From contig NZ_JAOBTQ010000001.1 of assembly GCF_033366695.1 (NCBI RefSeq), forward strand, positions 6,572,001 through 6,636,000: a stretch of DNA of 64,000 bases. The letters are read 5' to 3'. The notes below the pieces were generated by a model, which made no database searches, was not told where the DNA came from, and saw only the letters and a program-made list of their open reading frames with translations. Below, in pieces: positions 1 to 64,000 of the stretch (within the stretch, counting starts at the first letter, position 1; every line of letters starts with the position of its first letter). A program made the position numbers and the translations under genes. This stretch comes from Streptomyces sp. SCL15-4. Lineage in GTDB: Bacteria; Actinomycetota; Actinomycetes; Streptomycetales; Streptomycetaceae.

Positions 1-145
1 CCACCACGGCCGGGGTGTCCCACGGCGAGGCGAGCGCGGCCCGCTGCTCCTCGGCGACCGCCTCGGCCGGATAGACGTGCTCGTCCATGAAGGCGAGCAG
101 CCGGGCGCGCAGCTCTTCCGTACGCGCGTCGAACGCGAAGTCCAT
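1..145 (-). CDS. Acyl-CoA dehydrogenase, N-terminal fragment cut by the window edge
   Basis: Only the first 48 codons are present; the rest lies beyond base 1. The reverse-strand reading begins MDFAFDARTEELRARLLAFM and continues with DEHVYPAE, the usual amino-terminal helix of FAD-dependent acyl-CoA dehydrogenases, especially the ACAD10/11-like group. It starts four bases after the stop of the phosphotransferase gene, so the two are co-transcribed. This pairing of a phosphotransferase-fold protein with an acyl-CoA dehydrogenase is common in actinobacteria and corresponds to domains fused in animal ACAD10/ACAD11, which suggests catabolism of hydroxylated or unusual acyl-CoAs. The substrate is not inferable. 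The assignment rests on a short fragment plus context. Confidence 0.72.
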   Translation of the reverse strand, partial: MDFAFDARTEELRARLLAFMDEHVYPAEAVAEEQRAALASPWDTPAVV

Positions 146-149
146 GGGG

Positions 150-1172
150 TCAGCCTTCCTGAAGGGTGGTCAGTCCGTGGTGGATGAAGACGGGAACGAG
201 GTCGCCGATGCGGTCGAAGCCACGGCCGACCGTCTGGCCGAGCGTGTAGCGGTAGTGGATGCCCTCCAGGATCACGGCGAGCTTGAACCAGGCGAACGCC
301 TCGTACCAGGAGACGGCCGACACGTCCCGTCCCGAGCGCTCGGCGTACCGCTCGACCAGCTCCCGGGGCGAGGGGTGTCCGGGCGCCTCGGCGGTCGTGG
401 AGACGGGGGAGTCGGGCATGCCCAGCGGACGGCTGTACATCACCAGCAGGCCGAGGTCGGTCAGCGGGTCGCCGAGCGTGGACATCTCCCAGTCGAGGAC
501 CGCCTTGATCCTGTCGTCGTCGCCGATCAGGACGTTGTCCAGGCGGTAGTCGCCGTGCACGACGGCCGGGGCGGGGGAGGCGGGCAGGGCGCGGCCGAGC
601 GCCGCGTGCAGCTCGTCGATGCCCGCCAGGTCGCGGTTGCGGGAGGCGTCCAGCTGCTTGCCCCAGCGGCGCAGCTGCCGGTCCAGGAAGCCCTCCGGGC
701 GGCCGAAGTCGGCGAGCCGCACCTCCGCCGGGTCCACGGCGTGCAGGTCGACCAGCGTGTCCACCAGGGACAGCACCGCGTCGCGGGTGCGCTCCGGGCC
801 GAGCGGGACGAGCTGGTCGGCGGTGCGGTACGGGGTGCCCTCGACGAACTCCATCACGTAGAAGGGAGCCCCGAGCACCTCCTCGTCCTCGCACAGCAGC
901 ACCGGACGCGGCACCGGCACCCGGGTGGGGTACAGGGCGCTGATCACCCGGTGTTCGCGTCTCATGTCGTGCGCGGTGGCCAGCACGTGGCCGAGCGGAG
1001 GGCGGCGGACGACCCACCGCGAGCGGGCGTCGGAGAGCGCGTAGGTGAGGTTCGACCGTCCGCCCTCGATCAGCCGTCCGGTCAGCGGACCGTGCACCAG
1101 ACCGGGGCGCTCGCGGTCGAGCAGGGCGCGCAGCCGGTCCAGGTCCAGCCCGGGCGGGTGGTCGGCGCTCAT
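150..1172 (-). CDS. Phosphotransferase family protein (ACAD10/11-type kinase fold)
   Basis: A 340-aa member of the aminoglycoside-phosphotransferase/choline-kinase fold. The catalytic loop VVHGDYRLDNVLI lies near residue 205, and the metal-binding motif DWEMSTLGDPLTDLG about 20 residues later. An ATP-binding N-lobe contains the GGRSNLTY loop. ATG is preceded by AGGAG at a good distance. It ends four bases before an acyl-CoA dehydrogenase start. By analogy with ACAD10/11 it probably phosphorylates a hydroxyacyl-CoA intermediate that the dehydrogenase partner then processes; that role is inference. Antibiotic resistance is less likely given the partner. A palindrome at 1216-1227 just upstream may be its operator. 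Confidence 0.85.
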   Translation of the reverse strand: MSADHPPGLDLDRLRALLDRERPGLVHGPLTGRLIEGGRSNLTYALSDARSRWVVRRPPLGHVLATAHDMRREHRVISALYPTRVPVPRPVLLCEDEEVLGAPFYVMEFVEGTPYRTADQLVPLGPERTRDAVLSLVDTLVDLHAVDPAEVRLADFGRPEGFLDRQLRRWGKQLDASRNRDLAGIDELHAALGRALPASPAPAVVHGDYRLDNVLIGDDDRIKAVLDWEMSTLGDPLTDLGLLVMYSRPLGMPDSPVSTTAEAPGHPSPRELVERYAERSGRDVSAVSWYEAFAWFKLAVILEGIHYRYTLGQTVGRGFDRIGDLVPVFIHHGLTTLQEG

Positions 1173-1215
1173 ACATCACTCCTAGGGACGGGTGAACAGG
1201 ACCAGACTCATGATG

Positions 1216-1227
1216 CCGACCGGTCGG
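1216..1227. promoter_or_regulatory. Palindromic operator candidate, TetR type
   Basis: The perfect palindrome CCGACCGGTCGG lies about 45 bases upstream of the phosphotransferase start and in the leader of the divergent oxidoreductase. Palindromes of this look are typical TetR/AcrR operators in actinobacteria, often before fatty-acid catabolism genes. The 10-mer ACCGGTCGGT within it recurs at 3078-3087, ahead of the DUF202 gene. No regulator gene is adjacent in the window. Confidence 0.4.
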
Positions 1228-1408
1228 TATGCCGTCCAGTGCAGGAGGGAAGATCGCGCCCGACGTGACACGGCCCACGATAAGCCCGCGGGCTGGCGGA
1301 GGGTGGTCATGGCGCTCATCTGAGGGGGTACGGGGTGGGGACGAACGACGGCCGCGCGCCGGACGGTCCCGGTTGCGTGGCGGACGAGTACCCCGGAGGG
1401 TCGAGGGC

Positions 1409-2353
1409 ATGAAGGGCATCAGCTACCGCCGCTACGGCGGACCCGAGGTGTTGGAGTACGGCGAGCTGCGCGACCCGAAGGTGGGTCCCGACCAGGTGCT
1501 GGTCGAGGTGCGCGCGGCGGCCGTCAACCCGGTCGACTGGAAGTGCCGCGAGGGCTACCTGGACCCGGTGCTGGACGCCGTCTTCCCGGTGGTCCCCGGC
1601 TGGGACGTCAGCGGGGTCGTGGTCCGGCCCGGCCCCTCGGTCACCGAGTTCTCGCCCGGCGACGAGGTCATCGGCTACGTCCGCGAGGACTTCCTCTCCC
1701 GGGGCACCTGCGCCGAGTACGTGGCCGCACCCGTGCGCACCCTGGCCCGCAAGCCGCGGTCGCTGTCCTTCGAGGAGGCCGCCGGACTCCCGCTGGCCGG
1801 CCTCACCGCCTACCAGGTGCTGGTCAAGGCCCTGGAGGTCAAGCGGGGCGAGACCGTCCTGGTGCACGCGGCGGCCGGCGGCGTCGGCTCGCTCGCCGTC
1901 CAGATCGCCGCCCACCTCGGCGCCCGGGTCCTCGGCACGGCGGGCGAGGCCAACCACGACTACGTCCGCTCCCTGGGCGGCGAGCCCGTGGCCTACGGCG
2001 AGGGCCTGACGGAACGGGTGCGGGGGCTCGCGCCGGAAGGGGTGGACGCGGTCTTCGACACCGTCGGCGGCGACACGCTGAAGGTCTCGGCCAACCTGCT
2101 CGCCCCGGAGGGCCGGCTCGCCTCGATCGCCGACCAGGAGGTGCGGGAGTACGGCGGCCGGTACGTCTTCGTCCGCCCGGACCCCGAGGACCTCGCGTGC
2201 CTGTCGGAGTGGGCCGACCAGGGCGTCCTGTCCGTCCACGTCCAGGAGACGTTCCCCCTGGACCGCACGGCGGACGCCCACCGCCTGAACCAGGAGGGCC
2301 ACACCCGCGGCAAGATCGTGGTCACGGTGGAACGGGAACCGGGGCGGGGCTAG
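1409..2353 (+). CDS. NADP-dependent zinc-less oxidoreductase, quinone oxidoreductase (MDR) family
   Basis: A 314-aa medium-chain dehydrogenase/reductase. It has an amino-terminal GroES-like domain (MKGISYRRYGGPEVLEYGEL), the family loop AAAVNPVDWKCREG, and a Rossmann domain with the nucleotide motif VHAAAGGVGSLAVQIAAHLGA near residue 150. Zinc-ligand cysteines of the alcohol dehydrogenases are absent, as expected for quinone oxidoreductases. The ATG at 1409 is preceded by GGAGG; an open frame continues upstream to 1229 but lacks family sequence. The stop overlaps the stop of the convergent DUF202 gene. It reduces quinones or enones with NADPH in the cytosol; the exact substrate is unknown. 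Confidence 0.88.
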   Translation: MKGISYRRYGGPEVLEYGELRDPKVGPDQVLVEVRAAAVNPVDWKCREGYLDPVLDAVFPVVPGWDVSGVVVRPGPSVTEFSPGDEVIGYVREDFLSRGTCAEYVAAPVRTLARKPRSLSFEEAAGLPLAGLTAYQVLVKALEVKRGETVLVHAAAGGVGSLAVQIAAHLGARVLGTAGEANHDYVRSLGGEPVAYGEGLTERVRGLAPEGVDAVFDTVGGDTLKVSANLLAPEGRLASIADQEVREYGGRYVFVRPDPEDLACLSEWADQGVLSVHVQETFPLDRTADAHRLNQEGHTRGKIVVTVEREPGRG

Positions 2354-2676
2354 AGCACCAGCACCGCCGCGCACACCGCGAGCGCGACCGCGCACAGGAC
2401 CGCCGCCGTCGCCTGCCGGGGGGTCAGCGCGGGCGGGCGGGGCGTCGTGGACAGGGCGCGCAGGCGGGAGTGGGCCACCGCGAGGAAGCCCAGCCACAGC
2501 GCGCAGCACACCGCGCACGCGAGGACGCCGGCCGCCGACGGCCCGCCGTGCAGCGCGGTCTTCAGGGCCAGCACCGTGGCCACGGCGGACGACAGTGTCG
2601 TACGCCGCCAGGCCAGCCGGGTGCGTTCGGGCTGGAGCCCGGGATCCCGGACCACCGCCTCCGGGGCCGCCGTCAC
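2350..2676 (-). CDS. DUF202 family small membrane protein, second of pair
   Basis: A 108-aa protein with the DUF202 signature LQPERTRLAWRRTTLS followed by three hydrophobic segments. Translation probably begins at GTG 2674-2676, which overlaps the TGA of the upstream DUF202 gene by four bases and has a GGGAGGG ribosome site, so the two are translationally coupled. Its TAG overlaps the TAG of the convergent oxidoreductase. DUF202 proteins (YidH-like) are inner-membrane proteins of unknown biochemical role. The coupled pair may form a heteromeric complex; that is inference. Confidence 0.8.
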   Translation of the reverse strand: MTAAPEAVVRDPGLQPERTRLAWRRTTLSSAVATVLALKTALHGGPSAAGVLACAVCCALWLGFLAVAHSRLRALSTTPRPPALTPRQATAAVLCAVALAVCAAVLVL

Positions 2677-3065
2677 CCCTCCCACCCCACCAGCACCACC
2701 ACGACCATCGCGACCGCCACCGCCGCCACGACCAGGCTCAGCAGCACCGGGAACCGGGAGGCGGGCAGGTCCTCGCCGCGCCGCATCGCCCGCTCGCAGC
2801 GCACCCAGTGGTTCACCGCCCGAAGAGAGCACAGCACCCCGGCGGCGAGCAGCGCGAGCGCCAGCCCGGCCCGCCAGGCCCAGCGCAGGTCGGGCAGGAA
2901 CTGGTCCACCGCGAATCCGCCGCCGATCAGCGCCAGCGCGGTGCGCAGCCAGGCGAGGAAGGTCCGCTCGTTGGCGAGCGAGAACCGGTAGTCGGGCGTG
3001 CCGCCTTCCTCCCGCACCCGCTCCGGCGCGAACCACAGCCGGATGTTCCGTACGAATCCGCTCAC
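2673..3065 (-). CDS. DUF202 (YidH-like) membrane protein, first of pair
   Basis: A 130-aa protein with the family core PDYRFSLANERTFLAWLRTA near residue 25, followed by three membrane segments at about 40-60, 68-86 and 108-128. The amino-terminal part is charged and probably cytoplasmic. The gene sits directly before a second DUF202 gene with a GTGA overlap. No function is established for the family beyond membrane location. Confidence 0.85.
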   Translation of the reverse strand: MSGFVRNIRLWFAPERVREEGGTPDYRFSLANERTFLAWLRTALALIGGGFAVDQFLPDLRWAWRAGLALALLAAGVLCSLRAVNHWVRCERAMRRGEDLPASRFPVLLSLVVAAVAVAMVVVVLVGWEG

Positions 3066-3086
3066 CAGGCCGACCTTACCGGTCGG

Positions 3087-3611
3087 TCACCCGGCCGCCC
3101 GGAACGCCCGCAGCCGCTCGTACGCCGCCAGTCCGTCCGGCACCCACTCCCAGCTGCCGAGCCGCCGCTCGACCTCCTCCTCGGGCAGGAAGGCGTGCCA
3201 CTGGACCTCCTCCGCCTGCGGGCGCACGGGCAGGTCGCAGCGCACCTCGTACACCGCCGACCACCAGCTGTTCCCGGCGCCGTCGTCGTAGAGGAACTTG
3301 AACAGGTACGCCGGCCGCGGCAGCCCGCCGACGCCCAGCTCCTCCTCGGCCTCGCGCAGCGCCGCCTCGTCGTAGGACTCGCCCGCGCCGACGACTCCGC
3401 CGACGAACATGTCGTACAGGGAGGGGAACACCAGCTTGGTCGCCGTGCGCCGGTGCACGAAGAGCCGGCCGGCCGCGTCCCGGGCCTGGACGAACACGCA
3501 GCGGTGGCGCAGCCCGCGGGCGTACACCTCGCCGCGCGGACGCCGGTCGACGACCCGGTCGTGCTCGTCGACGATGTCGAGGATCTCATCAGCAGGATTC
3601 ACACCCGCCAT
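3087..3611 (-). CDS. Nudix hydrolase
   Basis: A 174-aa protein with a complete Nudix box: GAGESYDEAALREAEEELGV fits G-x5-E-x7-REUxEExGU near residue 90. The amino terminus (DEILDIVDEHDRVV) and overall shape resemble isopentenyl-diphosphate isomerase/YfcD-type Nudix proteins, which hydrolyse nucleoside diphosphate-linked substrates. The substrate cannot be read from the sequence. It lies 21 bases upstream of the DUF202 pair in the same direction and may share its transcript. Confidence 0.9.
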   Translation of the reverse strand: MAGVNPADEILDIVDEHDRVVDRRPRGEVYARGLRHRCVFVQARDAAGRLFVHRRTATKLVFPSLYDMFVGGVVGAGESYDEAALREAEEELGVGGLPRPAYLFKFLYDDGAGNSWWSAVYEVRCDLPVRPQAEEVQWHAFLPEEEVERRLGSWEWVPDGLAAYERLRAFRAAG

Positions 3612-3662
3612 CCAAGCAGGGCTGCCGAGGAAGGGCGGGACGTGTTCGGGCAGGGGGGCGGG

Positions 3663-4577
3663 TCAGCGCCGTTGGAGGTCGGGGGTCTCCGGTTCCGGCT
3701 CGCCCGTGCCGCACGGCATCGCCGGATGCAGGCCGAGCAGCACGATGCCGGCCACCACGGCCGCGAGCCCGGCCGCCTCCCAGGCCAGCGCCCCGGTGTC
3801 GGTGCGCAGCCGGTCCCCGAGGAAGCCCACTCCGCACAGGATGCCGGCCAGCGGCTCCGCCGCGGTGAGCGCGGGCAGCGACATGCGCAGCGGGGCCGTC
3901 TCGAACGCGCTCTGCACCAGCACCAGCCCGGTGACCCCGCAGGCCACCACGCCGTACGGCTGCCAGCCGGTGAGCAGCCCGGTCAGGCCGCCGTCGGAGA
4001 AGCGGGTGCCGCTCACCCGGGTGAGCGCGTCCTGGACGCCGTACAGCAGCCCGGCCGCCAGCGCCAGCAGCACCGGGCCGCCGCTCAGCCGGGAGCGTTT
4101 GCCGTACGTCGTCAGGAGCAGGGCCGTACCCACCACCACGCCGATGATCAGCCAGTGCCGCAGCGGATCGGTGACGGCCGTGCCGGAGCGCGGCTCGCCC
4201 GCCATGATGAACGCGCTGACCCCGCCCGCGAGCAGCAGCAGACCGGCCCAGCCCTGGCGGCCGAGCGGCTGTCCGCTCTGGTGCCGGGAGAGCGCGAGGG
4301 CGAACAGCAGGTTGGTCGCGAGCAGCGGCTCCACCAGCGAGATCTCGCCCTTGCCGAGGGCGACGGCACCCAGCACCATGCCGGCCACCATCAGCGCGAG
4401 GCCGCCCAGCCAGCGCGGTATCCGCATCAGGTCGAGCAGCAGCCGGAAGGAGAGGAAGTCGTTGAGCGGCGCCCGCTGCGCCGCGTTCTGCTGGAGTACG
4501 AATCCGAAGCCCAGGCAGCAGGCCGCGCTCACGGCGAGAAGCAGAACCAGAACGGACACGCTGTGTACCTCGATCAT
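3663..4577 (-). CDS. EamA/DMT family transporter
   Basis: A roughly 304-aa polytopic membrane protein with nine or ten hydrophobic segments arranged as two similar halves, as in drug/metabolite transporters. The second half carries the helix-end pattern PLAGILCGVGFLGDRL seen in EamA proteins. I chose the ATG at 4575-4577 (MIEVHSVSVLVLLLAV) because it directly precedes the first helix; the open frame continues upstream to 4832 with non-membrane, proline-rich sequence. Probable small-metabolite exporter of unknown substrate. Confidence 0.82.
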   Translation of the reverse strand: MIEVHSVSVLVLLLAVSAACCLGFGFVLQQNAAQRAPLNDFLSFRLLLDLMRIPRWLGGLALMVAGMVLGAVALGKGEISLVEPLLATNLLFALALSRHQSGQPLGRQGWAGLLLLAGGVSAFIMAGEPRSGTAVTDPLRHWLIIGVVVGTALLLTTYGKRSRLSGGPVLLALAAGLLYGVQDALTRVSGTRFSDGGLTGLLTGWQPYGVVACGVTGLVLVQSAFETAPLRMSLPALTAAEPLAGILCGVGFLGDRLRTDTGALAWEAAGLAAVVAGIVLLGLHPAMPCGTGEPEPETPDLQRR

Positions 4578-4953
4578 CCGGCCGGACCACGGGCGGGTAG
4601 TGGCCGACTGTAGCGGTAAGGGGACAGCAATGCCCCGGAAGTACCCGGAACCGGGCGGTTGCACGCCATGGTCCGCAACCCGGGCGCGGAGCGCCATGGC
4701 GCACGCCACATCCGCGCCACCGATCCCGGGGCGCGCGGCCCGGTACGGCGGGGCGCGAGGGCATGGCATACGCCACAGGGAATTCCCCGCGTTCACACCC
4801 GTGACGGGGCCCACCTGCGCGGGAGGGTCCAAGTGGCCCTCCGGTCAGGGAAGTTGAAGGTGTTACCAGCCTCGTTCCGCTTGACGCGACCCTTGGTGGG
4901 GGGTTTGCTGTGCGTGATCGGTCGATGGCAGCCCGAGAAACAGGAAGCCCGCG
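4578..4953. other. Intergenic region between divergent transporter and helical-repeat genes
   Basis: A 376-base stretch between divergent genes, expected to hold both promoters. It contains repeated CGCCATGG-type words around 4665-4700 but no coding pattern I trust. No clear -35/-10 pair or RNA gene was recognised. Confidence 0.4.
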
Positions 4954-5934
4954 GTGCCCCCTTCCCCGCCTCTGCTCGGCGCACGCCGGGCCGCAACGGT
5001 CCCGTCCGGCGACGGTGTCCCCGGCGCCCGCGATGCCTTCGACGCCGCCCTCGACGACGCCGAACTGCGCACCGCCCGCGCGGCCCTCGCCCAGGGCCGC
5101 CGGCAGGCCGCCCGCTCCCTGCTGGTGCACACCGGCGACGACTGGGACCGCCGCGGCCACCGCCTCACCGTCCTCGCCCGGGACCCCCGGGCCACCGCCT
5201 GGGCGGACGACTGGCTGGCCGCCGAGCCCGGCTGCGCCGACGCCGCCGCCCTGAGGGCCCTGGCCCTGGTCCACCGGGCCGTACGCGGCGAGGAGGACCC
5301 CGGCCGGGCCCGCGACTCCTGCGCCACGGCCGCCGCGCTCGCCCCCGCCGACCCCACCCCCTGGTTAGGGCTGCTCCTGCTCGCCCGCGCCGTCGGCCCG
5401 GAGAGCGCCCTGCTCGGCGCGTTCGCCGAGCTGCGCCACCGCCACCCCGAGCACCACCACGCCCACCACCTGCTGATCGCCTGCCTCGCCGAACGGCCCG
5501 GGTGCGACGCCCGCGCCGAGGCCCACGAGGTGTACGACGCCGCCGAACTGGCCGCCGCCGAGGCCCCCGCCGACTCCCCGCTGGCCGTCCTGCCGGTGAT
5601 CGCCTACGCCGAGCGGTACCGGGTCCTCGCCGCCACCGGCCTGGCCCCCGCCGACCCGGCCGCCTCCCGGCACTGGTGCGGCCCGAGGGCCCGGAGCGTG
5701 CTGTGCGCCTCCTTCGACTGGTGGCTGGAGTGGGAGCACGACGAGCACCCGCGCCGCCTCATCGACCTCAACCACCTGGCCTTCGCCCTGTCCTGCGCCG
5801 GCCGCCCGGCCGAGGCGGCGGCCCTGTTCCAGCGCATCGGCGACCACGCCACCCCGGCCCCCTGGTCCTATGCCCACCGGGACCCGCTGACGGCCTTCCG
5901 CACCGCCCGCGCCCACGCGCTCGGCCACCGCTGA
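4954..5934 (+). CDS. Conserved hypothetical protein with TPR-like helical repeats
   Basis: A 326-aa soluble alanine-rich protein built of helical pairs resembling degenerate tetratricopeptide repeats (for example LAAEPGCADAAALRALALVH, and AFALSCAGRPAEAAALFQRI near residue 280). The probable start is GTG 4954 with AGGA 12 bases upstream. No catalytic motif was seen. Related proteins in streptomycetes are annotated only as hypothetical, and a scaffolding role is a guess. It converges on the gluconate permease gene and is separated from it by a strong terminator. Confidence 0.7.
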   Translation: MPPSPPLLGARRAATVPSGDGVPGARDAFDAALDDAELRTARAALAQGRRQAARSLLVHTGDDWDRRGHRLTVLARDPRATAWADDWLAAEPGCADAAALRALALVHRAVRGEEDPGRARDSCATAAALAPADPTPWLGLLLLARAVGPESALLGAFAELRHRHPEHHHAHHLLIACLAERPGCDARAEAHEVYDAAELAAAEAPADSPLAVLPVIAYAERYRVLAATGLAPADPAASRHWCGPRARSVLCASFDWWLEWEHDEHPRRLIDLNHLAFALSCAGRPAEAAALFQRIGDHATPAPWSYAHRDPLTAFRTARAHALGHR

Positions 5935-5987
5935 CGAAGCGGAGAGCGCGAGCGCGGACGACGAGGCGGAAAGCGCGAAGGCCGGCC

Positions 5988-6018
5988 CGCCGGCCGCGGG
6001 GAAGCCCCGCGGCCGGCG
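5988..6018. terminator. Bidirectional hairpin terminator
   Basis: A perfect 14-bp stem (5988-6001 with 6005-6018) and a 3-base loop, between two convergent genes. There is no U-run, as is common for Streptomyces terminators. Confidence 0.75.
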
Positions 6019-6095
6019 AGCCGGCACTCCGTGGCGCGCCCGGCCGGCGGGCGCCGTGGCGACCCGGACCGACGCGCTTCTGGACGATCGCGTCC

Positions 6096-7493
6096 CTAGA
6101 CGATCAGGGACAGCAGCAGCACCAGACCGCCCGCGACCACCGAGATGATCGTCTCCATCAGCGACCAGGTCTTGACGGTCTGCCCGACCTTCAGCCCGAA
6201 GTACTCCTTCACCAGCCAGAAACCGGCGTCGTTGACATGGCTGAAGAAGAGCGAGCCCGCGCCGATGGCGAGGACCAGCAGGGCCGTGTGGGCGGTCGAC
6301 ATGTCGGCCGCGAGCGGTGCCACCAGGCCGGCCGCCGAGACCGTCGCCACCGTCGCCGAGCCGGTCGCCAGCCGGATCGCCACCGCGATCAGCCAGGCCA
6401 GCAGCAGTGCCGGGATCGACCAGTCCCGCGAGATGTCCAGGATCATCTGGCCCACGCCGGAGTCGATCAGCGTCTGCTTGAAGCCGCCGCCCGCGCCGAC
6501 GATCAGCAGGATGCCGGCGATGGGCATCAGGCCCTTCTCCACGGTCTGCTGGAGCCGGTCCCGGGTGAACCCGGCGGGCCGGCCCAGCGTGAAGAAGCCG
6601 ACGATCACGGCGGCGAGCAGGGCGATCAGCGGGGAGCCGACGACGTCGAAGACGCGCTGGGTGTGGTCCGCGGGGTCGTCGACGACGATGTCCACCAGCG
6701 CCTTGGCCAGCATCAGCACCACCGGCAGCAGCATGGTGGCGAGCGTCGGACCGAAGCCCGGACGGCGCTCCACCTGCTCCGAGGCGCGCTGCGGCAGCAT
6801 CCGGTCGGGGGCGGGCACGTCCACCCAGCGGGCCGCGACCTTGGAGAACAGCGGGCCGGCGATGATCACGGTCGGGACGGCGACCACGATGCCGAGCGCC
6901 AGGGTCACGCCCAGGTTGGCCTTCACCGCGTCGATGGCGACCAGCGGACCGGGGTGCGGCGGGATCAGGCCGTGCATCACGGACAGACCGGCCAGCGCCG
7001 GGATGCCGATGCGCATCAGGGAGTAGTTGCCGCGCTTGGCGACCATCAGCACCACCGGGATCAGCAGCACGATGCCGACCTCGAAGAACAGCGGCAGGCC
7101 GACCACGGAGGCGATCAGCACCATCGCCCACGGCATCGCCCGCCCGCCGGCCCTGGCCAGGATCGTGTCGACGATCTGGTCCGCGCCGCCGGAGTCGGCG
7201 AGCAGCTTGCCCAGGATCGCCCCGAGCGCGATCAGGACGCCCACGCCGGCCACCGTGGAGCCGAGCCCGGTGGTGAAGCTGGTGATGGCCTTGTCGAGCG
7301 GTGCCCCGGCGACCGCCCCGAGCGCCAGCGACCCGATGGTCAGCGCCAGGAAGGCGTGGAGCTTGAACTTGGTGATGAGCAGGACGATGAGGGCGATGCC
7401 CACCAGGACGGCGATGCCCAGCTGGGCGTGTCCGGCGGAGGTGATCGGCGGAGGGGCGTCCGCTGCCAGCATCTCGACGCTGAGTCTGGTCAC
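6096..7493 (-). CDS. gntP: Gluconate:H+ symporter, GntP family
   Basis: A 465-aa integral membrane protein with about twelve hydrophobic segments. Family features include GAILGKLLADSGGADQIVDT near residue 92, HGLIPPHPGPLVAI near 172 and a conserved GAGSLFFSHVNDAGFWLV near 415. It imports gluconate with protons. It lies 37 bases downstream of the gluconokinase gene on the same strand, with the regulator divergent, giving a classic gluconate-utilisation locus. Control is probably by the divergent GntR protein. Confidence 0.93.
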   Translation of the reverse strand: MTRLSVEMLAADAPPPITSAGHAQLGIAVLVGIALIVLLITKFKLHAFLALTIGSLALGAVAGAPLDKAITSFTTGLGSTVAGVGVLIALGAILGKLLADSGGADQIVDTILARAGGRAMPWAMVLIASVVGLPLFFEVGIVLLIPVVLMVAKRGNYSLMRIGIPALAGLSVMHGLIPPHPGPLVAIDAVKANLGVTLALGIVVAVPTVIIAGPLFSKVAARWVDVPAPDRMLPQRASEQVERRPGFGPTLATMLLPVVLMLAKALVDIVVDDPADHTQRVFDVVGSPLIALLAAVIVGFFTLGRPAGFTRDRLQQTVEKGLMPIAGILLIVGAGGGFKQTLIDSGVGQMILDISRDWSIPALLLAWLIAVAIRLATGSATVATVSAAGLVAPLAADMSTAHTALLVLAIGAGSLFFSHVNDAGFWLVKEYFGLKVGQTVKTWSLMETIISVVAGGLVLLLSLIV

Positions 7494-7530
7494 GGGGGTT
7501 TCCTTGCGGTTACAGGGGTTTCTGAGGGTG

Positions 7531-8058
7531 CTACTTGGAGCTGCCCGCGGGGTCGGGAAGCGTCGCGAGGGCCCGTACGGCGCGCTCGGTGATCTCCTCG
7601 GGGCCGCCGGCGACGTCCACGGCGACTCCCGCCTCGTCCGCCTGGAGCGGCTGGAGGGTGGCGAACTGCGAGTCCAGCAGCGCGGTCGGCATGAAGTGGC
7701 CCTGGCGCCGGGACATGCGTTCCTCGATCAGCCGCCGGTCGCCCGTCAGGTGCAGGAACACGATCCCGGGCGCCACGGCCCGCAGCCGGTCGCGGTACGA
7801 CCGCTTCAGCGCGGAGCTGCTGACCACTCCGCCCAGGCCGGCCCTGCCGTGCGCCCAGTGCCCGATGGCGTCCAGCCACGGCCACCGGTCGGCGTCGTCG
7901 AGCGGGATCCCGGCCGACATCTTGTCGATGTTGGCCTGCGGGTGGAAGTCGTCGCCCTCGGCGTACGGGACACCCAGCCGCGCGGCGAGCAAGGGACCGA
8001 TCGTGGTCTTGCCCGTCCCCGCGACGCCCATCACGACGACGACCTGGGGGGTTCGCAT
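7531..8058 (-). CDS. gntK: Gluconokinase
   Basis: A 175-aa P-loop kinase. Walker A is GVAGTGKTTI at residues 10-19, followed by the substrate motif EGDDFHPQANIDKMSAGIPLDD, then a lid region with SRRQGHFMPTALLDSQFATL, all diagnostic of the shikimate-kinase-like gluconokinases. It phosphorylates gluconate to 6-phosphogluconate for the pentose phosphate pathway. The start is taken at ATG 8056-8058 because the P-loop strand follows at once; the open frame extends to 8208 without homologous sequence. Probably co-transcribed with the permease. Confidence 0.95.
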   Translation of the reverse strand: MRTPQVVVVMGVAGTGKTTIGPLLAARLGVPYAEGDDFHPQANIDKMSAGIPLDDADRWPWLDAIGHWAHGRAGLGGVVSSSALKRSYRDRLRAVAPGIVFLHLTGDRRLIEERMSRRQGHFMPTALLDSQFATLQPLQADEAGVAVDVAGGPEEITERAVRALATLPDPAGSSK

Positions 8059-8123
8059 CACTGCCTCGCTGTCTTCCTCGACATCCGACGCCACTGCGGC
8101 GTCGCCACACTGAAACCCATTAG

Positions 8124-8189
8124 GTACGACGAATTCAAGAGACTGTGATGTATAAGTCTGACTTTTTATCTCTGTGATCCAAGTCGTAC
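8124..8189. promoter_or_regulatory. gnt divergent promoter/operator region with inverted repeats
   Basis: The 140-base region between the kinase and regulator starts is noticeably AT-richer than its surroundings. It holds AGACT (8140-8144) facing AGTCT (8155-8159), and outer arms GTACGAC (8124-8130) and GTCGTAC (8183-8189). These are plausible GntR operators controlling both directions; no experimental site is known to me. Confidence 0.45.
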
Positions 8190-8198
8190 GCTGAGTGC

Positions 8199-8900
8199 AT
8201 GAGCACACCGGGCCGGGGGCTGCACGGCCATGTACTGGACACCCTCGGCCCCGCGATCACGTCCGGCGCATACCCGCCGGGCAGCGTGCTGCGGACCGAC
8301 GAACTGGCCCAGCACTTCGAGGTGTCCCGCTCCGTGATGCGCGAGGCGGTCCGCGTGCTGGAGTCCATGCACCTGGTCGAGTCCCGCCGCCGGGTGGGCG
8401 TCACCGTCCGCCCCAAGGCCGAGTGGAACGTCTACGACCCGCAGGTCATCCGCTGGCGCCTGGCCGGCGCCGACCGCCCGCACCAGCTGCGCTCGCTCAC
8501 CGTGCTGCGCTCCGCCGTCGAACCCGTCGCGGCGGGCCTGGCCGCCCGGCACGCCACGGCCGAGCAGTGTGCCGAACTCACCGAGTGCGCGCTCGGCATG
8601 GTCGCCAACTCGCGTGGCCACCGGCTCCAGGAGTACCTGCTGCACGACGTGGCCTTCCACCGGGTCATCCTCAACGCCTCCGGCAACGAGATGTTCGCCC
8701 GCCTCGGCGACGTCGTCGCGGAGGTGCTGACCGGCCGCACCCGGCACGAGGTCATGTTCGAGGACCCCGACCCGGCCGCCGTCACCCTGCACGTCCGGCT
8801 CGCCGAGGCCGTCCGCGCCCGGGACGCGGCCCGCGCCGAGGACCTCACCCGGGAGATCACCGCGGGCGCCCTCCAGGAGCTGGAGATCCTGGTGCCCTGA
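8199..8900 (+). CDS. gntR: GntR-family (FadR/FCD) transcriptional regulator of gluconate genes
   Basis: A 233-aa regulator. A winged helix lies at about residues 8-75 (the recognition helix region includes LAQHFEVSRSVMREAVRVLE), then an FCD ligand domain whose metal or ligand residues include the histidines of LHDVAFHRVIL near 150 and a later LHVRLAEAV. It is divergent from gntK-gntP, so it probably represses them until gluconate or a phosphorylated derivative binds. It lacks a strong ribosome site, and the transcript may have a very short leader. Confidence 0.88.
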   Translation: MSTPGRGLHGHVLDTLGPAITSGAYPPGSVLRTDELAQHFEVSRSVMREAVRVLESMHLVESRRRVGVTVRPKAEWNVYDPQVIRWRLAGADRPHQLRSLTVLRSAVEPVAAGLAARHATAEQCAELTECALGMVANSRGHRLQEYLLHDVAFHRVILNASGNEMFARLGDVVAEVLTGRTRHEVMFEDPDPAAVTLHVRLAEAVRARDAARAEDLTREITAGALQELEILVP

Positions 8901-8923
8901 ACGACGGCCGGGCGCCGTGGGCC

Positions 8924-9301
8924 CTAGTCCTGCGGGAACTCCCCGTCCACGTACACCCACGCCCCGTCCACCCGCTCGAACCGGCTCCGCTCGCGCAGCG
9001 CGCCGCCCCGGTAGGAGGCGCGGAACTCCACCGTGCCCGTGGTGTGGAACGCCGACCCGCCGGCCGTGTCCAGGATCTCCAGCCCCGTCCACCGCATCCG
9101 CGGGTCCAGGTCCAGCCGCTCCGGCCGGGTCCGCGGATGCCAGGTGCGCAGCAGATACCCCGCGTCCCCCGTGACGAACGCGCTGTACCGCGAGCGCATC
9201 AGCGACTCCGCGGTCGGCGCGGCGGCCCGCCCCGTGTGGAAGCGCCCGCAGCAGGCGTCGTAGGTCGCGGGGAGTCCGCAGGGGCAGGTGCGCGAGGTCA
9301 T
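8924..9301 (-). CDS. YchJ family protein with SEC-C-like metal-binding motif
   Basis: A 125-aa protein beginning [20 protein letters not shown], the cysteine-rich YchJ/SEC-C motif that binds zinc, followed by the NTF2-like domain [20 protein letters not shown] and WTGLEIL. Family members are widespread and functionally uncharacterised. An alternative ATG nine bases upstream (9308-9310) cannot be excluded. It converges on the gluconate regulator with only 23 bases between the stops. Confidence 0.88.
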
Positions 9302-9401
9302 GGCGCCCATTGTGCCCGCCGGCAGCGGAGGCGTCCGGCACGGGCCGGGTGCACAGTGGAAGAGCTGGACCGCACGCCGGCACAGGGAGGAGAGGTCGAG
9401 A

Positions 9402-9713
9402 ATGACCGGACCGTTGAGCAGCCGGCCTCCCGCCGTCAAGGAGTGGCGGCTGAACCTGTACCTGTCCGAGCACGATCCGGACACCACGGCCCGGATCGTC
9501 CTGGACACCGGGGACAACGTCCTGGAGAGCCACGCCGAGGCCCGCCGCAACCCCTACGACCGGGCGATGCCGGACATCGGCGACGAACTCGCCGCCGGGC
9601 GCGCCCTCATCGCCATGGGACGCCTGCTGCTGCGCGCCGCCGACGGCGACATGAGGGCCACCGGAGCGGCCGGCACGGACGGCCCGGCCCCGCTCTGGCT
9701 GTCCCGCGAGTGA
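9402..9713 (+). CDS. DUF1876 domain-containing protein
   Basis: A 103-aa protein whose core ([20 protein letters not shown] and [18 protein letters not shown]) matches the DUF1876 family, a small dsRBD-like fold found almost only in actinobacteria. The ATG at 9402 has an excellent GGGAGGAGAGG site. It precedes the phosphoribosyltransferase-hydrolase and CapA genes with short gaps, forming a three-gene transcript. The function is unknown; homologues are often near stress or dormancy genes. Confidence 0.82.
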
Positions 9714-9725
9714 AGGAGTGCCGCC

Positions 9726-11030
9726 GTGCGTTTCGCGAACCGTCTGCAAGCCGGACGGCGGCTGGGCGAGCGCCTGGAGTACCTCCGGGGCCAGGACGTG
9801 GTGGTGCTCGGACTGCCCCGCGGCGGGGTTCCGGTCGCCGCGGCGGTCGCCGAGGCGCTCGACGCGCCGCTGGACGTCCTCCTGGTGCGCAAACTCGGCG
9901 TCCCCTACCAGCCCGAGCTGGGCATGGGCGCGATCGGCGAGGACGGCGTCCGTGTGATCAACCAGGAGGTGCTGCGCGCCACCGGCGTCGGCCCGGACGA
10001 TCTCGCGGCGGTCGAGGAGCACGAGCGTCGGGTCCTCGCCGAGCGCGGCGCGCGCTACCGCGGCGCGGCACCCCCGGCCTCCGTCGCCGGCCGGACCGCC
10101 GTGGTGGTGGACGACGGCGTGGCCACCGGCTCCACCGCCCGGGTCGCCTGCCGCATCGCGCGTGCCCGGGGCGCGGCCCGCATCGTGCTCGCCGTCCCGG
10201 TCGCCCCGCGCGACTTCGCCCGCCGCCTCGGCGAGGACGCCGACGACCTGGTGTCCTTGGACACCCCCTGGGACTTCGCCGCCGTGGGCCAGTTCTACGC
10301 CGACTTCACCCAGATCCGGGACGAGGAGGTCACCGCCTGTCTGCGGCGGGCCACCGAACGCCACCGGCACACCGCCGGCGCCGCGTCCGGCGCCCGGGAG
10401 GTCACGGTGACCGCCGGCGGCGTCCGGCTCGGCGGCCGGCTCACCGTGCCCGACGGCGCCACCGGCGTCGTGGTCTTCGCCCACGGCAGCGGCAGCAGCC
10501 GGCACAGCCCGCGCAACCGGTTCGTCGCCGAAGGACTGCACCGCGCCGGGCTCGGCACACTGCTGTTCGACCTGCTCACCGACGCGGAGGAGGCCGACCG
10601 CGGCAACGTCTTCGACATCGGACTGCTGGCCGGCCGGCTGCTGGACGCCACCGCCTGGCTGCGCGAGGAACCCGACGTCGAAGGGCTCGCCCTCGGCTAC
10701 TTCGGCGCCAGCACCGGTGCCGCGGCCGCCCTGTGGGCCGCCGCCGACCCCGCCGCGCGACCCGCCGCCGTCGTCTCCCGCGGCGGCCGGCCCGACCTCG
10801 CCGGCGCCCGGCTGCCCGACGTGACGGCACCCACCCTGCTCATCGTCGGCGGCGCCGACCCGGTGGTCCTCGACCTCAACCGCGACGCGCAGGCCCGGCT
10901 GCGCTGCGAGAACCGGCTCGCGGTCGTCCCGCGCGCCACCCACCTCTTCGAGGAGCCCGGCACCCTGGAGCGGGTCACCGAACTGGCGTGCGCCTGGTTC
11001 ACCGACCACATGGCACCCGCGCACGTATAG
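9726..11030 (+). CDS. Phosphoribosyltransferase-dienelactone hydrolase fusion protein
   Basis: A 434-aa two-domain protein. Residues 1-215 form a type I phosphoribosyltransferase domain with GLPRGGVPVAAAVAEAL and the PRPP loop VVVDDGVATGSTAR. Residues 225-430 form an alpha/beta hydrolase: the nucleophile elbow is GYFGASTGAA, the acid probably the Asp of VGGADPVV and the histidine that of ATHLFEEPG. Each half also exists as a stand-alone family. The fusion is recurrent in actinobacteria and proteobacteria, but no reaction has been assigned that I know of. GTG start with GAAGGAG upstream. Confidence 0.88.
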   Translation: MRFANRLQAGRRLGERLEYLRGQDVVVLGLPRGGVPVAAAVAEALDAPLDVLLVRKLGVPYQPELGMGAIGEDGVRVINQEVLRATGVGPDDLAAVEEHERRVLAERGARYRGAAPPASVAGRTAVVVDDGVATGSTARVACRIARARGAARIVLAVPVAPRDFARRLGEDADDLVSLDTPWDFAAVGQFYADFTQIRDEEVTACLRRATERHRHTAGAASGAREVTVTAGGVRLGGRLTVPDGATGVVVFAHGSGSSRHSPRNRFVAEGLHRAGLGTLLFDLLTDAEEADRGNVFDIGLLAGRLLDATAWLREEPDVEGLALGYFGASTGAAAALWAAADPAARPAAVVSRGGRPDLAGARLPDVTAPTLLIVGGADPVVLDLNRDAQARLRCENRLAVVPRATHLFEEPGTLERVTELACAWFTDHMAPAHV

Positions 11031-11039
11031 GCCGCCGCC

Positions 11040-12155
11040 GTGCCCGAGGCGCCCGTCACCCTGTTCCTCGCCGGGGACGTCATGCTCGCCCGGGGCATCG
11101 ACCAGATCCTCCCGCACCCCGGCGACCCGGCGCTGCGGGAGACCTGCGTCCACGACGCCCGGGACTACGTCGCCCTGGCCGAGGCCGTGAACGGCCCGGT
11201 GCCCCGGCCCGTGGACCCCGCCTGGCCCTGGGGCGCGGCCCTGCCCGTCCTGGAGCGGGCCGCGCCGGACGCCCGGGTGGTCAACCTGGAGACCGCCGTC
11301 ACCGCCGACGGCGACTTCGCGCCCGGCAAGGGCATCCACTACCGGATGCACCCGGCCAACCTGCCCTGCCTCACCGCCGCCCGCCCCGACGTCTGCGTCC
11401 TCGCCAACAACCACGTCCTCGACTTCGGTCCCGCCGGCCTCGCCGAGACCCTTCGCCGGCTGGCCGCGGCCGGGCTGCGCACCGCCGGGGCCGGCCCGGA
11501 CGCGCGTGCCGCCTGGCGCCCGGCGGCCGTCCCGCTGCGCACCGGCGGACGCGTCCTGGTCCTCGCCTTCGGCATGCCCTCCAGCGGCATCCCGCACGGC
11601 TGGGCCGCCACCGCCGAACGCCCCGGCGTGGCCCTCGTCACCGGTCCGACCACGGCCGCCGCCGCGGACGTCGCCGACCGCCTGCGGCAGGCCCGGCGGC
11701 CCGGCGACATCGTCGTCGCCTCCGTCCACTGGGGCCCCAACCACGGCTACGCCGTCACCCGCGACGAGGCCCGCTTCGCCCACGCGCTCGTCGACGCGGG
11801 CGCCGACATCGTCCACGGCCACTCCTCGCACCACCCGCGCCCGCCGGAGGTCTACCGCGGCCGGCTCGTCCTGTACGGCTGCGGCGACCTCGTCAACGAC
11901 TACGAGGGCATCGACGGCCACGAGAGCTACCGCGACGACCTCAGGCTGCTGTACCTGGTCCGCGTCGAGCCCGGCACCGGCCGGCTGACCGGACTGCGGA
12001 TGGTCCCGCTGCGGCCCCGCCGGATGCGCCTGGAACCCGCCGCGCCCGAGGACACCGCCTGGCTGCGCGCCACCCTGGACACCCACGCCCGCCGGCACGC
12101 CACCCGCGTCGACGCCGCGCCCGACGGCACACTCACGGCACGGCCCCTGTCCTGA
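11040..12155 (+). CDS. CapA family protein (poly-gamma-glutamate synthesis type metallophosphatase fold)
   Basis: A 371-aa protein with the CapA/PgsA landmarks in order: LFLAGDVMLARGID at the start, VVNLETAVT, CVLANNHVLDFG, VASVHWGPNH and IVHGHSSHHPRPPEVYRGR. Together these form the metal centre of a calcineurin-like fold. No signal peptide or membrane anchor precedes the fold, so it is probably cytoplasmic here. CapA proteins are linked to polyglutamate export in Bacillus, but in actinobacteria most are uncharacterised. It starts nine bases after the fusion gene, so it is co-transcribed. Confidence 0.88.
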   Translation: MPEAPVTLFLAGDVMLARGIDQILPHPGDPALRETCVHDARDYVALAEAVNGPVPRPVDPAWPWGAALPVLERAAPDARVVNLETAVTADGDFAPGKGIHYRMHPANLPCLTAARPDVCVLANNHVLDFGPAGLAETLRRLAAAGLRTAGAGPDARAAWRPAAVPLRTGGRVLVLAFGMPSSGIPHGWAATAERPGVALVTGPTTAAAADVADRLRQARRPGDIVVASVHWGPNHGYAVTRDEARFAHALVDAGADIVHGHSSHHPRPPEVYRGRLVLYGCGDLVNDYEGIDGHESYRDDLRLLYLVRVEPGTGRLTGLRMVPLRPRRMRLEPAAPEDTAWLRATLDTHARRHATRVDAAPDGTLTARPLS

Positions 12156-12305
12156 GACGGCCGGCCTTCCGCAGGACGCCTCGCAGCCGGGCCGGCGGCC
12201 AGGCGCCGATCACCTCGTCCACCGGCGCACTCCCGCGGCAACGCCCCGGCCTCGCCGTCGCCCCGGGCCACGCCTCCAGCCCGGAAACCGCCCCGGAGCA
12301 CGCGA

Positions 12306-12330
12306 AAGGCCCCTGCGGAGCAGGGGCCTT
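12306..12330 (-). terminator. Original terminator of the interrupted tRNA-Leu gene
   Basis: A perfect 11-bp stem (12306-12316 with 12320-12330) and a GGA loop. Read on the minus strand it is followed by a short T stretch and it abuts the displaced tRNA 3' end. It therefore looks like the ancestral terminator of the tRNA now located at 22527-22614. It may also terminate the CapA transcript. Confidence 0.65.
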
Positions 12331-12356
12331 GCTGGTGTCCGAGGGGGGACTTGAAC
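12330..12356. repeat. Left attachment repeat (displaced tRNA-Leu 3' end)
   Basis: 27 bases identical to 22524-22550. On the minus strand they read as the T-loop, acceptor strand and CCA of tRNA-Leu. Sequence beyond the repeat no longer pairs (T-stem broken), so this copy is not a functional tRNA. Confidence 0.93.
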
Positions 12357-12475
12357 TCTCCTCTCGGGCACCAGCCCATAACTACTCTGACCTGGGGAAA
12401 CGCCCGTCGATCGGCTTCATTTCGGCGGGCGCTTCTCCTCTTCTTTCCTGCCGTTTCAGGCCCTCTCGGGCGCCT

Positions 12476-12504
12476 GTTGGTCATGCGTTGGTCACGTGAC
12501 CAAC
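12476..12504. promoter_or_regulatory. Left integrase arm-site candidates and 18-bp palindrome
   Basis: GTTGGTCA occurs at 12476-12483 and 12487-12494. The second copy begins the perfect 18-bp palindrome GTTGGTCACGTGACCAAC (12487-12504), which adds an inverted copy. The same word is duplicated near the right end (22458-22479). Arm-type binding sites of a tyrosine integrase are the simplest reading. Confidence 0.55.
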
Positions 12505-12523
12505 CCTCGGGCCCTGGCCCTGA

Positions 12524-12883
12524 TCAGGACTTTTCGATGACCTCGAAGATATCGGCGTCCGTCTCCTGCTGCCATGCCGGGAGGTCGGGCCAGTCGGCGA
12601 CGTACCCCGGCTTGGGGCTCTCGAAGTGCTTGAACATCTGCGCCGTCCAGCACACCGCCACGAACCGGCCCTTCTGCTCACGAGACAGCTTCGCCGTGTG
12701 ACCGTCACTGATCTCGATGAACCGGCGGACCTGGTCATACACGGCGCCTGCGGCCTCGCGCTCCCACTGGGGCGTGTCCTCCCAGGGAGTGACGTAGCCG
12801 GGCTTCGGCTCCCCCGGGAAGTGGCGGTGCACTCCTTCGATCCAGGCTTCCCGGAACACTCGTGCGCCTTCGACCTGCGACAT
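12524..12883 (-). CDS. Hypothetical protein with an internal duplication
   Basis: A 119-aa soluble protein of no family I recognise. It contains two copies of one module: HFPGEPKPGYVTPWEDTPQW with following helix (residues about 20-56), and HFESPKPGYVADWPDLPAW with following helix (about 84-117), separated by a charged helical linker with LSREQKGRFVAVCW. ATG 12883 has AAGGGG upstream. It starts 15 bases after the XRE-TPR regulator stop, so the two probably form an operon and may act together, for example as regulator and partner or effector. That link is inference from position. Confidence 0.6.
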   Translation of the reverse strand: MSQVEGARVFREAWIEGVHRHFPGEPKPGYVTPWEDTPQWEREAAGAVYDQVRRFIEISDGHTAKLSREQKGRFVAVCWTAQMFKHFESPKPGYVADWPDLPAWQQETDADIFEVIEKS

Positions 12884-12898
12884 GCCAACCCCTTCTCG

Positions 12899-14152
12899 TC
12901 ACGGCGTGCTCAGCGTGGCGATCTCCGCCCCCAGCTCCGCTACCCGGCGGTCCCTGCCTAGGGGGCCGAGCTCATCACACAGGGCTTGGAGTCTACGGGC
13001 GACGAACCCGGACGATGATGCTTGGGCCAACCGGATGGCCTCCCGTCCGTACGCGACGACTTGTTCTGGGTCACGCCGCTTAGCCCCGACGGCGGCCAGG
13101 TCGGCCAGTACGGCGCCCCTGCGCCGGTACGACTGACCGGAGGCAAGGGCGGTCTGGGCCAGTGCCTGCTTCAAGGCTTCCTCTGCCAGATCGAGGCGGC
13201 CAAGCTGTACGTAGCGCGCGCCCCGTTCCTCGGCCAACCGCGTGCCATCGAAGCGCAGCCAGCCCCCGTTGGCGCTGTCCGTGCCCAGTTCCAACACCCG
13301 CTCCGCCTCGTCCAGTGCGCGCTCACACGAGGCCAGGTCGCCAATGCCGGCGTACGCCTCGGCCTGGACAGCGGCGACCCAATGACGGGTGGCGAGGCTG
13401 CTGTCTCCGCGCTGGGCCAGTCTCTCCGCCGCTTCCAGGATCTGCGCGGCCTGCTCGTATCGGTGCTCGTACACGTCCACGTAGGCGTGCCGCACGAGGG
13501 CGCACGCCCACAGGTCGAAGGCTCGGGCGTCCTTACTGACGGACGCCGCCAGGGAGTAGGACGCTGCCGCGTCGGTGTATCGGTTGGCGTCGAAGGCGAC
13601 TTCCCCCGCGAGCTGGAAGAGGTCGGCTGCCGCGTTCAGGAGAGGGCGGGAGTTGCCTCGGGTGTCCGCCAGGGCTTCGTTCAGTGTCGAGAGCTGGTCG
13701 CGGACGATGGGGTAGACGGAGCCCTTGGAGCGGGCTAGCTGGTAGACCTGCCACAGGTGGCTGTTCATCCGCATGAAGTCGGCAGGTGCGCCCCTGCGTA
13801 CTCCGTCGGTGAGGGCTTCCGCCTCATCCAAGGGCAGCGTGGTCAAGGCTCCGCTGACGGTGAGTATGCGGAGGAATTCGCGGCGAATCATTTCGTCAGG
13901 GTCTCCCGCGCCAGGATGGTCATCGGACTGCTGCCCTGGAATTCCCTGGCTGACTCCTCGTGACTGCGCCAGGAGGGCGTCAAGCTCGGTGAGGCTGACT
14001 TCGAGGGCATCGGCCAAGCTCGGTCGCTGGGGCGGCTGAGGGGTGCTTCTGCCGCTCTCCCAACGCCCGATGGTCGTGCGGTCCACTCCGAGTAACTCGG
14101 CCAGTTGCTCCTGACTGTAGCCCAGAGCTTTACGCCGTTCGGCCATGCTCAT
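12899..14152 (-). CDS. XRE-family HTH regulator with TPR-like C-terminal domain
   Basis: A 417-aa protein. Residues 1-65 are an XRE helix-turn-helix (ALGYSQEQLAELLGVDRTTI, then GRWESGRSTPQPPQRPSLADAL). Residues from about 110 on are helical repeats resembling TPRs (SYSLAASVSKDARAFDLWAC, QAEAYAGIGDLASCERALDE). This architecture is abundant in Streptomyces and is reminiscent of Rap/PlcR-type peptide-responsive regulators. Start ATG 14150-14152 has a GGAGAGGGG site; an upstream in-frame extension to 14194 has no homologous look. It is divergent from the cargo operon and has a large palindrome between, so it probably controls that operon. Confidence 0.85.
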   Translation of the reverse strand: MSMAERRKALGYSQEQLAELLGVDRTTIGRWESGRSTPQPPQRPSLADALEVSLTELDALLAQSRGVSQGIPGQQSDDHPGAGDPDEMIRREFLRILTVSGALTTLPLDEAEALTDGVRRGAPADFMRMNSHLWQVYQLARSKGSVYPIVRDQLSTLNEALADTRGNSRPLLNAAADLFQLAGEVAFDANRYTDAAASYSLAASVSKDARAFDLWACALVRHAYVDVYEHRYEQAAQILEAAERLAQRGDSSLATRHWVAAVQAEAYAGIGDLASCERALDEAERVLELGTDSANGGWLRFDGTRLAEERGARYVQLGRLDLAEEALKQALAQTALASGQSYRRRGAVLADLAAVGAKRRDPEQVVAYGREAIRLAQASSSGFVARRLQALCDELGPLGRDRRVAELGAEIATLSTP

Positions 14153-14330
14153 GGCTGCCCCTCTCCGTGACCCGCGCCGCCCTGCCCCGTGCACGGAAGT
14201 GCATCAAGACTGCCCCATTGATGCCGTGGGATGAACGGCCCTCCGGCGCTTTTCTTGGAGTTGTTGCCGAACGGCAGTCGCCCCTGGCTGACCGCTCGGC
14301 GCCGGACCAGGAAGCGACCGACTGACGAGC

Positions 14331-14351
14331 GCGGATCACCTAGTGATCCGC
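14331..14351. promoter_or_regulatory. Perfect 21-base palindrome before the cargo operon
   Basis: Arms GCGGATCAC (14331-14339) and GTGATCCGC (14343-14351) flank a CTA centre, 28 bases before the first cargo start. Size, symmetry and position fit an operator for a dimeric regulator, most simply the divergent XRE-TPR protein. Confidence 0.6.
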
Positions 14352-14379
14352 CCCAAGCCCACCCGGAACGGAGACACAG

Positions 14380-15126
14380 GTGACCAACGTCGACACCGCG
14401 ACGATCACGGTCGAACTGCCCGACGCGTTCGACCCGCGCTGGAACCGCCTGCCCGGCATCACCGTGGACGGCAAGAAGATCACCCTCGACCCGGCCGAGT
14501 ACTTCTTCCGGTTCGAGGCCAACACCTGGCTGGTCATCGACTGGCAGACCGTGACGGACGGCCTGCTGAACGCGGACGAGACCGAGACCGCCACCGTCGA
14601 ACAGATGGCGCTGGAGTTCGTGAAGGCCCACGGCCGCTCGACCAGCGACGCGGGCGAGGTCCTGGCCATCGCCTACCAGGTGTACTCGTACCTGTTCCGA
14701 GACGAGCACCTCGCCACGCTCGGCCTGCCGGACGTCACGGCCGAGCACCTGAAGATGCTCCGCGAGGCGGCCACGTTCATGGCCCTGAACAAGGTCGAGC
14801 TCGACGGCCACATCTCCAACGTGGGCCCGTGCTGGTTCTTCCCCTCCGCGACCGGCGTGGTCTTCGACCTCTCCGACGAGGGCGGCCAGATGCTGGACGA
14901 GGTCTACCACGGCGGGTGGTTCAACGAGCACCGCCGCATCGAGGGCATCAAGGCCCACGCCGCGCTCGGCGGGCGACTGGTTCACGGCTGCCAGTCCAAG
15001 CCCGACCAGACCGGCGGCGTCGTCGCCCCCTACGGCGCGTCGATGGCCACGTTCGGCAAGGAGCTCGCCGAGATGAAGGCCGAGTGGATCGAGCAGGTCA
15101 ACTCCTACCGGGTGACCGCCGCCTGA
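14380..15126 (+). CDS. Unrecognised 248-aa protein, first gene of the cargo operon
   Basis: I do not recognise a family. It is a soluble, acidic 248-aa protein with no signal peptide, membrane segment or obvious catalytic motif. Landmarks are an amino-terminal strand-rich part (ITVELPDAFDPRWNRLPGIT), a helical middle (LEFVKAHGRSTSDAGEVLAI), and a carboxy-terminal half with a Gly/Trp/His-rich stretch (NVGPCWFFPSATGVVFDL, YHGGWFNEHRRIEGIKAH). GTG 14380 has a GGAG site. A strong hairpin follows the gene (15144-15178) before the kinase-like gene, so it could be made in excess over the enzymes downstream and might be their substrate or scaffold; that is speculation. Confidence 0.75.
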   Translation: MTNVDTATITVELPDAFDPRWNRLPGITVDGKKITLDPAEYFFRFEANTWLVIDWQTVTDGLLNADETETATVEQMALEFVKAHGRSTSDAGEVLAIAYQVYSYLFRDEHLATLGLPDVTAEHLKMLREAATFMALNKVELDGHISNVGPCWFFPSATGVVFDLSDEGGQMLDEVYHGGWFNEHRRIEGIKAHAALGGRLVHGCQSKPDQTGGVVAPYGASMATFGKELAEMKAEWIEQVNSYRVTAA

Positions 15127-15143
15127 TCCCACCGTTGATCCAC

Positions 15144-15178
15144 GGCCCGGGGCGGCAAGCGCGCTGTCGCCCCGGGCC
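15144..15178 (+). terminator. Hairpin between the first and second cargo genes
   Basis: An 11-bp perfect stem (15144-15154 with 15168-15178) and a 13-base loop lie in the 91-base gap after the first cargo gene. It may be a partial terminator or an mRNA-stabilising structure that lowers expression of the downstream genes. Confidence 0.5.
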
Positions 15179-15217
15179 TGGCCCCCGACCCACCCCTGAA
15201 CGAACGGAACCGCCCCC

Positions 15218-16135
15218 GTGGACAGCAAGCTCACCGCCGCCATCCTCGCCGACATCTGCGCCCGCACCGGCCAGCCGATCCCCGCCCGCGAGGAGATGCG
15301 GGTGTGGGACATGTCGGGTGTCGAGCGCTTGCGCTTCCCCCCGCACATGCGCACCGCGATCTACAAGTACGCCGTCGAACCGTTCGCCAACGAGGACGAG
15401 ATCCTTCGGGCCGCCCGCCTGTCCGGCATCCCCGTGCCGGAGGTCATCGGCTCCATCGTCCGAGACGGAACCCTCGGCATGGTCATCGAGGACCTGGGCG
15501 AAGAGGTCCGCGAGGCACAGGACACGGATGGCATCGTGGCCGCTGCCGCCCTGCACCAAGCGCCCGCCGCCCCGTCGCTCCGGGAGATGGACGAGGACGC
15601 GCTTGCCGCCCTGCCCGAGCTGGCGCTCGGTCATCTGCGCCGCCTGCGTGATGCCGGCCGCTGGAACGAGGACACCGCCGAGCTGTCGTTTGCGCTTGGC
15701 TCCCTCGCAGCGTCGGCGGAGAAGCGGGCAACTGGTGCTGAGCTGGCCCCGTACGGCTGGGTGCACTCGGAGTTCCACCCGACCAGCCTCCACATCGGCG
15801 AGGACGGCTGGCGCTTGCTCGACTTCGCCCGCGCGTTCACCGGTCCCGGCCTGCTCGACCTCGCGTCCTGGCACGGCACCACTGGTGACCCGGACCCAGC
15901 GAGGCTGCGCGCCTTCATCGAGGCGTACGTGAACGCTGGCGGTGACAAGGACGCGCTTGCCGAGCGCGGCGGCTTGCCTGCGGAACGGTGGGCGCTGGGC
16001 TGGCATCGGGTGTGGGCGAGTGAGTGGTTCATGGAGCAGTCGCTTCGCTGGATCAACAACCCCGAGGATGACCCGCTCTACATCAAGGTCGTCCGTAAGC
16101 ACCTCCTCGCGGCCGTCAGGCTGCTGGAGGCGTGA
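15218..16135 (+). CDS. Aminoglycoside-phosphotransferase-fold protein with altered catalytic loop
   Basis: A 305-aa protein whose carboxy-terminal lobe matches the APH/choline-kinase fold: WVHSEFHPTSLHIGEDGW near residue 185, then LLDFARAFTGPGLLDLASW, equivalent to the usual HGDxHPxN and DFE...GDPxxDLA motifs. The general-base Asp is Glu here, the metal-binding Asn is Ser, and the second motif reads DFA. The amino-terminal lobe has KYAVEPFANEDEILRAARLS and MVIEDLGEE. Activity may be altered or lost, or the protein may bind a substrate without phosphorylating it. GTG start; the next gene begins two bases after its stop, so the two are coupled. Confidence 0.72.
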   Translation: MDSKLTAAILADICARTGQPIPAREEMRVWDMSGVERLRFPPHMRTAIYKYAVEPFANEDEILRAARLSGIPVPEVIGSIVRDGTLGMVIEDLGEEVREAQDTDGIVAAAALHQAPAAPSLREMDEDALAALPELALGHLRRLRDAGRWNEDTAELSFALGSLAASAEKRATGAELAPYGWVHSEFHPTSLHIGEDGWRLLDFARAFTGPGLLDLASWHGTTGDPDPARLRAFIEAYVNAGGDKDALAERGGLPAERWALGWHRVWASEWFMEQSLRWINNPEDDPLYIKVVRKHLLAAVRLLEA

Positions 16136-16136
16136 C

Positions 16137-16805
16137 GTGGATGCCTGGGATGCCCACGCTGCCCAACGCTTGGCAGAGGGCCCGCTACGCCCCCTCGAAG
16201 CGCCCGCTCGGATGGAGTGGACACAGCGCCCCGGCATCGGTCCTAGCGCCGAGATCCTCGGCGACGAACTGGCAGGGCGACGGGTCATGGAATTGGGCTG
16301 CGGACCCGGCCACAACGCCGCCCACCTGACCAGCCTCGGCGCGAAGGTCACTGGAGTGGACCGCTCGGAGGGGCAGATCCAACGAGCGCTCGCCCACTAC
16401 GGACACCACGGAACCGAGTTCGTTCACTCCCGAGCGCTGGGCTACCTCACCCGCGAGAACGGGCGCCTGGACGCCATCGTCTCGGTCTTCGGAGCGATCG
16501 GCCTGGACGAACCGTCGAAGCTGCTCAGCGCCTGCTCCCGCCGCCTCGGGCGCAAGGGCGTGCTCGCCTTCTCGGTACCGCACCCGCAGCGAACCGGCAC
16601 CATCCCCGTCAGCCCTCGCACGCGTGACCGGATGACTCTGCCGGACGGCACCGCCACCACGGTGGACCGATGGGACATCGACCCGGCCGCGTGGGTGCGG
16701 GCACTCAACCGCGCCGGACTGCTGATCACCGGCGTGCAAAACCTGTTCGCCCCGGCTGATGCCCGCTGGCCGACCACCTTGCTCATCACCGCACGGAAGC
16801 CCTGA
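16137..16805 (+). CDS. Class I SAM-dependent methyltransferase
   Basis: A 222-aa protein with motif I VMELGCGPGHNAAHLTSLGA near residue 45, an acidic motif II (VTGVDRSEGQ) and a motif IV region (RLDAIVSVFGAIGL). It resembles small-molecule methyltransferases of the Methyltransf_11/25 groups. GTG 16137 lies two bases after the kinase-like stop with GGAGG in place. No substrate domain is recognisable. In context it probably modifies the same compound or nucleotide as the adjacent kinase-like and HAD proteins. Confidence 0.85.
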   Translation: MDAWDAHAAQRLAEGPLRPLEAPARMEWTQRPGIGPSAEILGDELAGRRVMELGCGPGHNAAHLTSLGAKVTGVDRSEGQIQRALAHYGHHGTEFVHSRALGYLTRENGRLDAIVSVFGAIGLDEPSKLLSACSRRLGRKGVLAFSVPHPQRTGTIPVSPRTRDRMTLPDGTATTVDRWDIDPAAWVRALNRAGLLITGVQNLFAPADARWPTTLLITARKP

Positions 16806-16831
16806 CACCCGACCGAACCCGGGAGGCACCG

Positions 16832-17377
16832 ATGCACCAAGCCCCGTTCCTGCTGTTGGACATAGACGGCGTCTTCATCCCGTTCCCCGGACCGGACGGC
16901 GCCACCCCGGCTACTCACCCCCGCCACACGGTGAGCACTGACGACGTGGCCAAGCCCTTCGATGTCTGGCTCAACCCGGACCACGGCAAGCTCATCATCG
17001 ACGCCATCGGCACCGGACTGGTCCGCCCCGTGTGGTGCACGAGCTGGCGACGCGACGCCCGCCGCATCATCTCCCCGCTCATGGGGTTGCCCGACTTCGA
17101 TCACATCGAGCTGCCCAACCTGCCCATCAAGACCAGCCACCCCGACGGCTACCTGTGGAAGCGCAACCACGTCGCGGACTGGCTGGCCACCGCTCCGGCC
17201 GTGTGGATCGACGACGACTTCACCCGCCTCGATCACCAGTGGGCGGCCGACCGTACCGCGTTCGGAAACCCGACGCTGTTGATCGAGCCCGACCCGCACG
17301 AGGGCATCCAGCCCGAGCACATCGCGGCTGCGCTGGAGTGGGCCGCCGACCACGTGACCATGAAGGAGGCGGCTTGA
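16832..17377 (+). CDS. HAD-fold protein (domain type found in RNA-repair fusion proteins)
   Basis: A 181-aa protein with HAD motifs: LLLDIDGVFIPF (nucleophile Asp and second Asp) at residues 6-17, a Thr/Ser motif in VWCTSWRRDA near 70, a downstream Lys, and the acidic motif VWIDDDFTRLD near 130. The layout matches the HAD domain described in Swiss-Army-knife RNA-repair proteins and in many phage or island proteins. It is a probable phosphatase acting on a nucleotide or nucleic-acid end, but no test is possible here. ATG 16832 has GGGAGG upstream, and its TGA overlaps the next ATG. Confidence 0.8.
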   Translation: MHQAPFLLLDIDGVFIPFPGPDGATPATHPRHTVSTDDVAKPFDVWLNPDHGKLIIDAIGTGLVRPVWCTSWRRDARRIISPLMGLPDFDHIELPNLPIKTSHPDGYLWKRNHVADWLATAPAVWIDDDFTRLDHQWAADRTAFGNPTLLIEPDPHEGIQPEHIAAALEWAADHVTMKEAA

Positions 17378-17565
17378 TGTCGGCTCGACATGCGGCCCCA
17401 CCGGACCGTGACCGACTCGGCACGGTGCTCACCGCGAGTTGGGCCGTGCTCCACCTGCTCGGATTCGCCACGCTCGGCCTGCTATTCCATGAGCGTCCGG
17501 CTGTCGCCGACCATCGGGCGACTCCTGCCGATTCCGTCCCGGACTCGGAGCCTGCGCCCGCCTGA
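17377..17565 (+). CDS. Small single-pass membrane protein
   Basis: A 62-aa protein. The start ATG 17377-17379 overlaps the TGA of the HAD gene by one base (TGATG) and is served by GAAGGAGGC, so translation is coupled. The sequence has a charged head (SARHAAPPDRDRLG), one hydrophobic helix (VLHLLGFATLGLLF) and a polar, acidic tail. No family recognised. It ends the cargo operon and could anchor the system at the membrane. Confidence 0.65.
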   Translation: MSARHAAPPDRDRLGTVLTASWAVLHLLGFATLGLLFHERPAVADHRATPADSVPDSEPAPA

Positions 17566-17670
17566 CCTGCTGTGCGCCCCTGTGCTTGCCTCTCTCGGTC
17601 CTCGCGTGGGCTGGGCGGCCGGGGGCCGTCCGAGCCTCTCAGGTAGGTGCACAGGCCCGTGCATGACAGC

Positions 17671-17694
17671 GGCCCCCAACTGTTGCTGGGGGCC
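17671..17694. terminator. Bidirectional terminator between cargo operon and serine recombinase
   Basis: An 8-bp stem GGCCCCCA (17671-17678) with TGGGGGCC (17687-17694) and an 8-base loop, with partial extension by ACAG/CTGT. It lies between convergent genes. The 153-base gap around it holds no gene. Confidence 0.7.
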
Positions 17695-17718
17695 TGTCTG
17701 TGTCCGTGTGCGCCTGTC

Positions 17719-18552
17719 TCAGGCGCTCTCACCGATGTGCCGGTACAAGGTGGCCCGAGAGATCCCCAGCGCCTTGGCGATGGCGGTGACGCTCTCTCCC
17801 TTGGCGTGCCGGGCACGGGCCACGGCTAGCTTGTCGTCGTCCACGACGGAGGGGCGTCCACCGTGGTTGCCCTTGCGGGCCGCAGTGTCCAGCCCCTCCA
17901 ACGTCTTCTCCCGGATGCCTTCCCGCTCTACCTCTGCGGCCACGGCCAGGACGGCGAACACGATCGCGCCTGCCCCGTTCGGGTCGTACACACCCTGCAA
18001 GGGGCCGGAGAGGAGTTCCAGTTGGATGCCGTCCGCTTGCAAGGTGGACGACAAGGTCATGAGCTCTGCCGCGTTGCGGGCAAGGCGCTTCATCTCGACC
18101 ACGGTCAGGATGACGGGCTGGTTGGGTGCGGCTGTCCTGATCTCCCGAGCGAGGGTGAGTGCCTTGTCCAGTTCCGGCCGTTCCTTCACGCGGGTACTGA
18201 TCTTCTCGGAGAAGACGCGGTGACAGTCGGCACGGGCCAACAGGTCCAACTGGCTGTCTAGTTCCTGCCCGACCGTGGAGCAACGGGCGTAGCCGATTCG
18301 TATTGCTGCGCCCGGTATCGCCTCGGGTGCCTGCACCACAGGGGCGCCTTGCGTCCATGCCTTGCCGGGGTTGCGGTCGGCCGGAGTCTTCACGGCGAGT
18401 TCCGCCTTCAAAGACGGCACGAGGGCGAAGCGGCCCGTGTGGTAGCTCGCTGCCACCTTGCCCGCACTCGTACGGCAGGGGCTACCGGCAGGGGCTTCGC
18501 ACTTCGGGCAGGGGTGACGCTCGACCTGATCGGCCGGGGTGTTCGTGATCAT
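17719..18552 (-). CDS. Serine recombinase (resolvase/invertase) with N-terminal zinc-finger-like segment
   Basis: A 277-aa protein. Residues 12-45 hold CPKCEAPAGSPCRTSAG followed by HTGRF, a zinc-finger-like segment common in Streptomyces plasmid and phage proteins. The resolvase domain begins at about 88 (IGYARCSTVGQELDSQLDLL; the Ser of CST is the nucleophile) and carries VVEMKRLARNAAEL. A Hin-type HTH ends the protein (SVTAIAKALGISRATLYRHI). It probably resolves or inverts element DNA at the adjacent GAGAC-rich site rather than integrating it, because a separate tyrosine integrase is present. Confidence 0.9.
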   Translation of the reverse strand: MITNTPADQVERHPCPKCEAPAGSPCRTSAGKVAASYHTGRFALVPSLKAELAVKTPADRNPGKAWTQGAPVVQAPEAIPGAAIRIGYARCSTVGQELDSQLDLLARADCHRVFSEKISTRVKERPELDKALTLAREIRTAAPNQPVILTVVEMKRLARNAAELMTLSSTLQADGIQLELLSGPLQGVYDPNGAGAIVFAVLAVAAEVEREGIREKTLEGLDTAARKGNHGGRPSVVDDDKLAVARARHAKGESVTAIAKALGISRATLYRHIGESA

Positions 18553-18561
18553 GACCAGACA

Positions 18562-18694
18562 GTCTCATAAACGCGTCTCGAAAGCCAGTCGCGAGACGAA
18601 TCTTTTGAGACGGGTTTCGAGACGCTGGAGTGAGGGCGAAACGGACACACCCCGGAGTCCGGCGGATCGTCTCACTATCGAAGGTTATTGAGAC
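18562..18694. promoter_or_regulatory. res-like recombination/operator region with seven GAGAC/GTCTC motifs
   Basis: Immediately upstream of the serine recombinase, GTCTC occurs at 18562, 18575 and 18669 and GAGAC at 18593, 18607, 18619 and 18690. Two inverted pairs stand out: CGTCTCG (18574-18580) with CGAGACG (18592-18598), and GTCTCA (18669-18674) with TGAGAC (18689-18694). Arrays of inverted subsites beside a resolvase gene are the normal form of a res site and also serve autoregulation. Confidence 0.6.
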
Positions 18695-19296
18695 ACCCTG
18701 TCGTGATCACTCTCCGCGTTGCCCGTGGTCCTGGTGCTCATGCTCGCGACCCCGGACAGTGGGGCGCTGCCGCGCCCCGGCTCGCGCTTGCTCTCTGCCC
18801 TGACTGCCTGCCCTGTCGTGAGGCTGTGCGCCTGCCTGAGCGCCCGCCGCTTCGCTCTCGTCACCTCGGGAGTCGTGCGGCCTGTCGGCCGCTCACAGAA
18901 GCGCACGGCCGTTCGCCTGCCATACGGCACGGGCAAGCCTGCCAACGACGGAGGGAAGGGCAGGGCTCACACCTGCCAGGGCGACGGCGAGACGGAACAG
19001 CCGAGACGTACGAGGCGACGGCGAAGGGGGTGGGGTATGACCCCTAGAGCGGAAAGTCGAGGACCGCCATGTCTTAGCCGCTCAGATCCTGCCACGGTTC
19101 CAGACCTCGTCAGGGCTGCGGCGACCGTAGGCAGCGGCGGAGAAGTAGCAGGTGGGAGCGCTGCGCCTAGCCTGGCCGGCACTCGGAGCCTGCATGAGAA
19201 TGACGGCTTTCGAGGCTTACCGTAAGTGGCTTGGCTCTTTGGCCGCGTGAGCGGCCCACGTCCCTTGCCGCAAGTCGGAGGGGGCTTCCCGCTGCG

Positions 19297-19588
19297 GGGG
19301 CGCGCAGCGCCCCACCTGGCTGGCTTCTTGGCCTTCCTGATGTGCGGCCGGAGGCCGCCCCTGTCGCCTACCTGTTCGCCGTCGCGCTTGCCGTTTGATG
19401 GGGGCGCTGCGCGCCCTACTTCCCTTCGCCGCTGCACGTGAGTGCGTACTTGGCTTCCCGCTGTCGGCCCCCTTGGGGCCGCCTTGTCGAAGCGGCTTTC
19501 GACTGTGCGGCCGGAGGCCGCGACTACTGCTTACCTCTTCGCCGCTGAACGTACGTAAGTGTCTTCGTCCGTCGGCCCCGAGAGGGGC
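19297..19588. repeat. Array of six short GC hairpins
   Basis: Perfect stems with mostly 3-base loops lie at 19297-19313, 19344-19358, 19402-19416, 19466-19480, 19507-19521 and 19575-19588, spaced roughly 40-70 bases. The second and fifth are identical (TGTGCGGCCGGAGGCCGC). The words TTCGCCGCT and GGCTTCCCGCTG also recur between them. This is more regular than chance hairpins in GC-rich DNA. Confidence 0.6.
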
Positions 19589-19666
19589 ACAGGCTCGTAG
19601 GGCTTTGAACCTACTGAGATAGATAAAGAGGAGACGAACGTTTGCCCAGGTCAAGGCATAGACCAC

Positions 19667-19729
19667 GACACGCGGGGCGTGTCCCTCCGCCACGCCTGAC
19701 GTGTACTTTTCGGGAGTTTGTACACGTGG
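19667..19729. promoter_or_regulatory. Two adjacent perfect dyads
   Basis: GACACGC (19667-19673) pairs with GCGTGTC (19677-19683), and ACGTGTAC (19701-19708) with GTACACGT (19722-19729). They lie between the hairpin array and the end of the small winged-helix-like gene. Candidate replication or regulatory sites. Confidence 0.4.
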
Positions 19730-19756
19730 CGCGTGTCGGCCTGCGCGGGCGCTCGC

Positions 19757-20131
19757 TCAGGCCGCGCGTGTCCAAGGTCTGGCGTCGCCGTGCACGCTGC
19801 ACCTGCGGCCCCCTCGGCCGCCCTTCTGGAAGTGGTGATGGGGCAGGGTGAGGCACCGGACAGTTGAGTCGTGCCCGACGAGGGTCAGCGCTTTCGCTCG
19901 GCCGACCGCGTTCGTGACGCTCTGCCTGGACGGAATGACCCCGTCATCACTGGCGAGGATTCCGGCTAGCTCACCGATGCGGAACTCGGCGTGACCTATC
20001 TGGTTCGCCCTCCACAGGGCGGCGAAGTAGACGCGGTAGGTCAGGGGGTGCCGATCGTCCCTGGCCATGCATTCGCACTGCGCCTGAGAGAGGCCGCCCC
20101 ACTCGATGCCGGGTCCGAAGTCGATGCGCAC
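19757..20131 (-). CDS. Hypothetical protein, possible small winged-helix DNA-binding protein
   Basis: A 124-aa protein of no recognised family. Residues about 30-95 (YRVYFAALWRANQIGHAEFR, IGELAGILA, SRQSVTNAVGRAKALTLVGH) have the look of a helix-turn-helix with a wing, and the tail is basic. It is on the minus strand below the excisionase-like gene, in the replication/excision side of the element, so a regulatory or replication-initiation role is possible but unproven. Confidence 0.5.
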   Translation of the reverse strand: MRIDFGPGIEWGGLSQAQCECMARDDRHPLTYRVYFAALWRANQIGHAEFRIGELAGILASDDGVIPSRQSVTNAVGRAKALTLVGHDSTVRCLTLPHHHFQKGGRGGRRCSVHGDARPWTRAA

Positions 20132-20209
20132 TGAGTCGTGGTCCTTCCCGTGTGGCGCGGTGTGCGCCGGTAGTCGGTGGTTCGCATGTGCTCCCTTCTG
20201 GTAGGCACG

Positions 20210-20227
20210 GCCAGCCGTCAGGCTGGC
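20210..20227. terminator. Hairpin after the excisionase-like gene
   Basis: GCCAGCC (20210-20216) and GGCTGGC (20221-20227) with a GTCA loop, just beyond the stop of the excisionase-like gene. No U-run. Confidence 0.45.
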
Positions 20228-20245
20228 TTGGGAGTGGGACTCAGG

Positions 20246-20428
20246 TCAGGCGGCTTCCCGGCAGTCCCGCTCGATCCAGCGGTCTACGTCGGCGGGCCGG
20301 AAGCGGAGGTGTCCGCCGATCTTGCAGGCGGGGATGTTGAGCGCTCGGTGGTTGTTGTAGACCCACGCGGGCGTCACGCCCAGGTACTCGGCCAGGTCGG
20401 CGACGCTCATCAGGCGGGCGTTCTGCAA
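20246..20428 (-). CDS. Excisionase-like small HTH protein
   Basis: A 60-aa protein with the MerR/Xis-type helix-turn-helix of the HTH_17 family: SVADLAEYLGVTPAWVYNNH, then a strand ending IGGHLRFRPADVDRWIER. Such proteins act as recombination directionality factors beside tyrosine integrases in Streptomyces elements. I use the TTG start at 20426-20428 because GAGGAG precedes it; the ATG at 20408-20410 would give a 54-aa form without a good ribosome site. Probable excisionase for the integrase at 21161-22438. Confidence 0.82.
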   Translation of the reverse strand: MQNARLMSVADLAEYLGVTPAWVYNNHRALNIPACKIGGHLRFRPADVDRWIERDCREAA

Positions 20429-20528
20429 AGGACGGCTCCTCGGTTAACGGAGGGGAGGGTTCCCCTCGGGCTGCTCATCCTGAGCTATCAGTCTGGTTCA
20501 GTCAAACCCGGATGCGTCACACCTTGAC

Positions 20529-20557
20529 TTGCCTGATGCGGTTCAGTTCCGTACGTT
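20529..20557 (+). promoter_or_regulatory. Promoter for the hypothetical gene upstream of the integrase, probably leaderless
   Basis: TTGCCT (20529-20534), a 17-base spacer and TACGTT (20552-20557). The ATG of the next gene is eight bases after the -10 element, which fits a leaderless transcript. This transcript would also carry the integrase gene. Confidence 0.4.
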
Positions 20558-20564
20558 GTCGACC

Positions 20565-21128
20565 ATGACGAAACCCAACGACCACGAGGGCGGCGCTGCG
20601 CCCCGTCCGGGCCTCACGCATGTCCAGCGCATCGGGGCGTGGAAGGTCACCATGTGGCTTCCGCTCGACTCCACATCGGCCAACCCCCGCGACATCCGGA
20701 TCGAGCCGCACGAGGATGCCGACCTGCAAGAGGTGGCGCGCGGCATCACCAGCACGATCCTGCGGCAGATCGACACGACCGCCTTCGCGGAAGAGGTGGG
20801 GCCGCTGGCGGAGCTGGCCCGTGCTGGCCAACGGGAGGCCGAGAAGTTCCGGCGGGAGCTGGCCGGCCTGCCCAAGGGGGTGTCGGACGAGTACCTCGCG
20901 GTGATCTCCGCCCTCTACGTGCGCTTCGTGAACGCCGGGCGGACCGCTCCCGCCCAAGACCTTGAGTGGTGGACGAGGACGAAGCAGGCCACGTTGAAGG
21001 GCCACCTCCGGGCAGCGCGACAGCGCGGCTTCCTGACCAAGGTCGAAGGCAAGGCGGGCGGGCAGCTCACCGACAAGGCGATCGAGATTCTGAAGAGGAC
21101 CAGTGTCAGTAACGTGCGACTGCCGTAG
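20565..21128 (+). CDS. Hypothetical protein upstream of the integrase
   Basis: A 187-aa protein, no family recognised. The middle is a charged helix (EVARGITSTILRQIDTTAFA, LARAGQREAEKFRRELAGL), and the carboxy-terminal third resembles a winged helix (EYLAVISALYVRFVNAGRTA, KQATLKGHLRAARQRGFLTK, AGGQLTDKAIEILK), as in proteins that control phage or element excision. I start at ATG 20565, eight bases after a TACGTT box. It is 32 bases before the integrase start and probably in the same transcript. Confidence 0.68.
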   Translation: MTKPNDHEGGAAPRPGLTHVQRIGAWKVTMWLPLDSTSANPRDIRIEPHEDADLQEVARGITSTILRQIDTTAFAEEVGPLAELARAGQREAEKFRRELAGLPKGVSDEYLAVISALYVRFVNAGRTAPAQDLEWWTRTKQATLKGHLRAARQRGFLTKVEGKAGGQLTDKAIEILKRTSVSNVRLP

Positions 21129-21160
21129 CGGACAGGGCAGAGGGAGGGGGAACTAGCCGG

Positions 21161-22438
21161 GTGGCAAAGCGCGGCAACGGGCTCGGTGGGACTCCGGTGG
21201 AGATCCCGCGTACGGGCCGACCGAACACCTGGGGCGTGCGTACGCCCCTGCACTTCAATCCGGCAACAGGTAAGAGGGAGCGCTACTGGATAGGCCGGGA
21301 GTACAAGAACAAGACCGAGGCGGAACGGGCGCTGCGCAAGTGGCACACCGACCACGAGGCAGGCACCCTCACGCCCCGCTCCGACATGACCATGGGACAG
21401 CTCATGGACGGCTGGCTTGCCAAGCATCGGGGCGAGGACACCACGAAGGAGGGGTACGAGCCGAAGATCCGGCTGCACATCAAGCCGCACATCGGCAGGG
21501 CGAAGGTGGTGGAGGTGACGGACGAGCGGCTGGACGAGCTGTACCGGCTCCTGGAGAGCACGCCCATCGAGGCGAACGGCAACAAGCCGCTCGGACCCAA
21601 GAGCGTCCGCCACATCCACAACATCATCTCGGCCGCGCTGGACTCGGTGACCGGACCGAGGAAGCTCCTCGCGGTCAACCCCGCCCACACTGCCAATCCG
21701 CCCACGGAACGGCAGATCAAAGCGGCACAGCCGGACTTCCCCACGCTCAACGATCACGAGACGGGGCGGTTCCTGGCGGACATCTGGAAGCCATGCGGCA
21801 ACCGGGCCTGTGACGGCGGGCTGACTCACCACTGCCTTCGGGACGCCCCGCTGTGGACCTCGTACGCGGCCACCTCATGCCGACGCAGCGAAGTGCTGGG
21901 GTGGAAGTGGTCGCTCATCCACTGGGATGAGTGCGCCATCGAACTGGCCTGGGTCGTAGTCGAAGAGGGCAACACCTACCGGCTGCGCAAGCTCACCAAG
22001 GATGGAGACGACAACGCGATCATCTACGTAGACCAAGCCCTGATGAACGTCCTCAAGTGGCAGAAGGAACGCCAGGACGCGGAGCGGGAACGCCTCGGGG
22101 ATCTCTGGGTGGACCATGATCTCGTCTTCGCCCGCGACGGCTTCAAGCTGTACCGGGGCGAAGCAGGCGGACCACAGGACCCCGAGAAGGTGTCGGCCCG
22201 CTGGCGGACGGCACGCAACCGTCTGCACCTGCCGGAGAACTTCCGGCTGCACGACTGGCGGGCATCGAAGATCACGAACGATCTCGACAATCACGAGAAC
22301 CCGGTAGAGGTCTCGGCCAACGCCCGGCACCACTCGCCGGGCTACACCATGGCGCGCTACGGCAGGCGTCGCGCCGAAGGGGCGAAGAAGCTGGCCGCTT
22401 CCAGCGCTGCCCGAATCGGCCTGTCATCCCTGGTCTGA
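21161..22438 (+). CDS. int: Tyrosine recombinase (integrase) of the element
   Basis: A 425-aa phage-type integrase. The amino-terminal AP2-like arm-binding domain contains KRERYWIGREYKNKTEAERA. The core-binding domain follows (MTMGQLMDGWLAKHRGED). The catalytic domain has the first Arg in SCRRSEVLGWKW near residue 243, Lys in RKLTKDG, HxxR as LHDWRASKI near 364, and HHSPGYTMARYGRR with the His and the nucleophilic Tyr near 400. GTG start. It ends next to the attachment repeat in the tRNA, the standard arrangement, so it catalyses insertion into and, with the excisionase, removal from tRNA-Leu. Confidence 0.95.
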   Translation: MAKRGNGLGGTPVEIPRTGRPNTWGVRTPLHFNPATGKRERYWIGREYKNKTEAERALRKWHTDHEAGTLTPRSDMTMGQLMDGWLAKHRGEDTTKEGYEPKIRLHIKPHIGRAKVVEVTDERLDELYRLLESTPIEANGNKPLGPKSVRHIHNIISAALDSVTGPRKLLAVNPAHTANPPTERQIKAAQPDFPTLNDHETGRFLADIWKPCGNRACDGGLTHHCLRDAPLWTSYAATSCRRSEVLGWKWSLIHWDECAIELAWVVVEEGNTYRLRKLTKDGDDNAIIYVDQALMNVLKWQKERQDAERERLGDLWVDHDLVFARDGFKLYRGEAGGPQDPEKVSARWRTARNRLHLPENFRLHDWRASKITNDLDNHENPVEVSANARHHSPGYTMARYGRRRAEGAKKLAASSAARIGLSSLV

Positions 22439-22457
22439 CCAGGAAGTTCGCTCGGCT

Positions 22458-22479
22458 GTTGGTCACGTGGTTGGTCACG
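22458..22479. promoter_or_regulatory. Right integrase arm-site candidates
   Basis: Two direct copies of GTTGGTCACG (22458-22467 and 22470-22479) lie 45-66 bases inside the right attachment repeat. The same word occurs inside the left end. In the excised circle these sets would flank the core on both sides. Confidence 0.55.
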
Positions 22480-22497
22480 CCACAGCCGGAGAAACAG

Positions 22498-22520
22498 AAA
22501 AACCCCAGATCAACTGGGGT
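22498..22520 (-). terminator. tRNA-Leu terminator supplied by the element
   Basis: On the minus strand, stem ACCCCAG/CTGGGGT (22514-22520 with 22502-22508) with a 5-base loop is followed by TTTTT, directly downstream of the tRNA. It replaces the ancestral terminator now stranded at 12306-12330. Confidence 0.8.
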
Positions 22521-22523
22521 CTC

Positions 22524-22550
22524 TGCTGGTGTCCGAGGGGGGACTTGAAC
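22524..22550. repeat. Right attachment repeat (tRNA-Leu 3' end)
   Basis: 27 bases identical to 12330-12356, covering the T-loop, acceptor strand and CCA end of the tRNA. The element carries these bases, so insertion leaves the tRNA whole. Confidence 0.93.
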
Positions 22551-22614
22551 CCCCACGCCCGATAAAGGGCACTAGCACCTCAAGCTAGCGCGTCTGCCAT
22601 TCCGCCACCCGGAC
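22527..22614 (-). tRNA. tRNA-Leu (anticodon GAG)
   Basis: 88 bases including an encoded CCA. The acceptor stem GTCCGGG pairs with CTCGGAC, the anticodon arm is GCTAGC-TTGAGGT-GCTAGT giving GAG, a long variable arm follows, and the T arm is GGGGG-TTCAAGT-CCCCC. It reads CUC/CUU codons. It hosts the integrative element at its 3' end, which the element reconstitutes. Confidence 0.95.
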
Positions 22615-22830
22615 AAGGTGTCTGTCGTGCGAGATCTTCCCTTTCGGCGGGGTTTCCCTCGCGGCGACGAAGGAAACATTACCAGGCTTTCGAGGGTGTC
22701 CGATCACCCCCTGTCCCCGCGGCCGGCGCACGTGAACGGCGTGTCACAGGCCGGGTCCGGTCTTGGGTACCGGGCGGGGCCGGAGAGAGGATGAGGGGGA
22801 CCACCAGCAGCGACAGCGGGAGGAAGCATC

Positions 22831-24156
22831 GTGAGCGAGACGGGCGCGGCCAGGACCGTCACCGGCGAGGACGAGGTCGTGGACCTCTGCCGCGAGCTGA
22901 TCCGGTTCGACACCAGCAACTACGGCGACCATTCCGGCCCCGGCGAGCGCAAGGCCGCCGAGTGGGTCGCCGAGAAGCTCGCCGAGGTCGGGCTGGAACC
23001 GAAGATCTACGAGTCGCATCCCGGCCGCGCCTCCACGGTGGCCCGGATCGAGGGCGAGGACCCGTCCCGGCCCGCCCTGCTCATCCACGGCCACCTGGAC
23101 GTCGTACCGGCCAACGCGGTCGACTGGACCCACGACCCGTTCTCCGGGGAGATCGCCGACGGGTGCGTGTGGGGACGCGGCGCCGTCGACATGAAGGACA
23201 TGGACGCCATGACCCTCGCGGTCGTCCGCGACCGGCTGCGCAGCGGGCGCCGGCCCCCGCGGGACATCGTGGTCGCCTTCCTCGCCGACGAGGAGGCGGG
23301 CGGCACGTACGGCGCCCGCCACCTCGTCGACCACCATCCCGAGCTGTTCGAAGGCGTCACCGAGGCCATCAGCGAGGTCGGCGGCTTCTCCTTCACCATC
23401 GACGACCAGCGGCGGCTGTACCTGATCCAGACGGCCGAGAAGGGCATGCACTGGATGAAGCTGACCGTGGCCGGCACCGCCGGGCACGGGTCGATGATCC
23501 ACCGCGACAACGCCATCACCGAGCTGTCCGAGGCGGTCGCCCGGGTCGGCCGGCACACGTTCCCGGTGCGGGTGACCAAGACCACCCGGGCCTTCCTCGA
23601 CGAGCTGGGCGACGCGCTCGGCACCGAGCTGGACCCGGAGGACATGCAGGCCACCATCGCCAAGCTCGGCGGCATCGCCAAGCTGATCGGCGCGACCCTG
23701 AGCAACACCGCCAACCCCACCCAGCTGAACGCCGGCTACAAGGTCAACGTCATCCCGGGCGAGGCCACCGCGCACATCGACGGACGGTTCCTGCCCGGTC
23801 ACGAGGAGGAGTTCCTCGCCGACCTGGACCGGCTGCTCGGCCCGCACGTCCGCCGCGAGGACGTGCACTCCGACAAGGCGCTGGAGACCGGCTTCGACGG
23901 CCCCCTGGTGGAGGCCATGCAGGCCGCGCTGCTCGCCGAGGACCCGACCGCCAAGGCGATCCCGTACATGCTCTCCGGCGGCACCGACGCCAAGTCCTTC
24001 GACGACCTCGGCATCCGGGGCTTCGGCTTCGCCCCGCTGAAGCTGCCGCCGGAGCTGGACTTCGCCGGCATGTTCCACGGCGTGGACGAGCGGGTGCCGG
24101 TCGACGGGCTCCGGTTCGGGGTGCGGGTGCTGGACCGGTTCATCGACGCGTCGTGA
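22831..24156 (+). CDS. M20/M25/M40 family metallopeptidase
   Basis: A 441-aa cytosolic dizinc peptidase/deacylase. The metal motif HGHLDVVPAN lies near residue 89, followed by WGRGAVDMKDMDAM with the bridging Asp, ADEEAGG with the catalytic Glu, a dimerisation domain in the middle, and GGTDAKSF near 385. It resembles ArgE/DapE/dipeptidase proteins; the exact substrate cannot be read. GTG 22831 has GGGAGGAAG upstream. It stands alone between the tRNA and the chaplin genes. Confidence 0.9.
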   Translation: MSETGAARTVTGEDEVVDLCRELIRFDTSNYGDHSGPGERKAAEWVAEKLAEVGLEPKIYESHPGRASTVARIEGEDPSRPALLIHGHLDVVPANAVDWTHDPFSGEIADGCVWGRGAVDMKDMDAMTLAVVRDRLRSGRRPPRDIVVAFLADEEAGGTYGARHLVDHHPELFEGVTEAISEVGGFSFTIDDQRRLYLIQTAEKGMHWMKLTVAGTAGHGSMIHRDNAITELSEAVARVGRHTFPVRVTKTTRAFLDELGDALGTELDPEDMQATIAKLGGIAKLIGATLSNTANPTQLNAGYKVNVIPGEATAHIDGRFLPGHEEEFLADLDRLLGPHVRREDVHSDKALETGFDGPLVEAMQAALLAEDPTAKAIPYMLSGGTDAKSFDDLGIRGFGFAPLKLPPELDFAGMFHGVDERVPVDGLRFGVRVLDRFIDAS

Positions 24157-24229
24157 ACACCGGGCGCATGGCCTGATATTCGGGCAGTCGTACGAGACGC
24201 GCTGAGACGAGTGAATGCGACGATCAGTT

Positions 24230-24257
24230 CGTAGCTTCATTGGTTCCTCCTCGTTGC
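24230..24257 (+). promoter_or_regulatory. BldN-like sigma-factor promoter of the short chaplin gene
   Basis: CGTAGC (24230-24235), a 16-base spacer and CGTTGC (24252-24257). To my memory the BldN consensus is close to CGTAAC-N16-CGTTGA, and chaplin genes are BldN targets. The transcript leader would be about 45 bases. The AGGAGG ribosome site is at 24299-24304. Confidence 0.5.
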
Positions 24258-24307
24258 ATCTGATGTGATCCCGCGCCTTGGGGTCGCCTTGCCAACTAGG
24301 AGGAACA

Positions 24308-24541
24308 ATGTTCAAGAAGGTCGTCGCCGCTGCGGCCGCCACCGGTGGTCTGGTCCTCGCGGGTGCGGGTCTCGCCGTCGCCGACTCCGGCGCCCAGGGT
24401 GCCGCCGTGAACTCCCCGGGCGTCGTGTCCGGCAACGTCATCCAGGCGCCCATCCACGTCCCGGTGAACGTGTGCGGCAACACGATCGACGTGGTCGGCG
24501 TGCTCAACCCCGCCTTCGGCAACGCCTGCGTCAACAAGTGA
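24308..24541 (+). CDS. chpH: Short chaplin
   Basis: A 77-aa secreted protein: a signal peptide (MFKKVVAAAAATGGLVLAGA, cleavage near AVADSG), then a single chaplin domain, GAAVNSPGVVSGNVIQAPIH and [21 protein letters not shown], with the two conserved cysteines. Short chaplins polymerise into amyloid-like fibrils that coat aerial hyphae and lower surface tension. The symbol is by synteny: in S. coelicolor chpH sits beside chpC, as here. A strong terminator separates it from the long chaplin, allowing independent levels. Confidence 0.9.
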   Translation: MFKKVVAAAAATGGLVLAGAGLAVADSGAQGAAVNSPGVVSGNVIQAPIHVPVNVCGNTIDVVGVLNPAFGNACVNK

Positions 24542-24571
24542 CGCCGGCTCCCTGAGGGGCGTCCTTTTACG

Positions 24572-24619
24572 AGCCGTCGGCCCCGGAACGCGCGCCGCGC
24601 GCTCCGGGGCCGACCGGCT
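24572..24619 (+). terminator. Terminator between the chaplin genes
   Basis: GTCGGCCCCGGA (24576-24587) pairs with TCCGGGGCCGAC (24603-24614), extended by AGCCG/CGGCT with a one-base bulge and followed by TTTT. A strong intrinsic terminator. Confidence 0.8.
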
Positions 24620-24660
24620 TTTCCGAGAACGAAAGCACGGAAGGCAGGGGGGAATCCAGC

Positions 24661-25494
24661 ATGCGACAGGGCACGCGCAAGGGCCTGATGACCATGGCCG
24701 CCGCGACCGGCGTGATCGCCGCCGCGAGCGGCTACGCACACGCCGACTCGGGCGCGACGGGCATCGCCGGGGGCTCACCGGGCGTACTGTCCGGCAACAC
24801 GGTGCAGGCGCCGGTGCACGCTCCGGTGAACATCTGCGGCAACACGGTGAGCGTCGTCGGACTGCTCAACCCGTCGGCGGGCAACAGCTGCGGCCACCAC
24901 GCCGGCACCCCGGCGGACCGGCCCGGCGGCACCGGCGGCTCGCGCGCGCACGGCCACACCGGCGGCTCGCCGGGCGTCGGCTCCGGCAACACCGTCCAGG
25001 TGCCGGTCGACGTCCCGGTGAACGTGTGCGGCAACAGCGTCGACGTCATCGGCGTGGGCAACGCCACGACGGGCAACGACTGCGCCGACGACGGGGGCTA
25101 CGGCAACCCGCCCGGCAGGCCGGGCGGACCGGGAGAGCCGGGGCGTCCCGGACAGCCGGGCCGGCCCGGTCAGCCCGGCAAGCCCGGAGAACCGGGCCAC
25201 CCCGGCCTGCCGGGAAAGCCCGGCAACCCCGGTCACCCCGGCGAGCCGGGTCACCCGGTCGAGCCCGGACAGCCCGCTCACCCCGGCCCGGCCACCCCGC
25301 CCCGCGACCACGCCCCCGCTCACCACGGCGGGTCCCGGGTGACGGCTCACGCGAGCCACTCCGCGCAGCCGGTGGCCGACGGTCGGCTCGCGCACACGGG
25401 CGGTGACGTGCCGCTCGGCATCGCGCTGCCGGCCGGCGCGGGCGCGCTGCTCGCGGGCACCGTCCTCTACCGCAAGGCCCGCGCCACGCGCTGA
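24661..25494 (+). CDS. chpC: Long chaplin with sortase signal and collagen-like spacer
   Basis: A 277-aa wall-anchored chaplin. Signal peptide at residues 1-29; two chaplin domains with paired cysteines (about 35-80, VPVNICGN-like, and 100-140, [21 protein letters not shown]). A spacer at about 147-210 consists largely of PG-x triplets ([20 protein letters not shown] and on). The sorting signal LAHTG follows near residue 243 (LAxTG, the sortase E type), then a hydrophobic helix and the basic tail RKARATR. It is covalently attached to peptidoglycan and seeds short-chaplin fibres. The symbol rests on synteny. Proline-glycine triplets of this length are unusual for a chaplin spacer. Confidence 0.9.
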
Positions 25495-25527
25495 GGCACG
25501 GCGCCGAGCGGACGGACGTGAGCGGAA

Positions 25528-25568
25528 AACGGAGCGGGCCCTGCCATGCCGGCGGGGCCCGCTCCGTT
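25528..25568. terminator. Terminator after the long chaplin
   Basis: A perfect 14-bp stem (25528-25541 with 25555-25568) and a 13-base loop between convergent genes. Confidence 0.8.
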
Positions 25569-25591
25569 CGTGCCCGATCACATCCCCGGGC

Positions 25592-25780
25592 TCACCATGT
25601 GGCTCGCACCTGGCGGATGATCCGCCGGCGCAACCGCACCCTGCGACTGCCGTCGCGCAACAGACTCAGTCGGTCCAACTCCCAGTGTCCGTACTCGGCA
25701 TGATCCGTCAGCAGACGTGTCGCCTCCTTGCGGGAGACCCCGCGCGGCACGTACACGTCGACAAATTCGTATTCCGGCAT
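25592..25780 (-). CDS. DUF5703 family small protein
   Basis: A 62-aa basic protein, MPEYEFVDVYVPRGVSRKEA followed by TRLLTDHAEYGHWELDRLSL and an Arg-rich end. It matches the small actinobacterial DUF5703 family, conserved in streptomycetes but uncharacterised. It lies divergent to the acidic hypothetical gene with 47 bases between the starts. Confidence 0.82.
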   Translation of the reverse strand: MPEYEFVDVYVPRGVSRKEATRLLTDHAEYGHWELDRLSLLRDGSRRVRLRRRIIRQVRATW

Positions 25781-25814
25781 CGCATCTATTGTGCGGGCTG
25801 GTGCCTGGTACGGA

Positions 25815-25830
25815 TAGCGTCTGCACTATG
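25815..25830 (+). promoter_or_regulatory. -10 element giving a probable leaderless mRNA
   Basis: TAGCGT (25815-25820) ends seven bases before the ATG at 25828, which has no ribosome site. Typical leaderless spacing. Confidence 0.4.
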
Positions 25831-26520
25831 TCTGATGCTGCGCAGCCCACCGCTGCCGAGGTACGCGCCGCCGCCGAGGCGGTCAAGACCGCGCTCGACC
25901 GTCATCTCGCTGCGATCGAACGCAGGTCGGGGGAGGACGATCCGGCCGTCTCCGAGGCGTTCAACCAGTTGGCCGCAGCCGCCGAGGCGTACGACGAGCT
26001 GCTCTACGACCGTTTCGACGAGGTCACGCCCTTCGAGATCCCCGGCGCGGAGGACACGCTGCCGCCGTACGCCGGGCCCGAGGAACCCCATGCGATCAGT
26101 GTGCTGATCCGCCGCGACTACACCGTGGCGGAGCCCCACCGGCTGCTGGCGCAGGCCCAGCGGGTCGAGGCGGCGGACTACGACGACGGCGGGGACGACG
26201 AGGCCGCCGGGTCCGTCCCCGGCGCGCTGGGCATCCTGTTCGGCGAGTTCGAGCCGGACGAGATCGCCTCCCGGCACAAGGAATTCGGCTTGGAGGAGGG
26301 CGACTCCACGCTCTGGGTCACGGCGACGGAGGAACCGCCCGAGGCCGGGGAGTGGCTCGCGGCTCCCTTCGAGCACATCGATCCGCAGGCGGTGGTGTGC
26401 CGCTTCGACGTGAGCGCGGTCTTCGACGACGACGCGACCTCCGACGACGAGGACGACGACGAGCTGGACTTCGTCGAGGACGACGAAGAGGAGCTGGAGC
26501 CGCTCGACGCCGACAAGTGA
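25828..26520 (+). CDS. Conserved acidic hypothetical protein
   Basis: A 230-aa protein with a helical amino-terminal part (VRAAAEAVKTALDRHLAAIE), a mixed middle (HAISVLIRRDYTVAEPHRLL, GALGILFGEFEPDEIASRHK) and a carboxy-terminal tail of mostly Asp and Glu (last 35 residues). No enzymatic motif. Proteins like this are conserved in streptomycetes without assigned function. The ATG at 25828 lies seven bases after a TAGCGT box. The acidic tail may bind metal or basic proteins; that is a guess. Confidence 0.78.
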   Translation: MSDAAQPTAAEVRAAAEAVKTALDRHLAAIERRSGEDDPAVSEAFNQLAAAAEAYDELLYDRFDEVTPFEIPGAEDTLPPYAGPEEPHAISVLIRRDYTVAEPHRLLAQAQRVEAADYDDGGDDEAAGSVPGALGILFGEFEPDEIASRHKEFGLEEGDSTLWVTATEEPPEAGEWLAAPFEHIDPQAVVCRFDVSAVFDDDATSDDEDDDELDFVEDDEEELEPLDADK

Positions 26521-26591
26521 GGCGGGCCCGGCGGTGCCGTGCGGGCCGGGCCCGGTACGGCACCGCCGGGCCCGGCCGACGGAGGACGGGG

Positions 26592-29020
26592 TCAGCTCGC
26601 CGGGACCTGCGGGCGCAGCAGGGTCTCCAGACGCGTGGTCCGGGGCTTGGCCGGGACCTCCGCGACCGCCCTCGGCAGGGCCTGCTCCACGCCGTGGACC
26701 ACGGACAGATGCCGTTCCGCCCGGCCGAACGCCGTGTACACCCACGGCCGGCTGAGCGCCTGGCCGGCGTCGCCGGGCAGCACCACGACCGCCGCCGGCC
26801 AGCGGGCGCCCACCGCCTGGTGCGCGGTCAGCGCCCAGCCGTGCCGCACCCCGCCCTCCACCCGCTCGCGCGGTACGACGACGGGCGCGCCGGCGCACGA
26901 CAGGTGCAGCCCCTCGGCGTCGGCCTTCACCACCACGCCCGGCACCGCGCGCCCCGGCGCCGGGGAGTAGACGATCCGGTCGCCGGGGTCGAAGCCGCCG
27001 AACCGGCCGGGGCCGGGGTTGAGGCGTTCCTTCAGGGCGGCGTTCAGCGCGCGGGTGCCCGCGGCGCCGCCGTGGCCCGGGGTGATCACCACGGTCTGGT
27101 CGGCCGGGACGCCGAGCGCCCGCGGCACCGAGTCCGCCACCAGCTGCACCGTCCGGTGCACGGCCTCGCCCGCGTCCCGCACCGGCACGATGACGATCTC
27201 CTTGCCGGGCGCCGCGACCTGGTTCAGCTCGCCGACACCGATACCGGAGACCAGCTCGCCGAGGGGACCGGGGTCGGGGACGCGGGAGACGGCCTGCGGG
27301 CAGACGCGGGCCGCGAGCACGTCGGCGAAGACCCGGCCCGGCCCGGCCGACCACAACACCCCCGGATCACCGCTGAGCACCAGCCGGGCGCCGTCGGGCA
27401 GCGACTCCACCAGCATCGCGGCACTCTCCACGTCGAGCTGCGGCGCGTCCAGCACGATCAGCAGATCGAGCTCCAGAGCCCCGTCGGCGTCCCGCCCGGG
27501 CCCCTCCGCCCCGGCCAGCAGCCCGGCCACGGTGACGACACCTCGCGCGGCGGGGCCGACGGCCGGCCACGCGGGCTCCGCGACCGGCCGCTCGGCGGTG
27601 TCCGTGGGGTGTCCGCCGTGCGGCGCGGGCTCCGTGTCCTGGTCAGCGGAGGCTTCGCCGGGCCACCCGGCGTCCGTGCCCCGCCGTACGGGCCCTTCCT
27701 CCTGCCGACCGCTGTCTCCGCCCGGCCGGCGCGGGTCTCCGTCCTGTCGCCCGGCGGCTTCGTCCACGTAGGCGGTCAGGCGGTGGCGGCCGTCCGGTGT
27801 GTGGCAGGCGGCATAGGCCCGCAGGCCCGCCGCGCGGGCGGCGGCGAGCAGCGCGGCCGGTTCGGCGCGGGCCGCCTCGCCGCCGATGTGCAGCACCAGG
27901 CCGTGTCCGGCGACCGCGCGGGCCAGCTCGCCCGCGCCGCCGGACAGTTCGGCCGCGACCGCCTCCCACGCCTGTCCGGCCTCCTCGGGCACGGAGCCGG
28001 CCAGCCGGGCCAGACCGTCGGCGAGACTCTCCTCGGCCAGGGCGTACCGCTCCAGACCGACCAGGACCCGGACCGGCCGCTCCTGCTCCTCGCCGGTGTC
28101 CTCGGGCGCCGGCGCGCCGGGCTCCTCCAGGGCGTCCTGGAACGCCAGCGCCTCGCCCTCGGCGAGCGCGCCCTGCACCGCCGCGTCCGGGTCCGGCACG
28201 CTCTGCCGGCCGAGCGCCGCGATGAGCGCGGGCAGCTCCAGCGCGGTGTGCCCGGCGACGGCCGCCTGCTCCAGCAGCCAGACCGTCAGCGCGCGGCCCC
28301 GCCGCTCGTCGCCCGGGCCGCACTCCGCTCCGAGCAGCGCCCGCGCGAAGCCGTCGGCCTGCTCCGGCCGCACGCCGCCGACCCGGAGCAGCTGCCAGGG
28401 GTCCTCCCGGAGCGCGGTGCCGGCGGCCTCGCCGAGCACCGCCGCCACCTGCGGGGCCATGCTGTCCGGCGCGCCGCCCTCGGCCAGCACCCGGCGCACG
28501 GCGTCGACGGTCTCCGGCGCGGGGCGCCGGGCGCGACCGGGGCGGGGGCGGGCCGGGGACGGCGTACCGGCTCCGGGGCGGGACGGCGCGGTGCCGGCGC
28601 CGGCTCGGCGAACACCGCGGCCGGCGGCTTCTCGCCGCTCTCCACCGCCCGGACCGCCGCGAGCAGGTCGGCCGCCTTGCCGCTGAGCTTGGCGCCGCTG
28701 GTGATGGGGGCCTTCTTTTCGGCCTTGCGCCGCTCGATCCGCTCCCGCTCGATCCGCTGCGCGGCCAGCTCGGCCTCCACCTCGGACAGCCCGGCCGCAC
28801 CACCTTCGCCGACGACGTCCCCGGCCTCCTCCGAGGCGTCCGTACCCTCGGCAGCCTCCGTACCCTCGGCCGTATCCGCACCGTCGGCCGTCTCCGTACC
28901 CGTCTCCGGGCCCTCGGCCGTCACGTCCTCGGTACCCGTGCCGGTGTCCCCCTCGTGTGTCTCACGGGTGTCCGGCGTCCCCGGCCCGGCTTCCTCCGTG
29001 GTCTCCGGCTCCGTGCTCAC
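26592..29020 (-). pseudogene. RecD-like helix-hairpin-helix protein with an apparent frameshift
   Basis: The reading begins at GTG 29018-29020 in one frame: an acidic Glu/Thr/Gly-rich head, then SEVEAELAAQRIERERIERR and Ala/Pro-rich sequence. It must change frame near 28515-28550 (one base missing, or two extra) to continue as ETVDAVRRVLAEGG and on to 26592. The second part has HHH-like helices, a degenerate ATPase core (LLIVLDAPQLD in place of Walker B; no GxxGxGKT) and a UvrD_C_2-like end (GWALTAHQAVGARWPAAVVV). The C-terminal frame is intact for over 630 codons, so a sequencing error in the GGGGCGGGGGCGGG tract is as likely as real decay. The start overlaps the aldo/keto reductase stop by GTGA. 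Confidence 0.65.
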
Positions 29021-30000
29021 AGCGTGCTCCAGTCGTGATCGGGATAGCGGTGCACGGGCGCCGACACATCGTCCAGCGCCCGGCAGATCTCGTCAGGAAG
29101 ACTAAGGGTCTCCACTGACAATGCCGCCGTGAGCTGCTGCGCCGTGCGCGCGCCCACGATCGGCGCGGCCACCCCGGGCCGGTCCCGCACCCACGCCAGG
29201 GCCACCTGGAGCGGGGTCACCGCGAGCCCGTCGGCCGCCGTCGTCACCGCGTCCACGATGCGCGTCGCGGTGTCGTCCAGATACGGCTCGACGAACAGGG
29301 CGAGGTGCTCGGAGGCGCCGCGCGAGTCCGGGGGAGTGGTGTGCCGGTACTTGCCGGTCAGCACGCCCCGGCCGAGCGGGGAGGACGGCAGCAGGCCCAC
29401 GCCGAGGTCGAGCGCGGCCGGCAGCACCTCGCGCTCCACACCGCGCTGGAGCAGCGAGTACTCCATCTGGGTGCTGGCCAGCCGGGTACGGGTGCCCGGC
29501 GCCGCGAGCTGCCAGGTGGCCGCCTTGGCCAGCTGCCAGCCGCAGAAGTTGGAGACGCCCGCGTACCGGGCCCGGCCGCTGCTCACCGCGAGGTCGAGGG
29601 CCTGGAGCGTCTCCTCCAGCGGGGTCCCGGGGTCGTAGGCGTGGACGTGCCACACGTCGACGTACTCCGTGCCCAGGCGGGCCAGGGAGGCGTCGAGCGC
29701 GGCCAGCAGATGGCCCCGGGAGCCGTCGAAGCGGCGGTCGGGGTCGGGCACGCTGCCGGCCTTGGTGGAGATGACCAGATCCCGGCGGGGCACCAGCCCG
29801 TCCATGAGCCGGCCGAGCAGATACTCCGCCTCACCGTCGCCGTACACGTCGGCGGTGTCGACGAGGGTGCCGCCGGCCTCCCAGAACGTCTTCAGCATGT
29901 CAGCGGCGTCGTGCTCGTCGGTGTCCCGCCCCCAGGTGAGGGTGCCGAGTCCGATCCTGGACACGCGCAGGCCGGTACGGCCGAGATGCCTCTGCTCCAT
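29017..30000 (-). CDS. Aldo/keto reductase
   Basis: A 327-aa TIM-barrel NADPH-dependent reductase. The catalytic tetrad is visible: Asp in VDTADVYGDGEAE and Tyr four residues on, Lys in VISTKAGS, and His in VDVWHVHAYD. The opening MEQRHLGRTGLRVSRIGLGT is typical of the YdhF/Gcy-like bacterial group related to Kv-beta subunits. The substrate is unknown. Its stop overlaps the GTG of the RecD-like gene, so the two share a transcript. Confidence 0.93.
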   Translation of the reverse strand: MEQRHLGRTGLRVSRIGLGTLTWGRDTDEHDAADMLKTFWEAGGTLVDTADVYGDGEAEYLLGRLMDGLVPRRDLVISTKAGSVPDPDRRFDGSRGHLLAALDASLARLGTEYVDVWHVHAYDPGTPLEETLQALDLAVSSGRARYAGVSNFCGWQLAKAATWQLAAPGTRTRLASTQMEYSLLQRGVEREVLPAALDLGVGLLPSSPLGRGVLTGKYRHTTPPDSRGASEHLALFVEPYLDDTATRIVDAVTTAADGLAVTPLQVALAWVRDRPGVAAPIVGARTAQQLTAALSVETLSLPDEICRALDDVSAPVHRYPDHDWSTL

Positions 30001-30191
30001 GCGGGCGAGATTACTGGCCGGAACCGGTGTGGTGGGTGGCCTGTGGACAACCGCGCCCGAAGGGGCACGGGGCCGCGTTCTCCACAGGGCCCACGCGGGA
30101 GCGGAACCAGCCGCCGCTCTGCCGTCTCCCGCCGTCCCCGCGCTAAGGTCTGCCCCACAGGCACGTTACTCACGGGTAAGGGGAATCGCGC

Positions 30192-31247
30192 ATGCAGCTC
30201 GGGATCAACCTCGGTTACTGGGGTGCCGGAATGGACGGCGACAACCTGGCCGTGGCACAGGAGGCCGACCGGCTCGGCTACGCGGTGTGCTGGGCCGCCG
30301 AGGCCTACGGCTCCGACGCGGCCACCGTGCTCAGCTGGGTCGCCGCGCAGACCGAGCGCATCGACGTCGGATCGGCCATCTTCCAGATCCCCGCCCGCCA
30401 GCCCGCGATGACGGCGATGACCGCGGCCACGCTCGACTCGCTCTCCGGCGGCCGGTTCCGGCTCGGCCTCGGCGTCTCCGGCCCGCAGGTGTCCGAGGGC
30501 TGGTACGGCGTCACGTTCGACAAGCCGCTGGCCCGCACCCGCGAGTACGTGGAGATCGTCCGCAAGGCGATGACCCGGGAGCGGCTGACGTACGACGGCG
30601 AGCACTGGACGCTGCCGCTGCCCGGCGGCCCCGGCAAGCCGATCAAGCTGACCGTGCACCCGCAGCGCGAGCACATCCCGCTCTACATCGCGGCCATCGG
30701 CCCGAAGAACCTGGAGCAGACCGGTGAGATCGCCGACGGCGCGCTGCTGATCTTCCCCTCCGCCGAGCACCTGGAGGAGACCACCGTCAGGCACCTGCGG
30801 GCCGGCCGGGAGAAGGCGGGCCTGACGCTGGACGGGTTCGACGTGTGCCCGACGCTGCCGATCGCCGTCGGCGACGACCGGGACGTGGCCCGGCTCGCCG
30901 ACACCTTCCGCCCCTACACCGCCCTGTACGTGGGCGGCATGGGCAGCGCCAAGCAGAACTTCTACAACCGGCTCGCCCAGCGCATGGGCTACGAGGAGGA
31001 AGCCGCCGAGATCCAGCGGAAGTACCTCTCCGGGGACAAGCAGGGCGCCGCCGCCGCGATCCCGCAGGACCTCATCGACCAGACCACCCTGCTCGGCTCC
31101 GTCGACCGCATCGCCGACCGGATGCGGGCCTACGCCGCCGCCGGCGTCACCACCCTCAGCCTGTCCCCGGCCGGCTTCACACTGGAGGAGCGGCTCGCCT
31201 CGCTGCGGGCCGGCAGCGAGGCCCTGGAGCGCGCCGGGCTGGCGTAA
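30192..31247 (+). CDS. LLM-class F420-dependent oxidoreductase
   Basis: A 351-aa luciferase-like barrel protein: MQLGINLGYWGAG, EADRLGYAVCWAAEAYGSDA, SLSGGRFRLGLGVSGPQVSE and the carboxy-terminal AYAAAGVTTLSLSPAG match actinobacterial LLM-class enzymes that use F420. It probably reduces or oxidises a small carbonyl or alcohol; the substrate is unknown. GTAAGGGGAA precedes the ATG. It is a stand-alone gene ended by a strong terminator. Confidence 0.9.
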   Translation: MQLGINLGYWGAGMDGDNLAVAQEADRLGYAVCWAAEAYGSDAATVLSWVAAQTERIDVGSAIFQIPARQPAMTAMTAATLDSLSGGRFRLGLGVSGPQVSEGWYGVTFDKPLARTREYVEIVRKAMTRERLTYDGEHWTLPLPGGPGKPIKLTVHPQREHIPLYIAAIGPKNLEQTGEIADGALLIFPSAEHLEETTVRHLRAGREKAGLTLDGFDVCPTLPIAVGDDRDVARLADTFRPYTALYVGGMGSAKQNFYNRLAQRMGYEEEAAEIQRKYLSGDKQGAAAAIPQDLIDQTTLLGSVDRIADRMRAYAAAGVTTLSLSPAGFTLEERLASLRAGSEALERAGLA

Positions 31248-31257
31248 GGAGAGTTCC

Positions 31258-31300
31258 ACGGCCGTGGTGGGGGCTCGGGGGTCTTCCCCGCCACGGCCGT
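31258..31300. terminator. Terminator after the LLM oxidoreductase
   Basis: A perfect 10-bp stem (31258-31267 with 31291-31300) extended by G/C pairs inside (31269-31272 with 31286-31289). The rest of the 31248-31490 gap shows no gene. Confidence 0.75.
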
Positions 31301-31490
31301 CACCGGGAACAACGCGCCCGGCGCCGCACGGTTACGACCCCCGGCGCCCTTCTTCCGCACCGCCGCACCCGTCCGTCCGAGCCGGCCCACGGCCCCGCCG
31401 CGGCCGGCCCCGCACGACCGCCCTCCGCGTGCCCGGACGCCGCGACACCCACGGCGGCGCGCACCCGGCCGCCGGGCCCAGCGGCGCCCC

Positions 31491-32495
31491 TCACAACCAG
31501 CCGCGCCGTTTGAACAGCCCGTACAACAGCACCTCCAGCACGGCCATCAGCACGATCACCACCGGATACGACCACAGCCAGTGCAGCTCGGGCATGTGGT
31601 CGAAGTTCATGCCGTAGATCCCCGCGATCATCGTGGGCACCGCGGCCATCGCCGCCCACGCGGAGATCTTCCGCATGTCGTCGTTCTGCCGGACGCTCAT
31701 CTGCGCCAGATGGGCCGACAGGATGTCCGACACCAGCCGGTCCAGGGCCTCCACGGACTCGTTCACACGCGTGAGGTGGTCGCCCACGTCCCGGAAGAAG
31801 GGCCGCGACTTGTCGTGCACGAACGGCACCGTCGTGCCCAGCGGACCGTTTCCCGCCAGCCGGGTCAGCGGCAGTGTCAGCGGCCCGGTGGCCCGGCGGA
31901 ACTCCAGGATCTGCCGCTTGAAGGTGTAGATCCGGGACGCGGTGTTGCGGGAACCGCCGGAGTCCGGCCGGAACACCTCCGCCTCCAGCTCGTCCAGGTC
32001 GTTCTGCAACTCCGTCGCCACCTCCAGATAGTGGTCGACGGTGGCGTCGGCGATCGCGTACAGCACGGAGGTGGGGCCCTTGCCGAGCATCTCCGGCTCC
32101 TCCTCCAGCCGCTGCCGCACGGCCTTCAGCGGCGCACCCTCGCCGTGGCGGACCGTCACCACGAAACTCTCACCGACGAAGACCATCACCTCGCCGGCCG
32201 AGACCGCGTCGCTCTCCGGCTCGTACACCACCGGTTTCAGCACCATGAACAGCGAGTCGTCGTACACCTCCAGCTTGGGCCGTTGATGTGCCTTCAGGGC
32301 GTCCTCCACCGCCAGCGGATGCAGTCCGAACTCCTGGGTGACCAGGTCGAACTCCCGCTCGGAGGGCTCATGCAGGCCGATCCACACAAAGCCGCCCCCG
32401 GCCCGCGCCCCGGCGAGCGCGTCGGACAGGTCCGAGGGCCCCTCGGTGCGGTGCCCGTGCCGGTAGACGGCGCAGTCGACGATCACGGAGCGCAT
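31491..32495 (-). CDS. corA: CorA family magnesium/cobalt transporter
   Basis: A 334-aa protein with a large cytoplasmic amino-terminal domain (AGGGFVWIGLHEPSEREFDL), a long coiled helix (DHLTRVNESVEALDRLVSDI) and two carboxy-terminal membrane helices. The first helix ends in the selectivity motif YGMNFDHMPE and the tail is basic (KRRGWL). It functions as a pentameric Mg2+ channel in the cytoplasmic membrane. It is divergent to the histidine phosphatase gene. Confidence 0.94.
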   Translation of the reverse strand: MRSVIVDCAVYRHGHRTEGPSDLSDALAGARAGGGFVWIGLHEPSEREFDLVTQEFGLHPLAVEDALKAHQRPKLEVYDDSLFMVLKPVVYEPESDAVSAGEVMVFVGESFVVTVRHGEGAPLKAVRQRLEEEPEMLGKGPTSVLYAIADATVDHYLEVATELQNDLDELEAEVFRPDSGGSRNTASRIYTFKRQILEFRRATGPLTLPLTRLAGNGPLGTTVPFVHDKSRPFFRDVGDHLTRVNESVEALDRLVSDILSAHLAQMSVRQNDDMRKISAWAAMAAVPTMIAGIYGMNFDHMPELHWLWSYPVVIVLMAVLEVLLYGLFKRRGWL

Positions 32496-32535
32496 TCTCC
32501 CTTCGACCGGTCATCGGCGCACTTCCCGATGCGCC

Positions 32536-32550
32536 TACCCTTGCCGCATG
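32536..32550 (+). promoter_or_regulatory. -10 element giving a probable leaderless mRNA
   Basis: TACCCT (32536-32541) lies six bases before the ATG at 32548, with no ribosome site. The transcript would serve the phosphatase and DUF3090 genes. Confidence 0.4.
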
Positions 32551-33234
32551 CCCACGCTGATCCTCGTAAGGCACGGACGTTCCACCGCCAACACCTCGGG
32601 ACTGCTCGCCGGCCGCACGCCCGGCGTCGCCCTGGACGAGCGCGGCGCCGCGCAGGCCGCCGCCCTGCCCGGCCGGCTCGCCGGACTGCCGATCTCCGAG
32701 GTCGTCACCAGCCCCCTCCAGCGCTGCCGGGAGACCGTGGCCCCGCTGCTGCGGGACCGCCCCGGCCTGCGCTCCCACACCGACGAGCGGATCGAGGAGT
32801 GCGACTACGGCGACTGGTCCGGCCGCAAGCTCGCCGAGCTGAACGACGAGCCGCTGATGGAGGTCGTACAGGCCCACCCGTCCGCCGCGGCCTTTCCCGG
32901 CGGCGAGTCCATGCGGGCCATGCAGACCCGCGCCGCCGAGGCCGTACGCGAGTGGAACGCGCGCGTGGAGCGCGACCACGGCGCCGACGCCGTCTACCTG
33001 ATGTGCTCCCACGGCGACATCATCAAGTCCCTCGTCGCCGAGGCCCTCGGCCTGCACCTCGACCTCTTCCAGCGGATCTCCGTCGAGCCGTGCTCCGTCA
33101 CCGCGATCCGCTACACCCGGCTCAGGCCGTACCTCGTCCGGCTCGGCGACACCGGCGATTTCGCTTCGCTCGCGCCGCGCGAGGAACCCGGCGAGGGCGA
33201 CGCACCGGTCGGAGGCGGTGCGGGCGCACCGTGA
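32548..33234 (+). CDS. Histidine phosphatase family protein (phosphoglycerate-mutase-like)
   Basis: A 228-aa protein with the LILVRHGRSTAN catalytic motif (His phosphorylated during the reaction), EVVTSPLQRCRETV, EECDYGDWSGRKL and the second His in MCSHGDIIKSL. It fits the actinobacterial putative phosphomutase subgroup that neighbours DUF3090 and mshC. The physiological substrate is unknown; neighbours hint at a link to mycothiol or inositol phosphate metabolism, which is inference. Confidence 0.9.
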   Translation: MPTLILVRHGRSTANTSGLLAGRTPGVALDERGAAQAAALPGRLAGLPISEVVTSPLQRCRETVAPLLRDRPGLRSHTDERIEECDYGDWSGRKLAELNDEPLMEVVQAHPSAAAFPGGESMRAMQTRAAEAVREWNARVERDHGADAVYLMCSHGDIIKSLVAEALGLHLDLFQRISVEPCSVTAIRYTRLRPYLVRLGDTGDFASLAPREEPGEGDAPVGGGAGAP

Positions 33235-33331
33235 TCGTCGGCCGCAGTAGGGTGAAGCGACCCTTCCCGTTCGCTTTCCCGTACGGCCAACCGCCGAACC
33301 TCTGGAAACCACGACTCAATGGAGACAGGAC

Positions 33332-33922
33332 GTGTCCCGTCAGGTGTTCCTCTACGACCAGCCGGACCGCTTCGTGGCCGGCACGGTCGGACTGCCCGGG
33401 CGCCGTACGTTCTTCCTCCAGGCCATCGCAGGCTCCCGGGTGACCAGCGTGGCCCTGGAGAAGACCCAGGTGGCCGCGCTCGCCGAGCGCATGGACGAAC
33501 TGCTGGACGAGGTCGTACGGCGTAGTGGCGGCAGCGCCGCCGTCCCCGCCGTCGCACCCGCCGAGATCAGCGACACCGCACCGCTCGACACTCCCATCGA
33601 GGAGGAGTTCCGCGTCGGCACCATGGCCCTGGCCTGGGACGGCGAGGACCAGCGCATGATCGTCGAGGCGCAGGCACTGGTCGAGCTGGACGCGGACACC
33701 GAGGAAGACCTCGCCGAGGCCGAGGAGCGCCTGCTCCAGGACGAGGAGAACGGACCCCCGATGCTGCGGGTCCGGCTGACCGGCGCGCAGGCCCGGGCCT
33801 TCGCCAAGCGCGCCCTCGACGTCGTCAACGCCGGGCGGCCGCCGTGCCCGCTGTGCAGCCTCCCGCTCGATCCGGAAGGACACGTATGTCCGCGCCAGAA
33901 CGGATACCGCCGCGGAGCGTGA
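33332..33922 (+). CDS. DUF3090 family protein
   Basis: A 196-aa protein beginning SRQVFLYDQPDRFVAGTVGL, diagnostic of DUF3090. The carboxy terminus carries [17 protein letters not shown], likely a zinc site. Family members occur almost only in actinobacteria, in a fixed order between the phosphomutase-like gene and an SCO1664-type gene. No biochemical function is known to me. GTG start; the downstream gene starts 37 bases before this one ends, so translation is coupled. Confidence 0.9.
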   Translation: MSRQVFLYDQPDRFVAGTVGLPGRRTFFLQAIAGSRVTSVALEKTQVAALAERMDELLDEVVRRSGGSAAVPAVAPAEISDTAPLDTPIEEEFRVGTMALAWDGEDQRMIVEAQALVELDADTEEDLAEAEERLLQDEENGPPMLRVRLTGAQARAFAKRALDVVNAGRPPCPLCSLPLDPEGHVCPRQNGYRRGA

Positions 33923-34710
33923 CGGCCGATCCGAACCCGGCCGAGCTGCTCGCGCACGGTGAGCTGACCGTACGCGGGCGGATCCGCGAGGCGTCCAACG
34001 CGGCCCTGTTCTGCACGGTCGCCCTCGACGGCCGCCAGGCCTCCTGCGTGTACAAGCCGGTCGCCGGGGAGCGCCCCTTGTGGGACTTCCCCGACGGCAC
34101 CCTGGCCGGCCGCGAGGTGGCCGCCTACGAGGTCTCCGAGGCGACCGGCTGGGGGCTGGTGCCGCCCACCGTGCTGCGCGAGGGGCCGTACGGCGAGGGC
34201 ATGTGCCAGCTGTGGATCGACGTCCACGCGGAGGCCGAGCTGCTCGCCCTGGTCGACGGCGAGGAGCCGGAGCCGGGCTGGAAGGCGGTCGGGCTCGCCG
34301 ACGTCGGCGAGGGCCGCACCGCGCTGCTGGTGCACGCCGACGACGAGCGGCTGCGCCGGCTCGCCGTCCTGGACGCGGTCATCAACAACGCCGACCGCAA
34401 GGGCGGCCATCTGCTGCCCACCGCCGACGGCCGGCTCTACGGCATCGACCACGGCGTCACCTTCAACGTCGAGAACAAACTGCGCACCCTGCTGTGGGGC
34501 TGGGCCGGCGAACCCCTCCCGGACCAGGCCGTCGGCGTCCTCAAGAGGCTGCGGGACGCCCTGGACGGCCCGCTGGGCGCGCGGCTGGCCGCACTGATCA
34601 CGGCGGCCGAGATCGACGCCACGCGCGCGCGGGTCGACGCGCTGCTCGCCTCCGGCCGGCACCCGGAGCCCGGCGGCGACTGGCCGGCCATCCCCTGGCC
34701 ACCCGTGTAG
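33886..34710 (+). CDS. SCO1664 family protein (PI3/4-kinase-like fold)
   Basis: A 274-aa protein of the family named for S. coelicolor SCO1664. The kinase-like signature is [15 protein letters not shown] near residue 168 with [12 protein letters not shown] following, resembling the catalytic and metal loops of HipA/PI3-4-kinase folds. ATG 33886 has GGAAGGA and overlaps the DUF3090 gene by 37 bases. It probably phosphorylates a small molecule or protein; its constant position before mshC suggests an inositol- or mycothiol-related role, unproven. Confidence 0.85.
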
Positions 34711-34824
34711 ACCCGTCCGGCACCCGGGCGCGTCCGGCCTCCCAGCACATCCGGCGCCGATGTTCAAGAACGCCGAACCGGTCATCCGGCCCGATCCCGT
34801 TCGTATACGCGGCCGGGTGCCGGT

Positions 34825-34830
34825 TAGGCT
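34825..34830 (+). promoter_or_regulatory. mshC -10 element, leaderless
   Basis: TAGGCT ends seven bases before the ATG at 34838, and no ribosome site is present. This is the common Streptomyces leaderless layout and decides the start codon over the open frame that begins at 34760. Confidence 0.5.
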
Positions 34831-34837
34831 CATGTAC

Positions 34838-36067
34838 ATGCATGCCTGGCCCGCTTCCGAGGTCCCCGCCCTGCCTGGTCAGGGCCGCGACCTGAGGATC
34901 CACGACACCGCGACCGGCGGTCTGGTCACCCTCGACCCCGGTCCCGTCGCCCGTCTGTACGTCTGCGGCATCACGCCGTACGACGCGACCCACATGGGTC
35001 ACGCGGCGACCTACAACGCGTTCGACCTCGTCCAGCGCGTGTGGCTCGACACCAAGCGGCAGGTTCACTACGTCCAGAACGTCACCGACGTCGACGATCC
35101 GCTGCTGGAGCGGGCCGTGCGGGACGACCTCGACTGGACCGCCCTCGCCGAGCGCGAGACGGCCCTCTTCCGCGAGGACATGACCGCCCTGCGAATGCTC
35201 CCGCCCCGGCACTACATAGGCGCGGTCGAGGCCATACCCGGCATCGTCCCGCTCGTGGAGCGGCTGCGCGACCTCGGCGCGGCGTACGAACTGGACGGCG
35301 ACATCTACTTCTCCGTCGAGTCCGACCCGGACTTCGGCAAGGTCTCGCACCTGGACGCCGCCGCCATGCGGCTGCTGTCGGCCGAACGCGGCGGCGACCC
35401 GGACCGCCCGGGCAAGAAGAACCCGCTGGACCCGATGCTGTGGATGGCGGCCCGCGAGGGCGAGCCCAGCTGGGACGGCGCCTCGCTCGGCCCGGGCCGG
35501 CCCGGCTGGCACATCGAGTGCGTGGCCATCGCCCTGGACCACCTCGGCATGGGCTTCGACGTCCAGGGCGGCGGCTCGGACCTCGCCTTCCCGCACCACG
35601 AGATGGGCGCCTCGCACGCCCAGGTGCTCACCGGCGAGTTCCCGATGGCCAAGGCGTACGTCCACGCCGGCATGGTCGCCCTGGACGGCGAGAAGATGTC
35701 CAAGTCCAAGGGCAACCTCGTCTTCGTCTCGCGGCTGCGCCGCGACGGCGTCGACCCGGCCGCGATCCGCCTCGCCCTGCTGGCCCACCACTACCGGGCC
35801 GACTGGGAGTGGACCGACCAGGTCCTCCAGGACGCCGTGGCCCGCCTCGGGCGCTGGCGCGCGGCGGTCTCCCGCCCCGACGGCCCCTCCGCCGACGCCC
35901 TGGTCGAGGAGATCCGCGAGGCCCTCTCCCACGACCTGGACGCCCCCACGGCCCTCGCGGCCGTGGACCGCTGGGCGGCCCGGCAGGAGGAAGAGGGGGG
36001 CACGGACACGGGCGCACCCGGCCTGGTCACCAGGGCGGTGGACGCTCTGCTGGGCGTGGCCCTGTAA
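34838..36067 (+). CDS. mshC: L-cysteine:1D-myo-inositol 2-amino-2-deoxy-glucopyranoside ligase
   Basis: A 409-aa class I aminoacyl-tRNA-synthetase-like ligase of mycothiol synthesis. It joins cysteine to GlcN-inositol with ATP. Signature elements: [20 protein letters not shown] (zinc Cys and HIGH motif), [20 protein letters not shown] (zinc ligands), [20 protein letters not shown] and the KMSKSKGN loop. The length matches characterised MshC (about 410). A probable leaderless start. Unlike CysS it lacks the carboxy-terminal anticodon-binding region, which separates it from cysteinyl-tRNA synthetase. Confidence 0.96.
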
Positions 36068-36126
36068 ACACCCCGAGCAGAGCAGCCTCGGCGCGACGGT
36101 CCAACGCGGCAGTCGCTCGAACGGAA

Positions 36127-36166
36127 GAAGAGGGGCGGTTCCCGTGAAAGGGAACCGCCCCTCTTC
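36127..36166. terminator. Bidirectional terminator between mshC and PAC2
   Basis: A perfect 17-bp stem (36127-36143 with 36150-36166) and the loop GTGAAA between convergent genes. Confidence 0.85.
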
Positions 36167-36177
36167 CGTGCCGGTCC

Positions 36178-37098
36178 TCAGTCCTCCGGACCGTCCTCGT
36201 CCTCCTCCTTGCCCCCGCCGCCGGAGGCGGGCGGCCTGGGCTTCCCGCCCGGAGGGCCCACGTCCCGGCGCCGCAGATACCGCTCGAACTCCCGGGCGAT
36301 CGCCTCGCCGGACGCCTCCGGCAGCTCCGCGGTGTCCCGCGCCTCCTCCAGCGTCTGGACGTACTCGGCGACCTCGCTGTCCTCGGCCGCCAGCTGGTCC
36401 ACGCCCACCTGCCAGGCCCGCGCGTCCTCCGGCAGCTCACCCTGCGGGATCCGCAGGTCCAGCAGATCCTCCAGGCGGTTGAGCAGCGCCAGCGTGGCCT
36501 TCGGGTTCGGCGGCTGGGAGACGTAGTGCGGCACGGCCGCCCACAGCGAGACCGCCGGGACGCCCGCGTGCGTGCACGCCTCCTGGAGGACGCCGACGAT
36601 GCCCGTCGGACCCTCGTACTTGGTCTCCTCCAGGTCCATGCGGCGGGCCAGGTCAGGGTCGGACGTGACCCCGCTGACCGGGACCGGCCGCGTGTGCGGG
36701 GTGTCACCGAGCAGGGCACCCAGGACGACCACCAGTTCCACGCCCAGCTCGTGTGCGAAGCCGAGCAGTTCGTTGCAGAACGAACGCCACCGCATGGACG
36801 GCTCGATGCCGCGGACCAGCACCAGATCGCGCGGCTTGTCGCCGCCGACCCGGACCACCGACAACCTGGTCGTCGGCCACGTGATCTTGCGCACACCGCC
36901 GTCCATGAACACCGTGGGACGGTTCACCTGGAAGTCGTAGTAGTCCTCGGCGTCGAGCGCCGCGAACACCTCGCCCTTCCATTCGCGTTCCAGATGCGCG
37001 ACCGCCGTGGAGGCGGCGTCGCCGGCATCGTTCCAGCCCTCGAACGCGGCCACCATGACTGGGTCGATCAGCTCGGGAACCCCCTCCAGCTCGATCAC
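36178..37098 (-). CDS. PAC2 family protein
   Basis: A 306-aa protein with the PAC2 core: ELEGVPELIDPVMVAAFEGW, NDAGDAASTAVAHLEREW, YYDFQVNRPTV and VLGALLGDTPHTRPVPVSG. PAC2 is named from a proteasome-assembly chaperone in eukaryotes and archaea; actinobacterial members are uncharacterised. The carboxy-terminal tail is acidic and glycine-rich (SGGGGKEEDEDGPED). The proteasome genes lie about 20 kb away, so a chaperone link is suggestive only. Confidence 0.88.
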   Translation of the reverse strand: MIELEGVPELIDPVMVAAFEGWNDAGDAASTAVAHLEREWKGEVFAALDAEDYYDFQVNRPTVFMDGGVRKITWPTTRLSVVRVGGDKPRDLVLVRGIEPSMRWRSFCNELLGFAHELGVELVVVLGALLGDTPHTRPVPVSGVTSDPDLARRMDLEETKYEGPTGIVGVLQEACTHAGVPAVSLWAAVPHYVSQPPNPKATLALLNRLEDLLDLRIPQGELPEDARAWQVGVDQLAAEDSEVAEYVQTLEEARDTAELPEASGEAIAREFERYLRRRDVGPPGGKPRPPASGGGGKEEDEDGPED

Positions 37099-37238
37099 CC
37101 AGTGCCTCCTTCCGACGTGCCCTCGCTTGACCCACCAACCTTACGGCGTCCCGCGGGGGCGCCCGCAGCCCCCTTGCACGGGGGAGTGAACGGATCACTG
37201 CCCCGTTCGCCGCCGTGGGACACGCGCGCGGCACGGAC

Positions 37239-37910
37239 TCACAGCGTGGAGCGCAGCCACTGCTCCACGCTCGCGATGTGCACGGTCGCCCAGGACCGCG
37301 CCGCCTCCGCGTCCCGGTCGCGCAGCGCGCCCAGGATCGCCCGGTGTTCGCGCAGGGTGCGGCCGACCGCGTCCTCCTGGGTGAGACCCCGCCAGATCCG
37401 GGCCCGCGTGGTGGGCCCGGACAGCCCGTCGAGCAGCGAGCACAGCACGGAGTTCCCGGCGCGGCGCACGATGCTCCGGTGGAACTCCAGGTCCGCCGCG
37501 ACCAGTTCCTCCACCGACGGCGCCTCGCCCAGGGCGTCCAGCCCGGCCGACAGCGCGTCCAGTTCCGCCTCGCCGATCCGGAAGGCCGCCATCGCCGTCG
37601 CGGCCGGCTCCAGGATCCGGCGCACCGCGAGGAACTCCAGCACCGTGTCGTCGCGGTGGAAGTCCACGACGAAGCTCAGGGCCTCGAGCAGCAGTTGTGG
37701 ATCGAGACTGCTGACGTAGGTTCCGTCGCCCTGCCGCACGTCGAGGATGCGGATCAGCGACAGCGCCCGTACGGCCTCCCGCAGCGAGTTGCGCGAGAGC
37801 CCCAGCCCGGCGGCCAGCTCGCTCTCCCTGGGCAGCCGGTCGCCCGGGCGCAGCGCACCGGAGACGATCATGTCCTTGATCTTCTCGATCGCCTCGTCGG
37901 TGACTGCCAT
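37239..37910 (-). CDS. GntR-family (FadR/FCD) transcriptional regulator
   Basis: A 223-aa regulator. The winged helix includes LAAGLGLSRNSLREAVRALS followed by ILDVRQGDGTYV; the FCD effector domain contains DLEFHRSIVRRAGN and the metal-type histidines of LREHRAILGAL. ATG 37908-37910 is used; a TTG one codon upstream is possible. It lies downstream of glpD on the same strand, separated by 118 bases that contain a palindrome, so it probably has its own autoregulated promoter. Targets unknown. Confidence 0.87.
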   Translation of the reverse strand: MAVTDEAIEKIKDMIVSGALRPGDRLPRESELAAGLGLSRNSLREAVRALSLIRILDVRQGDGTYVSSLDPQLLLEALSFVVDFHRDDTVLEFLAVRRILEPAATAMAAFRIGEAELDALSAGLDALGEAPSVEELVAADLEFHRSIVRRAGNSVLCSLLDGLSGPTTRARIWRGLTQEDAVGRTLREHRAILGALRDRDAEAARSWATVHIASVEQWLRSTL

Positions 37911-37930
37911 CAACCGGCCTCCCGTCGCCC

Positions 37931-37945
37931 GGACATCGGATGTCC
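37931..37945. promoter_or_regulatory. Operator candidate before the FadR-type regulator
   Basis: GGACAT-CGG-ATGTCC is a perfect 15-base palindrome 21 bases before the regulator start, with the half-site style of FCD-type GntR operators. Likely autoregulation. Confidence 0.5.
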
Positions 37946-38028
37946 CGGCACATTATGCGGGCGCGCGAAGGGGACGCCCGCCCGCGGGCGGCGGCGCCCC
38001 CTTCCTGCGCGGTCCTTGCGGTACCGGC

Positions 38029-39645
38029 CTACTTCTCGTCCAGGACCTCCTGGACCTTCGTCCGGACCTCGTCCGTGGCCAGGCCCCGGATGGTCAGCGT
38101 GGTGCGGCGGCGCAGCACGTCGTCCGCCGTCTCGGCCCACTCGTGGTCACGGGCCCAGACCACCTGCGCCCAGATCTCGGGGGCGTCGGGGTGGACCCGC
38201 TCGCCCAGCTCCGGGTTCTCGTTCGCCAGACGGGCGATGTCGAAGGCCAGGGAGCCGTAGTGGGTGGCCAGGTGCCTGGCGGTGTCGGCGGCCATGCGCG
38301 GGCCGGGCGCCGGGCCGTCGGACAGCAGCCGGTGGGCGACCGCGCGCGGGTTGGCGACACCGGGCAGCGGCAGCTTCTTCGGCAGCGAGGAGATCGGCTC
38401 GAAGTCGTCACCGAGCGGGTGGCCCGGCAGCGCCTCCAGCTTCTTCATGATGGTGCGGCCGATGTGGCGGAACGTCGTCCACTTGCCGCCGGCGACGGAC
38501 AGCATGCCGCCCCTGCCCTCGGTGACCACGGTCTCCCGCTTGGCCTTGGCGGTGTCCCCGGGGCCGCCCGGCAGCACCCGCAGACCGGCGAACGCGTAGG
38601 TGATCAGGTCGCGCCGGAGCTGCTGGTCCCGGACGGAGAACGCGGCCTCGTCCAGGATCTGGGCTATGTCCTTGTCGTTGACGGACACGTCCGCCGGGTC
38701 GCCCTCGTACTCCTCGTCGGTGGTGCCGAGCAGCAGCATGTCCTCCCAGGGGAGGGCGAAGGTGATGCGGTACTTGTCGATGGGCGTGGCGAGCGCGGCC
38801 TTCCACGGAGAGGTGCGCTTCAGGACCAGGTGCGCGCCCTTGGACAGGCGGATGGACGGCGCCGCGTTCGGGTCCTCCATCCTGCGCAGGTGGTCGACCC
38901 ACGGGCCGGTCGCGTTCAGCACCAGACGGGCGCTGACGCCGAACTCCTCGCCGGACAGGCGGTCCTTCAGCTCCGCGCCGGTCACCCGGCCCCGGGTGAA
39001 GCGCAGCCCGGTGACCTCGGCGTGGTTCAGGACGACCGCGCCCGCCTCGACGGCCGCGCGGACCGTCATCAGCGCCATGCGCGCGTCGTTCATCTGGTCG
39101 TCGCCGTACACGGCCACGGCCTTGAGGTTCTCGGTGCGCAGCTCGGGCACGTCCTGCGCCGCCTTGGCCGGCGACAGCAGGTGGCCGACGCCGTCGCCGA
39201 ACGCCGACAGCGCGGAGTAGGCGAAGACACCCGCGCCGAGCTTGGCCGCGCCGTGCGGGCCGCCCTTGTACACGGGGAGGTAGAAGGTGAGCGGGTTCGC
39301 CAGGTGAGGGGCCACCTGGCGGGAGACCGCACGGCGCTCGAAGTGGTTCTCCGCCACCAGCTTCACCGCGCCCGTCTGCAGGTAGCGCAGACCGCCGTGG
39401 AGCAGCTTGGAGGAGGCGGAGGAGGTGGCACCGGCGAAGTCGCCGGCGTCGACCAGCGCCACCCTGAGCCCGGACTGCGCGGCGTGCCAGGCGGTGGAGA
39501 TGCCCAGGATGCCGCCGCCGATCACAAGAAGGTCGTACGACGCCTTGGCGAGCTGCTCCCTGGTCTCGGCCCGGCTCGGGTTCGAGCCGGAGGCCGGGTG
39601 CGTCCCCAGGGCAGGTACGGACTGCAGGGTGGACTGACTGGTCAT
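38029..39645 (-). CDS. glpD: Aerobic glycerol-3-phosphate dehydrogenase
   Basis: A 538-aa FAD enzyme: YDLLVIGGGILGISTAWHAA (dinucleotide fold), GATSSASSKLLHGGLRYL and a carboxy-terminal DAO_C domain. It oxidises glycerol 3-phosphate to dihydroxyacetone phosphate at the membrane, passing electrons to quinone. Last gene of the glpF-glpK-glpD operon, 47 bases after glpK. The S. coelicolor equivalent is in the gyl operon. Confidence 0.95.
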   Translation of the reverse strand: MTSQSTLQSVPALGTHPASGSNPSRAETREQLAKASYDLLVIGGGILGISTAWHAAQSGLRVALVDAGDFAGATSSASSKLLHGGLRYLQTGAVKLVAENHFERRAVSRQVAPHLANPLTFYLPVYKGGPHGAAKLGAGVFAYSALSAFGDGVGHLLSPAKAAQDVPELRTENLKAVAVYGDDQMNDARMALMTVRAAVEAGAVVLNHAEVTGLRFTRGRVTGAELKDRLSGEEFGVSARLVLNATGPWVDHLRRMEDPNAAPSIRLSKGAHLVLKRTSPWKAALATPIDKYRITFALPWEDMLLLGTTDEEYEGDPADVSVNDKDIAQILDEAAFSVRDQQLRRDLITYAFAGLRVLPGGPGDTAKAKRETVVTEGRGGMLSVAGGKWTTFRHIGRTIMKKLEALPGHPLGDDFEPISSLPKKLPLPGVANPRAVAHRLLSDGPAPGPRMAADTARHLATHYGSLAFDIARLANENPELGERVHPDAPEIWAQVVWARDHEWAETADDVLRRRTTLTIRGLATDEVRTKVQEVLDEK

Positions 39646-39692
39646 GTGGGGTACTTACTCCTCGTCAGAGCTGACTGAGCCGGTCGGACCGC

Positions 39693-41231
39693 TCAGCTCT
39701 CGTCCTCGAGCCAGCCCATGGTCCGGTCGACGGCCTTGAGCCAGTTCTTGTACTCACGGGCGCGGGTCTCCGCGTCCATGCGGGGGGTCCACTCGGCGGC
39801 CCGGCGCCAGTTGGCGCGCAGGTCGTCGGTGCTGGACCAGAAGCCGACGGCGAGACCGGCGGCGTAGGCGGCGCCGAGGCAGGTGGTCTCGGCGACCATC
39901 GGCCGCACCACCGGTGCGTCCAGGACGTCGGCCAGGGTCTGCATCAGCAGGTTGTTGGCGGTCATGCCGCCGTCGACCTTGAGGGTCACCAGCTCGTCGC
40001 CGGAGTCCTTCACCATGGCGTCGGCGATCTCCCGCGTCTGCCAGGCGGTGGCCTCAAGGACGGCGCGCGCGAGGTGCGCCTTGGTGACGTACCGGGTCAG
40101 GCCGGCGATCACCCCGCGCGCGTCGGAGCGCCAGTGCGGGGCGAACAGGCCGGAGAAGGCCGGCACGAAGTAGGCGCCGCCGTTGTCCTCGACCGAGAGC
40201 GCGAGCGTCTCGATCTCGGCGGCGGTGGAGATCAGGCCCATCTGGTCGCGCATCCACTGCACCAGCGAGCCGGTGACGGCGATCGAGCCCTCCAGGGCGT
40301 ACACGGTCGGCTGGTCGCCGATCTTGTAGCCGACGGTGGTGAGCAGACCGGCGTAGGAGTTGATGATCTTCTCGCCGGTGTTCATCACCATGAAGGTGCC
40401 GGTGCCGTAGGTCGACTTGGTCTCGCCCTCGGAGAAACAGCACTGGCCGAACAGGGCCGCCTGCTGGTCGCCGAGCGCGGAGGCGACCGGGATGCCGCCG
40501 AGCAGCTCGCCCAGCCGGCCGCCGGTGATCTCGCCGTAGACCTCGGCGGAGGAACGGATCTCGGGCAGGATCTGCTCCGGCACGCCGATGGACTCGCAGA
40601 TCTTGTCGTCCCACCGCATCGTGTGCAGGTTCATCAGCAGGGTGCGGGAGGCGTTGGTGACGTCGGTGACGTGCCGGCCGCCGTCGACACCGCCGGTCAG
40701 GTTCCAGATGACCCAGGTGTCCATGGTGCCGAAGAGGATGTCGCCGGCCTCGGCGCGCTCGCGCAGGCCCTCGACGTTGTCGAGCAGCCAGCGGGCCTTG
40801 GGCCCGGCGAAGTACGACGCGAGCGGCAGGCCGGTCTCCCGGCGGAAGCGGTCCTGGCCGACGTTGCGGCCCAGCTCCCGGCACAGGGCGTCGGTGCGGG
40901 TGTCCTGCCAGACGATGGCGTTGTGGACGGGCTCACCGGTGTTCTTGTCCCACAGCACGGTGGTCTCGCGCTGGTTGGTGATGCCGATGGCCTTGATGTC
41001 GTCCCGGGTGATGCCGGCCTTGGCGATGGCACCGGCGACGACCTCCTGGACGTTGGTCCAGATCTCGTTCGCGTCGTGCTCGACCCAGCCCGGCTTGGGG
41101 AAGATCTGCTCGTGTTCCTTCTGGTCGACGGCGACGATCCGGCCGTCCCGGTCGAAGACGATGCAGCGGGAGGAGGTCGTGCCCTGGTCGATCGCCGCGA
41201 TGAAGGGGCCTGCGGTGTGGGCGTCGGTCAC
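39693..41231 (-). CDS. glpK: Glycerol kinase
   Basis: A 512-aa FGGY-family kinase. [20 protein letters not shown] begins the ATPase fold, and [17 protein letters not shown] and [20 protein letters not shown] are typical. It phosphorylates glycerol imported by GlpF. GTG 41229-41231 with CAGGAG is chosen; the frame extends to 41474 but that part has no family sequence. Middle gene of the glycerol operon. Confidence 0.96.
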
Positions 41232-41310
41232 TGTGTGCTCCTGGAAGTCCGTGGTGAGGGGGCTGTGCGTACGGCGTGTGCGCGAAGACTCGGTGCTTTC
41301 CGCACGCTTC

Positions 41311-42105
41311 CTAGGCGAAGGCGAGGTTGTAGACGCCTGCTGCGATCGCGCCGCCGGCCAGCGGGCCGACCACCGGGATCCAGGCGTAGGACCAGTCGGA
41401 ACCGCCCTTGTTGGGCAGCGGCAGCAGGGCGTGCACGATGCGCGGGCCCAGGTCGCGGGCCGGGTTGATCGCATAGCCCGTCGGACCGCCCAGCGACAGA
41501 CCGATCGACACCACCACGAGCGCCGTGATCAGACCGCCGAGGACGCCGAGGCCGTTGCCCTGGTCGTTCAGGCCCTGGGTGAGGATGGCGAGGACCAGCA
41601 CGAAGGTGCCGATGATCTCCGTGGCGAGGTTCTGCGCCACGTTGCGGATCTCCGGACCGGTGGAGAAGATCCCGAGGACCGGTCCGGCCCCCTTCTCCTG
41701 GGCCTCGACGGCCTTGGCCGAGGTGGCCTGCGCGCCCGGACCGCCGACGATCTCCTTGTCGGTCAGGTGGGCGAGGAACTGGCCGTAGTAGGTGACCCAG
41801 ACCAGGACCGCGCCGATGAGGGCGCCCAGCAGCTGGCCGGCGAAGTAGGTCGGAACGTTGCTCCAGTGGCCGTCCTTGATGGCCAGGGCGACGGTGAGGG
41901 CCGGGTTGAGGTGCGCGCCGGACAGCGGTCCGGAGAGGTACGCGGCCGTCATGACGGCGAAGCCCCACCCGAAGGCGATGGCGAGCCAGCCGGCGTTACG
42001 GGCCTTGGAGGCCTTCAGCGTGACGGCGGCGCAGACACCGCCGCCGAGCAGGATGAGTATGGCGGTACCGATGGTCTCGCCGATGAAGATGTCGGAGCTG
42101 GACAC
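41311..42105 (-). CDS. glpF: Glycerol uptake facilitator (aquaglyceroporin)
   Basis: A 264-aa MIP channel with six membrane helices and the two half-helix motifs [10 protein letters not shown] and [13 protein letters not shown]; the Asp after the second NPA is the glycerol-channel residue. An extended polar loop ([20 protein letters not shown]) sits between helices 3 and 4. GTG 42103-42105 has AAAGGAG upstream. First gene of the operon, with a GylR-type box 131-147 bases upstream of the start. Confidence 0.95.
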
Positions 42106-42552
42106 CCGCGACTCCTTTGTCCTTCGTCCAGGGGTAGCCGAACCCCGGGTCCCTCCGGTGGTTCTGGCGCCCTCGTGGGTGAGAGCGATGCCGGCCCTTG
42201 GCGTTGTCACACTCTAGCGCGTATTGCCGGTAGGTGTTCGACAATGCCGACCGATGGACGGGAGTCTCGCTTCGGCGTTACGCGTGCGTCAAGAGTTCTT
42301 CTATCCAAAACAGGATCGTTATTGATCGCTGCGGGTTATCGACCTTCGTGGCTGGACGTACGATATCGAGATTTTTGTCCGTTTTAGGGTAGGTCGGCAG
42401 CCGGAACGCCGCCCGGCGCTCCGGCTGTTTTCCGTCGTCCTGTCACTCGTCCCGGCCACGACCCGCCGCGGTGCCTGCGGAGGTGCGCGGGGCGCTGCCC
42501 GCGGGGCGCCTGCCGCGCTTGCCTGCCGGATGCGACGCCTGCCGGCGGCGCC
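42106..42552. promoter_or_regulatory. 447-base glpF upstream region
   Basis: Contains the glpF promoter and GylR box near 42211-42252. An unusually AT-rich stretch lies at about 42295-42390 (TATCCAAAAC, GATATCGAGATTTTTG). A hairpin (AGCCGGA 42399-42405 with TCCGGCT 42420-42426) probably ends the gylR transcript. No additional gene recognised. Confidence 0.5.
42236..42252. promoter_or_regulatory. GylR box before glpF
   Basis: The 17-mer at 42236-42252 matches the palindrome before gylR (43364-43380) at 15 of 17 positions. On the minus strand it lies just upstream of TAGAGT (42216-42211), a plausible -10, so a bound repressor would block the operon promoter. Confidence 0.6.
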
Positions 42553-43317
42553 TCAGAACCGCCCGGCGCCCAGGTCCCGGGAGACCGCGCGGGCACAGTC
42601 CCGCACCGCCGCGATCAGCTCCGGACGCAGCTCGCCCTCCCGGCACAGCCGTTCCACCGCGCCGGTGATCCCGACCGCGCCCACCGGCATGCGGCGCCGG
42701 TCGTGGATCGGCGCGGCGATCGACGCCACGCCCTCCCAGGTCTCCTCCACGTCGGCCGCGTAGCCCCGCGCGCGCGTGAGGTCGAGAAGGCGCTCGAAGC
42801 CGGCGGCGTCGCACACCGTACGGTCGGTGAACGGCTTCCGCTCGGCCTCCAGCGCCTCGCTGTGCGCCACCGGGTCGTACGCGGAGAGCACCTTGCCCAG
42901 CGCCGTGGAGTGCAACGGCTGCATGACCCCGATCTCCAGCACCTGGCGGCTGTCGTCGGGCCGGAAGACGTGGTGCACGATCAGCACCCCCTGCTGGTGC
43001 AGCACCCCCAGGTGCACGCTCTCCCCGCTGGAGCGGGCCAGGTCGTCCGTCCACACCAGGGCCCGCGCGCGCAACTCGTGCACATCGAGATAGGTGGTGC
43101 CCAGGCGCAGCAGCTCCGCGCCCAGCTGATAGCGGCCGGAGGTGTCGTCCTGCTCCACGAACCCCTCCTGCTGGAGAGTGCGCAGGATGCCGTGGGCGGT
43201 GCCCTTGGCGAGGCCCAGCGACGAGGCGATGTCCGACAGCCCCAGCCGCCGCTCGCCGCCCGCGAGCAGCCGCAGCATCGCCGCCGCCCGTTCGAGCGAC
43301 TGGATGTTCCGTGCCAT
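42553..43317 (-). CDS. gylR: IclR-family repressor of the glycerol operon
   Basis: A 254-aa IclR protein. Its winged helix includes LSDIASSLGLAKGTAHGILR, and its effector domain has STALGKVLSAY and GYAADVEETWEGVASIAAPI. It lies directly upstream of glpFKD as gylR does in S. coelicolor, where it represses the operon and itself. Start ATG 43315-43317 is used; the in-frame upstream extension to 43362 has no family sequence. A perfect palindrome at 43364-43380 would serve autoregulation. Confidence 0.93.
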   Translation of the reverse strand: MARNIQSLERAAAMLRLLAGGERRLGLSDIASSLGLAKGTAHGILRTLQQEGFVEQDDTSGRYQLGAELLRLGTTYLDVHELRARALVWTDDLARSSGESVHLGVLHQQGVLIVHHVFRPDDSRQVLEIGVMQPLHSTALGKVLSAYDPVAHSEALEAERKPFTDRTVCDAAGFERLLDLTRARGYAADVEETWEGVASIAAPIHDRRRMPVGAVGITGAVERLCREGELRPELIAAVRDCARAVSRDLGAGRF

Positions 43318-43363
43318 CGCCGTCCTGCCTCCGTCCCCTTCGACTGCGTACACAGCAGTCACC

Positions 43364-43380
43364 GTTCGGCAATGCCGAAC
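43364..43380. promoter_or_regulatory. GylR box before gylR
   Basis: GTTCGGCA-A-TGCCGAAC is a perfect 17-base palindrome 47 bases before the gylR start. A related half-site (ATGCCGACC) follows near 43392. Confidence 0.65.
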
Positions 43381-43592
43381 ACTACCGGTCCATGCCGACC
43401 TCCCGCTAATGGTCGGACGGCACCTGTTACATCACACGAGGTCCAGGCGTCGCACCAAGGCCACGCACGTCCGTCTCGTGGACGTGGTGCCCATCCAAGC
43501 CCACTCCCGGTTACCCTGACGCCGTGCGGCAAGCCCCGCCCGTCGGGGGAAGCTGCATAGCCGACAGCCGTCGCATCCCAGGGAGCCCTTAC

Positions 43593-46500
43593 ATGGCCTC
43601 GTCGCCAACGTCCCCTTCCGCCGACAGCCGGGCCCGTGTGTCCGCGCTCCGTGAGGCGCTCGCCACTCGTGTGGTGGTCGCCGATGGAGCCATGGGCACG
43701 ATGCTCCAGGCCCAGGAGCCCACTCTTGAGGACTTCGAGAACCTCGAGGGCTGCAACGAGATCCTGAACGTCACCCGTCCCGACATCGTCCGTTCCGTGC
43801 ACGAGGCGTACTTCGCCGTGGGTGTGGACTGCGTGGAGACCAACACCTTCGGGGCGAACCATTCCGCGCTCGGTGAGTACGACATCGCCGGGCGGGTGCA
43901 CGAGCTGTCGGAGGCGGGTGCCCGGGTGGCGCGTGAGACCGCCGACGCGTTCACCGCGCGGGACGGCCGGCCGCGCTGGGTGCTGGGCTCCATGGGCCCG
44001 GGCACCAAGCTGCCCACCCTCGGCCACGCCCCCTACACCACCTTGCGCGATGCCTACCAGCGCAACGCCGAGGGCCTGCTCGCGGGCGGTGCCGACGCGC
44101 TGCTGGTGGAGACCACGCAGGATCTCCTCCAGACCAAGGCGGCCGTCCTGGGTGCCCGGCGCGGTCTGCAAGCCCTGGGCCTGGATCTGCCGGTGATCGT
44201 GTCCGTGACGGTGGAGACCACCGGCACGATGCTGCTGGGGTCGGAGATCGGTGCGGCGCTGACCGCGCTGGAGCCGCTGGGTATCGACATGATCGGGCTG
44301 AACTGTGCCACCGGTCCGGCGGAGATGAGCGAGCACCTGCGCTACCTGGCCCGCAACGCGCGTGTCCCGTTGTCCTGCATGCCCAACGCGGGCCTGCCGG
44401 TCCTGGGCAAGGACGGCGCGCATTATCCGCTGTCGGCGCCGGAGCTGGCCGACGCGCAGGAGACCTTCGTGCGCGAGTACGGCCTTTCCCTCGTCGGCGG
44501 CTGCTGCGGCACCACCCCGGAGCATCTGCGCCGGGTCGTGGAGCGTGTGCGGGGTCTGACGCCGCCGGAGCGTGATCCGCGTCCCGAGGCCGGTGCCGCT
44601 TCCCTGTACCAGTCGGTGCCGTTCCGTCAGGACACCTCCTACCTGGCCATCGGCGAGCGCACCAATGCCAACGGGTCGAAGAAGTTCCGTGAGGCGATGC
44701 TGGAGGGCCGCTGGGAGGACTGTGTGGAGCTGGCGCGGGAGCAGATCCGCGAGGGCGCGCACATGCTGGATCTGTGTGTGGATTACGTGGGCCGTGACGG
44801 TGTGGCGGACATGGAGGAGCTGGCGGGCCGTTTCGCGACCGCTTCCACGCTGCCGGTCGTGCTGGACTCCACCGAGGTGGAGGTGATCCGGGCGGGCCTG
44901 GAACGGCTGGGCGGCCGTGCGGTGATCAACTCGGTGAACTACGAGGACGGCGACGGGGCGGACTCGCGGTTCGCCCGGGTCGCCGGGCTGGCGCGGGAGC
45001 ACGGTGCGGCGCTGATCGCGCTGACCATCGACGAGGAGGGCCAGGCCCGCACCCCGCAGAAGAAGGTCGCAATCGCCGAGCGGCTGATCGCGGACCTGAC
45101 GGGGAACTGGGGCATCCGCGAGGAGGACATCCTCATCGACACCCTCACCTTCACGATCTGCACGGGCCAGGAGGAGTCCCGCAAGGACGGTGTCGCCACG
45201 ATCGAGGCGATCCGCGAGCTGAAGCGGCGGCATCCGGCGGTGCAGACCACGCTGGGCTTGTCGAACATCTCCTTCGGCCTGAACCCGGCCGCGCGGATCC
45301 TGCTGAACTCGGTGTTTTTGGACGAGTGCGTGAAGGCGGGACTGGACTCGGCGATCGTGCACGCGAGCAAGATCCTGCCGATCGCCCGGTTCAGCGAGGA
45401 GGAGGTCACCACCGCCCTCGATCTGATCTACGACCGCCGCTCGGAGGGCTATGACCCGCTGCAGAAGCTGATGCGGCTGTTCGAGGGTGCCACGGCGAAG
45501 TCGCTGAAGGCGGGCAAGGCCGAGGAACTGGCGGCGCTGCCGCTGCGGGAGCGGCTCAAGCGGCGGATCATCGACGGTGAGCGCAACGGCCTGGAGGCCG
45601 ACCTCGACGCGGCGCTCGAGGACCGGCCGGCGCTGGACATCGTCAACGACACCCTGCTGGACGGCATGAAGGTCGTCGGTGAGCTGTTCGGCTCCGGGCA
45701 GATGCAGCTGCCGTTCGTGCTGCAGTCGGCGGAGGTGATGAAGAGCGCGGTGGCCTATCTGGAGCCGCACATGGAGAAGTCGGACGCCGAGGGCAAGGGC
45801 ACGATCGTGCTGGCCACCGTGCGCGGGGACGTGCACGACATCGGCAAGAACCTGGTCGACATCATCCTGTCCAACAACGGCTACAACGTGGTCAACCTCG
45901 GGATCAAGCAGCCGGTCTCGGCGATCCTGGAGGCCGCCGAGGAACACCGCGCGGACGTCATCGGCATGTCCGGCCTGCTGGTGAAATCCACCGTGATCAT
46001 GAAGGAGAACCTCCAGGAACTCAACCAGCGCAACCTGGCCGCCCGCTTCCCCGTCATCCTCGGCGGCGCCGCACTGACCCGCGCCTACGTCGAACAGGAC
46101 CTGCACGAAATCTACGACGGCGAGGTCCGCTACGCCCGCGACGCCTTCGAGGGCCTGCACCTGATGGACGCCCTCATCGGCGTCAAACGCGGCGTCCCCG
46201 GCGCGAAACTCCCCGAACTACGCCCCCGCCGGGTCCGCGCCACGGCCGTCGTCGAAGCCGAGGAGAGCCCGCGGCAGGGCGCCGTCCGCTCCGACGTCGC
46301 CACCGACAACCCGGTACCGGAGCCTCCCTTCTGGGGATCTCGCGTGAGCAAGGGCATCCAGCTGAAGGAGTACGCGAGCTGGCTGGACGAAGGCGCGCTG
46401 TTCAAGGGCCAGTGGGGGCTGAAGCAGGCCCGCACCGGGCAGGGCCCGAGCTATGAGGAACTGGTGGAGAGCGAGGGCCGGCCCCGGCTGCGGGGCCTGC

Positions 46501-47108
46501 TGGACCGCCTCCAGAGCGAGAGCCTCCTCGAAGCGGCCGTGGTCTACGGCTACTTCCCGTGCGTGTCCAAGGACGACGACCTGATCATCCTGGACGAGCA
46601 CGGCAACGAACGCACCCGCTTCACCTTCCCGCGCCAGCGCCGGGGCCGGCGGCTGTGTCTGGCCGACTTCTTCCGCCCCCAGGAGTCCGGCGAGAGGGAC
46701 GTCGTCGGTTTCCAGGTCGTCACCGTCGGCTCGCGCATCGGCGAGGAGACCGCGAAACTGTTCCAGGCCAACGCCTACCGCGACTACCTCGAACTGCACG
46801 GCCTGTCCGTGCAGCTGGCGGAGGCACTGGCGGAGTACTGGCACGCGCGGGTACGGGCCGAACTCGGCTTCGCCGGCGAGGACCCCGCCGGCATCGAGGA
46901 CATGTTCGCCCTGAAATACCGCGGCGCCCGGTTCTCCCTCGGCTACGGCGCCTGTCCCGACCTGGAGGACCGCGCCAAGATCGCCGCCCTCCTCCAGCCC
47001 GAACGCATCGGCGTCCACCTCTCCGAGGAATTCCAGCTCCACCCCGAACAGTCCACCGACGCCATCGTGATCCACCACCCCGAAGCGAAGTACTTCAACG
47101 CACGGTGA
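43593..47108 (+). CDS. metH: Cobalamin-dependent methionine synthase
   Basis: A 1171-aa enzyme with all four MetH modules. A homocysteine-binding barrel with zinc cysteines in GLNCATGPAE and GGCCGTTPEH (residues about 20-320); a methyltetrahydrofolate domain (about 350-610, opening IGERTNANGSKKFREAMLEG); a B12-binding region with the DxHxxG motif in GDVHDIGKNLVDIILSNNGY (about 640-890); and an AdoMet activation domain ending RFSLGYGACPDLE. It remethylates homocysteine to methionine. ATG 43593 with CAGGGAG is used. I see no canonical cobalamin riboswitch in the leader. Confidence 0.96.
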   Translation: MASSPTSPSADSRARVSALREALATRVVVADGAMGTMLQAQEPTLEDFENLEGCNEILNVTRPDIVRSVHEAYFAVGVDCVETNTFGANHSALGEYDIAGRVHELSEAGARVARETADAFTARDGRPRWVLGSMGPGTKLPTLGHAPYTTLRDAYQRNAEGLLAGGADALLVETTQDLLQTKAAVLGARRGLQALGLDLPVIVSVTVETTGTMLLGSEIGAALTALEPLGIDMIGLNCATGPAEMSEHLRYLARNARVPLSCMPNAGLPVLGKDGAHYPLSAPELADAQETFVREYGLSLVGGCCGTTPEHLRRVVERVRGLTPPERDPRPEAGAASLYQSVPFRQDTSYLAIGERTNANGSKKFREAMLEGRWEDCVELAREQIREGAHMLDLCVDYVGRDGVADMEELAGRFATASTLPVVLDSTEVEVIRAGLERLGGRAVINSVNYEDGDGADSRFARVAGLAREHGAALIALTIDEEGQARTPQKKVAIAERLIADLTGNWGIREEDILIDTLTFTICTGQEESRKDGVATIEAIRELKRRHPAVQTTLGLSNISFGLNPAARILLNSVFLDECVKAGLDSAIVHASKILPIARFSEEEVTTALDLIYDRRSEGYDPLQKLMRLFEGATAKSLKAGKAEELAALPLRERLKRRIIDGERNGLEADLDAALEDRPALDIVNDTLLDGMKVVGELFGSGQMQLPFVLQSAEVMKSAVAYLEPHMEKSDAEGKGTIVLATVRGDVHDIGKNLVDIILSNNGYNVVNLGIKQPVSAILEAAEEHRADVIGMSGLLVKSTVIMKENLQELNQRNLAARFPVILGGAALTRAYVEQDLHEIYDGEVRYARDAFEGLHLMDALIGVKRGVPGAKLPELRPRRVRATAVVEAEESPRQGAVRSDVATDNPVPEPPFWGSRVSKGIQLKEYASWLDEGALFKGQWGLKQARTGQGPSYEELVESEGRPRLRGLLDRLQSESLLEAAVVYGYFPCVSKDDDLIILDEHGNERTRFTFPRQRRGRRLCLADFFRPQESGERDVVGFQVVTVGSRIGEETAKLFQANAYRDYLELHGLSVQLAEALAEYWHARVRAELGFAGEDPAGIEDMFALKYRGARFSLGYGACPDLEDRAKIAALLQPERIGVHLSEEFQLHPEQSTDAIVIHHPEAKYFNAR

Positions 47109-47164
47109 GGCACGTCTCACTCGGCACACTGATCGGATAAGTCGTAGACTGGTCGGTCCACCGC

Positions 47165-47193
47165 AGGCCGGTTCCCCGCCGGGGAACCGGCCT
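47165..47193 (+). terminator. Hairpin after metH
   Basis: A perfect 13-bp stem (47165-47177 with 47181-47193) and loop GCC, just before the HAD hydrolase ribosome site. Confidence 0.7.
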
Positions 47194-47220
47194 GGCCGTC
47201 CCTCAAGGAGGTGCGCCCGG

Positions 47221-47922
47221 ATGACCAGTACGGTCCCCGCGCCAGGAACCCGTACGGCCGAAGGATCCGCCCTGCAGGCGGTGCTGCTCGACATGGACGG
47301 CACCCTGGTGGACACCGAAGGCTTCTGGTGGGACGTCGAGGTGGAGGTCTTCGCCTCCCTCGGGCACACCCTGGACGACACCTGGCGCCATGTCGTGGTC
47401 GGCGGTCCCATGACCCGCAGCGCCGGCTTCCTCATCGAGGCGACCGGCGCCGACATCGGCCTCGCCGAACTCACCGTGCTGCTCAACGAGGGCTTCGAGA
47501 GCCGGATCGACCGGGCGCTGCCGCTGATGCCGGGCGCCGCCCGGCTGCTCGCCGAACTGCACCGGCACGAGGTCCCCACCGCCCTGGTCTCCGCCTCCCA
47601 CCGGCGCATCATCGACCGCGTGCTGTCCGTCCTCGGCCCGCACCACTTCGCCCTGTCCATCGCCGGCGACGAGGTCTCCCGCACCAAGCCCTTCCCGGAC
47701 CCGTATCTGCTCGCCGCCGCCGGACTCGGCGCGGAACCCGCCCGCTGCGCCGTGGTCGAGGACACCGCGACCGGGGTCGCCGCGGCCGAGGCCGCGGGCT
47801 GCCGGGTGGTCGCCGTCCCCTCCGTCGCCCCCATCGGCCCGGCCCTGGGACGCACCGTCGTCTCCTCGCTGGAAGAGATCGACCTGGCATTTCTGCGCGG
47901 CATGATGACGGCAGCGCGCTAG
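47221..47922 (+). CDS. HAD-superfamily hydrolase (beta-phosphoglucomutase-like subgroup)
   Basis: A 233-aa HAD IA protein: LLDMDGTLVDTEGFWWDVEV (nucleophile and cap start), the Ser of ALVSASHRRIIDRV, the Lys of EVSRTKPFPDPYLLAAAGLG and VVEDTATGVAAAEAAGC. It probably dephosphorylates a sugar phosphate or nucleotide. The ATG at 47221 is preceded by AAGGAGG. Its conserved position after metH in streptomycetes suggests co-regulation, but a hairpin separates them. Confidence 0.9.
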   Translation: MTSTVPAPGTRTAEGSALQAVLLDMDGTLVDTEGFWWDVEVEVFASLGHTLDDTWRHVVVGGPMTRSAGFLIEATGADIGLAELTVLLNEGFESRIDRALPLMPGAARLLAELHRHEVPTALVSASHRRIIDRVLSVLGPHHFALSIAGDEVSRTKPFPDPYLLAAAGLGAEPARCAVVEDTATGVAAAEAAGCRVVAVPSVAPIGPALGRTVVSSLEEIDLAFLRGMMTAAR

Positions 47923-48383
47923 CCCTTCACCCCAGGTGTTCCCCGCCCGCGGAACCCGGCGAGCGCGAAGCGCGCCGACCGCCCGGACACAATTCCCGGG
48001 AACGTACACCCGGACGGAATGCGCCCGGCGCCGTCCGGCCGAATTCAATCGCCCGGCACCACCGCCGCAAGTGTGACGTTCGACACTCCAAAGGGTCTCG
48101 ACAACGTTGACCACACGTGCTGACCGGCCCCGGTCGAGCGGTCCGGGCGGGACCTTGTGTCCCGATTGATGGGAAGCTGCACTAATCCTGCCGCTGTCGG
48201 GTTTTCGGTGTGTCCGCGACCGGCTCCCCTGCGTGATGACGGGTCAACTCACGCGGCCGTGAACCCCCCTGCGGGTGCGGACTAATCTCATCGCGAGAAC
48301 ACCGCCGAGAACCCCCGTGATCCCTCGCACCACCCCTGCATGCGGGATACACGGACCCCGAACAGCTCTGGAGAAACTCCCGC
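47923..48383. other. 461-base leader region of the binding-protein genes
   Basis: No gene recognised. It holds a hairpin CGGGAC/GTCCCG (48148-48153 with 48159-48164), and an AT-richer stretch with TTGACC near 48108 that may be a -35 element. The long distance to the lipoprotein start suggests a structured leader. Confidence 0.35.
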
Positions 48384-49988
48384 ATGAACCGCAAGACTTT
48401 GGTGCTGCCGGCGGTGGCCGGCCTGCTCACCCCGGTTCTCGCCGCGTGCGGCGGATCCGACAGCGGGAGCAAGAGCGGTGACGCCATCGTCGTCGGTACC
48501 ACGGACCAGTTCACGGCCACCCAGGCGGCCCCCGCGCCCCTCGACCCGGCCTACGCCTACGACGTCGGCACCTGGAACATCCTGCGCCAGTCCGTGCAGA
48601 CCCTGATGGCGCAGCCCAAGGGCGAGGGCGAGCCCGTCCCGGACGCCGCCGAGAGCTGCTCCTTCACCGACAGCGGCAGCGAGCGCTACGCCTGCAAGCT
48701 GCGCGAGGGCCTGAAGTTCGCGAGCGGCGACCCGGTGACCGCCGAGGACGTGAAGTACTCCATCGAGCGTGCGCTGCGCATCGACGCCGACAGCGGTGTG
48801 TCCGCCCTGCTGAACACCATCGACACCATCGAGACGCAGGGCGACCGTGACGTCGTCTTCCACCTGAAGACCGCCGACGCCACCTTCCCCTACAAGCTGT
48901 CCACTCCGGTCGCGGGCATCATCAACCCGAAGGACTACCCGAAGGACAAGCTCCGCGAGGGCTTCGAGATCGACGGTTCCGGCCCGTACACCTTCAAGGC
49001 CGACGTCAAGGACGACGCCATCGCGACGGCCACCTTCACCAAGAACCCTTCGTACAAGGGCAATGTGACGGTGAACAACAGCCAGGTCGAGCTGCGCTCC
49101 TTCGCCGATGCCGACGCCATGGGCGACGCGATCGACAAGGGTGACATCGACGTCATGACCCGCACCATGTCGCCCGCGCAGATCCAGAAGCTGGACACCG
49201 GCGACGACGGCAAGGTCGACCTGGTCGACATGCCCGGCCTGGAAATCCGCTACCTGGCCTTCAACACCGACGCCACCAGCGTCAAGTCCAAGGCCGTACG
49301 CCAGGCCATGGCCCAGCTCATCAACCGCGGCGAACTGGTCTCCAAGGTCTACGGCACCCAGGCCGAGCCGCTGTACTCGATGGTCCCGGCCACCGTCACC
49401 GGCCACTCCAACTCGTTCTTCAACAAGTACGGCAACCCCAGCGTCGCCAAGGCCAAGGACCTGCTCGAGAAGGCCGGCATCTCCACCCCGGTGAAGCTGA
49501 CCCTGCACTACACCACCGACCACTACGGTTCGGCCACCAAGCAGGAGTTCGAGATCCTGCAGAAGCAGCTCAACGACAGCGGCCTGTTCGACGCCACCAT
49601 CGAGGGCCACCCCTGGAAGACCTTCCGGCCCGCCGAGCAGAAGGGTGCGTACGACGTCTACGGCATGGGCTGGTTCCCCGACTTCCCCGACGCCGACAAC
49701 TTCCTCGCGCCCTTCCTGGACAAGGACAACTTCCTCGGCTCGCCGTACAACAACAACACCGTCCAGCGCTCGCTGATCCCGCAGTCCCGCCGTGAGGCCG
49801 ACCGGCTCGGCGCTTCCAAGAGCCTGACCGAGATCCAGGACCGCGTCGCCGACGACGTTCCGATCCTGCCGCTGTGGCAGGGCAAGCAGTACGTCGCCGC
49901 GCGCGACGACATCACGGGCGCCGCCTACGCCCTCAACTCCTCCTCGACGCTTCAGCTGTGGGAGCTCGGCCGCGGCGTGAGCGGCTGA
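48384..49988 (+). CDS. Extracellular solute-binding lipoprotein, family 5 (peptide/nickel type), copy 1
   Basis: A 534-aa lipoprotein. The signal peptide ends in the lipobox VLAACGGSDS (Cys near residue 22). The mature protein is a family 5 SBP: LREGLKFASGDPVTAEDVKY, a central ATATFTKNPSYKGNVTVNN, and VRQAMAQLINRGELVSKVYG. It is anchored on the outer face of the membrane and captures peptides or similar solutes. No permease or ATPase genes are adjacent; a close paralogue follows 98 bases downstream. It may feed a transporter encoded elsewhere or act as a sensor. Confidence 0.92.
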   Translation: MNRKTLVLPAVAGLLTPVLAACGGSDSGSKSGDAIVVGTTDQFTATQAAPAPLDPAYAYDVGTWNILRQSVQTLMAQPKGEGEPVPDAAESCSFTDSGSERYACKLREGLKFASGDPVTAEDVKYSIERALRIDADSGVSALLNTIDTIETQGDRDVVFHLKTADATFPYKLSTPVAGIINPKDYPKDKLREGFEIDGSGPYTFKADVKDDAIATATFTKNPSYKGNVTVNNSQVELRSFADADAMGDAIDKGDIDVMTRTMSPAQIQKLDTGDDGKVDLVDMPGLEIRYLAFNTDATSVKSKAVRQAMAQLINRGELVSKVYGTQAEPLYSMVPATVTGHSNSFFNKYGNPSVAKAKDLLEKAGISTPVKLTLHYTTDHYGSATKQEFEILQKQLNDSGLFDATIEGHPWKTFRPAEQKGAYDVYGMGWFPDFPDADNFLAPFLDKDNFLGSPYNNNTVQRSLIPQSRREADRLGASKSLTEIQDRVADDVPILPLWQGKQYVAARDDITGAAYALNSSSTLQLWELGRGVSG

Positions 49989-50086
49989 CGGCTCCCGACA
50001 CCCGGGGCCGCGGAGCACGCGGCCCCGAGGCCCGGGACCAGGGACGGACGGACCCGGGCTGACGAACCGACGACAAGGCACTTCGA

Positions 50087-51670
50087 GTGAACCTGCGCAA
50101 CCAGTGGCCGGTCCTGCCCCTCGCGGCGGGGCTGGCCTCCGGCCTGTTGACCGGCTGCGGATCCGAGACCGGTGACTCCGGGGGCACCGGCGCCTCCGTG
50201 GTGGTGGGGATGTCCGACGACGTCCTCGCCACGGACCCGGCGGCCGGCTACGACCCCGGCTCATGGCTGTTGTTCAACAACGTCTTCCAGTCGCTGCTCG
50301 GCTTCCCCAAGGGCGCGACCGAACCCGAGCCCGAACTGGCGAAGCAGTGCGGCTTCACCGACACCCGGGCCATGGTCTACAAGTGCGAGCTGAAGGACGG
50401 CCTGAAGTTCAGCAACGGTGACGACCTCACCTCCGCGGACGTGAAGTTCTCCTTCGACCGCATGCTGAAGATCGACGACCCGGCCGGTCCCGCCCTGATG
50501 TTCCCGATGCTCGACAAAGTCGAGACACCGGACGCCCGGACGGCCGTCTTCCACCTGAAGGTGCCCGACGCCACCTTCCCCAGCAAGATCGCCTCCGGCG
50601 CCGGCTCCATCGTGGACCACCGCCAGTACGACGCGAACGCCCTGCGCACCGACCACCAGGCGGTCGGCTCCGGCCCCTACAAGCTGGACTCCTTCGACAA
50701 GGACCAGGCCGTCTTCTCCGTGAACGGCAACTACCAGGGCACCGCCAAGATCAACAACTCCGGCGTCACCCTGAAGTTCTTCCACGGCGACCGCACCGCG
50801 CTGAAGGACTCCCTCCTCGACGGCGGCGTCGACATCGCCTACCGAGGCCTGACCGCCACCGACATCGCCCAGCTCGACCAGCAGGACGACAGCAAGGGCG
50901 TCGAGGTCATCGAGGGCACCAGCGCCGAGGTGCAGCACCTGGTCTTCAACATGAAGGACCCGGTGGCCGGCAAGCTCGGCGTCCGCAAGGCCATCGCCTA
51001 CCTCATCGACCGCGACGCCCTGATCAAGGACGTCTACCAGGGCACCGCCACCCCGCTGTACTCGATCGTCCCGGCCGGTGTCGCGGGCCACAACACCGCC
51101 TTCTTCGACACCTACGGCGCCCGCCCCTCCCAGGCCAAGGCCGCCGCCGCGCTGCGGGCCGACAACATCACCGGCAAGGTGAAGCTCACCCTGTGGTCCA
51201 CGCCGTCCCGCTACGGCCCCGCCACCGACGAGGAGCTGAAGGCCATCGCCGAACAGCTCAACGCCAGCGGCCTCTTCGACGCCGACGTCAAGTCCGTCGC
51301 CTTCGACCAGTACGAGAAGGACATCGCCGCCGGCAAGTACGGCGTGTACGTGAAGGGCTGGGTGCCGGACTACCCGGACGCCGACAACTTCACCGCCCCC
51401 TTCTTCGGCAAGGGCAACGTGCTGGACAACCACTACGACAACCGCGCCATCACCGGCTCCCTGCTGCCCGGCACCGCCGCTCAGAGCGACCGCTCGGCCA
51501 CCGACAAGGACTTCGGCAGGCTCCAGGACATCGTCGCCGACGAGCTGCCCGTCCTGCCGGTCTGGCAGGCCAAGCAGTACGCGGTCGTCCACGACGGCGT
51601 CTACGGCCTGGAGTACTGCCTGGACGCCTCCACGGTGTTCCGGTTCTGGGAACTCAGCAAGAGCAGCTGA
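50087..51670 (+). CDS. Extracellular solute-binding lipoprotein, family 5, copy 2
   Basis: A 527-aa paralogue of the preceding gene with the same order of motifs (lipobox GLLTGCGSET; LKDGLKFSNGDDLTSADVKF; VRKAIAYLIDRDALIKDVYQ; QYEKDIAAGKYGVYVKGWVP). It arose by tandem duplication. GTG 50087 lacks a strong ribosome site, so translation may depend on the upstream gene or message. No permease gene follows; a terminator lies just after the stop. Confidence 0.92.
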   Translation: MNLRNQWPVLPLAAGLASGLLTGCGSETGDSGGTGASVVVGMSDDVLATDPAAGYDPGSWLLFNNVFQSLLGFPKGATEPEPELAKQCGFTDTRAMVYKCELKDGLKFSNGDDLTSADVKFSFDRMLKIDDPAGPALMFPMLDKVETPDARTAVFHLKVPDATFPSKIASGAGSIVDHRQYDANALRTDHQAVGSGPYKLDSFDKDQAVFSVNGNYQGTAKINNSGVTLKFFHGDRTALKDSLLDGGVDIAYRGLTATDIAQLDQQDDSKGVEVIEGTSAEVQHLVFNMKDPVAGKLGVRKAIAYLIDRDALIKDVYQGTATPLYSIVPAGVAGHNTAFFDTYGARPSQAKAAAALRADNITGKVKLTLWSTPSRYGPATDEELKAIAEQLNASGLFDADVKSVAFDQYEKDIAAGKYGVYVKGWVPDYPDADNFTAPFFGKGNVLDNHYDNRAITGSLLPGTAAQSDRSATDKDFGRLQDIVADELPVLPVWQAKQYAVVHDGVYGLEYCLDASTVFRFWELSKSS

Positions 51671-51684
51671 CACCCCACACGACG

Positions 51685-51718
51685 AGGGCGCCCCGCTCCA
51701 GCAGGAGAGGGGCGCCCT
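51685..51718. terminator. Bidirectional terminator
   Basis: A perfect 10-bp stem (51685-51694 with 51709-51718) between convergent genes; the loop can also pair (CTCC/GGAG). Confidence 0.8.
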
Positions 51719-51766
51719 TCAGTCGTTTCCGCCGGCATTTCCGTCGTCCGCCGGCTCTTCCGGCGT

Positions 51767-52438
51767 CTACTGCGCGCCGGGGCGCACCAGTCCGCTCTCG
51801 TACGCGTACACCGCCGCCTGCACGCGGTCCCGGAGCCCCAGCTTGGTCAGCACATGACCCACATGCGTCTTCACCGTCGTCTCACTGACGAACAGGTCCG
51901 CCGCGATCTCCGCGTTGGACAGCCCGCGCGCCACCAGCTTCAGCACCTCCACCTCACGGTCCGTGAGCGTGTGCAGGGTGTCCGGCACCGGCTCCTCACC
52001 GGACGGCAGATGCGTCGCGTACTTGTCCAGCAGCCGCCGGGTGATGCTCGGCGCGAGCATCGCCTCGCCGTTCGCCACCACCCGGATCGCCTGCACCAGC
52101 TCGTTGGCGGGCGCGTCCTTCAGCAGGAAGCCGCTCGCCCCGGCGCGCAGCGCCTCCACCACGTACTCGTCCAGGTCGAACGTGGTCAGCACCAGCACCT
52201 TGGCCGGACCGTCCCGGCCGGGCCCGGTGATCTGCCGGGTGGCCTCCACCCCGTCCATCCGCGGCATCCGGATGTCCATGAGCACCACATCCGGCTGCAG
52301 CGCTCGCACCTGGTCGAGGGCCTGGAGACCGTCACCGGCCTCGCCGACGACCGCGATGTCCTGCTCGGCCTCCAGGATCATCCGGAAACCCGTACGCAGC
52401 AGGGGCTGGTCGTCGACCAGTAGGACACGGATGGCCAC
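51767..52438 (-). CDS. NarL/LuxR-type response regulator
   Basis: A 223-aa two-component regulator. The receiver domain IRVLLVDDQPLLRTGFRMIL has its phospho-Asp in VVLMDIRMPRMDG near residue 54, the switch Thr in VLVLTTFD and the Lys in FLLKDAPANE. The DNA-binding domain is LTDREVEVLKLVARGLSNAE with SETTVKTHVGHVLTKLGL. GTG 52436-52438 has AAGGAG. No histidine kinase lies in the window, so the partner is unknown. Confidence 0.93.
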   Translation of the reverse strand: MAIRVLLVDDQPLLRTGFRMILEAEQDIAVVGEAGDGLQALDQVRALQPDVVLMDIRMPRMDGVEATRQITGPGRDGPAKVLVLTTFDLDEYVVEALRAGASGFLLKDAPANELVQAIRVVANGEAMLAPSITRRLLDKYATHLPSGEEPVPDTLHTLTDREVEVLKLVARGLSNAEIAADLFVSETTVKTHVGHVLTKLGLRDRVQAAVYAYESGLVRPGAQ

Positions 52439-52491
52439 CTGACACTCCTTCGCTAGTCCGGGCCCATTCTGCCCTGCCCCCGTTTCCCGCT

Positions 52492-53436
52492 TCACCCCGC
52501 CCGGGACCCCGCCGCGCGGACCGGCAGCGGATAGGGCGGGGGAGTGCCGCCGAACTCCGGGCAGTGCGCCCGGTGGTCGCACCAGCCGCACAGCTTGGTC
52601 GGCCGGGGCCGCCAGTCCCCGCTCTCCGTCGCCTGCCTGATGGCCTCCCACAGCGCGTGCAGCCTGCGCTCCACCCGCTCCAGATCGGCCGGCACCGGGT
52701 CGTACGTCAGCACGTCCCCGCTGCCGAGATACACCAGCTGGAGCCGGCGCGGCACGACGCCCTTCAGCCGCCAGACGACCAGGGCGTAGAACTTCATCTG
52801 GAAGAGCGCGCCCTCGGCGTACTCCGGGCGCGGGGCCTTGCCCGTCTTGTAGTCGACGATCCGCACCTCGCCGGTCGGCGCCACGTCCACCCGGTCGATG
52901 ATTCCGCGCAGCCGCAGCCCCGAGTCCAGCTCGGTCTCCACGAACAGCTCCCGTTCGGCCGGCTCCAGCCGCGTGGGGTCCTCCAGCGTGAACCAGCGCT
53001 CCACCAGCCGCTCCGCCTCGGCGAGCCAGCCGGCCAGCCGCTCGCCGTCCGGATCGTCGGCGAACAGCTCGGTCAGCTCCGGCCGGCTCTCCCGCAGCCG
53101 TTCCCACTGCCCCGGGACCAGCGCCTTCGCCCGCGGCGCGGTCCGCTCCCCGGCGGGCGCGTCGAACAGCCGCTCCAGCACGGCGTGCACCAGCGTGCCC
53201 CGGGTCGCCGCCTCGCTCGGCTTCTCCGGCAGCCGGTCGATCACCCGGAACCGGTACAGCAGCGGACACTGCATGAAGTCGCCGGCCCGGGACGGCGACA
53301 GCGAGACCGGCGCGGCGGCGCTCCGCCCCCCGGCGGCCCCGCCCGGGCCACCACTCGCCGCGGGGCCGGCCCCGGCCCCGTCTCCCGCGTCCGACGTCAC
53401 TGCCTCGTCGATGCTGCTGTCCATGTCCCAGACCAT
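52492..53436 (-). CDS. RecB-family exonuclease (PD-(D/E)XK nuclease, probable Fe-S)
   Basis: A 314-aa protein with the nuclease motifs RGTLVHAVLERLFD, GIIDRVDVAPTGEVRIVDYK and TGKAP, preceded by MQCPLLYRFR and followed by KLCGWCDHRAHCPEFGG. The four cysteines match the AddB/RecB-like nucleases with a 4Fe-4S cluster, also used by Cas4. A stand-alone DNA-end-processing nuclease of actinobacteria. The start may be ATG 53434-53436 or ATG 53422-53424 (MDSSIDEAV); neither has a strong ribosome site. Confidence 0.9.
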   Translation of the reverse strand: MVWDMDSSIDEAVTSDAGDGAGAGPAASGGPGGAAGGRSAAAPVSLSPSRAGDFMQCPLLYRFRVIDRLPEKPSEAATRGTLVHAVLERLFDAPAGERTAPRAKALVPGQWERLRESRPELTELFADDPDGERLAGWLAEAERLVERWFTLEDPTRLEPAERELFVETELDSGLRLRGIIDRVDVAPTGEVRIVDYKTGKAPRPEYAEGALFQMKFYALVVWRLKGVVPRRLQLVYLGSGDVLTYDPVPADLERVERRLHALWEAIRQATESGDWRPRPTKLCGWCDHRAHCPEFGGTPPPYPLPVRAAGSRAG

Positions 53437-53599
53437 ACGGCCCACCACTGACAGTGACCCAGTCGCGGCCCCCGCCACGGGGCGTCCGCCAGGCGAACAC
53501 AAGGGGTGCCGGGGCGGAACGCGCCACCACGGGCGCATACCATCGACCAGAGACCTTCCGTCCGGCAGGTGCGGAAGACGCTTCGAACGAGGGGACACC

Positions 53600-55387
53600 G
53601 TGGACGTGAGCGGCGGGAGCGGGCAGCCGCGGTCCGGCAACGACAGGCCGGCGGCCGGGGCCTCCGCGGATCCTACGACCCCGGCGGCCGGACCCACCGA
53701 TCCCCCGGGGAACACGTTCGACGACGACCGGACCGAGCACGAGGCCGAGAGCCGGCCCGGGACGACGGCGGAGGAGAAGGCGGAACACGGGGCGGAGAAC
53801 ACGGCCGGGGAAGAGGCCGAGGACTCCGCCCCGACCACAGCCCGCCCGACCCCGCCGCCCGCCCCGGCACCGACCGCCGACGCGAACGGCACGCCCACCG
53901 AAGACGGCCGATCCGACGCCGACGCCGAGGCCACGCACCGCCGGCCCGCCGGCCCCGGCACGGACGCCTCCGGCTCCCGGCCCGCCGGACACGGCACACC
54001 CCCCGCCGCGCACACCCCGACCGAGCCGCCCCAGAGCCCCGCCGCATCACAGCAGAGCCCCGCCGAGCCGTCGTCCCCGGTTCCCGCCGAGCAGCACCCG
54101 GCCCCGGCCCGCCCCGACCAGCGCGCCCCCGGCCCCGGCACCGGCCCCCACGCCGCCCCCGACCAGCACCGCCCGTTCGCCCACTCCGGCATCGCCAAGG
54201 GCCGGCCGCCCGGGCCGCGACCCAAGGAGCCCGGTCCCGGCGGAGGCATCCTCATGGGCCGGCCCTTCGGCGTGCCCGTCTACGTCGCGCCGAGCTGGTT
54301 CCTCGTCGCCGCCCTGATCACCTGGGTCTTCGGCGGACAGCTCGACCGCGTGCTGCCCGAGCTGGGCGCCGCCCGCTACCTGGTCTCCCTCTTCTTCGCG
54401 GTCGCCTTCTACGCCTCCGTACTGGTCCACGAACTGGCCCACACGGTCGCCGCGATCCGCTTCAAGCTCCCGGTCCGCCGCATCCAGCTGCAGTTCTTCG
54501 GCGGCGTCTCGGAGATCGAGAAGGAGGCCGAGACCCCGGGCCGGGAGTTCGTGCTCGCCTTCGTCGGCCCGCTGCTGTCCCTGGTGCTGGCCGGCGTCTT
54601 CTACCTCGCCATGAAACCGGTCGAGCCCGGCACCGTACCGGGCGTCCTGCTGGCCGGGCTGATGATCTCCAACCTCATCGTGGCCATCTTCAACTTCCTC
54701 CCGGGCCTGCCCCTGGACGGCGGCCGCATGCTCCGCGCCGTCGTCTGGAAACTCACCGGCAAGCCGATGAGCGGCACCGTCGCCGCCGCCTGGGTGGGCC
54801 GCGCCCTCGCCGTCTCCGTCCTGATCGGCCTGCCGCTGCTGAACTCCTCCGGCAGCCTCGGCGGCGGCGGAGAGGAGGTCGGCGGCATGGACACCGTCAC
54901 CGACGCCCTGCTCGCCGCCATCCTCGCCGCGATCATCTGGACCGGCGCCGGCAACAGCCTGCGCATGGCCCGGCTGCGCGAACACCTCCCCGAACTGCGC
55001 GCCCGCACCCTCACCCGGCGCGCCGTACCCGTCGAGAACGACACCCCGCTCTCCGAGGCGCTGCGCCGCGCAAACGCCGCCGGTGCCCGCGCCCTGGTCG
55101 TGGTCGACCCCGACGGCACCCCGCTCTCCCTCGTCCGCGAGGCCGCCATCGTCGGCGTACCCGAGCACCGCCGCCCCTGGGTCGCCGTCAGCGGCCTCGC
55201 CCAGGACCTGACCGACGGCATGCGGGTCTCCGCCGAGCTGGCCGGCGAGGAACTCCTGGACGTCCTGCGCGCCACCCCGGCCACCGAGTACCTCGTGGTC
55301 GAGGAGACCGGCGAGATCTACGGCGTCCTGTCGGCGGCCGACGTCGAGCGGGCCTTCGTCAGAGCGATGGCCAGGCCGGCGCCCTAA
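53600..55387 (+). CDS. M50 family site-2-protease-like metallopeptidase with CBS domains
   Basis: A 595-aa membrane protease. Residues about 1-215 are a disordered Pro/Thr/Glu/Ala-rich extension. The membrane core follows, with the zinc motif VLVHELAHTVAA near residue 278 and the second ligand motif GLPLDGGRMLRAVVWKLTG near 372. Paired CBS domains finish the protein (ENDTPLSEALRRANAAGARA, TPATEYLVVEETGEIYGVLS). It probably cleaves membrane-bound regulatory proteins. GTG 53600 follows GAGGGGA. The gene precedes trmI and the proteasome region, as in other streptomycetes. Confidence 0.88.
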   Translation: MDVSGGSGQPRSGNDRPAAGASADPTTPAAGPTDPPGNTFDDDRTEHEAESRPGTTAEEKAEHGAENTAGEEAEDSAPTTARPTPPPAPAPTADANGTPTEDGRSDADAEATHRRPAGPGTDASGSRPAGHGTPPAAHTPTEPPQSPAASQQSPAEPSSPVPAEQHPAPARPDQRAPGPGTGPHAAPDQHRPFAHSGIAKGRPPGPRPKEPGPGGGILMGRPFGVPVYVAPSWFLVAALITWVFGGQLDRVLPELGAARYLVSLFFAVAFYASVLVHELAHTVAAIRFKLPVRRIQLQFFGGVSEIEKEAETPGREFVLAFVGPLLSLVLAGVFYLAMKPVEPGTVPGVLLAGLMISNLIVAIFNFLPGLPLDGGRMLRAVVWKLTGKPMSGTVAAAWVGRALAVSVLIGLPLLNSSGSLGGGGEEVGGMDTVTDALLAAILAAIIWTGAGNSLRMARLREHLPELRARTLTRRAVPVENDTPLSEALRRANAAGARALVVVDPDGTPLSLVREAAIVGVPEHRRPWVAVSGLAQDLTDGMRVSAELAGEELLDVLRATPATEYLVVEETGEIYGVLSAADVERAFVRAMARPAP

Positions 55388-55457
55388 CGCCCCGAAGGGC
55401 CCCGGCCCCGCCCCCGCCCCCGCCCCTCCGTCGGTCAAGCCCTCCGCGGAGACCCGG

Positions 55458-55463
55458 TAGGCT
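55458..55463 (+). promoter_or_regulatory. trmI -10 element, leaderless
   Basis: TAGGCT ends six bases before the ATG at 55470, with no ribosome site. Same layout as before mshC. Confidence 0.5.
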
Positions 55464-55469
55464 GGTCAC

Positions 55470-56372
55470 ATGTCCGAACCGACCGGTGCCGCCCGCAGGC
55501 GCGGGCCCTTCAAGGTCGGGGACCAGGTACAGCTGACCGACCCCAAGGGTCGCCACTACACGTTCACGCTCGAAGCCGGAAAGAACTTCCACACCCACAA
55601 GGGTTCCTTCCCGCACGACGAACTGATCGGCGCTCCCGAGGGCAGCGTTGTCCGGACCACCGGCAACGTGGCCTACCTCGCGCTGCGCCCCCTGCTCCCC
55701 GACTACGTCCTCTCCATGCCCCGCGGGGCAGCCGTCGTCTACCCGAAGGACGCGGGGCAGATCCTCGCCTTCGCCGACATCTTCCCCGGCGCCCGCGTCG
55801 TGGAGGCCGGCGTCGGCTCCGGTTCGCTCAGCAGCTTCCTGCTGCGGGCCATCGGCGACCAGGGCATGCTGCACTCCTACGAGCGCCGCGAGGACTTCGC
55901 GGAGATCGCCAAGCAGAACGTGGAGCGCTACTTCGGCGGCCCGCACCCCGCCTGGCAGCTCACCGTCGGCGACCTCCAGGACAACCTGTCCGACACCGAC
56001 GTCGACCGCGTCATCCTCGACATGCTCGCCCCCTGGGAGTGCCTGGAGGCCGTCTCCAAGGCGCTCGTCCCCGGCGGCATCCTCTGCTGCTACGTGGCCA
56101 CCACCACCCAGCTCGCCCGGACCGTGGAGTCCATCCGGGAGATCGGCTGCTTCAACGAGCCGACCGCCTGGGAGACCATGATCCGCAACTGGCACATCGA
56201 GGGCCTGGCCGTCCGCCCGGACCACCGGATGATCGGCCACACCGGCTTCCTGCTCACCGCCCGCCGCCTCGCGGACGGCGTCGAGCCGCCCATGCGCCGC
56301 CGCCGCCCCGCCAAGGGCGCCTACGGCGAGGACTACGCCGGCCCCAACGCCGACGGCGGCGCCGGCCGCTGA
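55470..56372 (+). CDS. trmI: tRNA (adenine-58-N1)-methyltransferase
   Basis: A 300-aa SAM methyltransferase of the TrmI family. The amino-terminal beta domain includes GPFKVGDQVQLTDPKGRHYT and HTHKGSFPHDELIG. Motif I is VVEAGVGSGSLSSFLL, and the catalytic-site strand VDRVILDMLAPWECLEAV contains the conserved Asp. It forms a tetramer that makes m1A58 in the T loop. Located upstream of the proteasome genes in actinobacteria generally. Confidence 0.94.
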   Translation: MSEPTGAARRRGPFKVGDQVQLTDPKGRHYTFTLEAGKNFHTHKGSFPHDELIGAPEGSVVRTTGNVAYLALRPLLPDYVLSMPRGAAVVYPKDAGQILAFADIFPGARVVEAGVGSGSLSSFLLRAIGDQGMLHSYERREDFAEIAKQNVERYFGGPHPAWQLTVGDLQDNLSDTDVDRVILDMLAPWECLEAVSKALVPGGILCCYVATTTQLARTVESIREIGCFNEPTAWETMIRNWHIEGLAVRPDHRMIGHTGFLLTARRLADGVEPPMRRRRPAKGAYGEDYAGPNADGGAGR

Positions 56373-56397
56373 CCGGCCCCGCCTCCCCGCAACGCGA

Positions 56398-56448
56398 GGG
56401 CGCCGTGCCCGAGTTCCCCTCCACCACGGGAACTCGGGCACGGCGCCC
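56398..56448. terminator. Very long perfect hairpin terminator after trmI
   Basis: A 21-bp perfect stem (56398-56418 with 56428-56448) and a 9-base loop. No U-run, but among the most stable hairpins in the window. Confidence 0.85.
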
Positions 56449-56584
56449 GTCCGTTGACCCGGCACCGGCACAGGTGCCTCCCGCGCGGACGGACCGCCGG
56501 CGGACCCCGCCGTTCCCCCGCACTGTGACGTGTGGCACGATGCAGGCCATCCCACCGGCACCGCCCTCGCAGGAGACACTCCTC

Positions 56585-57157
56585 GTGCAGCAATCCGCCG
56601 TTCCGGAACTCGCGCACACCCGGACCCGGCCCATCCACTGGGTCGCCACCGCCACGGCCCTCGCGGGCGTCGTGGCGCTCTCCTCCGTCGTCCGGCCCGG
56701 ACCGGCCACGGCCGCCCAGCCCGTCCCCGGCACCCGCACCGGGCCCGCCGCCGCGGCGCCGAGCACCACCGGCGTCGACTTCCCCCTGGACTGCGGTCCG
56801 GTCAAAGCCGTGGTCGTCAAGAAGTCCACCGGCGACCTGGACGGCGACGGAAGGCCGGAAACCGTCGCCGTGGTCCACTGCGACGCCCCCATGGGCACCC
56901 CGCCCGACGGGGTCTACGTCCTCACCCGAGGCGCCGGCGGCCGCACCGCACGCGTGGTCGCCACCCTGGTCCAGCCCAGGGAACGGCTCACCGTCACGGA
57001 ATTCGGCATACGCGAACGCGGCGTTTCCGCCACCCTGCTCGGCTACTCCTCGGACGCCGTGCCCAGTTGCTGCCCCGACACGCGCACCCCGGCCACCTGG
57101 CGGTGGAACGGCAAGGCCTTCCTCCGCTCCACCCCGGCCGGGGCGCACAGCGTCTGA
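56585..57157 (+). CDS. Secreted conserved hypothetical protein
   Basis: A 190-aa protein with a signal peptide (HWVATATALAGVVALSSVVR, cleavage near ATAAQP) and a small globular domain with cysteines (DFPLDCGPVKAVV, VAVVHCDAP, VPSCCPDTRTP). Similar streptomycete proteins resemble integrin-like or LppP-type lipoprotein domains but remain unassigned. GTG 56585 has AGGAG nine bases upstream; the ATG at 56540 is possible. It converges on the ferredoxin gene with seven bases between the stops. Confidence 0.7.
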   Translation: MQQSAVPELAHTRTRPIHWVATATALAGVVALSSVVRPGPATAAQPVPGTRTGPAAAAPSTTGVDFPLDCGPVKAVVVKKSTGDLDGDGRPETVAVVHCDAPMGTPPDGVYVLTRGAGGRTARVVATLVQPRERLTVTEFGIRERGVSATLLGYSSDAVPSCCPDTRTPATWRWNGKAFLRSTPAGAHSV

Positions 57158-57164
57158 ACCGGAC

Positions 57165-57467
57165 TCACTCCGCCTCGGGGCCGTACACCTCGACCTTGTC
57201 CGAAACCCGGCGGACGTGGATGCACTCGCCGGGACACTCCTTGGCGGAGTCCACCACGTCCGTCAGGAGCGGCAGCGGCACCGGCACGGTCGCCCCCGGG
57301 GCCTGGAGCAGTTCGTCGTCCGCGCCCTTCACATACGCCAGCCCGTCGATGTCCAGCTCGAACACCTCCGGGGCGTACTGGGCACAGATCCCGTCGCCGG
57401 TACACAGGTCCTGGTCGATCCAGACCTCCAGTGCCTCGCCGCCCGGGGCCTCCTGCTGCACGGTCAT
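57165..57467 (-). CDS. Ferredoxin (3Fe-4S type)
   Basis: A 100-aa acidic ferredoxin. Cluster cysteines are in DLCTGDGICAQYAP and ECPGECIHV. The spacing with a missing fourth ligand fits the 3Fe-4S ferredoxins that serve cytochrome P450s in Streptomyces. No P450 gene is nearby. Located between the secreted-protein gene and arc, as in related genomes. Confidence 0.88.
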   Translation of the reverse strand: MTVQQEAPGGEALEVWIDQDLCTGDGICAQYAPEVFELDIDGLAYVKGADDELLQAPGATVPVPLPLLTDVVDSAKECPGECIHVRRVSDKVEVYGPEAE

Positions 57468-57986
57468 CTCTCCTGCCTTCGGTTCGCCGGACGTCCCGGC
57501 GCCCCGAGGGCCGGCCGGGTCCGCACCAGCGGTCGTTGAACACCCCCGACCCTACCTCCGCCCGGTTCCCGGCCACGGGGCCCCGTCCCGGGTTTCCGGC
57601 CCGGCCCGCCCGGGTACCAGCGCCGGACCGGGAGAGGCAGGCACCGGCGGCCGGACCGATCGTCCCCAACCGCCGCGGCAGTGACACCGTCCGTTTGAAC
57701 CATCGCTCTGCGTGATGATCGTACGAGCGCTCCGAGTGCTGCCCGCATCCCGGCCGAACGATCCCCATACGGACAACTCCGGCCAGTCACGGAGGGTTTC
57801 GACCACAGCATGCGTGGAACAAGCTGCTTTCCCCTCACGTTGAGTGGGTATCCCCTCCGTGCGAGGGAGTGTGCAGCGGGTGACCGACGACACACCTTGA
57901 CAGTCTTTGTGATCTAGGGGTTTCAATCGACACCCACCCAGGTAGGGTCTGGAAGCGTCCAGCTCCCCTTGGAGGAGGTGAGGACC
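57468..57986. promoter_or_regulatory. 519-base region upstream of arc
   Basis: No gene is convincing here. TTGACA at 57897-57902 and TTTCAA-16-TAGGGT (57921-57926, 57943-57948) lie 40-90 bases before the arc start and are candidate promoter elements. The ribosome site GGAGGAGG is at 57971-57978. Confidence 0.4.
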
Positions 57987-59753
57987 GTGGCAGCCCACGA
58001 CGACGACATGAACCGCGGCATCCGCCCGGGACGCGGGTCCGACGACCCGGCCGGGCAGATCGCCTACCTTGAGCAGGAGATCGCCGTCCTGCGCCGCAAG
58101 CTCGCCGACTCTCCGCGTCACACGAGGATTCTCGAAGAGCGGATCGTCGAGCTGCAGACCAACCTGGCCGGCGTATCCGCCCAGAACGAACGGCTGGCCA
58201 ACACCCTGCGCGAGGCCCGCGACCAGATCGTGGCCCTCAAGGAGGAGGTCGACCGGCTCGCCCAGCCGCCGGCCGGCTTCGGTGTCTTCCTGCAAGCCAA
58301 CGAGGACGGCACCGCCGACATCTTCACCGGCGGCCGCAAACTCCGGGTGAACGTCAGCCCCAGCGTCGAACTCGACGTGCTCAGGCGCGGCCAGGAGGTC
58401 ATGCTCAACGAAGCGCTCAACGTGGTCGAGGCCATGGCATTCGAGCGCGTCGGCGACATCGTCACCCTCAAGGAAATCCTCGAGGACGGCGAGCGCGCCC
58501 TCGTACTGGGGCACACCGACGAGGAGCGGGTGGTCCGGCTCGCCGAGCCACTGCTCGGCACCACCATCCGCGCCGGTGACGCCCTCCTGCTCGAACCCCG
58601 CTCCGGATACGTCTACGAGGTCGTGCCCAAGAGCGAGGTCGAGGAACTGGTCCTCGAAGAGGTCCCCGACATCGGCTACGAGCAGATCGGCGGCCTCGGC
58701 AACCAGATCGAGGCCATCCGCGACGCGGTCGAGCTGCCCTACCTCTACCCCGACCTCTTCAAGGAGCACGAGCTGCGCCCGCCCAAGGGCGTCCTGCTCT
58801 ACGGCCCGCCCGGCTGCGGCAAGACACTCATCGCCAAGGCCGTCGCGAACTCGCTCGCCAAGAAGGTCGCCGAAGTCACCGGCCAGGCCGCCGGCAAGAG
58901 CTTCTTCCTGAACATCAAGGGCCCCGAGCTGCTCAACAAGTACGTCGGCGAGACCGAGCGGCAGATCCGCCTGGTCTTCCAGCGGGCCCGTGAGAAAGCC
59001 AGCGAGGGCACCCCCGTCATCGTCTTCTTCGACGAGATGGAATCCCTCTTCCGCACCCGTGGCTCCGGTGTCAGCTCGGACGTGGAGAACACCATCGTCC
59101 CCCAGCTGCTCGCCGAGATCGACGGTGTCGAAGGCCTGCAGAACGTGGTCGTCATCGGCGCCTCCAACCGCGAGGACATGATCGACCCCGCCATCCTGCG
59201 CCCCGGCCGGCTCGACGTGAAGATCAAGATCGAGCGTCCCGACGCCGAGGCCGCCAAGGACATCTTCGGCAAGTACCTCACCGAACGCCTCCCGCTGCAC
59301 GCCGACGACCTCACCGAACACGGCGGGGACAAGGGCGCCACGGTCCAGGGCATGATCCAGACCGCGGTCGAGCACATGTACGCGGAATCCGAGGAGAACC
59401 GCTTCCTGGAGGTCACCTACGCCAACGGTGACAAGGAAGTCCTCTACTTCAAGGACTTCAACTCCGGCGCCATGATCGAGAACATCGTGGGCCGCGCCAA
59501 GAAGATGGCGATCAAGGACTTCCTGGAAAAGAGCCAGAAAGGCCTCCGCGTCTCCCACCTCCTCCAGGCCTGCGTGGACGAGTTCAAGGAGAACGAGGAC
59601 CTGCCCAACACCACCAACCCGGACGACTGGGCCCGCATCTCCGGAAAGAAGGGCGAACGGATCGTGTACATCCGTACCCTCATCACCGGAAAGCAGGGCG
59701 CGGACACCGGACGCTCCATCGACACGGTGGCGAACACCGGTCAGTACCTGTAA
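57987..59753 (+). CDS. arc: Proteasomal AAA ATPase ARC/Mpa
   Basis: A 588-aa ring-forming ATPase that unfolds pupylated proteins for the 20S proteasome. The amino-terminal coiled coil (about 25-85) binds Pup. Two OB domains follow, then the AAA module with Walker A GPPGCGKT near 275, Walker [11 protein letters not shown] near 345 and an Arg-finger region. It ends in QYL, the carboxy-terminal docking motif. GTG 57987 with the GGAGGAGG site is chosen; TTG/GTG codons just upstream are in frame. The length equals S. coelicolor ARC as I recall it. Confidence 0.96.
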
Positions 59754-59759
59754 CGGCAG

Positions 59760-59798
59760 GGCGGCTGCGGGTGCCCTCGACGGGTACCCGCAGCCGCC
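59760..59798 (+). terminator. Intrinsic terminator after arc
   Basis: A 13-bp stem (59760-59772 with 59786-59798) followed by TGTTTTTCC. One of the few classical U-run terminators in the window. Confidence 0.85.
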
Positions 59799-59984
59799 TG
59801 TTTTTCCGGCCACGACCGGAGCAGCCAATGACGCAAATGATCTCCCCACCAGCGCAAAGGCGTTCTAGGCTCGTTCCTGCCGCCGAGTCGCGCCGTGCGG
59901 GGACGGGCACCGCACACGCACCGGAGCGCCAGCGCACTTGAGCGGCGCCCATGACCGAGGGTGCCGCCGGGCAAGGAGGGCCGC

Positions 59985-61496
59985 ATGACCGTACGGCGAG
60001 TAATGGGCATCGAGACGGAGTACGGGATCTCCGTCCCCGGCCACCCCAACGCCAATGCCATGCTCACCTCGTCCCAGATCGTCAACGCCTACGCGGCGGC
60101 GATGCACCGGGCCCGCCGGGCCCGCTGGGACTTCGAGGAGGAGAACCCGCTGCGGGACGCGCGAGGCTTCGACCTCGCCCGGGAGGTCGCCGACTCCAGC
60201 CAGCTCACCGACGAGGACATCGGCTTGGCCAATGTGATCCTCACCAATGGCGCGCGCCTGTACGTCGACCACGCCCACCCCGAATACAGCGCCCCCGAGG
60301 TCACCAACCCCCGCGACGCCGTCCTCTGGGACAAGGCCGGCGAGCGGATCATGGCCGAGGCCGCCGAGCGGGCCGCACAGCTCCCCGGCGCCCAGCCGAT
60401 CCACCTCTACAAGAACAACACCGACAACAAGGGCGCCTCCTACGGCACGCACGAGAACTACCTGATGAAGCGGGAGACCCCCTTCTCGGACATCGTGCGC
60501 CACCTGACGCCCTTCTTCGTCTCCCGCCAGGTCTTCACCGGCGCCGGCCGCGTCGGCATCGGCCAGGACGGACACGAACACGGCTTCCAGATCAGTCAGC
60601 GCGCGGACTACTTCGAGGTCGAGGTCGGCCTGGAGACCACGCTCAAGCGCCCCATCATCAACACCCGCGACGAGCCGCACTCGGACGCCGAGAAGTACCG
60701 CCGCCTCCATGTGATCATCGGCGACGCGAACCTCTCCGAGATCTCGACGTACCTCAAGCTGGGCACCACGGCCCTGGTCCTGTCCATGATCGAGGACGGC
60801 TTCATCGCCGTCGACCTCGCCGTGGACCAGCCCGTCCGCACCCTGCACCAGGTCTCCCACGACCCCTCGCTGAAGCGGCTGGTCACCCTCCGCAGCGGAC
60901 GCACACTCACCGCCGTCCAACTGCAGATGGAGTACTACGAACTGGCCCGCAAGTATGTCGAGGAGCGCTACGGCGCCGACGCCGACGACCAGACCAAGGA
61001 CGTCCTCAGCCGCTGGGAGGACACCCTCACCCGGCTGGAGAACGACCCCATGAGCCTGGCCGGCGAACTGGACTGGGTCGCCAAGCGCGAGCTGATGGAG
61101 GGCTACCGCCGCCGCGACGACCTCGACTGGGACGCCGCCCGGCTGCACCTGGTCGACCTCCAGTACGCCGACGTACGCCCCGAGAAGGGCCTCTACAACC
61201 GTCTGGTGGCCCGCGGACGCATCAAGCGCCTCCTGGACGAGTCCGAGGTCGACAGGGCCCGTACGAAGCCGCCGGAGGACACGCGGGCGTACTTCCGCGG
61301 CCGGTGCCTGGAGCAGTACGCCGACGACGTCGCGGCCGCCTCCTGGGACTCGGTCATCTTCGATCTCCCGGGCCGCGACTCCCTCCAGCGCGTCCCAACC
61401 CTGGAACCACTACGCGGAACGCGAAATCACGTCAAGGAGCTGCTGGACCGCTGCCGGACGGCGGAAGACCTGGTCAGGGTCCTGTCCGGGAACTGA
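59985..61496 (+). CDS. dop: Deamidase/depupylase of Pup
   Basis: A 503-aa carboxylate-amine-ligase-fold protein of the Dop/PafA family. [20 protein letters not shown] is the amino-terminal Dop signature with the metal-binding Glu; [20 protein letters not shown] and [20 protein letters not shown] follow. The long loop after the first strand (near residues 40-75) distinguishes Dop from PafA. It removes Pup from substrates and, where Pup ends in Gln, deamidates it. ATG 59985 has AAGGAGGG. Confidence 0.95.
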
Positions 61497-61522
61497 GCAC
61501 GGTCAGCGGGCACTGGTACGGC

Positions 61523-61557
61523 CCCGGGCGGGCGGGGTGGAAACCCCACCGCCCGGG
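61523..61557 (+). terminator. Hairpin between dop and pup
   Basis: An outer stem CCCGGGCGG (61523-61531) with CCGCCCGGG (61549-61557) and an inner stem GGGGT/ACCCC. It may cut readthrough so that pup is expressed from its own promoter. Confidence 0.65.
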
Positions 61558-61667
61558 AATCATCGAGGTGGGCCCCGCACGTTGTGGAAACTGCGGGGCC
61601 GATGTCGGACCCGGCCTATAGGGTCTGATCATCACCGATCGGCAGGCGAACTGAGCGGGGTGAGGTT

Positions 61668-61886
61668 ATGGCGACCAAGGACACCGGCGGCGGCCAGCAG
61701 AAGGCCACCCGGTCCACCGAGGAGGTCGAGGAGCAGGCGCAGGACGCGCAGGCTTCCGAGGACCTCAAGGAACGACACGAGAAGCTGTCGGACGACGTGG
61801 ACTCGGTACTGGACGAGATCGACGACGTACTCGAGGAGAACGCCGAGGATTTCGTGCGCTCCTTCGTGCAAAAAGGCGGAGAATAA
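61668..61886 (+). CDS. pup: Prokaryotic ubiquitin-like protein Pup
   Basis: A 72-aa intrinsically disordered, acidic modifier. Its central helix-forming part (DLKERHEKLSDDVDSVLDEI) binds ARC, and the end is FVQKGGE. The last residue is Glu rather than Gln, so it can be ligated to lysines by PafA without deamidation. ATG 61668 follows GAGGTT. It lies between dop and prcBA in the standard actinobacterial order. Confidence 0.96.
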   Translation: MATKDTGGGQQKATRSTEEVEEQAQDAQASEDLKERHEKLSDDVDSVLDEIDDVLEENAEDFVRSFVQKGGE

Positions 61887-61935
61887 AGGCGGAATGGTCA
61901 CTCTGCCTTCGAAGTGAAGGTTGCGGGGGAACTCG

Positions 61936-62541
61936 GTGGCTGAGGAGCCGAACGCGAAGGAATGCAGGAAGTGCGGGCGTGAACTGCCCCTCGCCTCCTT
62001 CGCCAGGGACAGGCACAGGCGTGACGGCCTCCAGGTGCACTGCCGGGAGTGTGTGGCGCGGTACAGCGCCGCGCACTACCGGCGTCGCCGGGAGGCGGAG
62101 GGCAAGCCGGTCCGGGAGAAGGCGGATGTTCCGGTCGGGCACAAGCTCTGCCGGACGTGCGGGGAGGTCGGACCGCACAGCGAATGGCATCGCAACGCCA
62201 CCGCTTCCGACGGACTGTCCACGCGCTGCAAAGTGTGCCGGGCGGCGCTCGGGCGGGAGGACCACCTGAGGCGCAGGTACGGCCTTACCAGAGCCGAGCG
62301 TGACGAGTTGATCGCCTCCCAGGGGGGCGTCTGCTGTATCTGCCTGGCCGCCGTGCCGGCGCATGTGGATCACTGCCATCAGACGGGTAGGGTCCGTGGC
62401 GTACTGTGCTTCAGCTGCAATGCCGCACTGGGGCAGTTCAAGGATCAGCCCGAGGTCATGAGGCGGGCTGCTGCTTATGTGGAAGGAATCGCGTGGAAGC
62501 CAACACTCGTAGCACCGGGCGTCTACCAGCTGCCTTCCTGA
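61936..62541 (+). CDS. Endonuclease VII-like (HNH) protein with two zinc knuckles
   Basis: A 201-aa basic protein. Two similar zinc modules come first ([20 protein letters not shown]...CREC, residues about 10-40; [16 protein letters not shown]...CKVC, about 73-104). The recombination endonuclease VII domain follows, [20 protein letters not shown] with [16 protein letters not shown]. Related to T4 endonuclease VII Holliday-junction or branched-DNA resolvases. GTG 61936. It overlaps the prcB start by 49 bases, so the two are translationally coupled although the products have no known shared role. Confidence 0.88.
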
Positions 62542-63338
62542 CGCCAGGATCCTCTTCGTTCATGGACTTCCTCTCCGAGCACCAGCCCGAGCTGCTGCCC
62601 GGCAACCGGCAGCTGCCGCCCACACAGGGCGTGATCGAGGCGCCGCACGGCACGACCATCGTGGCCGTGACGTTCCCCGGCGGGGTCGTGCTCGCCGGTG
62701 ACCGCCGGGCCACGATGGGCAATGTGATCGCCCAGCGGGACATCGAGAAGGTGTTCCCGGCCGACGAGTACTCGGCGGTCGGCATCGCCGGCACCGCCGG
62801 CCTGGCCGTGGAGATGGTCAAGCTCTTCCAGCTGGAGCTGGAGCACTTCGAGAAGGTCGAGGGCGCCCAGCTGTCGCTGGAGGGCAAGGCGAACCGGCTG
62901 TCGACGATGATCCGTTCCAACCTCGGCATGGCCATGCAGGGCCTGGCCGTGGTCCCCCTGTTCGCGGGGTACGACGTGGACCGCGAGAAGGGGCGCATCT
63001 TCTCCTACGACGTCACGGGCGGCCGTTCCGAGGAGCACAACTTCGCGGCGACGGGTTCGGGCTCGGTCTTCGCCCGGGGCGCGATGAAGAAGCTGTTCCG
63101 GGCCGACCTGACCGAGGAGCAGGCCACCACACTGGTGGTGCAGGCCCTGTACGACGCGGCTGACGACGACTCGGCGACCGGTGGTCCCGATGTCGCCCGC
63201 CGGATCTACCCGATCATCACCGTGATCACCGAGGACGGCTACCGGCGGCTCACCGAGGAGGAGTCCTCGCAGCTCGCCCGCGCGGTGCTGCAGAAGCGTC
63301 TGGAGGAGCCGGACGGCCCGAAGGCCGCTCTGCTCTGA
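62493..63338 (+). CDS. prcB: 20S proteasome beta subunit
   Basis: A 281-aa precursor. A 53-residue propeptide ending IEAPHG is removed autocatalytically to expose Thr54 of [20 protein letters not shown], the nucleophile; Asp and Lys partners lie in GDRRATMGN and EKVF. Catalytic beta ring of the core particle that degrades pupylated proteins. GTG 62493 with GGAAGGA, inside the end of the nuclease gene, is supported by the family amino terminus [20 protein letters not shown]. Confidence 0.96.
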
Positions 63339-63399
63339 GCGCGGGCCCGGTTCTTATCAAGGTGATCCAGTGACCATGACAGAAAGGGACGGATAACCG

Positions 63400-64000
63400 G
63401 TGTCGACGCCGTTCTATGTCTCACCCCAGCAGGCCATGGCCGACCGGGCGGAGTACGCCCGCAAGGGCATCGCCCGTGGCCGCAGCCTGGTCGTGCTGCA
63501 GTACGCCGACGGCATCGTGTTCGTCGGCGAGAACCCGTCCCGCGCGCTGCACAAGTTCAGCGAGATCTACGACCGGATCGGCTTCGCGGCGGCCGGCAAG
63601 TACAACGAGTACGAGAACCTGCGGATCGGCGGTGTGCGCTACGCCGACCTGCGCGGTTACACCTATGACCGCGACGACGTCACCGCGCGCGGCCTGGCCA
63701 ACGTCTACGCGCAGACGCTGGGCACGATCTTCTCCTCGGCGGCCGAGAAGCCGTACGAGGTGGAGCTGGTGGTGGCCGAGGTCGGGGAGACCCCGGAGGG
63801 CGACCAGATCTACCGGCTGCCGCACGACGGCTCGATCGTGGACGAGCACGGCTCGGTCGCGGTGGGCGGCAACGCGGAGCAGATCAGCAGCTTCCTGGAC
63901 CAGCGGCACCGCGACGGCATGAGCCTGGCGGAGGCCCTGAAGCTGGCGGTACAGGCGCTGTCCCGGGACACCAACGGCAGCGAGCGGGAGATCCCCGCCG
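63400..64000 (+). CDS. prcA: 20S proteasome alpha subunit, C-terminus cut by the window edge
   Basis: About 200 codons are visible: [40 protein letters not shown] and [20 protein letters not shown] are typical of bacterial alpha subunits. The amino terminus gates the pore. GTG 63400, 62 bases after prcB, co-transcribed. The gene continues beyond the window. Confidence 0.95.

Follow-up and report, generated by a model that had tools for sequence, protein, structure and literature searches.

How might a chromosomal element of about 10.2 kb that encodes no recognised transfer gene move between Streptomyces genomes? The question is raised by a locus in Streptomyces sp. SCL15-4, which we analysed within a window of 64,000 nucleotides (contig NZ_JAOBTQ010000001.1). 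A preliminary description had proposed an integrative element with exact 27-bp att repeats in tRNA-Leu(GAG), a terminal integrase and an excisionase-like gene, and a gene set that is not that of a standard actinomycete integrative and conjugative element (ICE). Each of these points was borne out (Table 1). The description overlooked the main feature, a non-coding stretch that resembles a phage packaging site, and from the sequence alone it could not see the kinship of the element with others whose cargo has been exchanged. We consider it probable, from sequence comparison, that we are dealing with a phage satellite of the cos type, one that depends on a helper for packaging.

ARAGORN finds one intact tRNA-Leu(GAG) at the right repeat, which is therefore the 3' end of that gene. 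The sequence GTGTCCGAGGGGGGACTTGAAC was common to all 20 left and 19 right ends that we aligned and the bases preceding it varied, so that the 27-bp length is partly a coincidence in the source strain. A 273-position query of the joined flanks matched through the junction in three of 60 relatives searched, own genome excluded (87-90% identity over positions 4-273). In these empty sites the outside terminator directly follows the tRNA-Leu, the arrangement that the preliminary description had proposed as a check on its boundaries; the remaining listed relatives gave only partial matches to the query, mostly to the tRNA. The first GTTGGTCA repeat of the left arm is kept in 19 of the 20 aligned left ends, the exception being L108. 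Behind the tRNA the element supplies a terminator-like hairpin, called by a scan that found three such patterns against 3.3 in shuffles, which is no excess; judged by eye, 16 of 19 right ends retain a CCCC...GGGG hairpin, partly with paired changes.

Table 1. Features of the element and its integration site, with positions in the window.
Feature	Position	Strand	Basis or remark
Host terminator hairpin; directly behind tRNA-Leu where the site is empty, moved away from it by the element	12305..12330	-	Sequence; adjoins the tRNA in G016, G020 and G003
attL core repeat	12330..12356		Family-wide core 12335-12356
Left arm-type repeats GTTGGTCA, two direct and one inverted; putative integrase arm sites	12476..12504		End alignment
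g1, 119 aa, no family	12524..12883	-	Family scans
g2, NsdA-family XRE-TPR regulator	12899..14152	-	NCBIfam NF053720, E 4e-47, above cut-off
g3, 248 aa, conserved unnamed family	14380..15126	+	Homologue search; no Pfam match
g4, 305 aa, phosphotransferase-like	15218..16135	+	No family at E 0.1
g5, SAM-dependent methyltransferase, GTG start inferred	16137..16805	+	PF13649, E 2e-12
g6, HAD_SAK_2 domain	16832..17377	+	PF18143, E 2e-6, narrowly passing the cut-off
g7, 62 aa, no Pfam family	17377..17565	+	Pfam scan
g8, serine resolvase, zinc finger at the N terminus	17719..18552	-	PF00239, E 1e-25; PF24623, E 6e-13
Predicted cos packaging site of Arquatrovirinae phages, 85 bp, non-coding	19026..19110	+	Profile match; phage base 1 = 19076
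g9, 124 aa, no family; by eye resembles a winged helix	19757..20131	-	Family scans
g10, excisionase-type HTH	20246..20428	-	PF12728, E 8e-13; TIGR01764 passes its cut-off
g11, phage HTH DNA-binding protein, start inferred	20565..21128	+	phrog_11473, E 1e-27
g12, tyrosine integrase	21161..22438	+	Sequence comparison
Right arm-type repeats GTTGGTCA	22458..22477		End alignment
Terminator-like hairpin supplied by the element, behind tRNA-Leu	22498..22524	-	Hairpin scan
attR core repeat	22524..22550		Exact 27-bp copy of attL
tRNA-Leu(GAG), intact, attachment gene	22527..22614	-	ARAGORN

Twelve genes were called, and the Pfam scan covered 11 of them (all but the integrase), the PHROGs, NCBIfam and PADLOC scans ten. 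Sisters that carry g1 do so at 87-97% identity. With the own copy counted, the g3 family comprises 484 proteins whose E is at most 0.001; because its AF2 model was weak (mean pLDDT 60.6) and no PDB fold matched at E <=0.001, a fold assignment was rejected and we claim no function. The g4 product presumably resembles APH, and its motif WVHSEFHPTS was invariant in all 30 homologous stretches compared, own genome included. The g9 gene lies near cos in many loci and had no matches in the plasmid records searched, g11 matches 15 mycobacteriophage records at about 31%, and in g12 we have assigned what we take to be the catalytic residues.

The gene set resembles that of pSAM2, an actinomycete ICE of near 11 kb that integrates at a tRNA 3' end and carries a tyrosine integrase and xis, in size, site and recombination genes; unlike pSAM2, the element matched no FtsK-like Tra or RepSA-like family among the proteins scanned. 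An AICE is defined by an FtsK/SpoIIIE-like transfer protein together with a RepSA- or RepAM-type initiator, neither of which the family scans found, and no other conjugation or replication family was matched among the 10-11 proteins scanned, the integrase lying outside the scan. In phage-inducible chromosomal islands (PICIs) in the strict sense, the gene order is fixed and includes a primase-replicase module; among the genes of the element that were scanned, none matched a primase or initiator family, and the gene order differs.

By its sequence the 85-bp stretch is the cos of Arquatrovirinae phages, although likeness over the core is not in itself proof that terminase would bind and work there. 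From five putative tRNA-Leu satellites alone we built a profile; it matched the joined ends of all six Arquatrovirinae genomes tested, with E from 6e-16 to 6e-6 and 19-51 bits, and, at E 1, none of three control Streptomyces phages from outside that group; the best of 450 shuffles scored 7.7 bits. Genome base 1 fell at the same profile column in five of the six phages, three of them placed by separate matches and two read from the genome ends. When 50,697 phage records were searched with the cos block (blastn, E 10), Streptomyces phages accounted for 15 of the 24 matches, and base 1 was matched in 10 records (7 phages). Among 295 Streptomyces genomes the block was present in 39, at 46 sites at E 1e-5, a count that includes those of the 26 sites used to build the genus-wide model that lie in sampled genomes; the own genome has it once. 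Eight prophage loci carry cos 0.6-3.3 kb upstream of an HNH gene, behind which TerS, TerL and portal follow in seven. In 30 additional loci, comprising elements of the capsid branch, other relatives, and L073, L076, L094, L095 and L096, which lack cos, the best profile match reached only E 0.78. We dropped a reading of the stretch as an RNA because it folds no better than shuffles (z -0.18); Rfam returned only the tRNA, plus one match far below the gathering score.

An integrative element mobilised by conjugation, with plasmid or AICE help and with cos as an incidental acquisition, would fit the lack of a transfer gene, and elsewhere the g3 operon has twins in the vicinity of relaxase-like genes. 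We judge this very improbable: no relaxase or FtsK-like family was matched among the proteins scanned, a search of 72,556 plasmid records at E 1e-5 returned nothing for the non-coding region, and cos is kept in eight of 11 scorable sisters, the window element included, the other three being deleted through cos itself.

With one query per gene type and 7 kb examined on each side (some loci end sooner), 25 of 51 cos matches had a g8-like resolvase nearby and none of these 25 a TerL, TerS or portal match; seven had TerL within that range, none of them with a g8-like resolvase. DUF6879 and DUF5753 were the sole queried neighbours at eight, and three had none of the queried genes nearby. The presence of a g8-like resolvase without a nearby Arquatrovirinae-type terminase suggests that such elements may be packaged as multimers and resolved later.

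The cargo slot lies between g2 and g8. Depending on the element, it holds lasso-type genes, among them a set that resembles a complete lasso-peptide cluster, or a JmjC oxygenase set or, in the window, an unnamed enzyme operon under the XRE-TPR regulator. Six elements with both core repeats and cos measured 10,354 +/- 111 bp despite the swapped cargo; one of them, L113, has a broken integrase frame. The size means leave out L094 (11,887 bp; mosaic, no cos), L120 (10,905 bp; without a called capsid gene), L099 (for which no second core was identified) and five short ones, L096, L105, L076, L088 and L074. A constant size for all cos elements was rejected, since four with a large serine integrase are roughly 6-8 kb, as estimated from gene positions, and constancy is thus not general. 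A sister branch encodes its own capsid protein. IMG/VR yielded only two relatives, with integrases at 69-76%.

Could the element be a decayed Arquatrovirinae prophage in which cos survived by chance? Its phage cos and its HTH gene of phage type would fit, and the sisters L096, L076, L105 and L113 are visibly decayed, but several species have elements built in the same way, likewise with no structural genes recognised and of nearly constant size. The integrase, moreover, is under purifying selection (dN/dS 0.06-0.16 against all seven sisters compared), and the same cos and g8-like resolvase are also found in elements with unrelated integrases. We regard a prophage remnant as distinctly unlikely.

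Because the element has an Arquatrovirinae cos but no recognised terminase, portal or capsid gene (Pfam, 11 of 12 genes; PHROGs, 10 of 12), a helper-packaged, cos-type satellite appears to be the best reading. It integrates site-specifically through an integrase and att repeats, its cos is by sequence that of the candidate helper group, and virion and terminase genes of its own are absent among the genes scanned. Infection by an Arquatrovirinae phage would lead xis and int to excise a circle, which would replicate into a concatemer and be cut at cos by the helper terminase. Four or five copies (about 41-53 kb) would fill a helper head, which is built to take about 48-51 kb, the size of Arquatrovirinae phages. 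Once injected, the multimer would join by its cohesive ends, the g8 resolvase would cut it to monomers, and int would insert one of them at tRNA-Leu. The own genome has no Arquatrovirinae-type TerL, its single match being 35% identical. We infer the identity of the helper, the packaging and resolution of multimers, and the function of the cargo, which is presumably of use to the host.

A broader scheme is possible, and we put it forward tentatively: the cargo slot may deliver small biosynthetic sets, with concatemers of four to five copies entering Arquatrovirinae heads by way of the captured cos and being split by a dedicated serine resolvase, and the sister branch, with its own capsid protein and TerS, may travel as monomers that need no resolvase. 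On this scheme, phage predation would spread antibiotic-type genes among Streptomyces species.

The cos might instead be a decoy that titrates phage terminase, in an element that is mainly an anti-phage island. Passages of PMC5052747 report that cos SaPIs interfere with their helpers, and the XRE-TPR regulator and unnamed enzyme operon could be seen in that light. We find this the least probable of the readings weighed here: it leaves the mobility genes unexplained, and PADLOC matched generic domains only (the HTH of the RmrA, capH and mad1 models and the methyltransferase of mad2, E 2e-15). A decoy role is also compatible with a satellite.

Known satellites offer partial parallels to the satellite reading, among them the cos SaPIs, whose Ccm is a capsid-protein homologue. 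In the portions of PMC5052747 used here, the cos SaPIs identified encode Ccm, SaPIbov5 uses small capsids, and concatemers of a shortened cos SaPI are said to enter large capsids; the window element likewise carries a putative helper cos and, unlike SaPIbov5, has no recognised capsid gene, though the sister branch has one. For EcCICFT073, a cos-type PICI of E. coli, the corresponding parts of PMC6092414 argue for full-size heads with cos sites skipped. Like our element, it is an integrated island that carries a phage cos and lacks genes for capsid size; the two differ in host phylum, in helper and in gene content, EcCICFT073 has two cos sites where we found one, and those parts do not mention a resolvase such as g8. 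MulchRoom and MiniFlayer are Streptomyces phage satellites which, as far as the relevant text of PMC10690885 goes, have BE-cluster helpers and direct terminal repeats and encode TerS, TerL, portal and capsid. The element shares with MulchRoom a Streptomyces host and a tyrosine integrase, and differs from both in having none of those four genes recognised and an Arquatrovirinae cos instead.

In a mainly open-access body of papers searched for satellites of Streptomyces and Actinobacteria, for cos satellites of Streptomyces and for satellites with biosynthetic clusters, no comparable element was reported among the papers listed. If the satellite reading is true, common Streptomyces phages would ferry operons for natural products and for uncharacterised enzymes from species to species along a specific route. 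The 85-bp cos profile would then serve as a finder of carrier elements, and two packaging strategies could be compared among elements with related integrases.

The 85-bp non-coding block that we read as an Arquatrovirinae packaging (cos) site, and hence the element as a cos-type phage satellite, lies in the gene-free stretch between the serine resolvase g8 and g9. A DNA search showed that positions 474-551 of this stretch recur across the genus, and an iterated profile returned 31 matches, one locus being counted twice. Many matches were flanked by g8-like and g9-like genes, with differing integrases; a few lay in prophages, where HNH, TerS, TerL and portal genes follow the block downstream. 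TerL of one such prophage (L159) was 78-84% identical to its counterparts in the 60 phage records listed, with genomes of 48-51 kb, and the phages were Arquatrovirinae wherever taxonomy was read. The profile matched the joined genome ends of six of six phages (Joe, Izzy, phiCAM, Yosif, Lannister and Celia) and, in the control phages phiSASD1, Ibantik and phiC31 (0/3), found nothing better than E 2. Because this first version contained prophage copies, we rebuilt the profile after removing the four known prophage loci and, separately, from five tRNA-Leu satellites only; both versions still matched all six phages, well above 450 dinucleotide shuffles. Genome base 1 fell at the same profile column in five of the six; the Joe record starts with a duplicated end. 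By blastn, the window's own 56 bases gave matches at base 1 in ten records of Streptomyces phages, which represent seven phages; taken singly these E-values are weak (0.03 to 1), and the 9 of 24 matches to other viruses look like chance.

Features of the element and of related loci
Feature	Coordinates	Assignment
Terminator	12305-12330	
Shared att core	12335-12356	22 nt
g1		leftmost gene; no family
g2		NsdA-type XRE-TPR regulator
g3		no family
g4		no family match
g5		methyltransferase
g6		HAD_SAK_2
g7		62 aa
g8		serine resolvase with zinc finger
Gene-free stretch	18553-19756	1.2 kb; no recognised gene
cos block	19026-19110	
Phage base-1 column	19076	
g9		no family
g10		excisionase type
g11		phage HTH
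g12		integrase, recognised from annotated integrase homologues and residue assignments
Capsid-bearing sister branch of similar size	L114:6239-7603; L099:6843-7751; L097:6883-7788	own major capsid protein and small terminase
Lasso-type set (also L093, L119)	L090:3390-6456	Asn-synthase cyclase, transglutaminase-like protease, GNAT, precursor-like peptide
Sister-element cargo	L106:4843-6822	WXG100-type protein with bacterial RNase A domain, beside CdiI-type immunity protein
Prophage gene	L159:12709-13143	phrog_226, a PHROG named minor tail protein
Own genome's one other TerL-like gene (L182)	G000:C1:2572708-2574000	35% identical to Arquatrovirinae-type query

The block occurs at 46 sites in 39 of 295 genomes of the genus. 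Neighbouring genes were tallied for 51 matches in fetched loci, L072 and L119 being one locus. A g8-like resolvase was near 25 of these, with TerL, TerS or portal near none of the 25; TerL was near seven, with the resolvase near none of the seven. Eight had only a DUF6879-DUF5753 pair (L158, L160, L162, L163, L226, L235, L237 and L238), with no match to resolvase, g9 or terminase. The others had g9 without resolvase (L091, L167, L173), only a large serine integrase (L228, L240), a large serine integrase with HNH (L239), HNH and a partial TerS at the locus end (L079), a short TerS match with the DUF6879/DUF5753 pair (L241), or none of the queried genes (L161, L233, L242).

The 27-bp repeats, the tRNA-Leu(GAG) attachment locus, the integrase and the excisionase-type gene were all present as the preliminary description had reported. 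It had also anticipated an empty site with the terminator directly after the tRNA, and matches running through that junction were found in three of 60 relatives searched (G016, G020 and G003), so the lack of any empty relative, which it had held to count against the element, does not apply. The repeat common to every aligned end is shorter (Table), the remaining five bases being a coincidental match, and arm-type repeats GTTGGTCA stand at both element ends. Integrase dN/dS against seven sisters is 0.06-0.16, and the gene has therefore been kept working.

An integrase alignment (A1) yielded 32 named Streptomyces loci, 28 with tRNA-Leu(GAG) and 17 with two att cores (at most 6 mismatches) within the fetched stretch. 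There appear to be two main branches, sharing a left end of ~175 bp and the integrase. The window branch, with g8 in 8 of 28 clustered regions, retains g8, g9 to g12 and the non-coding stretch between them, frequently g1-g2 as well, and exchanges the contents of the g2-g8 interval. At tRNA-Leu it carries cos in 8 of 11 scorable elements (the window, L090, L091, L092, L093, L113, L119 and L074); deletions run through the cos position in L094, L096 and L076, which lack it, and L095 was left out, its contig being too short. In S. albipurpureus (L074/L120, G211:C56) two satellites apparently share a single tRNA-Leu site in a tandem arrangement, and the integrase of the first is shortened.

In the second branch (integrase 73-88%), 8 of 28 clustered regions encode one type of major head protein (phrog_267, E 3e-43 for L099) and L097 encodes a different type; a DUF3987-primase cluster, of which two members were scanned, occurs in 10 of 28. 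In the one member Pfam-scanned, L114, a small terminase matched PF25673 (E 2.5e-7); no TerL or portal was seen by eye in the gene lists of L101 and L114. This capsid-bearing branch is possibly a further satellite type. We also observed that the gene preceding TerL in the Joe, Izzy and Yosif records is likewise annotated minor tail protein, and that the L114 protein resembles a phrog_226 member (L100) by eye, yet matches the Terminase_7 small-subunit model; the phrog_226 label is perhaps a widespread mislabel.

Mean length is 10,354 bp (SD 111) for six elements of the window branch that have cos as well as both att cores (the window, L090, L092, L093, L113 and L119); the integrase frame of L113 is broken, and it is therefore probably no longer mobile. 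Four copies come to 40.8-42.1 kb and five to 51.0-52.6 kb, helper genomes being 48.4-50.7 kb (43 lengths). Our proposal that four or five copies may be packaged together can be compared with EcCICFT073, without capsid-size genes, for which several-copy packaging that skips cos sites was proposed (PMC6092414). The resolvase would then reduce such a multimer to single copies. Cos elements with a serine integrase look smaller, which neither supports nor excludes the proposal. Capsid-bearing elements (mean 11,031 bp, SD 171; 8 elements) may instead fill small heads of their own making with monomers, as is reported for cos SaPIs (PMC5052747).

The slot between g2 and g8 carries varied cargo. In L090 it looks like a complete set for a lasso peptide. 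A precursor-like peptide of 42 aa, its core read by eye, is accompanied there by an Asn synthase (PF00733, E 1e-34), an acetyltransferase and a protein resembling transglutaminases (PF13471, E 2e-17); the synthase and acetyltransferase genes recur in L093 and L119/L072. In L092, L094, L096, L113 and L076 the slot is occupied by a JmjC oxygenase together with an APH-like protein (only L092 scanned; APH match E 4e-4, below cut-off), and in L074, which is shortened, a radical SAM protein is present.

In the window itself the slot holds the g3-g6 operon. HSEFHPTS of g4, which we take from its motif to be phosphotransferase-like, is identical in all 30 stretches compared, so g4 is a conserved variant and not a decayed kinase. 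The gene g3 occurs in 34 of 199 genomes of the genus. Its listed homologues carry the name hypothetical protein, although one source also calls two of them aminoglycoside phosphotransferase. Five of six standalone copies examined (L080, L081, L082, L085 and L089) lie, as g3-g6 operons, near shared mobilisation-type genes (clusters 3, 6 and 8); the one scanned, the cluster 3 gene of L080, gave a match to Relaxase in Pfam (E 1e-8). The L070 copy is near a large-serine-recombinase-like gene, and its operon, with 93% DNA identity to the window's, adjoins another cos copy. Given the mobilisation-type neighbours, more than one class of mobile element may carry the operon. Our best guess, offered tentatively and with low confidence, is that the operon encodes a small-molecule or peptide-modifying pathway of benefit to the host.
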